This document shows, in pieces, positions 1 through 25,070 of a stretch of DNA of 25,070 nt. The first letter of the stretch is position 1. Each line of letters begins with the position of its first letter. A program made the translations under genes and the position numbers. The stretch spans positions 1 through 25,070 of IMG/VR virus record IMGVR_UViG_3300017738_000034. One strand, written 5' to 3'. This DNA is from a virus. Under the pieces are notes generated by a model. It was given only the letters and a program-made list of their open reading frames with translations, had not been told where the DNA came from and made no database searches.

Positions 1-1
1 G

Positions 2-190
2 ATCGAAGACTATTTCTTACAAGCTACTTTTTATTCATATGCATTCTATGAGAGAACTGGTAAGTTAATAGAGAATATAAAAATCCTTGTGTGCGTCAGA
101 GATGGTCAAATACAGGTGTTTGAGAAAAATGTTAAGGATTACATCAAAAAACTTGACAATCGTATTAAAGAGTACTATAATCAATCCTAA
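2..190 (+). CDS. C-terminal end of a PD-(D/E)XK exonuclease-like protein (partial)
   Basis: Open from the first bases to a TAA at 188-190, giving the last 62 residues of a gene that starts outside the window. The segment begins EDYFLQATFYSYAFYERTG and continues with a hydrophobic strand (IKILVCV) followed by DGQIQVFEKN and a basic, tyrosine-rich helix. This order (Q-x-x-x-Y-x-x-x-x-x-x-T-G, a strand, then a helix) is what I know from the C-terminal part of phage RecB/lambda-exonuclease-like PD-(D/E)XK nucleases, where the Q belongs to the fourth conserved motif. The catalytic D/E/K residues would lie upstream, so activity cannot be judged. The next gene starts 10 nt downstream and is probably co-transcribed. 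Confidence 0.6.
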   Translation: MEDYFLQATFYSYAFYERTGKLIENIKILVCVRDGQIQVFEKNVKDYIKKLDNRIKEYYNQS

Positions 191-199
191 AGGTGTATT

Positions 200-1429
200 A
201 TGAGTTTATTTGCAGAACATGAGTTTGAAAATTACGAAGAGTCTAAACCTAAAAAACTATCTCAAGATGATTTAGAACATGGAGCAAAACTTTACATAGA
301 TTATTTTTCAGATGTTGAGAATATAGAAAAACATTCTAAAAAAGTTAAATTAGAAAGAATGGGGATGAGGAAAAATGAGTTAGGTAACGCTATACAAGAT
401 GAGAGTCTTACTTATCAAGGTGATTTTTTTGATGATTATAATATCCATCCAAAGGATATGGTTTTTGATATTTCATGTATTCATGATGTTACTGAGAATA
501 AAGAGAATGATAAAAGAAGTTTTAAGTATCATGTTGAGGATTTTAACAGGGGTTTAGATATCGTATCTTCGCATACTAATAAAGATAGTGTGCCAGGCAA
601 AACTTTAAAATGGATCGTTGAAGAAAAAACTACTGGTAAAATTGTTGGATTTATTCGATTCGCATCACCTCTAATGAATTCTAAGCCAAGAAACTTGAGA
701 CTCGGTAAACCCCCAGAAATGGTTTCTTTCAACAAACACGCTATAATGGGTTTTGTTATAGTCCCAGTTCAACCGTTCGGGTATAATTATGCAGGTGGTA
801 AACTTTTAACTCTTTTATGTTGTTCTCATTATGCTAGAGAATTTTTAAACAAAAAATATGAAGGTTGTAACATATGCAGTTTTGAAACAACTTCTCTTTA
901 TGGTAGTGCTAAGGCTCAATCACAGTATGATGGTATGAAACCTTTTATCAAGTATTATGGTTTAACGGAATCAAAAATGCCGCCATTTTTACCTGACGAA
1001 ATTTTCAACGATTATTATAATAATATTTTCAGCAAAGCTTTTGAGAAAGACCCTGTTGATAAAAAAAGTTCCAATAGACTTTTGAAAAGAAATAATTATG
1101 TTATAAGTTATATAAAGAAAAATCTAGAAGATGGAAAACTGAAAAATGAGTTTATCTCTTCAATTAATAAAGCTATTTCTATGACACAAAAGAAAAGGTT
1201 TTATATAAGTGACTATGGTTTCGAAAACTCCAGAGAAGTTATTCTAGGAGAACAAACAGAATTGATACCAAGTAAACAAAACTATCACAAATTTGAATTA
1301 GATTATATGATTGATTGGTGGAAAAACAAAGCTACCAATAGGTATGAAAAATTAAAAAAAGACGGCCGACTTAGGCACGAACTTGAACTTTGGAATAGTG
1401 ACGAAATTAACTTCGACATTATAAGATGA
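200..1429 (+). CDS. DUF4338/DruA-like protein
   Basis: Protein of 409 residues. The ATG is preceded by AAAGGTG at good spacing. A central part (about residues 140-265) reads GKIVGFIRFASP, a polar loop, then a hydrophobic strand (IMGFVIVPVQPFGYN), a helix with LLTLLCCSHYAREF, and the pair FETTSLYGSAK / YYGLTESKMPPFLP. This pattern (a 'VG.I.F.SP' strand, a 'VP.QPFG.N..GGKLL' turn, an 'ETTS.YG.S.QY.GM' segment) resembles DUF4338, the GNAT-like domain of Druantia protein DruA. Phage homologues of unknown function exist. The N-terminus is acidic and probably disordered. The C-terminus is lysine-rich and helical. The stop overlaps the sequence upstream of gene 33. I am fairly sure it is a real gene, moderately sure of the family, and have no evidence for a reaction. 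Confidence 0.6.
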   Translation: MSLFAEHEFENYEESKPKKLSQDDLEHGAKLYIDYFSDVENIEKHSKKVKLERMGMRKNELGNAIQDESLTYQGDFFDDYNIHPKDMVFDISCIHDVTENKENDKRSFKYHVEDFNRGLDIVSSHTNKDSVPGKTLKWIVEEKTTGKIVGFIRFASPLMNSKPRNLRLGKPPEMVSFNKHAIMGFVIVPVQPFGYNYAGGKLLTLLCCSHYAREFLNKKYEGCNICSFETTSLYGSAKAQSQYDGMKPFIKYYGLTESKMPPFLPDEIFNDYYNNIFSKAFEKDPVDKKSSNRLLKRNNYVISYIKKNLEDGKLKNEFISSINKAISMTQKKRFYISDYGFENSREVILGEQTELIPSKQNYHKFELDYMIDWWKNKATNRYEKLKKDGRLRHELELWNSDEINFDIIR

Positions 1430-1449
1430 TTAATAAAAAAGGTGGTAAA

Positions 1450-1683
1450 ATGCGACAGAACAAAACCCTTCAAGAAAACATGGAAGACTTCTTCCAAGAG
1501 ATTGAAAATCGAGTATACCAACATGACATCGGGTGGTTAGAAGCTATCCTAGAATACTGTGAAGATACAGGACTAGAACCAGATAGGGTATCTAAATTAG
1601 TATCCCCAAACTTAAAAAGTAAATTGGAATTAGAGGCAAAGAGTTTAAACTTTATTAAGAAGAGTTCTAAACTGCCTGTATGA
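1450..1683 (+). CDS. 33: gp33-like late transcription co-activator
   Basis: Protein of 77 residues. An in-frame ATG exists at 1426, but the ATG at 1450 has AAGGTGG about 5 nt upstream and fits the family length better. The core (MEDFFQEIENRVYQHDIGWLEAILEYCEDTGLEPDRVSKLVSPNLKSKLELEA, residues about 10-62) follows T4 gp33: 'EE..MSYLEA...FLEEN.IPE..FAKFIP..I.EKI..EA'. In T4, gp33 binds the RNA polymerase beta flap and, through its hydrophobic C-terminus, the sliding clamp gp45, and so activates gp55-dependent late promoters. Its place just before genes 59 and 32 is the T4 order, which strongly supports the call. The last four bases overlap the start of gene 59 (ATGA), so translation is probably coupled. 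The clamp-binding tail here is short (FIKKSSKLPV) and differs from T4. Confidence 0.8.
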   Translation: MRQNKTLQENMEDFFQEIENRVYQHDIGWLEAILEYCEDTGLEPDRVSKLVSPNLKSKLELEAKSLNFIKKSSKLPV

Positions 1684-2309
1684 TTGAAGAAAATAAGTAC
1701 CGAAACCTAGAAAAATATTTCAAACTCTACCATTCGTTGAGATTACACTTCACTACAAACTATTGTTTTTTTAAGTATAAGGGTAAGACACGAAAGTTTG
1801 GAGATATTGACCAGAAAAGAGGGAAGAACTTCATATTCAGACTTGAAAAAAGGTATGGTGATGAGTTCGCAAATTTCCTTGTATGTATGTTCACACACTA
1901 TGAAAAAAACAATTTTAGATTAGACCAATTTATTGGAGTTGAGAATGATAAAATATACGGTCAATGGAGATCAAGGTTAGGTTCTTTACCGTATCATTTC
2001 GAACAAGATTTGTATTTTCTAAAAGATTTGAATGTTTCTTTCAATGATATGTTTAAGTGTTCTATTATTAAGAATGGTGTTAAGTCTAAATCACACCCAT
2101 TGATTTTAAAGCACTACATCAAAGATGACATCTGTTTAGAGACTTTGATTATAATGGACATTGTTTTAGGGTATTTCCAACACTGGGACAAGAGTATGGA
2201 AAATGATTTTATGTGGAAAGAGTTACACTTCAAGATAAAGAAGTATAAGCCATTCTTATCCATATCAAAAGAGAAGTATAAAAAAATATTAAAAAAAGTT
2301 TTTGTTTAG
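1680..2309 (+). CDS. 59: gp59-like replicative helicase loader
   Basis: Protein of 209 residues, close to T4 gp59 (217). Similar segments in the same order include YKLYHSLRLHF...N near the N-terminus, RFGDID.KRGK..IFRLEKRYGDEFANFLV (T4 'YQKRRDKYFFQKLSEKYKLKELALIFISNLV'), GQWRSRLGSLPYHFEQDLYFL (T4 'YREYIGRLKQIKFKFEEDIRNIYYF'), FNDMFKCS...HPLILKHYIKDDICLETLIIMDIVLGYFQHWDK and the C-terminal F-W-x-E-x-x-x-K-I-K-x-Y-K-x-x-L. gp59 is an all-helical protein that binds forked DNA, gp32 and gp41, and loads helicase onto gp32-covered strands. The start overlaps the gp33 stop by 4 bases and has no clear Shine-Dalgarno, which fits translational coupling. Confidence 0.85.
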   Translation: MIEENKYRNLEKYFKLYHSLRLHFTTNYCFFKYKGKTRKFGDIDQKRGKNFIFRLEKRYGDEFANFLVCMFTHYEKNNFRLDQFIGVENDKIYGQWRSRLGSLPYHFEQDLYFLKDLNVSFNDMFKCSIIKNGVKSKSHPLILKHYIKDDICLETLIIMDIVLGYFQHWDKSMENDFMWKELHFKIKKYKPFLSISKEKYKKILKKVFV

Positions 2310-2311
2310 TA

Positions 2312-2340
2312 TTGACGAATCACAAATTATGTGTTATTAT
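2312..2340 (+). promoter_or_regulatory. Promoter of gene 32
   Basis: TTGACG (2312-2317), a 17-nt spacer, and TATTAT (2335-2340) preceded by TGT (extended -10). It begins 2 nt after the gene 59 stop. The predicted leader is only about 28 nt, AU-rich, with AAGGAG at 2359-2364. In T4 the gp32 protein represses its own mRNA through an unstructured AU-rich operator, and this leader could work that way (inference). The 13-mer ATGTGTTATTATA around the -10 is repeated at the promoter at 10261-10289. Confidence 0.75.
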
Positions 2341-2374
2341 AGATGTAGCACGATTTCTAAGGAGAAATAAAATT

Positions 2375-3250
2375 ATGAGTTTTGCAAGTTTAAAGAAAAA
2401 AAGAAAAAGTAACTTTGATAAATTGAAATCACAACTTGAAACGATTTCAACAAAAGGTGGAAATACCGAAGAAGAGTATTGGAAACCTGTATTTGATCAA
2501 GATGCTGGAATTGGGTCGGCCGTGATTCGATTCCTACCATCAAAAGATAGTGATGAACTTCCTTGGGTTAAGGTTTTCTCTCACTACTTTCAAGGGCCGG
2601 GCGGATGGTATATTGAAAAGTCCTTGACCACCATTGGTCAAAAAGATCCAGTGTATGAGTTCAATGGGACTCTATACAATTCTGGTGATGAAGCATTGAA
2701 GGCGCAGGGTAGAAAACAAAAACGAAACGTTTCTTATTATGCAAACATCTATGTTGTAAAAGACCCTGCAAACCCTCAGAATGAAGGGAAAACTTTCTTG
2801 TATAAGTTTGGAACAACAATCTTCAATAAGATTACAGAAGCAATTTCACCTAAGTTTGAAGATGAAGATGCAATTGATCCATTTGATATGTGGTCGGGTG
2901 CTAATTTCAAAATCAGAATGAAAATGAAAGGCGATTATCTAAACTATGATGATTCAGCTTTCGATAGAACTACTGCTTTACACGATGATGAGGATTTTCT
3001 AGAGAAAGTTTACAATGAGATAAAACCTTTATCAAATTTCACTTCTGTTGAATCTTTCAAAACATATGACCAACTTAAAGCTAGACTTGATAAAGTTTTA
3101 GGTAGAGGTCAAACAACAAATAGAAATAATGACGCAACACAGGTAGTTGAAGTTGAAGATGTTCAAGTCTCTTCATCATCGGAAACAGTTGAAGAAGTGG
3201 TGTCTGATCCAGATGATGCTTTAGCTCTGTTCGAACAACTATCACAATAA
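2375..3250 (+). CDS. 32: gp32-like single-stranded DNA-binding protein, without cysteines
   Basis: Protein of 291 residues from the ATG at 2375. An upstream in-frame ATG at 2312 lies inside the promoter and is rejected. Clear T4 gp32 landmarks include an N-terminal KRKS (the LAST motif for cooperative binding), AVIRFLPSK, GGWYIEKS, a YYANIYVVKDPANPQNEGK segment (T4 'YWANILVVKDPAAPENEGK'), FKYDFGTTIFNKI-type residues, SGANFKIRMK, YDDSAFD, and an acidic C-terminal tail after about residue 240. It covers single strands during replication, recombination and repair and recruits gp59 and other partners through the tail. The odd point is that the T4 zinc site (H64, C77, C87, C90; segment CPVCQYISKNDLYN) is replaced by DPVYEFNGTLYN, and the whole protein has no cysteine. 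The family is certain; zinc binding is very unlikely. Confidence 0.95.
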   Translation: MSFASLKKKRKSNFDKLKSQLETISTKGGNTEEEYWKPVFDQDAGIGSAVIRFLPSKDSDELPWVKVFSHYFQGPGGWYIEKSLTTIGQKDPVYEFNGTLYNSGDEALKAQGRKQKRNVSYYANIYVVKDPANPQNEGKTFLYKFGTTIFNKITEAISPKFEDEDAIDPFDMWSGANFKIRMKMKGDYLNYDDSAFDRTTALHDDEDFLEKVYNEIKPLSNFTSVESFKTYDQLKARLDKVLGRGQTTNRNNDATQVVEVEDVQVSSSSETVEEVVSDPDDALALFEQLSQ

Positions 3251-3259
3251 ACTCATAAT

Positions 3260-3284
3260 GGGAGTGGGGTTTATCCCCACTCCT
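3260..3284 (+). terminator. Hairpin after gene 32
   Basis: GGAGTGGGG (3261-3269) pairs perfectly with CCCCACTCC (3275-3283) around a TTTAT loop, with a G-U pair adding a tenth step. It sits 10 nt after the gene 32 stop. There is no U-run after it, so it may act as an mRNA-stabilising hairpin or an attenuator rather than a full terminator. The 3' arm leads directly into a TAAATACTATT late-promoter-like motif. Confidence 0.6.
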
Positions 3285-3294
3285 AAATACTATT
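3282..3294 (+). promoter_or_regulatory. T4-type late promoter-like motif before the gene at 3295
   Basis: CCTAAATACTATT ends directly at the ATG at 3295. It matches the T4 late consensus TATAAATACTATT in 11 of 13 positions. T4 late transcription starts about 6 nt after the last A of TATAAATA, which would place the start at the ATG itself. No Shine-Dalgarno is visible. A phage gp33 is encoded in this window, so late promoters are expected. Confidence 0.45.
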
Positions 3295-3522
3295 ATGAAA
3301 CCTATATTATTATTAGAACGATATGTCGATCAAAATGAAACAGTAGTTTTACCGTTCAATATATTAAATCAATATGTTATAGAAGTTTTTTTAGACGATG
3401 ATAACCAAACACCTGTAGAAAATGTCTATGTTCAAGGTAATAAACTCTATTTTAGAAAGTTTTATGATTTATATTCATATCCAACTAAAGTTTGTATAAA
3501 ATATATAACCAAGGATTTTTGA
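3295..3522 (+). CDS. Hypothetical protein, 75 aa
   Basis: Not recognised. The protein is rich in beta-branched and aromatic residues (ILLLERYVDQNETVVLPF; YVIEVFLDDDN; NKLYFRKFYDLYSYPTKVCIKY), suggesting an all-beta fold of the kind seen in small virion or neck proteins. It has no membrane segment. There is no Shine-Dalgarno; the late-type motif CCTAAATACTATT touches the ATG, so it could be read from a leaderless late transcript. Its stop TGA shares one base with the next ATG (TGATG). Confidence 0.7.
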   Translation: MKPILLLERYVDQNETVVLPFNILNQYVIEVFLDDDNQTPVENVYVQGNKLYFRKFYDLYSYPTKVCIKYITKDF

Positions 3523-3902
3523 TGGGAGATTCTAGTGACAATCTTTCAGAAGAAGTTCAACAGTTGGAAAAAGAACTTGTTGATCATATAATTCAAAATA
3601 TTGAAAATCTAAAAATAGATGTTAACATTACAGAAACTAAAGTTACAAGTCAAGGTAAGTTTAAAAAATATATTGAGGAACATCCTAGGCTTCAGATAAA
3701 GTATGAAATACACTATTTGGAAGAAAGTTTAAGCATAGACCCTATAGATAAAAAAATACTTTACAGGAATGATAAAATAGGTTATAATATTATAGAGATA
3801 TCAAACGTTCATTATATTAAATTGAGAATGTCAATCATAAGTAGAAAAAAGTATTTTGAGATGATTGATAAAAAGAAAATGTTACAAGAAATATTGAAGT
3901 AG
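3522..3902 (+). CDS. Hypothetical protein, 126 aa
   Basis: Not recognised. The start at 3522 is preferred over an upstream in-frame ATG at 3492 because AAGGA lies at 3511-3515 and the ATG overlaps the previous stop (TGATG). The N-terminus is acidic (SSDNLSEEVQQLEKELVDHI), followed by alternating strands (LKIDVNITETKVTSQGKF; LQIKYEIHYLEESLSI; YNIIEISNVHYIKLRMSII) and a lysine-rich tail. It looks like a small soluble alpha/beta protein in an operon with its neighbours. Confidence 0.7.
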   Translation: MGDSSDNLSEEVQQLEKELVDHIIQNIENLKIDVNITETKVTSQGKFKKYIEEHPRLQIKYEIHYLEESLSIDPIDKKILYRNDKIGYNIIEISNVHYIKLRMSIISRKKYFEMIDKKKMLQEILK

Positions 3903-3911
3903 GAGTTCATT

Positions 3912-4037
3912 GTGCCAGTTAAAATCAGTTATACATATTGTGATTGGTCTGATAGAGAAGAAGTAAGGAAGCAAATCAATAAATGTAAATCAGAAAAACA
4001 TGATGTTAAATTGAAAGAGAAAGAAAATGTCAAATGA
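3912..4037 (+). CDS. Small hypothetical protein, 41 aa, GTG start
   Basis: GTG at 3912 with TAGGAG 6-7 nt upstream opens a 41-residue frame: a short hydrophobic/aromatic start (PVKISYTYCDWSDREEVRKQ) and a strongly basic/acidic tail ending in KEKENVK. It fills an otherwise empty gap between two genes and overlaps the next start by 11 nt, as its neighbours do. Function unknown. The good ribosome binding site and the fit into the operon are the only support. Confidence 0.5.
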   Translation: MPVKISYTYCDWSDREEVRKQINKCKSEKHDVKLKEKENVK

Positions 4038-4458
4038 TAAGGTTATTGATTTCTTAAAAAATAAACTTTTAAATGATTTTAATAACCATTTAAATTTGGA
4101 AAATAAGTTTATTGTCGAATTGGGTAAATTGGAAAGGTTGAAACTGACCAATACAAAACAATATAAGGACATGGTTAGAATTAAAACAACGCAAAGTTAT
4201 TTTGTAGCTTATCTTTATAGAATAATAGAGTCATACGGTTCCGATGTTGAATGTTTAGTTCAAGATTTCTCCATAACTAGGAGTAAAATAAAAGGTAAAA
4301 TTCAACTATGGAAAAAAACAGATTTTAAAAATATAAGAAAAATGAGAAAAGATATAGGTGACAGTGGTGTCAATTTAATGAAAAATAGTGTTGAAGAAAC
4401 TATTTCTAAAATAGATTTTTACATAGAAAATCTAAAAAAACTTGTAAAGGAATTGTGA
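4027..4458 (+). CDS. Hypothetical helical protein, 143 aa
   Basis: Not recognised. Almost entirely helical and very lysine-rich, with heptad-like stretches (FLKNKLLNDFNNHLNLENKF; VEETISKIDFYIENLKKLVKEL at the C-terminus) suggesting a coiled coil. A purine-rich GAAAGAGAAAG lies just before the ATG. The last three codons overlap the start of the next gene (GTGATG), so the two are probably coupled. Confidence 0.7.
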   Translation: MSNDKVIDFLKNKLLNDFNNHLNLENKFIVELGKLERLKLTNTKQYKDMVRIKTTQSYFVAYLYRIIESYGSDVECLVQDFSITRSKIKGKIQLWKKTDFKNIRKMRKDIGDSGVNLMKNSVEETISKIDFYIENLKKLVKEL

Positions 4459-4652
4459 TGGAATTGAATTTAATTAGTTTATTTGTAGTTATATATTTAG
4501 CAATGTTAGCTAGTGATTTTACTTTTTTCCTATTCAATATTATAATGCAATATTATAAAATGAGAAATTCTAGAAAACAAATGGATATCTTGAAAAAAAA
4601 TCTAGAAGAGATTTATAGTAAAAATAAGAAAAATGATGGAGGCAAGAAATGA
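4458..4652 (+). CDS. Small single-pass membrane protein, 64 aa
   Basis: Residues about 3-30 (LNLISLFVVIYLAMLASDF, then TFFLFNIIMQYY) form a hydrophobic segment long enough for one, possibly two, membrane passes. The rest is a charged coiled-coil-like tail (KMRNSRKQMDILKKNLEEIYSKNKK). The ATG at 4458 overlaps the previous stop; a GTG directly before it is also possible. The overlap with the following gene is 4 bases (ATGATAAG region). Function unknown; membrane location is inferred from hydropathy by eye. Confidence 0.65.
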   Translation: MELNLISLFVVIYLAMLASDFTFFLFNIIMQYYKMRNSRKQMDILKKNLEEIYSKNKKNDGGKK

Positions 4653-5029
4653 TAAGTAATTGTGAAACTTGTGGTGTTGAATTTCAAAATGGTGATTTCG
4701 TATCAGGTAAACAATATTATTCATGTTCCCGATGTAGACAATATAATAGAAAAACTAATGGTTACACGCCATTTGAATTTCTAAGATCTTTGAAAGCTAA
4801 GATGAGAGATTCCAAATTAGTTAATCGAATTTGGGAAAAGATTCATCATACAGTTTTAGATGTTTCTGGTGGGAATGTTTTTGAACTTTCTTGTTATAAA
4901 GAAAAAGATTTTGATAAAATGATTTCCCTTCAAAATAAAAATAGGGACTATTATAAAGAATTTAATAGTCATACGGAAAAGGTTAATGTAAAAGACCAGA
5001 CATATTATTGGACGGTTTACTACAAATAA
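4649..5029 (+). CDS. Zinc-ribbon-like hypothetical protein, 126 aa
   Basis: The N-terminus carries two cysteine pairs, C5-x-x-C8 and C26-x-x-C29, spaced as in a zinc ribbon. After it come a basic stretch (RQYNRKTNGYTPFEFLRSLKAKMRDSK) and a C-terminal alpha/beta part with a single extra Cys. The arrangement resembles small phage or plasmid zinc-binding proteins, possibly nucleic-acid binding, but I cannot name a family. GGAGGCAAGAAATG gives a good ribosome binding site. Confidence 0.7.
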   Translation: MISNCETCGVEFQNGDFVSGKQYYSCSRCRQYNRKTNGYTPFEFLRSLKAKMRDSKLVNRIWEKIHHTVLDVSGGNVFELSCYKEKDFDKMISLQNKNRDYYKEFNSHTEKVNVKDQTYYWTVYYK

Positions 5030-5037
5030 GGTTTAGA

Positions 5038-5277
5038 ATGTCTGAGAAAGATGACAATATATATGTTTATGTCCATTTTCTAGATATGGGCCCATCAAAT
5101 TCCCCTAGAGCGAATATGTTAATGATTGAAAGGGAAGATATTATTGAGATGTTTGAACAATCAACTCGAAGTGAACAGATGGCTTATGAACTTTCTGGAG
5201 GCAATCCTGATGAGTTTTTTCCTATGGATGGAATATCAGATGAACAAGAATCTACTTACATTTTATTTAAGGTATAG
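5038..5277 (+). CDS. Hypothetical acidic protein, 79 aa
   Basis: Not recognised. An in-frame ATG at 5008 lies inside the previous gene; the ATG at 5038 has AAGG upstream and follows the previous stop by 8 nt. The protein is acidic (EREDIIEMFEQSTRSEQM; GGNPDEFFPMDGISDEQES) with a first strand (NIYVYVHFLDMG) and a last strand (TYILFKV). No motif of known function is visible. Confidence 0.65.
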   Translation: MSEKDDNIYVYVHFLDMGPSNSPRANMLMIEREDIIEMFEQSTRSEQMAYELSGGNPDEFFPMDGISDEQESTYILFKV

Positions 5278-5280
5278 TTA

Positions 5281-5484
5281 ATGATTTTAAAACTGGGAAA
5301 AACTGATGTTGGTCAATTATTTGTTGAGTGTTCAACTCCAATAGTTGGTTGTGAAGAATGTTTTGTATTAATTCATAAATCAGATGGTATTGCTGGGGAT
5401 TCTGTAATTTTAGGTCAATATAGAAATTTAAAAGAAGTTAAAGAAGCAGCAAATAAATTTCTGGAAGAGGAGATTCCGTTCTAA
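5281..5484 (+). CDS. Hypothetical protein, 67 aa
   Basis: Not recognised. Begins with beta strands (ILKLGKTDVGQLFVECS; CEECFVLIHKSDG) and ends in a helix (NLKEVKEAANKFLEEEIPF). Three cysteines (C18, C24 and C27 by my count) could form a small metal or redox site but have no clear CxxC partner pair elsewhere. AAGGT lies about 9 nt before the ATG. The stop shares one base with the next ATG (TAATG). Confidence 0.65.
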   Translation: MILKLGKTDVGQLFVECSTPIVGCEECFVLIHKSDGIAGDSVILGQYRNLKEVKEAANKFLEEEIPF

Positions 5485-5720
5485 TGGAAACTTTTATACA
5501 GTATTATATTTTGAATATTGTCATTTGGGGGTTATTTCTCAGGTGGCAACTTTTTATAAAACAAGATATCAGAAATGATATGATGGAAAGATTAGAAATG
5601 TCAGGTGAAGAAATTGACAAAGCTTTGTTCCAAAATTGGATAGTCTTGACTTTATTCTGGTGGTTCACTATAATAATGGTTGTAGTTTATACAATTAAAA
5701 TGAAATGGGATAATTGGTAA
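5484..5720 (+). CDS. Two-pass membrane protein, 78 aa
   Basis: Two hydrophobic segments (about residues 5-22, IQYYILNIVIWGLFLRW, and about 50-70, WIVLTLFWWFTIIMVVVY) flank a charged middle (KQDIRNDMMERLEMSGEEIDKALF). Tryptophan-rich ends are typical of interfacial residues. It could act at the envelope, for example in lysis control or superinfection exclusion, but nothing specific supports either. One-base overlaps with both neighbours show it is part of a tight operon. Confidence 0.65.
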   Translation: METFIQYYILNIVIWGLFLRWQLFIKQDIRNDMMERLEMSGEEIDKALFQNWIVLTLFWWFTIIMVVVYTIKMKWDNW

Positions 5721-6337
5721 TGTTAAAAACTTGTTGTGAGTTAATGCAGAAAGCATATCAACTCAATTGGATAACGTCAAGAGATGGTAATATATCTGTC
5801 AGGAATAGAGACAGGGAACACTTCTGGATCACTCCTAGTGGTATCAGAAAACCTATGCTAGACCCAGATATGTGGAAGAAGGTCTCTCTCTATAAAGATA
5901 ACGATAAATTTGTAACTTTAGAACATACAAATCTATCATCTAATTTGGAACCTTCTGGTGAGACTCCACTTCATTACGGTATTCAGAAAAATATATCAGG
6001 GTATTGTAGTAGAGTAGTTGTTCACTTCCACCCAACTTATATTGTAGCTGCGCTTCATAAGGGTATAGAATTAGATAAACTTGTTCTACAGTTTCCAGAG
6101 TTGGGGAGATATACAAAGGTTGGAAAGTCTGTTCCAGATGTACCACCGATATCTCAGGAATTGGCAGATAGATGTCACGAAAATTTAGGCCTAAAGGGTG
6201 ATGGTTCTTTAGAATGTGATATTGTAGGTATTAAAGGTCATGGGGTTGTTTCTATTGCAGAGACCCCTTGGGAATCGTTCGAACACATTGAAAGACTAGA
6301 ACATATTTGTAAGATTGTATTAGTTGGTGGTGTGTGA
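5720..6337 (+). CDS. Class II aldolase/adducin-family protein
   Basis: Protein of 205 residues, the usual length of L-fuculose-phosphate-type aldolases (about 210). The ATG at 5720 overlaps the previous stop by one base and is chosen over a TTG at 5714. Family motifs in order: RDGNISVR (residues 21-28), TPSGIRK (38-44), PSGETPLHYGIQK (78-90) with the proton-donor Glu at 81, VVHFHP (100-105) giving zinc ligands H102 and H104, and KGHGVVS with the third ligand H174. Family members cleave sugar 1-phosphates to DHAP plus an aldehyde, or are epimerases or decarboxylases. The substrate cannot be read from sequence. All metal ligands are kept, so it is probably active. A cytoplasmic sugar or aldehyde enzyme directly before a Mom-like gene is an unusual pairing. 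Confidence 0.85.
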   Translation: MLKTCCELMQKAYQLNWITSRDGNISVRNRDREHFWITPSGIRKPMLDPDMWKKVSLYKDNDKFVTLEHTNLSSNLEPSGETPLHYGIQKNISGYCSRVVVHFHPTYIVAALHKGIELDKLVLQFPELGRYTKVGKSVPDVPPISQELADRCHENLGLKGDGSLECDIVGIKGHGVVSIAETPWESFEHIERLEHICKIVLVGGV

Positions 6338-6343
6338 TATAAT
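6315..6343 (+). promoter_or_regulatory. Candidate promoter for the Mom-like gene
   Basis: TTGTAT (6315-6320), a 17-nt spacer, and a perfect TATAAT (6338-6343) preceded by TGA (extended -10). It overlaps the end of the aldolase-like gene. Transcription would start near 6350, the A of the next ATG, so the message would be leaderless. No Shine-Dalgarno is present before that ATG. TATAATATTATT also loosely resembles the late consensus. Confidence 0.45.
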
Positions 6344-6349
6344 ATTATT

Positions 6350-7246
6350 ATGAATCTAAAAAAAGTTAACTTCTCAATTGAAGAAGTGTCAAAAGAGTTC
6401 GTCTACACATTTGTCCAAAAGTATCATTATTCGCCAGTATTTCCAGTATTAACAAAACATTGGCTAGGTGTTTTTCTTGATGATATTATGGTTGGCGCTG
6501 TAACTCTTGGTTGGGGCACCCAACCAAAAGGCACTATTCGAAAAATGTTCCCTAATCATGAATTTGAATCAGGTGATTATTATGAGATTGGTAAAATGTG
6601 TATGTCTGATGATTTACCCAAAAATTCCGAATCACAAATGATCAAGAGTGTTGTCAATTGGTTGAAAACAAGAGATAGAAATCTAAATAAAGAACAAGAC
6701 AGAAAACTTTTTCTTTATACGATGGCTGACGGTATAATGGGTAAAGTTGGGTATGTTTATCAAGCATCCAACTTCTATTATGGTGGTAAGTATTGGACTG
6801 ATGTTTACATGTCAGAAACAGGTGAGAAGATACACCCAAGGACAGCGAGTAAACTCTGTAAAGAGAATGCTGAATTTGTTGGTAAACCTAAAATATTCTG
6901 GTTGACTCCTGATTTTCTAAAATCAAAGAAAATGAAAAGAGTTAGGGGTAGAATGTTTAGGTATATTTTTCCACTAACAAGAAAAGCTGAAAATATCTTA
7001 TCCGAATATGGGTGGGTTAGAGACTATCCAAAGAATGATGATCTCGAATGGCAAATACAATCTTGGGAGAAGAATTCTAGTGGTAGATGTACTTGGGGTT
7101 CTGTTGATGATAAACCGCCATTTTGTTATAATGAAATAAAACACAATAAAAAAAATGTGGAAAAGTATAAGAGGATAGTTTTTTCTGAAACAGATTGGTC
7201 TAAAAGTAATGTTATGAAAACAGATTTGCAAAGGTTTTTTAAATGA
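6350..7246 (+). CDS. Mom-like GNAT-fold DNA-modification protein
   Basis: Protein of 298 residues. The N-terminal half looks like the Mom/GNAT group: FVQKYHYSPVFP with H26-Y27-S28, then HWLGVFLDDIMVGAVTLGWGT (a typical 'LG.F.DG.LVGA..FG' strand pair), a YEIGKMCMSD strand, and KSVVNWLKTRDR and LFLYTMADGIMGKVGYVYQASNFYYGG (the '..YAD...G..G..Y.A.NF.Y.G' part of the fold). Phage Mu Mom converts adenine to an N6-carbamoylmethyl form and protects DNA from restriction. The C-terminal third (lysine-rich, with WGSVDDKPPFCYNEIKHNKKN) is extra compared with Mom (231 aa). Role as a modification enzyme is inferred. It has no Shine-Dalgarno; see the promoter at 6315-6343. The stop overlaps the next ATG (ATGA). 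Confidence 0.6.
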   Translation: MNLKKVNFSIEEVSKEFVYTFVQKYHYSPVFPVLTKHWLGVFLDDIMVGAVTLGWGTQPKGTIRKMFPNHEFESGDYYEIGKMCMSDDLPKNSESQMIKSVVNWLKTRDRNLNKEQDRKLFLYTMADGIMGKVGYVYQASNFYYGGKYWTDVYMSETGEKIHPRTASKLCKENAEFVGKPKIFWLTPDFLKSKKMKRVRGRMFRYIFPLTRKAENILSEYGWVRDYPKNDDLEWQIQSWEKNSSGRCTWGSVDDKPPFCYNEIKHNKKNVEKYKRIVFSETDWSKSNVMKTDLQRFFK

Positions 7247-7383
7247 AAAAGAAGTTTTTAAAATTATTAGGTTTTTACATTGAAGCTGTCGGTGTTATCG
7301 CAGCGGTTGTATTTTTTTTATTAGCATTTCCAGTTATGGTTTATGTTAAACTGACTGGACAAACCATAGAAATGGAATGGTAA
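7243..7383 (+). CDS. Tiny membrane protein, 46 aa
   Basis: A 46-residue frame starting in the ATGA overlap with the Mom-like gene. KKKFLKLLGFY is followed by a hydrophobic stretch of about 24 residues (IEAVGVIAAVVFFLLAFPVMVYV) and a short polar end. The basic start and single span suggest a cytoplasmic N-terminus. Function unknown; overlap with the gene before it and one of the possible starts of the gene after it support coding. Confidence 0.5.
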   Translation: MKKKFLKLLGFYIEAVGVIAAVVFFLLAFPVMVYVKLTGQTIEMEW

Positions 7384-7385
7384 AT

Positions 7386-7604
7386 ATGAACAATGATTTA
7401 CATACCTGTAAATGTGGGAGTTGTAATCTTGAAGTTGAATGGGAAGAGTTTGAAGAACAAACCAGTTGGTCGTTTTCAACTTCATATTTAGAGTATCATG
7501 TTGAATGTTATGATTGTGGTGCGACTGGAAAATCAGCACCCTCATATGATTTAGCAGTTAGGAATTGGAATAAGGATTGTACGAGTATAGAGTTGAAAAT
7601 ATAA
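7386..7604 (+). CDS. Lar-like zinc-ribbon protein (restriction alleviation family)
   Basis: Protein of 72 residues from the ATG at 7386. An ATG at 7377 overlapping the preceding stop is an alternative. C10-x-x-C13 and C41-x-x-C44 make a four-cysteine zinc site, followed by GATG and A-V-R-N-W-N, the 'A...WN' signature that ends Lar-type and related phage zinc ribbons. In Rac prophage, Lar eases type I restriction; for most members the role is unproven. Its place next to a Mom-like gene fits an anti-restriction setting, but this is inference. Its end overlaps the next gene by 28 nt. Confidence 0.65.
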   Translation: MNNDLHTCKCGSCNLEVEWEEFEEQTSWSFSTSYLEYHVECYDCGATGKSAPSYDLAVRNWNKDCTSIELKI

Positions 7605-7999
7605 GAGTGGTTGATGGTGATACTGTTGATGTTGATATAGATTTAGGTTTTGGTATCTGGATGAGAAAACAGAGAATTCGACTTTATGGTATTGATACAC
7701 CAGAATCAAGAACCAAGGATAAGCTTGAAAAAGTTTTCGGACTTGCTGCCAAGAAAAGACTTGAAGAAATATTATCAATGACTGATGATATTATTTTAAG
7801 AAGTGTAAAAGATGTTCGAGGTAAGTTTGGAAGAATTCTTGGTGATTTTGTCGTATATGATTTAGCTGGGACTTGTGGTGATCTTTTATGTACAGAAGGC
7901 CATGCGGTTAGATATTTAGGGCAAAGTAAAGAAGAGATTCAAGAAGAACATGAAAAGAACAGGCAGAAATTGATTTCAGAAGGTAAAATTGTATTATAA
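7577..7999 (+). CDS. Staphylococcal-nuclease-like (thermonuclease) protein
   Basis: Protein of 140 residues, read from a TTG at 7577 inside the end of the Lar-like gene, because the residues before VVDGDT match the family's first strand. AAGGA lies very close to the TTG, so initiation may depend on coupling. Motifs: VVDGDTVDVDIDLGF (metal Asp at D15, D18 or D20), RIRLYGIDTPESR with R35, D40, T41 and E43, and GKFGRILGD with R86. These match S. aureus nuclease D21, R35, D40, T41, E43 and R87, so all catalytic residues are present. It would cut RNA or DNA with calcium. There is no signal peptide, so it acts in the cytoplasm. Its role in the phage (host DNA degradation, repair) is not established. 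Confidence 0.85.
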   Translation: MYEYRVENIRVVDGDTVDVDIDLGFGIWMRKQRIRLYGIDTPESRTKDKLEKVFGLAAKKRLEEILSMTDDIILRSVKDVRGKFGRILGDFVVYDLAGTCGDLLCTEGHAVRYLGQSKEEIQEEHEKNRQKLISEGKIVL

Positions 8000-8002
8000 A
8001 TA
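7995..8002 (+). promoter_or_regulatory. T4-type late promoter motif TATAAATA
   Basis: A perfect TATAAATA within TATTATAAATATT, ending 6 nt before the ATG at 8009. By T4 rules transcription would start at about 8008. The identical 13-mer sits at the same distance (4 nt) from the start of the minus-strand gene at 8743. Confidence 0.5.
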
Positions 8003-8008
8003 TTCTTT

Positions 8009-8389
8009 ATGAAACCTTCAACCTTTTTTAAAAAATTATCTGAAAAAATAAATGAATTAGATCCAGAAGAAAAAAAAGAAGTATTCTGTAAAAATAACTT
8101 AGAAATATTTAAAAGAATTTCAGAATACTGTGAAAAAGAAAAGAAAACTTTAGTTATAACAAAAAAAGAAGATATTGGAAGTTTCAACAGATTTTGTAGA
8201 AAATTTAAAATAAGTATGTATTACACCAGAAGAGGTTGGGCTATATTCTTAACAAATTTCAAAGGTTTAAGATTTACTAGAATCTATGACGATAGATATA
8301 GGTTTCTAAAAAGATTATATCCTAATTGTAGAGAGTTGAAAGAACTTCTAAAAAAGAGAAATCAATTTTTTAAAGATGTGTTGAGGTGA
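8009..8389 (+). CDS. Hypothetical basic protein, 126 aa
   Basis: Not recognised. Lysine- and phenylalanine-rich: a helical N-terminal half (FFKKLSEKINELDPEEKKEVF; LEIFKRISEYCEKEKK), a strand (TLVITKKEDIG), then a basic part with strands (FKISMYYTRRGWAIFLTNFKGLRF) and a basic helical end. It could bind nucleic acid. It has no Shine-Dalgarno; TATAAATA ends 6 nt before the ATG, so a leaderless late message is possible. Its 3' end overlaps the convergent minus-strand gene by 42 nt. Confidence 0.7.
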   Translation: MKPSTFFKKLSEKINELDPEEKKEVFCKNNLEIFKRISEYCEKEKKTLVITKKEDIGSFNRFCRKFKISMYYTRRGWAIFLTNFKGLRFTRIYDDRYRFLKRLYPNCRELKELLKKRNQFFKDVLR

Positions 8390-8743
8390 AGAAGCAACAT
8401 AAACTAACAACAAGTAAGTTGCATAGTGTAATATTTGGTCAAACGTTTGAAACAACCAATAAACCATAGAAGAATTTGTTATTTTAAATAATTTCATAAT
8501 TTTTGTCTTGACATAATCTATATGCCAGTGTAGAATATAATCAATAGCTGATAATAAAAAACAATACTCAAAAGGAACAAGAAATAAGTATGAAACTATC
8601 AAAGTCATAAGTGCGTGGTCAAAATAGTGTAAATGACACTCACCTAAATATCTTGTCTTATCAAGTGGAACTTTTTTAAACTGTAGGTATAGGTCGCAAA
8701 AAGCATGTTTGACTAGTAATGCAAATAAAAATATTGTATTCAT
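8348..8743 (-). CDS. DUF3307-like multi-pass membrane protein
   Basis: Protein of 131 residues and the only minus-strand gene in the window. Four hydrophobic stretches: residues 1-15, about 42-58 (DHALMTLIVSYLFLVPF), about 60-75 and about 105-120. Polar motifs inside membrane-facing parts, KHAFCDLYLQ near the start, CHLHYFDHALM, AIDYILHWHIDYVKTKI and FDQILHY, match the 'H...D..LQ / ..H...H / ..H..ID..K / .DQ..H' pattern of DUF3307, a small membrane family without known function. There is no Shine-Dalgarno; TATAAATA on this strand ends 6 nt before the ATG. A plus-strand sigma70-like promoter lies inside it. Family call moderate, gene call good. Confidence 0.7.
   Translation of the reverse strand: MNTIFLFALLVKHAFCDLYLQFKKVPLDKTRYLGECHLHYFDHALMTLIVSYLFLVPFEYCFLLSAIDYILHWHIDYVKTKIMKLFKITNSSMVYWLFQTFDQILHYATYLLLVYVASSPQHIFKKLISLF
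8508..8536 (+). promoter_or_regulatory. Candidate promoter, antisense to the DUF3307-like gene
   Basis: TTGACA (8508-8513), a 17-nt spacer and TAGAAT (8531-8536). It lies on the plus strand inside the minus-strand gene. A transcript would run about 230 nt antisense to that gene before reaching the MazG-like gene at 8771, which otherwise has no promoter of its own between the divergent starts. TTGACA-17-TAGAAT is exactly the layout of the promoter at 18318. Confidence 0.55.
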
Positions 8744-8749
8744 TTTTAA

Positions 8750-8757
8750 TATTTATA
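8750..8757 (-). promoter_or_regulatory. T4-type late promoter motif TATAAATA, minus strand
   Basis: The plus strand reads TATTTATA; on the minus strand it is TATAAATA inside TATTATAAATATT, followed by AAAA and the ATG of the DUF3307-like gene. It lies in the 27-nt gap between divergent genes and overlaps nothing else but the leader of the MazG-like gene. Confidence 0.5.
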
Positions 8758-8770
8758 ATAGGAGATAATT

Positions 8771-9037
8771 ATGAGTAATATTAATATTGATGAAAAAGAA
8801 GAATTGTTGGTAATTTTCATGGAAGAATGTGCAGAAGCATCTGTTGAAGCATCTAAAGTTATTAGGTTTGGTCAAAACGATGAGGAAATAGGCAGTCTTG
8901 TAAAAGAAGTCGGTGACCTCATGTGTATGATAAATCTATTGGAAGAATATGGATTGATAAACAGGAATGAAATAACTCAATATGCTTTAGCAAAAAAAGA
9001 GAAATTGAAAAAATGGAGTAACTTAAATTTGTCATAA
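8771..9037 (+). CDS. MazG-like nucleotide pyrophosphohydrolase
   Basis: Protein of 88 residues with the short single-domain MazG layout: MEECAEASVEASKVIRFG with E18, E19 and E22, then LVKEVGDLMCMI with E46 and D49. These form the EExxE...ExxD magnesium site of all-alpha NTP pyrophosphatases. Such enzymes hydrolyse (d)NTPs to monophosphates. In phages, MazG proteins have been proposed to adjust dNTP pools or ppGpp, though measured ppGpp activity is weak. AATAGGAGATAATTATG gives a strong ribosome binding site. The transcript probably starts at the promoter at 8508. Confidence 0.85.
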   Translation: MSNINIDEKEELLVIFMEECAEASVEASKVIRFGQNDEEIGSLVKEVGDLMCMINLLEEYGLINRNEITQYALAKKEKLKKWSNLNLS

Positions 9038-9052
9038 CTGGTGGTGGAAAAG

Positions 9053-9226
9053 ATGTCTTACAAATACAATTTTGATCAAGAAGAAGTTTCAGATTTACAC
9101 AAAGAAGTGCATAACATAAGACCAACATATGATTGGTGGGAAATGTGGCATGATGCAAACAAACAGGAAAAACAGAGAATGTGGAATGATTTAATAAGTA
9201 AGTCGATAAGGAGATACGGATGTTAA
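9053..9226 (+). CDS. Small hypothetical protein, 57 aa
   Basis: Starts at the ATG at 9053 with GGTGG upstream; in-frame GTGs at 9041 and 9044 are less likely. The segment FDQEEVSDLHKEVHNIRPTYDWWEMWHDANKQEKQRMWNDL matches, in my memory, a widespread small phage protein with a 'DLHK.VY..RP' core and a tryptophan-rich acidic helix. No function is known for it. The stop overlaps the next start (ATGTTAA). Confidence 0.65.
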   Translation: MSYKYNFDQEEVSDLHKEVHNIRPTYDWWEMWHDANKQEKQRMWNDLISKSIRRYGC

Positions 9227-9540
9227 AACCTTTTGATACAAATGTTTTGGGTAATTTAATAGAACACAACCCTACAAGCAGACCTGATATATTCACATCT
9301 AGATTTTCAAATGTTAAAGATGTGGAATTCTCAACTTGGATTCAAATGAAAGATAAAGAATTGGTTATGTGGGTAGCTAAACCGAGGAGATTCTTTGGCA
9401 CAGAAACTAAAACCCCACCATTCGTATTTTTATTATCTAAATACACTAAAGGGAATTCAACTAGTAGTAGTATTTCTGTAAGACCATACAGTAATGAGTT
9501 TTTTGAAAAAGAGAATAGTTTAGGTTTCCACAGTTTATAA
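9220..9540 (+). CDS. Hypothetical protein, 106 aa
   Basis: Not recognised. AAGGAGAT lies just before the ATG, which overlaps the previous stop. The residues suggest a beta-rich soluble protein (VEFSTWIQMKDKELVMWVAK; PPFVFLLSKYTKG; SISVRPYSNEFF). The tRNA-Ser begins 8 nt after the stop. Confidence 0.65.
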   Translation: MLKPFDTNVLGNLIEHNPTSRPDIFTSRFSNVKDVEFSTWIQMKDKELVMWVAKPRRFFGTETKTPPFVFLLSKYTKGNSTSSSISVRPYSNEFFEKENSLGFHSL

Positions 9541-9548
9541 TATAAAAC

Positions 9549-9633
9549 GGAAGATTGTCCGAGTGGTTTAAGGTGCTTGCTTGGAAAGCAAGTGTGGGGA
9601 AACTCACCACAGGTTCGAATCCTGTATCTTCCG
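9549..9633 (+). tRNA. tRNA-Ser(GGA)
   Basis: An 85-nt class II tRNA. The acceptor arm GGAAGAT (9549-9555) pairs with ATCTTCC (ending 9632) with discriminator G. The anticodon stem CTTGC/GCAAG holds the loop TTGGAAA with anticodon GGA (9583-9585), reading UCC and UCU. The long variable arm (TGTGGG GAAA CTCACCA) is the mark of serine tRNAs, and the T arm is ACAGG-TTCGAAT-CCTGT. CCA is not encoded. TATAAT at 9536-9541 lies 8 nt upstream, but no -35 box is at the right distance. Phage tRNAs often supply codons used more by the phage than the host. Confidence 0.95.
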
Positions 9634-9655
9634 TAAATTTATATAAGGTTTTGTT

Positions 9656-10264
9656 ATGATTGTTGTTGGTATTGGCGGCGTTGCTCGTTCTGGTAAAAAT
9701 CTCCTATGTGACTTATTAATGCAGAATTTGTACCTTGAGGGGTACACATCTAAACAGTTTGCTTTAGCTTCTGATTTGAAAAATGACTGTAATGAGTTTT
9801 TATATAAGATGTGTGACTTGAATGTGTGGACTGATTTAACAGAAGATAAAGTGCAATTCAGAGAGTTTCTAGTTTGGTATGGTGACTTGAAAAGAAAACA
9901 GTCCAATGGTCGATACTGGATTGAAAAACTTGATAGAAGAATTTCAACATATGAAGGTGATGTCGCAATAGTCACTGATGTTAGATATGATGTCTATGAT
10001 AAAGATGAAGTTCACTGGATCAAGGAAGAAAAAGAAGGTTTGTTAATCCATTTAAAAAGATTTGCAAGAGATGATGAAGGGTTTCTTTGTCAAATCAAAC
10101 CAGCGAACAATCACGAAAGTTTGAATGATGGTTCATTATACACGAAATCTGATATAAACATCACATGGGAAACTGTCAGTGACCCTAAAAAGAATGATAC
10201 TATATTAGATATAGTGAATGACACTACGAAAAAAATAATTGAAAAAATTAAAAATCCCTATTGA
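9656..10264 (+). CDS. Deoxynucleoside monophosphate kinase-like protein (gp1-like)
   Basis: Protein of 202 residues with a P-loop GVARSGKN (residues 8-15); T4 gp1 has GVKRSGKD at the same place, so the missing S/T is normal for this family. Later features fit NMP kinases: QFALASDLKNDCNEFL, REFLVWYGDLKRKQSNGRYWIEKL (the 'G...R...P..W' region of dNMP kinases), AIVTDVRYDVYDKDEVHWIKE (Walker-B-like, with the TDVRY found in phage dNMP kinases) and a C-terminal strand. It would phosphorylate dNMPs made from degraded host DNA or by phage synthesis. AAGG precedes the ATG. It follows the tRNA by 22 nt and is probably on the same transcript. Confidence 0.75.
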   Translation: MIVVGIGGVARSGKNLLCDLLMQNLYLEGYTSKQFALASDLKNDCNEFLYKMCDLNVWTDLTEDKVQFREFLVWYGDLKRKQSNGRYWIEKLDRRISTYEGDVAIVTDVRYDVYDKDEVHWIKEEKEGLLIHLKRFARDDEGFLCQIKPANNHESLNDGSLYTKSDINITWETVSDPKKNDTILDIVNDTTKKIIEKIKNPY

Positions 10265-10289
10265 CAATAACATTATAATGTGTTATTAT
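10261..10289 (+). promoter_or_regulatory. Promoter of the ParB-like gene
   Basis: TTGACA (10261-10266), a 17-nt spacer, TATTAT (10284-10289) with TGT before it. The spacer contains a perfect 10-bp palindrome, CATTATAATG (10271-10280), which could be an operator. The -10 region shares the 13-mer ATGTGTTATTATA with the gene 32 promoter. The leader (about 43 nt) carries an 8-bp inverted repeat, ATGAAATT (10296-10303) and AATTTCAT (10322-10329). Confidence 0.75.
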
Positions 10290-10338
10290 AATAATATGAA
10301 ATTGTAAAAGTATTTAACTTAAATTTCATTAATTTTTT

Positions 10339-11454
10339 ATGGCTTATAAGCCGAAAGCGAGAAAAATCATGGGCAGAAGATTGCCAGTATCGGAATTTGT
10401 GAAAGAAATGCCTAAGGGTGAAGTCCAAATACAAGATTGGAGTCATTTAGGTGTAAAAACAGTTAAGGTTATCGAGATAGATTTTGAAGATATCTTTATT
10501 GATGACATAGAAAATAACACCACCAAAGTATTAACGCATACAGCGGATGAGATTGAAGCATTGAAGAGGGATTTCTCCGTTGGCGTCTGCACTTCAGCTT
10601 TTCTCCCAGCTGTAACTAAGTTTGAAAGTGAATTAATTGAAGGTGAAAAAGCTTTCAAATATAAGTTACAATATGGGTTTGGTAGATGTGAAGCTTTACT
10701 GGGCTTGAATCAAAAGAGGTGGTTATTTATTTTGTTGGAAGGTAATGATGACGCTCTTGAAGATGTAAAAGCTCAGGAGAATGAACCTCCACCACAGAGA
10801 AGAAACACCGAAGATGATATGTTTCATTTCATATCTAAAAAGATAACTTCTGGTAAACTTAAAAGGACACAAAAAGCAGTGGAATCTAAGCTCCAGAAAG
10901 TCTATCCAACTAGGTCTCAACAAATTAGAACAAAAGTTCTAAATAGAATTATATCAACACACTCTGGTATCAAGTCGCAATATTATACTTACACATCCAA
11001 ACCTAGAATCCAACAGTGGTATAGAAACTACAATTCTAACGACTTGGTAACTAGTAATAATTATGATAGTGTCAGAGACATGTATGGTAGAACGGTTGCA
11101 TGTAAATATCTTTATAGGATAGTCCATCAAGCTTTGGACACTTACAAGAAAACTGGGAAGTATACTTATTTCACAGTTCATCTAAAAGTACCTTCTAAAA
11201 ACACTACTCATGCAATGATGATAAAGGAAGTTGTGCAATCTTATGTTGATATAGTTTCCAATTTGAGAAACATAGGAGCTAATGTTATCCCTTTTGTGTT
11301 TGAAGGTATTCTACCATATGATATTTCACAGAACCCCAAACACTTAATTGTGCCAGCTGAAGTTAGAAGACTGAAAAAACTTACAGGATTTAATGAATCC
11401 GAATATCAAGCTGTTCAAAAATCTAGAACTGGGTTGTTTAAAGCGACTCCTTAG
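10339..11454 (+). CDS. ParB-like domain protein, 371 aa
   Basis: The N-terminal third reads like a ParB/sulfiredoxin-type domain: VKVIEIDFEDIFIDDIENN, TADEIEALKRDFSVGVCTSAFLPAVTKFE, then YGFGRCEALLGLNQKRWLFILLEG (compare the 'G..R..A.....' GHRR box of ParB) and VKAQENE (compare the 'ENIQR' helix). The remaining two thirds are basic and helical, possibly a DNA-binding part (KRTQKAVESKLQKVYPTRSQQIRTKVLNRI). Phage ParB-like proteins are known as nucleases or ATP/CTP-binding regulators; which applies here is unknown. No Shine-Dalgarno precedes the ATG at 10339; a second in-frame ATG at 10369 is possible. It is the only gene between its promoter and a strong terminator. Confidence 0.6.
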   Translation: MAYKPKARKIMGRRLPVSEFVKEMPKGEVQIQDWSHLGVKTVKVIEIDFEDIFIDDIENNTTKVLTHTADEIEALKRDFSVGVCTSAFLPAVTKFESELIEGEKAFKYKLQYGFGRCEALLGLNQKRWLFILLEGNDDALEDVKAQENEPPPQRRNTEDDMFHFISKKITSGKLKRTQKAVESKLQKVYPTRSQQIRTKVLNRIISTHSGIKSQYYTYTSKPRIQQWYRNYNSNDLVTSNNYDSVRDMYGRTVACKYLYRIVHQALDTYKKTGKYTYFTVHLKVPSKNTTHAMMIKEVVQSYVDIVSNLRNIGANVIPFVFEGILPYDISQNPKHLIVPAEVRRLKKLTGFNESEYQAVQKSRTGLFKATP

Positions 11455-11469
11455 ATTTTTTAATTAATG

Positions 11470-11504
11470 AGAATGTGGGCTTAAAAACCCACATTCTTTT
11501 TTTT
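11470..11504 (+). terminator. Intrinsic terminator after the ParB-like gene
   Basis: GAATGTGGG (11471-11479) pairs perfectly with CCCACATTC (11488-11496), extended by an A-T pair, followed by eight Ts (11497-11504). It isolates the ParB-like unit from the metallopeptidase-like unit. Confidence 0.9.
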
Positions 11505-11519
11505 ATTTCCATAAACCTC

Positions 11520-11548
11520 TTGACACAACTCCCATATTATATTAAGAT
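11520..11548 (+). promoter_or_regulatory. Promoter of the HEXXH/CobT-like gene
   Basis: TTGACA (11520-11525), a 17-nt spacer and TAAGAT (11543-11548). The -10 is framed by the inverted repeat ATATTAT (11534-11540) and ATAATAT (11550-11556), a dyad centred on the -10, and overlaps a GATC (11546-11549). AGAGAGGAG follows as the ribosome binding site. Confidence 0.8.
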
Positions 11549-11570
11549 CATAATATAGAGAGGAGTTTTT

Positions 11571-12632
11571 ATGTCACCGAAAAAGAATCTAGATTATAAA
11601 GACATTGTTGGTAAACTAATGTCACAGGAGAATATTTCAATTGTTCATTCACCAAATGCTAGAACAGCTAGTTTTGATTTGGAATCCAGAACTTTGTTTT
11701 TACCAGAGTTTGCGAACGTATCAGAAGACGTTTATGACCTTTTGATAGGTCATGAGGTTTCACATGCATTGAATACTCCAAAACAAGGTTGGCATAAATC
11801 CACAGAAAAGAAAGGTGCAAACTTCAAAACCTTTTTGAATGTTGTTGAGGATGCTCGAATTGAGAAGATGATTCAAAAGAGATTTCCAGGCCTTAAGTCC
11901 TCATTCAAGAAAGGTTATAAAGAACTTTATGATATGGACTTGTTTGGTATTAGAAACAAATCAAAGAAAGAACTTGATGATATGTTACTGATTGATAGAT
12001 TGAATCTATATTTCAAACTGGGACATTATCAATCAGGTGTTTCATTCAAGGAAGAAGAACATCAATATGTTGAAGAGATGGAAAACTTGAAGACTTGGAA
12101 AGATGTTGTAAAACTTTCCGAAAAACTCTTTGAGTATTGTAAAGAAGAGATGAAAGAGAAAGAACAGGAACAAGAAGAAGGTGAACCAAAATCTAAAACT
12201 GGTGATAATGATTTACAAGGGGATTTCGAACAATCTTCCTCAGAACAAGAACAGGATCAAGATTCAGAACAAGAAAAGTCAGAAAGAGATGATTCAGAAG
12301 CTTCGGATAAATCTTCTAGTCAAAATCAAGATGGTAGTGACGGTTCTGGTGATAATCAGGATACAGGTGATGAATCAGAATCAGGGAATGATTCGGGAAA
12401 TGGGTTCAATAATTCGGAACCAATGTCACTCACTGATAAAAATTTTCGAGAGAATGAGGATAAGTTAAACTATAATGAAGAAAGAGATAGGAATCCTTGG
12501 AATAAGAATGCAAGTTCGTCACTAGACTTACCTATTCTAGAAGAAGAATTTTTCTATGATGATTGGAGAAAAGTTGAAAGTGATGTGAAAAAATGGAGAA
12601 AGAAAGTTGAATATAATGGTTGGGGTATTTAA
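11571..12632 (+). CDS. HEXXH metallopeptidase-like protein (CobT-like N-terminal part)
   Basis: Protein of 353 residues. After an N-terminal alpha/beta part comes IGHEVSHALNTP with HEVSH at residues 61-65 (zinc ligands and catalytic Glu), then FLNVVEDARIEKMIQKRFPG, whose acidic residues probably supply the third ligand. Residues about 185-290 are a low-complexity acidic linker of E, Q, S, D, G and N, as in CobT. The end (EEEFFYDDWRKVESDVKKWRKK) is basic. In other T4-like phages I know this module and a von Willebrand A domain as one protein; here the chain stops after the linker and the vWA part is a separate gene 64 nt on with its own promoter. It probably works with that protein and the AAA+ ATPase at 13867. 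Target unknown. Confidence 0.75.
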   Translation: MSPKKNLDYKDIVGKLMSQENISIVHSPNARTASFDLESRTLFLPEFANVSEDVYDLLIGHEVSHALNTPKQGWHKSTEKKGANFKTFLNVVEDARIEKMIQKRFPGLKSSFKKGYKELYDMDLFGIRNKSKKELDDMLLIDRLNLYFKLGHYQSGVSFKEEEHQYVEEMENLKTWKDVVKLSEKLFEYCKEEMKEKEQEQEEGEPKSKTGDNDLQGDFEQSSSEQEQDQDSEQEKSERDDSEASDKSSSQNQDGSDGSGDNQDTGDESESGNDSGNGFNNSEPMSLTDKNFRENEDKLNYNEERDRNPWNKNASSSLDLPILEEEFFYDDWRKVESDVKKWRKKVEYNGWGI

Positions 12633-12646
12633 TTTTTAAAAAACTA

Positions 12647-12675
12647 TTGACAACACTTCATATGTACGTTATGAT
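12647..12675 (+). promoter_or_regulatory. Promoter of the vWA gene
   Basis: TTGACA (12647-12652), a 17-nt spacer, TATGAT (12670-12675). The -10 overlaps the palindrome ATGATCAT (12671-12678), which contains GATC. It lies wholly in the short gap between the two halves of the CobT-like pair. GAGAGGTG (12682-12689) is the ribosome binding site. Confidence 0.8.
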
Positions 12676-12695
12676 CATATTGAGAGGTGAAAATT

Positions 12696-13790
12696 ATGTA
12701 CAACGAGAAAGAGTATAAGAAGTGGAACAAGAAATACAAAAAGTTCCAAAAAGCAAATAAACAAAGTATCACCAAAATGGTTCTAGATTTCAATCGTAAG
12801 AAATCAGCAAATATTGCAAAGAGAGTTAAGAAAAAAGATACAGGTGTGATTGATGAAAGACTCTTACACTCTTATCGTTGGAATGATAGAATATTCAAGA
12901 CTAAAAAGATTGTACCAGAGGGTAAGAATCACGGACTAGTAATGTTAGTTGATTGTTCTGGCTCTATGCAAGAGTATGACAAGTTTGAGAGTGCGATTAA
13001 ACAAGCATTGATACTTGTAGATTTTTGTAGAAAGGTTGGAATTAAGTATAAGGTTGTCGGTTTTGGTAATGGTAACTACCATTCTTCTAGAGATAAAGTG
13101 AAGTATAAAAACGACTCATCCAAAAGACATCTGGAAATAAAACATGTGCCTTTATTAAGAGAGTGGTTCAGTCATGAACAAACGATAAAACAACATGATT
13201 TCATGGCAACTTACATGGTATTTAAGACGAAAAAGCATAGAGCTGGTTTTGTTTCTGATGGTCCTAATTCTGGAACACCTTTAATTGATAGTATTTTTCT
13301 TTTGAGACAAGTTGCTCTAAAGTTTAAAGAAGATGAAAAAATTGACATTCTAAACACAATAACATTGACTGATGGTTTGTCTAATAATGCAACCTTTCTA
13401 GATTGGGATAAAGGTTTAGTTACTAAGTTGTCATCATATGACCCTCTAACTAAATCTGTTTACAGAACTTCTGACACTGATGATTTAAAAAGTGTTTTAA
13501 AGTTTTACAAGAAAGTTGTTGGTGGAAACATTATCGGTTTCGACATAACGAACAGTGGATACTTTGGTCTTCCTAGAACTTCAATAGATGTTCGAGAAGA
13601 ATGGCAGGGATATGATCATCATTACACTTTCTCATTCAAGAGTATATATGATGATGCTAAGAAAGTGTCCAGACAAGATAAAGAAATTCCGAAAAGTGTT
13701 GAGGAGTTGAGTTCAAAGTTCAATCAAAAGGGTGTAACTAGAAATAATGAAAAAATACTTTTGTCAAAATTTATTGATATTATTTCATAA
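12696..13790 (+). CDS. von Willebrand factor A domain protein (CobT-like C-terminal part)
   Basis: Protein of 364 residues from the ATG at 12696 (GAGAGGTG upstream; a GTG at 12687 overlaps that site). A basic N-terminus (KEYKKWNKKYKKFQKANKQS; FNRKKSANIAKRVKKKDTGVIDERLLHSYRWNDRIFKTKKIVPEGKN, broken here for length) leads into LVMLVDCSGSMQEYDKF: D86-C-S88-G-S90 is the MIDAS motif. LILVDFCRKVGIKYKVVGFG and NTITLTDGLSN give the later strand and MIDAS Asp. Metal binding should therefore be intact. In cobaltochelatase-type and MoxR-type systems, such vWA proteins pair with a hexameric AAA+ ring and bring it to its client. The AAA+ gene is next. No cobalamin genes are present, so a cobaltochelatase role is unlikely. 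Confidence 0.85.
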   Translation: MYNEKEYKKWNKKYKKFQKANKQSITKMVLDFNRKKSANIAKRVKKKDTGVIDERLLHSYRWNDRIFKTKKIVPEGKNHGLVMLVDCSGSMQEYDKFESAIKQALILVDFCRKVGIKYKVVGFGNGNYHSSRDKVKYKNDSSKRHLEIKHVPLLREWFSHEQTIKQHDFMATYMVFKTKKHRAGFVSDGPNSGTPLIDSIFLLRQVALKFKEDEKIDILNTITLTDGLSNNATFLDWDKGLVTKLSSYDPLTKSVYRTSDTDDLKSVLKFYKKVVGGNIIGFDITNSGYFGLPRTSIDVREEWQGYDHHYTFSFKSIYDDAKKVSRQDKEIPKSVEELSSKFNQKGVTRNNEKILLSKFIDIIS

Positions 13791-13795
13791 ACCTA

Positions 13796-13824
13796 TTGAC
13801 ATGTGTTCTCATATTTGTTACAAT
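13796..13824 (+). promoter_or_regulatory. Promoter of the AAA+ gene
   Basis: TTGACA (13796-13801), a 17-nt spacer and TACAAT (13819-13824) preceded by TGT. The leader contains AAGGGTGAGAAA, similar to the GGGGTGAGAGAG leaders in the accessory region. AGAGAGGGTG lies before the ATG. Confidence 0.8.
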
Positions 13825-13866
13825 AGCTATATAAGGGTGAGAAACTGAGACGTAAGAGAGGGTGTT

Positions 13867-15144
13867 ATGAGAGAAGAAAAAGTAAACAGGTTCAGAGAGT
13901 TTATCAATGTTTTATACAAATCAGCTTTACCATTAGACGTTTATTCTAAAAAAGGTTTAGTGGATATAGCTACAACAATAAATCCAAAACTATCAAGATG
14001 TCAAATTAATAACATGATTAAAACTCTTTGGAGAGTTGAGGGTGTCAATAAGTTTGGTGTTGGTAAATTTGAAATCCCAGAAATGTCAGTCTTTGAAGAT
14101 TACATTGCTTCGGTATCAACTAGTAAAAGTACTACTAAAAAGGTGAAAGAGAAAGTCGAGATGGCTGAGAAAGTAAAAGGAACTAAAACAACTAAAAAAG
14201 TTGTGGATGAAAACCAAGAAGTTAGTTATGTCCCAGAAGCAGATAAGAACTATGTTAGGTGGGGTGACTATAAGACGATAGATCAAGTTATCAAGTCTAA
14301 GATGTTCTACCCTATCTTTATTACTGGATTGTCTGGTAATGGTAAGACGATGATGGTAGAACAAGCTTGTGCGAAGAATAAGCGTGAGATGTATCGTGTT
14401 AATATTACTTGCAGAACTGATGAGGACGATTTGTTAGGTGGATTCCGTTTGGTTGATGGTCAGACTATTTGGTTTGATGGTCCAGTCGTAAAAGCGATGA
14501 AAACAGGTGCCATACTATTATTAGATGAGATTGACTTAGCGTCTGATGAAATTATGTGTCTTCAACCTATCCTTGAAGGTAAAGGTGTCTTTCTAAAGAA
14601 GATAAACAAATTTGTTCAACCAACTGAGGGTTTTCAAGTGTTTGCAACTGCTAACACAAAAGGTCAGGGTGATGAACATGGAAAGTTCGTCGGAACTGGA
14701 TTTCTGAATGAAGCATTCCTTGAAAGGTTCCCTGTAACAGTGGAACAGACTTATCCAAAGAAAGTGACTGAGGTTAAAATCTTGACTAAGTTTTGGGAAA
14801 GTCTAGAAACTGAAAAACCAAGTGATGTTGAAGATATGGAAACTTTGATAGACCAGCTGGTGACTTGGGCAGATATAACTAGAACATCGTATAATGAGTC
14901 TGTATTGAGTGACCTGATTACAACTAGAAGATTAGTTTTCATAATGAAAGCATATAGTATTTTCGGTAATATTCAGAAGTCGATAGAGTTGAACTTGAAC
15001 AGGTTTGATGATGTAACCAAGATGAGTTTCATGGATTTGTTCAAAAAAGTCTCCGCCATTGAAGATATGTCAGAAGAAGATTTAATTAAAGAAGAAGAGA
15101 ATGTAACAGAAGCTTCTTTTGATTTAGATAAAATAAACCAATAA
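13867..15144 (+). CDS. MoxR/CobS-type AAA+ ATPase
   Basis: Protein of 425 residues. An N-terminal helical domain (about residues 1-70) and a lysine-rich linker (about 85-115) precede the AAA+ core: GLSGNGKT Walker A at 154-161, the RTDEDDLLGGFR insert typical of MoxR/CobS, ILLLDEIDLAS Walker B with D220-E221, the VFATANTKG sensor-1 segment at about 258-266, and FLNEAFLERFP with the arginine-finger region. It would form a ring that hydrolyses ATP and remodels a client recruited by the vWA protein encoded just upstream. CobS-like genes are common in marine T4-like phages, where their role is open. The C-terminus is acidic. Confidence 0.9.
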   Translation: MREEKVNRFREFINVLYKSALPLDVYSKKGLVDIATTINPKLSRCQINNMIKTLWRVEGVNKFGVGKFEIPEMSVFEDYIASVSTSKSTTKKVKEKVEMAEKVKGTKTTKKVVDENQEVSYVPEADKNYVRWGDYKTIDQVIKSKMFYPIFITGLSGNGKTMMVEQACAKNKREMYRVNITCRTDEDDLLGGFRLVDGQTIWFDGPVVKAMKTGAILLLDEIDLASDEIMCLQPILEGKGVFLKKINKFVQPTEGFQVFATANTKGQGDEHGKFVGTGFLNEAFLERFPVTVEQTYPKKVTEVKILTKFWESLETEKPSDVEDMETLIDQLVTWADITRTSYNESVLSDLITTRRLVFIMKAYSIFGNIQKSIELNLNRFDDVTKMSFMDLFKKVSAIEDMSEEDLIKEEENVTEASFDLDKINQ

Positions 15145-15169
15145 ACTGATTGATTGAAAGGAAAAACAA

Positions 15170-15481
15170 ATGTCAACAAATGTACATGTAATACCCAAGA
15201 AAAGAAAAGCAAGTAATAAAGTAGAACACTATGTAATCTTACCGATAAGTCGAGATCAGTTGCGAGACAGGTCTGAAAAGGAAACTCAGAAAGCTTTTCT
15301 ATTAGATAATGTCTGGTATCCTAAAAGTTTATTATCTTATGAGGATGGTATGTTGGCAATGCCACTTTGGTGGGTTACAACGACAAAGAAAAATATAGCA
15401 CAAACTGGTGAAGATGTTTCCAATGTCCTCTCTCCTCTCACTCTTACACAACTGAGGAACATCGTAACAAACACCAAGTGA
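15170..15481 (+). CDS. Hypothetical protein, 103 aa
   Basis: Not recognised. GAAAGGAAAAACAAATG gives a good ribosome binding site 25 nt after the AAA+ gene, so it is probably the last gene of that unit. Residues: VHVIPKKRKASNKVEHYVILPISRDQLRDRS (broken basic start), LLDNVWYPKSLLSYEDGMLAMPLWWVTTTKKN (a likely small beta sheet) and a helical tail. It could be an accessory factor of the trio by position only. Confidence 0.65.
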   Translation: MSTNVHVIPKKRKASNKVEHYVILPISRDQLRDRSEKETQKAFLLDNVWYPKSLLSYEDGMLAMPLWWVTTTKKNIAQTGEDVSNVLSPLTLTQLRNIVTNTK

Positions 15482-15482
15482 C

Positions 15483-15540
15483 GTACCAATTGGTACAATC
15501 TTTCGCTCTCATATGGGGGTGGTTTAAATACCACCCCCAT
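15483..15540 (+). terminator. Palindrome and hairpin after the AAA+ unit
   Basis: Directly after the stop lies the perfect 14-bp palindrome GTACCAATTGGTAC (15483-15496). Then ATGGGGGTGG (15513-15522) pairs with CCACCCCCAT (15531-15540), with one more T-A step and a short AT loop. There is no U-run (TCTATC follows), so it may be a factor-dependent end or a stability element like the one after gene 32. The palindrome could be a protein-binding site. Confidence 0.6.
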
Positions 15541-15559
15541 TCTATCAAAAGGATTTGTA

Positions 15560-15673
15560 ATGAATGTATTTTTATTGATTGTGAGTATGAACTGTTTCTT
15601 GTTATGCCTTCTATGTTTTGGAATGGCGTTTCTGGACTTTATGAATATTAATGAGGATTATGATGCAGAGTAA
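15560..15673 (+). CDS. Tiny membrane protein, 37 aa
   Basis: AAAAGGATTTGTAATG opens a 37-residue frame that is mostly one hydrophobic span with three cysteines (NVFLLIVSMNCFLLCLLCFG, then MAFLDFM) and an acidic end NINEDYDAE. It overlaps the start of the DUF6948-like gene by 14 nt, with GAGG inside its 3' end serving that gene. Function unknown. Confidence 0.5.
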   Translation: MNVFLLIVSMNCFLLCLLCFGMAFLDFMNINEDYDAE

Positions 15674-16010
15674 TGAAATTGAAAATGCTTGGGTGAAAAC
15701 TTTCTTGGGAAAGTATATTCTGGTGAGGTCTAATATGGCAGGTGTATTTGTCGGTCTACTTTCCAACGTTGGAGCGCAGGGTAATATTCTTGTCCTTGAG
15801 AACTCTAGAAGAATCCGAAGATGGGTTGGTGCGGTTGATTGTTCAGATCTATCTGTGAATGGTATGTCAAATCCATCTGAAAGTACAGTGATGCTCCCAG
15901 AGGAGTTCAAGGTACTAAATGGATGGGAAGAGTTAGGACCACTCACAGAACAAGCAAGAGATGTTATTTACTCCTGTTCAGAATACTCCCACGAGAACTC
16001 CAGTGATTGA
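15660..16010 (+). CDS. DUF6948-like protein
   Basis: Protein of 116 residues if read from the ATG at 15660 (GAGG 4 nt upstream; ATGs at 15651 and 15663 are alternatives). The pattern YILVRSNMAGVFVGLLSNVGAQGNILVLENSRRIRRWVGAVDCSDLSVNGMSNP (quoted in pieces: YILVRSNMAGVFVGLL; NILVLENSRRIRRWVGA; LSVNGMSNP) and EEFKVLNGWEELGPLTEQA matches the small phage beta protein family DUF6948 ('V.S..AGV..G.L....L....RR...W.GA..L..LA..G...P...E'). Function is unknown. In phage genomes I have seen it followed by glycine-rich proteins, as here. Confidence 0.65.
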   Translation: MMQSNEIENAWVKTFLGKYILVRSNMAGVFVGLLSNVGAQGNILVLENSRRIRRWVGAVDCSDLSVNGMSNPSESTVMLPEEFKVLNGWEELGPLTEQARDVIYSCSEYSHENSSD

Positions 16011-16284
16011 TCAGTTATGGTATTATGATGGAATGTTTTCATCGTCTGGGGTAGGTTCCTCTACAGGTTCTGGATGTGATATATCTTATGAAGATAAAGG
16101 TGAAGGGATTTCTTGTGGTCAAGGTCATAACAACTCTTATTATTCTTATGCAAATCGAGGATATGTTTCCATAGGTTTTGGCCAAGGTACAGGAACAGGT
16201 TCTGGATATGAATATGAACATGATGATAAACCAGAATGTGTTGGAACCCCTCTTGTGTATGGTTTTGTGCTTAACGATCTATAA
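15961..16284 (+). CDS. Glycine-rich repeat protein 1, up to 107 aa
   Basis: The frame is open from an ATG at 15961, overlapping the DUF6948-like gene by 50 nt; a later ATG at 16033 gives about 83 residues and begins right at the Gly/Ser-rich part. The sequence is built of GS, GT, GY and GQ units with scattered Tyr and acidic residues (SSSGVGSSTGSGCDISYEDK; GFGQGTGTGSGYEYEHDD). Neither start has a good Shine-Dalgarno. Such low-complexity glycine/tyrosine proteins may form extended or condensate-like structures; no function is known. First of three in tandem. Confidence 0.55.
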   Translation: MLFTPVQNTPTRTPVIDQLWYYDGMFSSSGVGSSTGSGCDISYEDKGEGISCGQGHNNSYYSYANRGYVSIGFGQGTGTGSGYEYEHDDKPECVGTPLVYGFVLNDL

Positions 16285-16293
16285 GGTTTTAAT

Positions 16294-16506
16294 ATGGATA
16301 TATTTGATCCAATATGTGACGACGATGACAATATTGAATATATTGGATGGGGTGACGGAAATTCAGTAGGGTACGGAACAGGTCGCCCAGAAGGATATCA
16401 TCCGATTCCAAAGTGTGAAACTTTTCTCTATGGTGATGAATGGGAAAAAGATGGATGTGGTGCTGGAATGGCAAAAGGTTCTGGTATAGATTATTATGAT
16501 GACTGA
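16294..16506 (+). CDS. Glycine-rich repeat protein 2, 70 aa
   Basis: AAGG lies about 8 nt before the ATG. The acidic start (MDIFDPICDDDDNIEYIGWG) is followed by G-D-G-N-S-V-G-Y-G-T-G-R-P-E-G-Y and GCGAGMAKGSGIDYYDD. Same character as its neighbours: glycine, tyrosine and aspartate with little else. The stop overlaps the next gene's start by up to 11 nt. Confidence 0.6.
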   Translation: MDIFDPICDDDDNIEYIGWGDGNSVGYGTGRPEGYHPIPKCETFLYGDEWEKDGCGAGMAKGSGIDYYDD

Positions 16507-16801
16507 TGAATCAAATTATGAATTCGGTGAAGGGTATGGCAGAGCCACTGGGAGTGGTTTTGATTTTGGATATTCTTTGGGTCCATCCTCTATGGGGTAT
16601 GGGCATGGATGTTCTGAAGGATATGGTGATACGGTATCTGAAGGGACTGGAACTGGTAAGTCTATTGGATTTGGTTTAGAGTGGAAAAACAATTTCCCAA
16701 GTGGTTGTGGATATGGGACATCAACTGGTGCTGGTGGATTGAATGGTCATAATGGTTGGGGGTATGGTGTAACTGGAGGAACATACAATAACGAAATATA
16801 A
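16496..16801 (+). CDS. Glycine-rich repeat protein 3, 101 aa
   Basis: Starts at the ATG at 16496 or 16499 inside the end of the previous gene. The body is nearly all GYG, GTG, GSG and GFG units (GEGYGRATGSGFDFGYSLG; MGYGHGCSEGYGDTVSEGTG; GCGYGTSTGAGGLNGHNGWG), about 35-40 percent glycine by eye. It ends just before the duplicated promoter at 16822. No function known. Confidence 0.6.
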   Translation: MMTDESNYEFGEGYGRATGSGFDFGYSLGPSSMGYGHGCSEGYGDTVSEGTGTGKSIGFGLEWKNNFPSGCGYGTSTGAGGLNGHNGWGYGVTGGTYNNEI

Positions 16802-16816
16802 AAAATAATTTCGAAA

Positions 16817-16900
16817 AACTATTGACTTTTACTGGCCATATGTTAAGATCAGATCGTAGGGGTGAGAGAGAAGGCCCCAGAAACTAGAAGGAGAAACGAA
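16817..16900 (+). promoter_or_regulatory. Duplicated strong promoter and leader, copy A
   Basis: TTGACT (16822-16827), a 16-nt spacer and TAAGAT (16844-16849) with TGT before it and two GATC sites at and just after the -10 (16847-16850, 16852-16855). The leader contains GGGGTGAGAGAGAAGGCCCC, where GGGG (16859-16862) can pair with CCCC (16875-16878). Bases 16817-16886 are identical to 20188-20257 (70 nt). AGAAGGAGA before the ATG at 16901 is the ribosome binding site. Confidence 0.85.
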
Positions 16901-17371
16901 ATGGCTTATATCAACAAAGAACAAGTAAAAGAAATTAGAGTTGCGTTAAAAAACAAATTCCCAGAGATCAAGTTCTCTGTTAGAAAAGAGAACGGTTCGT
17001 CTGTTCATGTAAATATAATGAAGTCTCCATATAACTTCAGTTACTTAAATAGGTTCAGATCTGACGGACACACACAACTTAACAGATACCATCTTCCAGA
17101 AGGGCCTCATAAAAATTTGTTTGAGGAAATTCTAGAAGTAATCTTGTTCGGTTCTTCGAGAAAGTTTTATGACAATTCTGATGCTCAGATAGACTATTTC
17201 GACACTGCTTTCTATGTCCATATGGGTATAGGTGATTGGGGAAAAGGTTATGAGATGATTCCTTGGGAAAAAACAAAGAAGATTGTTAAGAAGAATTCTA
17301 ATAAAAAAATCAAAGGTATTAACAAATCTAAAGCAAATCAACTTGCTAGTGATTTCATGTCTTCTATATAG
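16901..17371 (+). CDS. LPD29-like protein A, 156 aa
   Basis: Starts at the ATG at 16901 behind AGAAGGAGA; a GTG at 16862 lies in the leader. VKEIRVALKNKFPEIKFSVR, then a V-H-V-N-I-M-K-S-P-Y strand, FEEILEVILFGSSRKFYDNSD, and YFDTAFYVHMGIGDWGKGYE match LPD29 ('..IR..LK..FP.IKFSV....S..V.W', '..D.Y.D..D.Q.DYF...FY....G.WDK.Y'), a small domain of phage and plasmid proteins with no known activity. A basic tail (KIVKKNSNKKIKGINKSKAN) follows. It is homologous over its whole length to the protein at 24351 and in its first 45 residues to the one at 20271. Confidence 0.75.
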   Translation: MAYINKEQVKEIRVALKNKFPEIKFSVRKENGSSVHVNIMKSPYNFSYLNRFRSDGHTQLNRYHLPEGPHKNLFEEILEVILFGSSRKFYDNSDAQIDYFDTAFYVHMGIGDWGKGYEMIPWEKTKKIVKKNSNKKIKGINKSKANQLASDFMSSI

Positions 17372-17382
17372 ATATAGGTATT

Positions 17383-17553
17383 ATGCAAAAAGTTGATGAA
17401 AAAAAATGTGGTGATGTACTAAAGAACTCGATCTGTTTTGATGTGAAAGATGGGGTGGTTCGTCAAATGAGGTATTGCGAAAAAGCTAAAGATTATTTTT
17501 TTGATAATCCTTGTAGACACTGTCCCAACAAACATAAAAGGGGTGTAGGGTGA
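17383..17553 (+). CDS. Small cysteine-rich protein, 56 aa
   Basis: A 56-residue frame in the otherwise empty gap after the LPD29-like gene. It holds five cysteines, the last two as NPCRHCPNKHK near the C-terminus, so it may bind zinc. The N-terminus is charged (QKVDEKKCGDVLKNSICFDV). A weak TATAGGT lies upstream. The stop overlaps the next start (GTGA). Confidence 0.55.
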   Translation: MQKVDEKKCGDVLKNSICFDVKDGVVRQMRYCEKAKDYFFDNPCRHCPNKHKRGVG

Positions 17554-17768
17554 ACGAATCTTTCATGCAAAGTTTACAAAATCTTTATAAAAGATATCCG
17601 CATTATAGACCATTGTTTAGTAGAGTTATTAAAAAATTAAAACAAGGTGATAGAGAAGGTGCAATGAAAACCTTAAATGCATCAATATCTATCATACCTT
17701 TATGTAGTGGAAATTTGGACATCAAAAAAGATATTTACAAAGTTTTAAAAGAAGAACAAAAAAAGTAG
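17550..17768 (+). CDS. Small helical protein, 72 aa, GTG start
   Basis: GTG at 17550 overlaps the previous stop, with AAAGGGG 10 nt upstream; an ATG at 17565 is an alternative. Basic, helical: MQSLQNLYKRYPHYRPLFSR, VIKKLKQGDREGAMKTLNAS (a pattern like a small helical repeat), then a short hydrophobic part and a lysine-rich end. Not recognised. Confidence 0.6.
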   Translation: MNESFMQSLQNLYKRYPHYRPLFSRVIKKLKQGDREGAMKTLNASISIIPLCSGNLDIKKDIYKVLKEEQKK

Positions 17769-17775
17769 ATAAAAT

Positions 17776-17973
17776 ATGCTAAAAGATACTATATATAATT
17801 GGATTAAAAAAGTAGGAGAAAGACAAACTAATCCAAACTTTGATGATATTATGATAAAATTCTCAGACGATTATGAAATAAAGGATATTGAAGATGCTTT
17901 GGAAGAGCTTAAAGAAAAAGGTAGAATCACAGAAACTAACCTTTGTGGTATCCTTTATTACGAAGCATGGTAA
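17776..17973 (+). CDS. Small hypothetical protein, 65 aa
   Basis: Begins 7 nt after the previous stop. The order of helices with IEDALEELKEKGRITETN and the closing strand ILYYEAW resembles a winged-helix fold, so a DNA-binding role is possible, but this rests on shape only. No clear Shine-Dalgarno (ATAAAAT precedes the ATG). Confidence 0.55.
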   Translation: MLKDTIYNWIKKVGERQTNPNFDDIMIKFSDDYEIKDIEDALEELKEKGRITETNLCGILYYEAW

Positions 17974-18009
17974 AAGTTTATCTTTATCTTTAATAAAATT
18001 TTGTATCAT

Positions 18010-18015
18010 TATAAT
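18010..18015 (+). promoter_or_regulatory. Candidate -10 box
   Basis: A perfect TATAAT 18 nt before the ATG at 18034, followed by AGGTGTG as a possible ribosome binding site. No good -35 is seen at 16-18 nt (TCTTTA), so the promoter would need an activator or be weak. Confidence 0.35.
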
Positions 18016-18033
18016 AGTGTAGGTGTGAAATGA

Positions 18034-18231
18034 ATGAAAATGAAAAATCTTGGTCTTGGTTTATTTGGTCGAGTCTTCCAAAGTAAAATTATGAAGAAAA
18101 AGGAACCTAGTCTATTCATAAAAGATAAACCGCTTGAAGATATTAAATATCTGGGTGTTGGTTTTTTTGAATGGACCGCTTTTATAGGTGTATTAAGTAT
18201 AATTCTAAGTTCAATATTAAAAAATATTTAG
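18034..18231 (+). CDS. Small membrane protein, 65 aa
   Basis: A basic, loop-like N-terminus (LFGRVFQSKIMKKKEPSLFI) and a hydrophobic C-terminal span of about 20 residues (FFEWTAFIGVLSIILSSIL) ending in KNI suggest a tail-anchored inner-membrane protein. AGGTGTG lies upstream. The very stable inverted repeat at 18232-18303 begins right after the stop. Not recognised. Confidence 0.6.
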   Translation: MKMKNLGLGLFGRVFQSKIMKKKEPSLFIKDKPLEDIKYLGVGFFEWTAFIGVLSIILSSILKNI

Positions 18232-18303
18232 AGTGTTTCGAGATGTTATCCTCTCTCCTTTCTTTCTCTCTTACCTTACACAAAGGGTAACATCTCGAAC
18301 ACT
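18232..18303 (+). terminator. Long stem-loop with a pyrimidine loop
   Basis: AGTGTTTCGAGATGTTATCC (18232-18251) pairs with GGTAACATCTCGAACACT (ending 18303): about 18-19 pairs with one bulged T and one G-U. The loop of about 30 nt is nearly all C and T (CTCTCTCCTTTCTTTCTCTC, then TTACCTTACAC). No U-run follows, so it is not a classic intrinsic terminator; an RNase III site, a stability element or a structured RNA are other options. It separates two transcription units, with the next promoter 15 nt on. Confidence 0.65.
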
Positions 18304-18317
18304 TCTTAAAAAAACTA

Positions 18318-18346
18318 TTGACAATCAATCTCAAATAAGTTAGAAT
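18318..18346 (+). promoter_or_regulatory. Promoter with its start on or near the next ATG
   Basis: TTGACA (18318-18323), a 17-nt spacer and TAGAAT (18341-18346). The ATG at 18353 lies 7 nt after the -10, just where transcription should begin, so this message would be leaderless unless translation starts at the TTG at 18407. Confidence 0.7.
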
Positions 18347-18352
18347 AGTAGT

Positions 18353-18559
18353 ATGAAATTAAAAGAATACTATTATGAATGGAACCCTTATAGGGAGGAA
18401 ATCGTTTTGACTACAGAGAAACTTCATGAACTCGTTCTAGAGTATAAAGAAAAATATAAAAATGCAAAGACGGATGATGAACGACAAAGAGCTATGTGGC
18501 ATCTAAACTCATATCAAACTGAATTGATGATGAGAGATGACGATTTTAATGTGAGGTAA
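18353..18559 (+). CDS. Small hypothetical helical protein, 68 aa
   Basis: Two starts compete. The ATG at 18353 gives 68 residues but has no leader or Shine-Dalgarno. A TTG at 18407, in frame, has AGGGAGGAAAT 8 nt upstream and gives about 50 residues. The shared part (TTEKLHELVLEYKEKYKNAK, then TDDERQRAMWHLNSYQTEL) is a charged two-helix hairpin. Not recognised. Confidence 0.6.
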   Translation: MKLKEYYYEWNPYREEIVLTTEKLHELVLEYKEKYKNAKTDDERQRAMWHLNSYQTELMMRDDDFNVR

Positions 18560-18561
18560 TT

Positions 18562-18780
18562 ATGAATAATTTTGAATCATATGCACATGTTATTATGACA
18601 ATGCTATCCAAACATGGCGACTTTATACATGTTGACTGGATTAAGGATAATGTACCAATAGAACACCAAAAAAGTTTTATAGAGTATATTAAAGGTATTG
18701 CTAAAAAGAAAGGTAACACTCTCGTTGTTGGGAGTGAGAATATTTACTGTTTTGGGGGGGATTTTGATGGGAGATTGTAA
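18562..18780 (+). CDS. Small hypothetical protein, 72 aa
   Basis: GTGAGGTAATTATG gives a ribosome binding site within the end of the previous gene. A helical start (ESYAHVIMTMLSKHGDFIHV), helix KSFIEYIKGIAKKKG and a final strand pair (TLVVGSENIYCFGG) hint at a small winged-helix-like fold similar in layout to the protein at 17776. Not recognised. The end overlaps the next gene by 14 nt. Confidence 0.6.
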   Translation: MNNFESYAHVIMTMLSKHGDFIHVDWIKDNVPIEHQKSFIEYIKGIAKKKGNTLVVGSENIYCFGGDFDGRL

Positions 18781-18973
18781 ATCTTCAAAAATAAGAAGAA
18801 CAAAAACTAGAAACGATAGTGATGTTATTGTGAGTAAGTATTTCACAAGTGTCTACAAGTTCTGGTCTGATGGAAGTTTTAGGTCAAAGTACTTGTACAA
18901 TAATAAAGGTGAATTAATAAACGTGTTTGAATATACTTATAAAGATGAGGTTGGTGATGGTAAGTACTTCTGA
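18767..18973 (+). CDS. Short MORN-like protein, 68 aa
   Basis: Starts at the ATG at 18767; a run of seven Gs 6 nt upstream serves as ribosome binding site and lies in the preceding gene. The core VYKFWSDGSFRSKYLYNNKG followed by ELINVFEY has the 'W.DG..RS...Y...G.L......Y' rhythm of MORN/YwqK-type repeats and resembles the short proteins at 23326 and 24718. No partner or function is known. Confidence 0.6.
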   Translation: MGDCKSSKIRRTKTRNDSDVIVSKYFTSVYKFWSDGSFRSKYLYNNKGELINVFEYTYKDEVGDGKYF

Positions 18974-19097
18974 TTTTGAAACTTGGGATGATTATGTGAG
19001 GTATCGTGAGATTAATGGCTATACTGAACATGAACTAGATTGTATGCACCATATGACAGAGGAGGATCTTGATCATGGATATGATGAATTTAATTAG
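18957..19097 (+). CDS. Small acidic protein, 46 aa
   Basis: GAGGTTGGTGATG: GAGG 6 nt before the ATG at 18957, inside the previous gene's end. The 46 residues are acidic and histidine-rich (TSDFETWDDYVRYREINGYT; HELDCMHHMTEEDLDHGYDE). The Shine-Dalgarno of the next gene (GGAGG, 19061-19065) lies within it. Coding is supported by the chain of overlaps. Confidence 0.5.
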   Translation: MVSTSDFETWDDYVRYREINGYTEHELDCMHHMTEEDLDHGYDEFN

Positions 19098-19329
19098 AGG
19101 TTTAATGTTTTTCACAGTCATGTTACTTTTATACATTTACTCTCATATGTTATTTGAGTGGATTGGCACTGATACTAATACAAAGTATGTTGTACATGCA
19201 GAAGATGAGGTATATTATTGTGAAAATATACAGAAGACTTCTCTTGACTTGATAGGGTATCATTGTAATGGTAAATATCCTGTTGTTGAATTTAGAAGTC
19301 CTCATGTTGTAATCCATAGAGGTGAATGA
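19075..19329 (+). CDS. Single-pass membrane protein, 84 aa
   Basis: Starts at the ATG at 19075 with GGAGG 9 nt upstream. A hydrophobic segment at about residues 8-27 (RGLMFFTVMLLLYIYSHMLF) is followed by a polar domain with two cysteines (YYCENIQ; GYHCNGKYP) that would lie in the periplasm and could form a disulfide. It overlaps the lipoprotein gene by a base or four. The pair membrane protein plus lipoprotein recalls envelope-acting or lysis genes, but it does not have a recognisable spanin pattern. Confidence 0.6.
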   Translation: MDMMNLIRGLMFFTVMLLLYIYSHMLFEWIGTDTNTKYVVHAEDEVYYCENIQKTSLDLIGYHCNGKYPVVEFRSPHVVIHRGE

Positions 19330-19982
19330 TGAAAAAACTATTATTAATTTTAACGGTGTTGTTTTCTGGTTGTGGGGGTCAAGTACCAGAAACTCAAGAT
19401 GTCGCAATAGAACCCCCTAAAAACCTTGAGGCGTTCCCTCAACAAGTAGTAACGGATGTTCCAACACCAGTATTAGGTAAAGTTGGCCCAGAAGATGTTC
19501 CACTTTTAGCTCAAGCACAAGTCCCTTCAACTGAAACTCTCTCAAATCAAGACAGATGGACAAGTGCTGCGATTGCTGCAAAAGAAGCAGGAGTGAATCA
19601 ACCTCAAGGTCAGGCAGATGTAATTCAATCAATTCACAATAGAATCCAAGCACCTGCTTATGCTTGTGATGGTATTGCTCATTGTGTGAATAGTGAAGGG
19701 CAATACGAACCAACATTCACTAATCCAAAAGGGTGGAGAAGCATTAACTCACCAGAATCAGCATCAAGAGTGTCTGGTGTCCCTGTTAAAGACATTCTAC
19801 AGGTTGATCGAAACTTGAACAACCCAAACCTTAAAATAAATGCCAAAGACCATGTAGGGTGTAGGACAGACTTTCAAGGGGTGTCTCAGAAACCATATAA
19901 ACAATCTGGAGATGTTGATAGAGGGGATGGTCATAACTTCTTCGGGAATTTCTATCCAAACTCTGGATATAATTGTAAGTGA
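19329..19982 (+). CDS. SleB-like (hydrolase 2 family) lipoprotein
   Basis: Protein of 217 residues. KKLLLILTVLFSGC is a lipoprotein signal with lipobox LFSGC, so the mature protein would start at the Cys and be anchored in a membrane. A proline-rich linker (to about residue 70) precedes DRWTSAAIAAKEAGVNQPQG, QADVIQSIHNRI and CVNSEGQYEPTF, which follow the SleB order 'A..VY.EA.GEP..GQ', 'V..V..NRV', 'V....QF'. SleB-type enzymes cleave peptidoglycan; the Glu in KEAG is the likely catalytic residue. Several cysteines in the domain could form disulfides in the periplasm. GAGGTGA precedes the double ATG at 19326/19329. A role in lysis or in resisting superinfection is possible; cleavage is not proven. 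Confidence 0.6.
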   Translation: MKKLLLILTVLFSGCGGQVPETQDVAIEPPKNLEAFPQQVVTDVPTPVLGKVGPEDVPLLAQAQVPSTETLSNQDRWTSAAIAAKEAGVNQPQGQADVIQSIHNRIQAPAYACDGIAHCVNSEGQYEPTFTNPKGWRSINSPESASRVSGVPVKDILQVDRNLNNPNLKINAKDHVGCRTDFQGVSQKPYKQSGDVDRGDGHNFFGNFYPNSGYNCK

Positions 19983-19990
19983 GGTGAATA

Positions 19991-20167
19991 ATGATCACAT
20001 TAGACCAAGTTAAGATGTATGATAGAATGAACCTAGAGCAACTAGAAGACATATACACTTCAACAATCAAGTCAATCAGAAAGACAGACAATGTTGAAAG
20101 TCAAATCAATCTAGATTCAAAACTAAGTTACTTACGTTCAATTATCAGGGAGAAAAAAAATGCGTGA
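19991..20167 (+). CDS. Small helical protein, 58 aa
   Basis: GTGAGGTGAATAATG puts a strong ribosome binding site 8 nt after the previous stop. Helical and charged: MITLDQVKMYDRMNLEQLED, then a second helix ending in YLRSIIREKKNA. It fills the gap before the duplicated promoter. Not recognised. Confidence 0.6.
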   Translation: MITLDQVKMYDRMNLEQLEDIYTSTIKSIRKTDNVESQINLDSKLSYLRSIIREKKNA

Positions 20168-20187
20168 TATTTTATAATTTTTTTAAT

Positions 20188-20270
20188 AACTATTGACTTT
20201 TACTGGCCATATGTTAAGATCAGATCGTAGGGGTGAGAGAGAAGGCCCCAGAAACTAAAAGGAGAATGAA
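20188..20270 (+). promoter_or_regulatory. Duplicated strong promoter and leader, copy B
   Basis: TTGACT (20193-20198), a 16-nt spacer, TAAGAT (20215-20220) with TGT. GATC at 20218-20221 and 20223-20226. Bases 20188-20257 are identical to 16817-16886; after that come AAAAGGAGAATGAA and the ATG at 20271. No drift over 70 nt, while the genes behind have diverged beyond easy alignment, indicates recent copying, gene conversion or strong selection on the leader. Confidence 0.85.
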
Positions 20271-20861
20271 ATGAATTCAGTTGGTATTGTAAAGTCGATG
20301 TTGTTAGAAGAGTATCCAGAAATTAAGTTTTCAGTTAGTAGTAATGTTCATGGTAGTGAGATAATGATTGGAATATTGGCCAGTCCTTATGATTGGTCTT
20401 CTGTATTTGATATCTTTTTCGCTGAGAATGAGTTTATATCCATTCCACCAAAATATAGAAAAAGAAAGGGTGAGAATGTTTTGAACAAAAAATGGGTTGA
20501 GTACTCAAGAGTTAAAGAAGAAAAAAAGAAGTACTGGGAAAATGGTTCATTAATAGCTGTCCCCTCTAGTATTAGTTTTGATATTGAGTCTTTTATGAGT
20601 GCAGTCAAGAAGATTGTTAAAGGCCGTATCAAGTTCTGGCCGGGTTCTTTGGTTTCATCCAAGATGCCCAAAATTCTTTCTAAGTCTGAGGTTAGGAACA
20701 GAATAGAAGCTTGGGGTAGAAGAGATGCTTTTTTAGTTAAAAACATCTTAGATGGTCAGAAGAACAAACTATCTGAAAAAGAATCTGATGGTTTGATATA
20801 TGGTAAAAGAAATGTCAAATCAAACTCAGTTGCTTTAAAGAAAGTGAGTTTCATGTATTAA
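20271..20861 (+). CDS. LPD29-like protein B with unrelated C-terminus, 196 aa
   Basis: The first 45 residues (VGIVKSMLLEEYPEIKFSVS, then HGSEIMIGILASPYDWS) match the first strand and helix of the proteins at 16901 and 24351 (compare 'FPEIKFSVR...VNIMKSPYNF'). The middle (KYRKRKGENVLNKKWVEYSR) and the end (SKSEVRNRIEAWGRRDAFLV and a basic tail) are not shared. SFDIESFMSAVKKIVKGRIKFW may replace the second half of the domain. Possibly a fusion after duplication. AAAAGGAGA precedes the ATG; a strong terminator follows. Confidence 0.65.
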   Translation: MNSVGIVKSMLLEEYPEIKFSVSSNVHGSEIMIGILASPYDWSSVFDIFFAENEFISIPPKYRKRKGENVLNKKWVEYSRVKEEKKKYWENGSLIAVPSSISFDIESFMSAVKKIVKGRIKFWPGSLVSSKMPKILSKSEVRNRIEAWGRRDAFLVKNILDGQKNKLSEKESDGLIYGKRNVKSNSVALKKVSFMY

Positions 20862-20867
20862 TAGTGA

Positions 20868-20900
20868 GAACAGAAGGTTAACGCCTTCTGTTCTTTTTTA
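20868..20900 (+). terminator. Intrinsic terminator
   Basis: GAACAGAAGG (20869-20878) pairs perfectly with CCTTCTGTTC (20885-20894), extended by A-T, around the loop TTAACG, followed by six Ts. It ends the unit of the gene at 20271. Confidence 0.9.
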
Positions 20901-20988
20901 GTTTATTTAAGTACCTCATTTCTAATAGAGATTATTACTAGATTTGCGGTACTCTAATAAAATCTAATAAAATAATTCATAAAAGCCC

Positions 20989-21017
20989 TTGACCTTTGGC
21001 CCCAGATTTGTTATACT
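20989..21017 (+). promoter_or_regulatory. Strong promoter of the 21.0-22.4 kb unit
   Basis: TTGACC (20989-20994), a 17-nt spacer and TATACT (21012-21017) with TGT. It is followed by GATC (21018-21021) and TTGTAGGTGAGAAAGGGG. The stretch TTTGTTATACTGATCTTGTA (21007-21026) recurs exactly at 24307-24326. No gene is seen in 20901-20988, only an AT-rich stretch with three short TCTAATA-like repeats. Confidence 0.85.
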
Positions 21018-21044
21018 GATCTTGTAGGTGAGAAAGGGGAAGAG

Positions 21045-21311
21045 ATGAAAATGACAGAAGAGAGAAGAAAAGAACTGAGAGAATTTAATGAACAAGTAAA
21101 GATTGCTAGAAAGAAAAAGCAAGAAGAACAACTTGCGAAATGGAGAGCTGAAATGGACAAGAGAGATGCTGAAAGAAAAGCAAACCCTAAGAAAACCCCT
21201 AAGAAAGTAACACCAAAGACATACTATTACAAATATGATACAGATCCACTCGGTTATCAGACAGGTGATATGCCAAGGGATGATTGGTTCAAAGACAGAA
21301 ACGACTATTAA
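21045..21311 (+). CDS. Charged coiled-coil-like protein, 88 aa
   Basis: Residues 3-50 are an unbroken highly charged helix (TEERRKELREFNEQVKIARK, KKQEEQLAKWRAEMDKRDAE), then a lysine/proline/threonine linker and a tyrosine-rich end (YYYKYDTDPLGYQTGDMPRD). GGGGAAGAG precedes the ATG. It is the first gene behind a strong promoter, so it is probably made early and in quantity. Not recognised. Confidence 0.7.
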   Translation: MKMTEERRKELREFNEQVKIARKKKQEEQLAKWRAEMDKRDAERKANPKKTPKKVTPKTYYYKYDTDPLGYQTGDMPRDDWFKDRNDY

Positions 21312-21335
21312 TATTTAACATAAAAGGAGAGAGTT

Positions 21336-21560
21336 ATGAAAAACATTAAACTAGAAATTTTGAATGTGTTGGTTAAGGACTTAGAAGACAGAGGGCAAGT
21401 TATCCCAAACTATGGTGGGTATCAGTATAATGATTTACTCACGGTTATCAAAAGTCTGAAAGATGTAGGAGCTGTGTCTGTAACCCCAAGGGCAATCAAG
21501 TTATTGAACAGGGACACGTTAGAACATAAAGTCGAAATGGTAAAGAACTATTATTTGTAA
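21336..21560 (+). CDS. Small hypothetical protein, 74 aa
   Basis: AAAAGGAGAGAG gives a strong ribosome binding site. Helices (IKLEILNVLVKDLEDRG; YNDLLTVIKSLKDVG) then a strand (AVSVTPRAIKLLNR) and a final helix resemble a small winged-helix layout with a short wing. DNA binding is possible but unproven. It lies between the coiled-coil gene and the alarmone hydrolase. Confidence 0.65.
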   Translation: MKNIKLEILNVLVKDLEDRGQVIPNYGGYQYNDLLTVIKSLKDVGAVSVTPRAIKLLNRDTLEHKVEMVKNYYL

Positions 21561-21570
21561 GGAGAGAAAA

Positions 21571-22161
21571 ATGTCTTCGGTAGGAAAGAAATTTCTGAAC
21601 ACCCCATTAGGAGAGTCTGCTTTGAGATTCGCAAAAGATTGTCACAAAGGACAAGTCCGTAAGGGTACGACAAGACCGTATATAACACATTGTACGGAGG
21701 TCGCAAGGATATTACACAAAAATGGATATTCTGAAGAAATCGTAATTGCAGGACTGCTGCACGATACTGTGGAAGATACAGAAGCCACCTTGGAAGACTT
21801 GAGAATAGGTTTCGGGGAAGAAGTTTCAAATCTTGTGAAATATGTATCAGAAGATAAATTCCCAGAACTCTCTTGGACTGAAAGAAAGGTAAGGTATATC
21901 AAAATGTTGACAGACGCTCCAGAAGGGGCGGTGGTAATATCTGCGGCGGATAAGTTGCACAACATCACTGAAACCCTTGAACAATACTTGAAAGTCGGGG
22001 ATGCGGTATTTCTGAAGTTCAACTCTGGGAAAGAGAATCAGAAGTGGTTTTACCGAAGTTTGACTGAAATGTACTTTGTAAGAGGTTTATTCTTCGAAAA
22101 CAGGTCACTATTGAAAATGGCCCGAAGTATTAACAAAGTGTTGGGAAAGATGGGTATGTAA
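21571..22161 (+). CDS. SpoT/MESH1-type small alarmone hydrolase
   Basis: Protein of 196 residues, the length of a single HD hydrolase domain. Motifs of the RelA/SpoT hydrolase class: FAKDCHKGQVRKGTTRPYIT then H40 (compare 'A...H.GQ.RK.G.PYI.H'), GLLHDTVEDT with H64-D65 and E68-D69, FGEEVSNLVKYVSEDK, and VISAADKLHNITETL with D127 and N131. These cover the manganese ligands and the ED pair used for 3'-pyrophosphate removal in MESH1 and SpoT, and no synthetase domain follows, so it should be a stand-alone hydrolase of ppGpp-like nucleotides. In infection it could blunt the stringent response or destroy toxic alarmones such as (p)ppApp made by defence toxins (inference). AAGGAGAG precedes the ATG. 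Confidence 0.85.
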   Translation: MSSVGKKFLNTPLGESALRFAKDCHKGQVRKGTTRPYITHCTEVARILHKNGYSEEIVIAGLLHDTVEDTEATLEDLRIGFGEEVSNLVKYVSEDKFPELSWTERKVRYIKMLTDAPEGAVVISAADKLHNITETLEQYLKVGDAVFLKFNSGKENQKWFYRSLTEMYFVRGLFFENRSLLKMARSINKVLGKMGM

Positions 22162-22272
22162 GTGTTCCGTGAGATTCTGGACTTATTGTTGGACACTTTG
22201 AATGACTTACAAATGTTGGTGGTGTTGTTCGTGGAACAGTTAATTCAAATAATTAAAAGGAATCGAAAATGA
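22162..22272 (+). CDS. Tiny hydrophobic protein, 36 aa, GTG start
   Basis: GTG directly after the stop of the hydrolase (TAAGTG), probably read by re-initiation, since only a weak GATGGG is upstream. The 36 residues are an amphipathic leucine-rich helix (FREILDLLLDTLNDLQMLVV, LFVEQLIQIIKR). It overlaps the next start by 4 nt (ATGA). Confidence 0.45.
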   Translation: MFREILDLLLDTLNDLQMLVVLFVEQLIQIIKRNRK

Positions 22273-22388
22273 TTAGAGTGGTTGTATTAGTAATAGTGGC
22301 GATAGTAGTGGTGAGTGCTTTGGTAAACTTCGAAGTACTGTCCATTGAGAGTGTAAAAGAGAGTATTTCGAAATTAATTGGAAAATAG
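22269..22388 (+). CDS. Tiny single-pass membrane protein, 39 aa
   Basis: AAAAGGAATCGAAAATG: AAGGA 6 nt before the ATG. IRVVVLVIVAIVVVSALV is a pure valine-rich membrane span, followed by NFEVLSIESVKESISKLIGK, an amphipathic helix. Looks like a real small membrane protein of unknown role. Confidence 0.55.
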   Translation: MIRVVVLVIVAIVVVSALVNFEVLSIESVKESISKLIGK

Positions 22389-22390
22389 TA

Positions 22391-22420
22391 TTGACTTTCG
22401 AAATGAATGAGTGTTAAGGT
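22391..22420 (+). promoter_or_regulatory. Candidate promoter of the gene at 22456
   Basis: TTGACT (22391-22396), an 18-nt spacer that begins with TTCGAA, and TAAGGT (22415-22420) with TGT before it. Weaker than its neighbours because of the spacer and the -10. GAGGAGAGAG is the ribosome binding site before 22456. Confidence 0.6.
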
Positions 22421-22455
22421 AAAAGTAACAAAAACTTAAAACTGAGGAGAGAGAA

Positions 22456-23022
22456 ATGACTAGAGTAAAAAAAGATTGGAAGAATTACGCAGAAGTTTCA
22501 TATAACGCATTAAAGTCTAATATAGAAACTTGGAACAATGGTAACAGAGACTTCATAAGATGTATATCAAGAATATATTACATCAACGTGTTTGACTGTG
22601 GGTTATTTAATTACACTGGTCTGGTAAGTGAACAAGCTTTAGAACATCCAGAAGAATCCACTTATGACCATTGCTTCAGACCACAGTTAATCGGTCGAAT
22701 GATTATGGATGATCCTGAGAAGTACCTGAGTAATTACGAGACCTTTGAGAAGTTGTTCTTCCTCTCATGTATGGTTGTGAAGGTAACTAAAGATGAAAAC
22801 CGTCTATTGAGTCTACAAACAGACAACAGGTCGAACGAATACAAGATACTTACACCAACAGATCTGTTATATGAAACAGTTGGTATCGAATTGTACAAGA
22901 AGGTTGAAGGTCAATATCATCATGTCGGATTTGAAATTCCCTTGAATTGTAGTGAAGGGGATTTACAACAGTATCAGGAACTCTTCGAAGACCTCTTAGA
23001 ATACGAGAAAAACTTTATGTGA
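22456..23022 (+). CDS. Hypothetical protein, 188 aa
   Basis: Not recognised. Features: DKNYAEVSYNAL-type helical start (KKDWKNYAEVSYNALKSNIE), a conserved-looking YDHCFRPQLIGRMIMDDPEK with H and C that could bind metal, YETFEKLFFLSCMVVKVTKD, and a polar C-terminal half ending in a glutamate-rich helix. Length and composition suggest a soluble enzyme or adaptor. It is the only gene between its promoter and the hairpin at 23029-23060. Confidence 0.7.
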   Translation: MTRVKKDWKNYAEVSYNALKSNIETWNNGNRDFIRCISRIYYINVFDCGLFNYTGLVSEQALEHPEESTYDHCFRPQLIGRMIMDDPEKYLSNYETFEKLFFLSCMVVKVTKDENRLLSLQTDNRSNEYKILTPTDLLYETVGIELYKKVEGQYHHVGFEIPLNCSEGDLQQYQELFEDLLEYEKNFM

Positions 23023-23028
23023 TTTCGA

Positions 23029-23060
23029 AAAGGTTGTCAGGTTAACGCTTGACAACCTTT
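23029..23060 (+). terminator. Hairpin whose 3' arm carries the next -35 box
   Basis: AAAGGTTGTCA (23029-23039) pairs perfectly with TGACAACCTTT (23050-23060). The -35 TTGACA of the following promoter occupies 23049-23054 and so lies in the 3' arm. Three Ts end the stem but no longer U-run follows. Confidence 0.65.
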
Positions 23061-23127
23061 ATCATATTTGTTAAGATCAGATCGTAGGGGTGAGAGAGAA
23101 GGCCCTAGAAACTAAAAGGAGATTGAA
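23049..23127 (+). promoter_or_regulatory. Duplicated promoter/leader, copy C (diverged -35 side)
   Basis: TTGACA (23049-23054), a 17-nt spacer, TAAGAT (23072-23077). Bases 23069-23105 are identical to 16841-16877, from just before the -10 into the leader. The leader hairpin differs by one base: TAGGG (23085-23089) pairs with CCCTA (23103-23107), so pairing is kept. GATC at 23075-23078 and 23080-23083. AAAAGGAGA precedes the ATG at 23128. Confidence 0.85.
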
Positions 23128-23316
23128 ATGGAAAAACAAGAGATTGAAAAGATTAAGACCCAGATAGAAAAAGCACAGAAGTACTTATTGTCTTTTAGTG
23201 GGAATGAAACAAAGACATATGCAATCAAGCAGAGAATATTTAAATTGAAGGATAAGATTGGGGATACTTCTCCAACTTATCAACTAGGCCCTTATGGTCC
23301 TTTTGAGGCAAGGTAG
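23128..23316 (+). CDS. Small hypothetical protein, 62 aa
   Basis: Two charged helices (EKQEIEKIKTQIEKAQKYLL, TYAIKQRIFKLKDKIG) likely form a helical hairpin, with a glycine/proline-rich end (LGPYGPFEAR). It has the duplicated leader of the LPD29-like genes but no LPD29 similarity that I can see. Not recognised. Confidence 0.65.
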   Translation: MEKQEIEKIKTQIEKAQKYLLSFSGNETKTYAIKQRIFKLKDKIGDTSPTYQLGPYGPFEAR

Positions 23317-23325
23317 GAGAGTGTA

Positions 23326-23508
23326 ATGAGACCAAAGATTCAGAACAAGTATGATAATATGGAAGAGATTGTTTTATTCTGGCCTTGGGGAAAATTGAAA
23401 TCAATCACCTATCTTCGGAATGGTGTTCCTTTGGATAGGGTAGTTTACGATGAGGATGGTAATTATAAAGACTTCGAAAGTATGAATCCTATTGAGGAGT
23501 GTGTTTGA
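23326..23508 (+). CDS. Short MORN-like protein, 60 aa
   Basis: TAGGAGAGTGTAATG is the ribosome binding site. LFWPWGKLKSITYLRNGVPL followed by DRVVYDEDGNYKDFES parallels YYEDGRTLKSVTYYLGGKEF and DQIFYDENGKFES of the protein at 24718, so they are paralogues. Pattern is that of MORN/YwqK-type repeats. The stop overlaps the next ATG (TGATG). Confidence 0.65.
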   Translation: MRPKIQNKYDNMEEIVLFWPWGKLKSITYLRNGVPLDRVVYDEDGNYKDFESMNPIEECV

Positions 23509-23648
23509 TGAATTTGAAAGAAAGACTTGACAAAAACCAAGAAGACATCGATGAAGTTATTCTTAAGAATGATTCAGAATCGATTCAGAAGTTTCGTGCA
23601 TTAGTTCGGGAAAGAGTGAAGATGCAGTTAGGGGAGATTGATGATTGA
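23508..23648 (+). CDS. Small acidic helical protein, 46 aa
   Basis: ATG at 23508 in a TGATG overlap, with GAGGAG about 13 nt upstream. A single charged helix (NLKERLDKNQEDIDEVILKN, SESIQKFRALVRERVKMQLG) ending EIDD. It overlaps the next gene by 8 nt and contains its Shine-Dalgarno GGGGAG. Confidence 0.55.
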   Translation: MNLKERLDKNQEDIDEVILKNDSESIQKFRALVRERVKMQLGEIDD

Positions 23649-23934
23649 CTTTGGAGACTTTGAAAAGATTAGTTATACGTCTGCCGACGGAAACACTATG
23701 GAAGTGTTTCGGGATACTAGTGAAGATTTGATTTTGGGGTTTATTCGAGAAGTCGAGGGAGGGTTCAAAGCTAAAGTGTTCGAAGCAGGTTTGGGGAGTT
23801 TTACTAAAGAGTCTCGGACGACTAACCGAGAGGTGGAGTTTCACAATTACAACTACGCTTTGAAGTATATTCTGAAGACATGTCGTGTGAACTTCCCAGA
23901 AGGGTTTGATTCAGAAGGGGATTCGGCATTTTAA
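23641..23934 (+). CDS. Hypothetical protein, 97 aa
   Basis: ATG at 23641 behind GGGGAG. Mostly beta: KISYTSADGNTMEVFRDTSE, LILGFIREVEGGFKAKVFEA, REVEFHNYNYALKYILKTCR. A small alpha-beta fold ending in an acidic tail. Codon use (CGG, CGA, TCG, GGG) differs from genes before 20 kb. Not recognised. Confidence 0.65.
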   Translation: MIDFGDFEKISYTSADGNTMEVFRDTSEDLILGFIREVEGGFKAKVFEAGLGSFTKESRTTNREVEFHNYNYALKYILKTCRVNFPEGFDSEGDSAF

Positions 23935-24288
23935 AAAAAGTCCTATACGTGTGGGAAATTTGATCAAAAATTTTTTTTAGAACTGGGTGTGATTAAAAAA
24001 CATTTGGAAACCCTACGGAAAAAGTTTTCGAGAGTTTGAGAGACAGACCTACGTTCTAAACCCCTATATCAGAAAGGGACAGGTACTCCAAACACAGTGA
24101 TCTGGATATGTCAAGAGCTAATTATTTTATTTAAAACGCTTGACAAATACATTTTCCTATTGTTTCTCTACATGTCAAGAGCTATTTTTTCTCTTCGAAA
24201 TGCTTGACAATCATAGCTTTTTCTGGTTGTCAAGGGAAATCTTTTCGAATACTCTAGAAAAAAACTTCGAAATATTTCAGAAAACCTA
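23935..24288. other. Non-coding stretch with TGTCAAG/CTTGACA repeats
   Basis: I see no gene in this stretch of about 350 nt. Its first half is unexplained, with AAATTTGATCAAAAATTT near 23957. The second half holds TGTCAAG at 24109, 24173 and 24228 alternating with CTTGACA at 24139 and 24203, so several alternative hairpins of 7 or more pairs can form (CTTGACAA/TTGTCAAG at 24203-24234 has 8). Each CTTGACA contains a consensus -35, but no acceptable -10 follows at 15-19 nt. The repeated AGAGCTATT-type sequence after TGTCAAG shows that the units are copies. TTCGAA occurs three times here. Confidence 0.6.
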
Positions 24289-24317
24289 TTGACTTTTGCT
24301 TGTATATTTGTTATACT
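24289..24317 (+). promoter_or_regulatory. Strong promoter of LPD29-like gene C
   Basis: TTGACT (24289-24294), a 17-nt spacer, TATACT (24312-24317) with TGT, then GATC (24318-24321) and TTGTAGGTGAGAGAAAGAG. The -10 and start region are the same as in the promoter at 20989. AGAGAGGACA before the ATG is a usable ribosome binding site. Confidence 0.85.
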
Positions 24318-24350
24318 GATCTTGTAGGTGAGAGAAAGAGAGGACACAGA

Positions 24351-24728
24351 ATGTATATTAGTAAAGAAGAAATCAAAGAAATCAGGAATGCTCTTAAAAA
24401 AGAATTCCCAAATGTCAAGTTCCAAGTTAAGAAGAATCATAATGGTTCTTCGGGTGTTGAGGTTAATATTCTGAAGTCTTCTTATGATTTTAGTGACTTT
24501 CCTCATTATAACCCTAATAACTGTAATGATATAAACATCTATCATATGCACATGTACAAGAACTGTAAGAACTTCGAAGTACTTGAAAGAGTATTAGAGA
24601 TTATTAAGAATGGTTCGGAAAGAAAGTGGTTCAATAAGTCTGAGAGTCAGTCGGATTATTTCTATGAGGCTTTCTACATTGACTTGGGTATTGGTAATTA
24701 TGACAAAGGATATAGTTATGAAAAGTAA
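24351..24728 (+). CDS. LPD29-like protein C, 125 aa
   Basis: ATG at 24351; upstream in-frame codons lie in the leader. Aligns end to end with the protein at 16901: KEEIKEIRNALKKEFPNVKF (A: KEQVKEIRVALKNKFPEIKF), VEVNILKSSYDFS (A: VHVNIMKSPYNFS), ERVLEIIKNGSERKWFNKSE and DYFYEAFYIDLGIGNYDKGY (A: DYFDTAFYVHMGIGDWGKGY). It lacks the basic tail of A. No catalytic residues can be named. It overlaps the MORN-like gene by 11 nt. Confidence 0.75.
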   Translation: MYISKEEIKEIRNALKKEFPNVKFQVKKNHNGSSGVEVNILKSSYDFSDFPHYNPNNCNDINIYHMHMYKNCKNFEVLERVLEIIKNGSERKWFNKSESQSDYFYEAFYIDLGIGNYDKGYSYEK

Positions 24729-24891
24729 AAAAGAATATTATGAAGATGGTAGAACCCTTAAGAGTGTCACTTATTATCTAGGTGGCAAAGAATTCGACCA
24801 AATCTTCTATGATGAGAATGGTAAATTCGAAAGTCATATCATGCTGTATGACTATAATATTAGAGAGGATTATTTCCCCCCTCTCTTCTAA
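24718..24891 (+). CDS. Short MORN-like protein, 57 aa
   Basis: ATG at 24718 behind AAAGGA, inside the end of the LPD29-like gene. YYEDGRTLKSVTYYLGGKEF and DQIFYDENGKFES are the MORN/YwqK-like core shared with the protein at 23326. The C-terminus is acidic and aromatic. A strong terminator follows 20 nt on. Confidence 0.65.
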   Translation: MKSKKEYYEDGRTLKSVTYYLGGKEFDQIFYDENGKFESHIMLYDYNIREDYFPPLF

Positions 24892-24912
24892 ATCCTTTTA
24901 GTTGTTTCCACA

Positions 24913-24965
24913 AAGGCCTTCTGGGATATATCTGCGGTAGATATATTCAGAGGGTCTTTTTTTTT
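24913..24965 (+). terminator. Long intrinsic terminator
   Basis: GGCCTTCT (24915-24922) and GGATATATCT (24924-24933) pair with AGATATATTC (24939-24948) and AGAGGGTC (24949-24956) around the loop GCGGT; one bulged G (24923) and a few G-U pairs. Nine Ts follow. It ends the LPD29/MORN unit. Confidence 0.85.
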
Positions 24966-24978
24966 ATGTATATTCGAA

Positions 24979-24990
24979 GACTGCGCAGTC
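24979..24990. other. Perfect 12-bp palindrome
   Basis: GACTGCGCAGTC, GC-rich in an AT-rich intergenic region, directly after a TTCGAA (24973-24978) and upstream of the promoter at 25020. Possible protein-binding site; no function known. Confidence 0.4.
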
Positions 24991-25019
24991 GAGATATTTG
25001 TCAAGCATTATTTTTTTTC

Positions 25020-25048
25020 TTGACATTTCGAAGTACTTGTGGTATGAA
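25020..25048 (+). promoter_or_regulatory. Promoter at the window edge
   Basis: TTGACA (25020-25025), a 17-nt spacer that begins with TTTCGAAGTACTT, and TATGAA (25043-25048). TTGTCAAG (24999-25006) upstream can pair with CTTGACA (25019-25025), again placing the -35 in a hairpin with a T-rich loop. The gene it serves lies beyond the window. Confidence 0.6.
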
Positions 25049-25070
25049 CATATGGGGAAGGATTTGTCAA

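Follow-up and report, generated by a model that had tools for sequence, protein, structure and literature searches.

The locus described here raises the question of why two protein domains that form a single chain in other phages are encoded by two genes, and what the two proteins do together with the ATPase encoded next to them. It lies in 25,070 nt of virus DNA (positions 1 to 25,070 of IMG/VR record IMGVR_UViG_3300017738_000034, hereafter the window), derived from a marine T4-like phage lineage. A check of the open reading frames found three intact genes on the + strand, in the order zincin-like, VWA, AAA+. Gene 1 (11571..12632) encodes 353 aa, made up of a gluzincin-like domain with HEVSH at residues 61-65 and NVVEDARIE near residue 93, an acidic low-complexity linker (27 D/E against 5 K/R in the 87 residues taken) and a C-terminal tail that is conserved and predicted to contain a helix. 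It ends with a TAA stop at 12630..12632. Gene 2 (12696..13790, + strand) encodes a helical hinge (residues 1-76) followed by a VWA domain that contains DCSGSM and a complete MIDAS (D86-x-S88-x-S90, T194 and D226). Its start is the ATG at 12696; a GTG at 12687 overlaps the ribosome binding site predicted from the sequence (GAGAGG, 12682..12687, + strand). Gene 3 (13867..15144, + strand) encodes an AAA+ ATPase of the CobS/midasin/NorQ type with the Walker A motif GLSGNGKT. An initial sequence-only reading had placed HEVSH with its acidic linker, DCSGS and a CobS-like AAA+ protein in a row, and had put a stop, a promoter and a ribosome binding site between the first two genes; coordinates and motifs were correct on all these points. 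Directly 3′ of gene 3 is a 103-aa gene (15170..15481, + strand), which is kept in four related contigs (L002, L003, L005 and L009) and matched no family in Pfam and PHROGs searches. It is possibly a fourth member of the set.

The first two genes were compared with the PHROGs profiles. Gene 1 matched positions 3-321 of the 736 positions of phrog_459 ('peptidase') with E 1e-78, and gene 2 matched positions 336-736 of the same profile with E 2.4e-55. Together they cover the whole profile as consecutive parts. Nearly all examined members of phrog_459 carry the N-terminal part and the VWA domain in one chain, a trait absent here, where there are two ORFs. Gene 3 matched phrog_249 (E 5e-105) and Pfam AAA_5 (E 3e-18), and its profile also matched midasin (E 9e-57), CobS of solved structure (E 2e-32) and NorQ (E 5e-14). 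Thus an AAA_5 ATPase gene adjoins a gene for a VWA protein with DxSxS-T-D, as in MoxR/CobS-type pairs.

To find how widely the split occurs, relatives were collected with genes 2 and 3 as queries and classed by ORF and profile. The split with a stop was present in six contigs: the window, L002, L003, L005, L009 and L004 (extended as L246). All other viral loci in which both parts could be resolved were fused, 55 in the first sample and 79 of 79 in a second, many of the fused loci in both samples being near-copies. Among annotated phages, Syn33, HTVC008M and DLP6 also have the two parts fused; in Syn33, two features fell under one match merely because the overlapping next gene was counted as the second. 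That the first two genes are one chain in other T4-like phages, as the sequence-only reading had put it, is therefore borne out by the two profile parts and by the fused homologues.

In each of the six contigs the junction between genes 1 and 2 begins with a stop at the same point and leads to a start codon across a spacer of 57-67 nt, which contains a sigma-70-type site, and the three genes are adjacent and in the same order. The break coincides with the most variable spacer, which separates two conserved blocks, the segment following the acidic linker and the hinge preceding the VWA domain. Gene 2 is in the same frame as gene 1. Reading through the junction of the window meets four in-frame stops, and joining of the two genes by readthrough is therefore not plausible. 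The contig L009 carries two complete sets, of which the second, diverged one is also split. There the zincin and VWA genes abut without a junction promoter, and the AAA+ gene lies 4.7 kb away. This suggests that the genes were separated before the promoter arose, or else that the second set lost its promoter.

Both halves look like functional genes under purifying selection. Comparison with L002 and L003 gave dN/dS values of 0.08-0.12 (gene 1), 0.05-0.07 (gene 2) and about 0.1 (gene 3). Within gene 1, residues 1-200 gave 0.04-0.06 and the tail 0.02-0.07, the acidic linker being looser at 0.19-0.27; the hinge of gene 2 gave 0.01-0.03. Over both halves, tail and hinge included, the range was about 0.05-0.15 (0.05-0.09 for gene 2), the values for more distant pairs being rough because dS is high or saturated there. 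Residues H61, E62, H65, E93, D94, R96 and I97 of gene 1 were invariant among 31 sequences, as were the MIDAS residues DxSxS-T-D of gene 2 among 32 sequences. From this pattern E93 is the probable third zinc ligand of the gene 1 protein.

The single stop that parts two regions joined in relatives could be read as an error of sequencing or assembly, or gene 2 as a decaying remnant. However, the break is shared by six contigs that come from separate records, several in-frame stops lie in the spacer together with a promoter and a ribosome binding site, and dN/dS is low on both sides of the break. Sequencing error is refuted by the independent contigs, and we regard this whole explanation as wholly improbable. 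Two doubts attached to the sequence-only reading have thereby fallen away, namely that the stop at 12630-12632 might vanish on resequencing, when independent contigs retain it, and that homologues might always be separate, when they are mostly fused. The break is real and is maintained by selection.

Separate genes for the two parts are known elsewhere. In the haloarchaeal tailed virus HHTV-2, cobT has been reported as two ORFs with the VWA domain separate (PMC8651126); its gp2 likewise keeps HEVQH and NVLED. HHTV-2 is very distant, and its AAA+ gene is 3 kb from the VWA gene, unlike the adjoining genes here. Pseudoalteromonas phage vB_Psh_XG4 has separate zincin and VWA genes beside an AAA+ gene, as in the window, but in the order VWA-zincin-AAA+; it is very diverged, and its AAA+ frame is broken in the record, which is marked UNVERIFIED. 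Because of these two cases the idea of a two-gene CobT is not new. A close comparison is offered by T4-like cyanophages and Pelagibacter phage HTVC008M, whose phrog_459 and phrog_249 ('CobS / porphyrin biosynthesis') genes encode the same domains in the same order and are adjacent or nearly so. In those phages a single protein of about 700-810 aa comprises the N-terminal part and the VWA domain, whereas here they are two proteins with a promoter between their genes.

In an unrooted tree of VWA sequences a branch supported at 99% SH-aLRT set the six split rows and the second set of L009 apart from the remaining sequences, and the split rows were set apart in the same way in the zincin tree, again with 99% SH-aLRT. 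We at first assumed that the split in XG4 was independent of that in the window lineage, but this is unsupported, as a single split group containing both was not rejected in an AU test (p 0.64). When relatives of the XG4 zincin gene were sought, one distant locus came up, and it was fused. Fission of a fused gene is the likelier direction of change than ancient separation, and is not proven since the tree is unrooted and XG4 may belong to the split group. In L107, a locus of a Spartobacteria MAG, HEAAH...NCIEDVRIE and a VWA domain occur in one chain, which hints that the fused form came first. Mean branch-length distances from split to fused sequences, divided by those among fused sequences, were 1.69 for VWA, 1.72 for AAA+ and 1.10 for the zincin, in one group and with quick trees. 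The VWA and AAA+ proteins thus seem to have diverged together and the zincin not, which we take as a lead only. A host search among genome contigs gave no close relatives; the matches were distant phage-like contigs and CobST-like pairs of bacteria. Likewise, 20 kb of a 137-kb relative had no near relatives at the DNA level among named phages.

Each of the three genes is preceded by a sigma-70-type site on the + strand. Upstream of gene 1 is TTGACA-17-TAAGAT (11520..11548, 10/12 matches), which occurs as the same site in L002, L003 and L005 and as a variant in L009, and which alone is not rare in shuffled sequence (p 0.06-0.09). The junction between genes 1 and 2 contains TTGACA-17-TATGAT (12647..12675, 11/12). 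The corresponding sites score 10-11 of 12 in all six contigs, and mononucleotide shuffles gave a promoter this good in 0-4% of cases for every such junction. Gene 3 is preceded by TTGACA-17-TACAAT (13796..13824, 11/12). The window contains 17 sites of the form TTGAC[AT]-16..18-TAnnnT, against 2.7 expected from mononucleotide shuffles, and 9 of the 17 are at most 120 nt upstream of an ORF. The 137-kb relative has 44 such sites, against 20 in shuffles, but in the stretch from 40 to 80 kb few of the sites precede an ORF. Judged by these counts, the trio uses a promoter type common in this phage, and promoters serving single genes are not special to it. No terminator was found in a scan of both junctions between the three genes; the sole good one is upstream of the trio, at 11469-11498. 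The promoters should therefore stack along one transcript unit, so that expression of the three genes would add up rather than be independent, with mRNA rising from gene 1 to gene 3. The sequence-only reading was thus right to give each gene its own promoter (10-11 of 12), but its suggestion that their ratio can be set separately needs qualifying, as the promoters should add up.

Sequence comparison yielded no convincing solved relatives of the N-terminal and VWA parts. The AlphaFold2 model of gene 1 had a mean pLDDT of 71, and each block of ten residues between 51 and 200 reached at least 80. It resembled the minigluzincins selecase and jannalysin, ArdC and BlaR1, at modest scores (Z 4.7-5.6; Foldseek E 0.1). 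This modest likeness is consistent with the invariant HEXXH and EDxRI in suggesting a gluzincin-like fold. The model of gene 2 (mean pLDDT 68) was closest to the MIDAS domain of midasin, MDN1/Rea1 (Z 18.3, 3.4 Å over 218 residues), and also matched the VWA domain of NorD (Z 15.5).

The names CobT and CobS suggest that the viral proteins might join a host CobN, insert cobalt and raise cobalamin production, and such a role has been proposed for cobST of tailed viruses (PMC8651126). An AAA+ gene next to a VWA gene is indeed shared with the aerobic cobaltochelatase CobS/CobT, and gene 3 resembles CobS, as its match to the solved structure and a score of 79 bits with NCBIfam TIGR01650 indicate. However, the cut-off of that family is 559 bits, and the NCBIfam CobT family TIGR01651 gave 11.2 bits against a cut-off of 759. 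In the Pfam search of the trio, CobT (PF06213) and CobT_N had no match, and the VWA and CobT_C matches of gene 2 were below threshold (CobT_C 15.4 bits, cut-off 21). On these scores gene 3 is best described as homologous to CobS and not as an equivalog. As the equivalog cut-offs were missed so widely, 'CobT' and 'CobS' here denote resemblance, not membership. Homology of the zincin domain to the bacterial CobT N-domain was considered as well; the motif is suggestive (EDxRIE against EQxRVE), but profile comparison gave a probability of only 0.7%. The invariant zincin residues, which are a further difference from the cobaltochelatase, have no evident use in a chelatase. Neither the window nor any of five related records, one of them of 137 kb, yielded a CobN, in keeping with the earlier statement that no cobalamin pathway is present; the records may be fragments, and CobN could come from the host. 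The six records contained no ribonucleotide reductase large chain above cut-off, and the window contained no cobalamin riboswitch. Because the records are perhaps incomplete and a host CobN is possible, the cobaltochelatase explanation is only lowered by these results. We consider it very unlikely, and cobalt insertion as the role is not supported.

The reading that we prefer, with a probability of about 0.62, is an AAA+/VWA remodelling machine of the NorQD-CobST-midasin type, in which the usual two-domain chain is made as two polypeptides and the gluzincin-like subunit is docked non-covalently. The AAA+ protein would assemble as a hexamer and in this form engage the VWA protein, whose MIDAS would hold the client through an acidic residue; ATP hydrolysis would turn or pull the client. 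Docking of the zincin-like protein would be non-covalent and involve its conserved tail and the helical hinge encoded by gene 2; this zincin-like protein could provide a second grip on the client or cut it. With stacked promoters, mRNA would be least abundant for the zincin, more so for the VWA protein and most abundant for the AAA+ protein, a gradient that fits a ring needing several motor subunits per adaptor. NorQ/NorD likewise combines an AAA+ ring with a VWA adaptor; in NorD the N-domain is covalently linked to the VWA domain, and a zincin is not described there. Midasin shares the AAA+ profile and the MIDAS domain, but has ring and MIDAS in one giant chain, unlike the separate genes here. 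For NorQD, cryo-EM led to the proposal that the ring drives rotation of the VWA domain and so strains the linker to the N-domain (PMC13036017). Against such a machine here speak the lack of the covalent linker on which the force proposed for NorQD acts, and the weakness of the zincin's fold matches (Z about 5, Foldseek E 0.1).

As the NorQD-type linker is cut, either the zincin docks non-covalently or it works apart. In the latter case the split would have freed a stand-alone peptidase with its own targets, leaving VWA and AAA+ as a two-part remodelling machine. In favour of this, gene 1 is preceded by a promoter of its own and its predicted catalytic residues are intact; moreover, split-to-fused distances are about 1.7 times the fused-to-fused ones for VWA and AAA+, against 1.1 times for the zincin. 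That rate pattern, however, comes from one group and quick trees, the three genes keep their adjacency and order in all six contigs, and the gene set apart from the others in the second set of L009 is that for AAA+ rather than that for the zincin. Conservation is also high in the parts likeliest to form the contact, namely the tail of gene 1 and the hinge of gene 2. We therefore favour non-covalent docking and think a separately acting peptidase unlikely.

What is new here is a variant of the phage CobS-like AAA+/VWA machine in which the zincin and VWA genes are separately promoted. Marine T4-like cyanophages have the pair in their core genome (PMC3037559 for cobS, PMC8651126 for cobST), and cobalamin annotations of the pair persist. 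The invariant zincin residues and the midasin-like VWA domain suggest that proteins are remodelled or cut rather than cobalt inserted. A natural two-piece version offers ready-made separable subunits for expression, and tests the need for the covalent linker that is stretched in the NorQD twisting model. More tentatively, a linked AAA+/VWA effector may have become a three-part machine, whose peptidase could engage and leave the ring freely, so that the dosage and timing of cutting would be separate from remodelling.

Between the dNMP kinase-like gene and the trio lies an ORF of 371 aa (10339-11454); a promoter of its own precedes it (10261-10289), and a terminator follows (11469-11498). Judged by eye, the central part of the ORF looks ParB-like. 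The ORF is absent from the corresponding place in L002 and L005, two related contigs with the same split, and another, different ORF is found there in L003, a third such contig. A tRNA gene detected with Rfam (9549-9633) is located closely 5′ of the dNMP kinase-like gene, and a tRNA-Ser (GGA) lies close to the trio in the 137-kb relative. Elsewhere in the window, 6350-7246 encodes a protein like the DNA modification protein Mom (phrog_1384, E 1e-30). The protein encoded at 200-1429 matches phrog_19197 (E 7e-131); it also resembles the Druantia defence protein DruA, but weakly, at 24.9 bits, which is below the cut-off of 27.

One phage contig, 3300033182_001261 (L244, L245), carries two complete split sets that have diverged from each other. 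The second set has no promoter between its zincin and VWA genes, which directly adjoin each other, and its AAA+ gene lies approximately 4.7 kb downstream. The gene order in Pseudoalteromonas phage vB_Psh_XG4 is VWA, zincin, AAA+ (L088:4869-8421); its AAA+ frame is broken into two overlapping ORFs, and the record is marked UNVERIFIED.

Further 3′ of the trio, three consecutive small ORFs rich in Gly, Tyr and Ser (15961-16801) are kept among near relatives; none was seen 3′ of the trio in L009, a further contig with the split. Two paralogues of phrog_10415 are present in the window (16862-17371 and 24300-24728). Immediately 3′ of the AAA+ gene is a gene of 103 aa (15170-15481), for which Pfam and PHROGs family searches returned no match. 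Contig comparison showed that it is present in L002, L003 and L005, with a diverged copy in L009. It is a candidate for a fourth component beside the trio.
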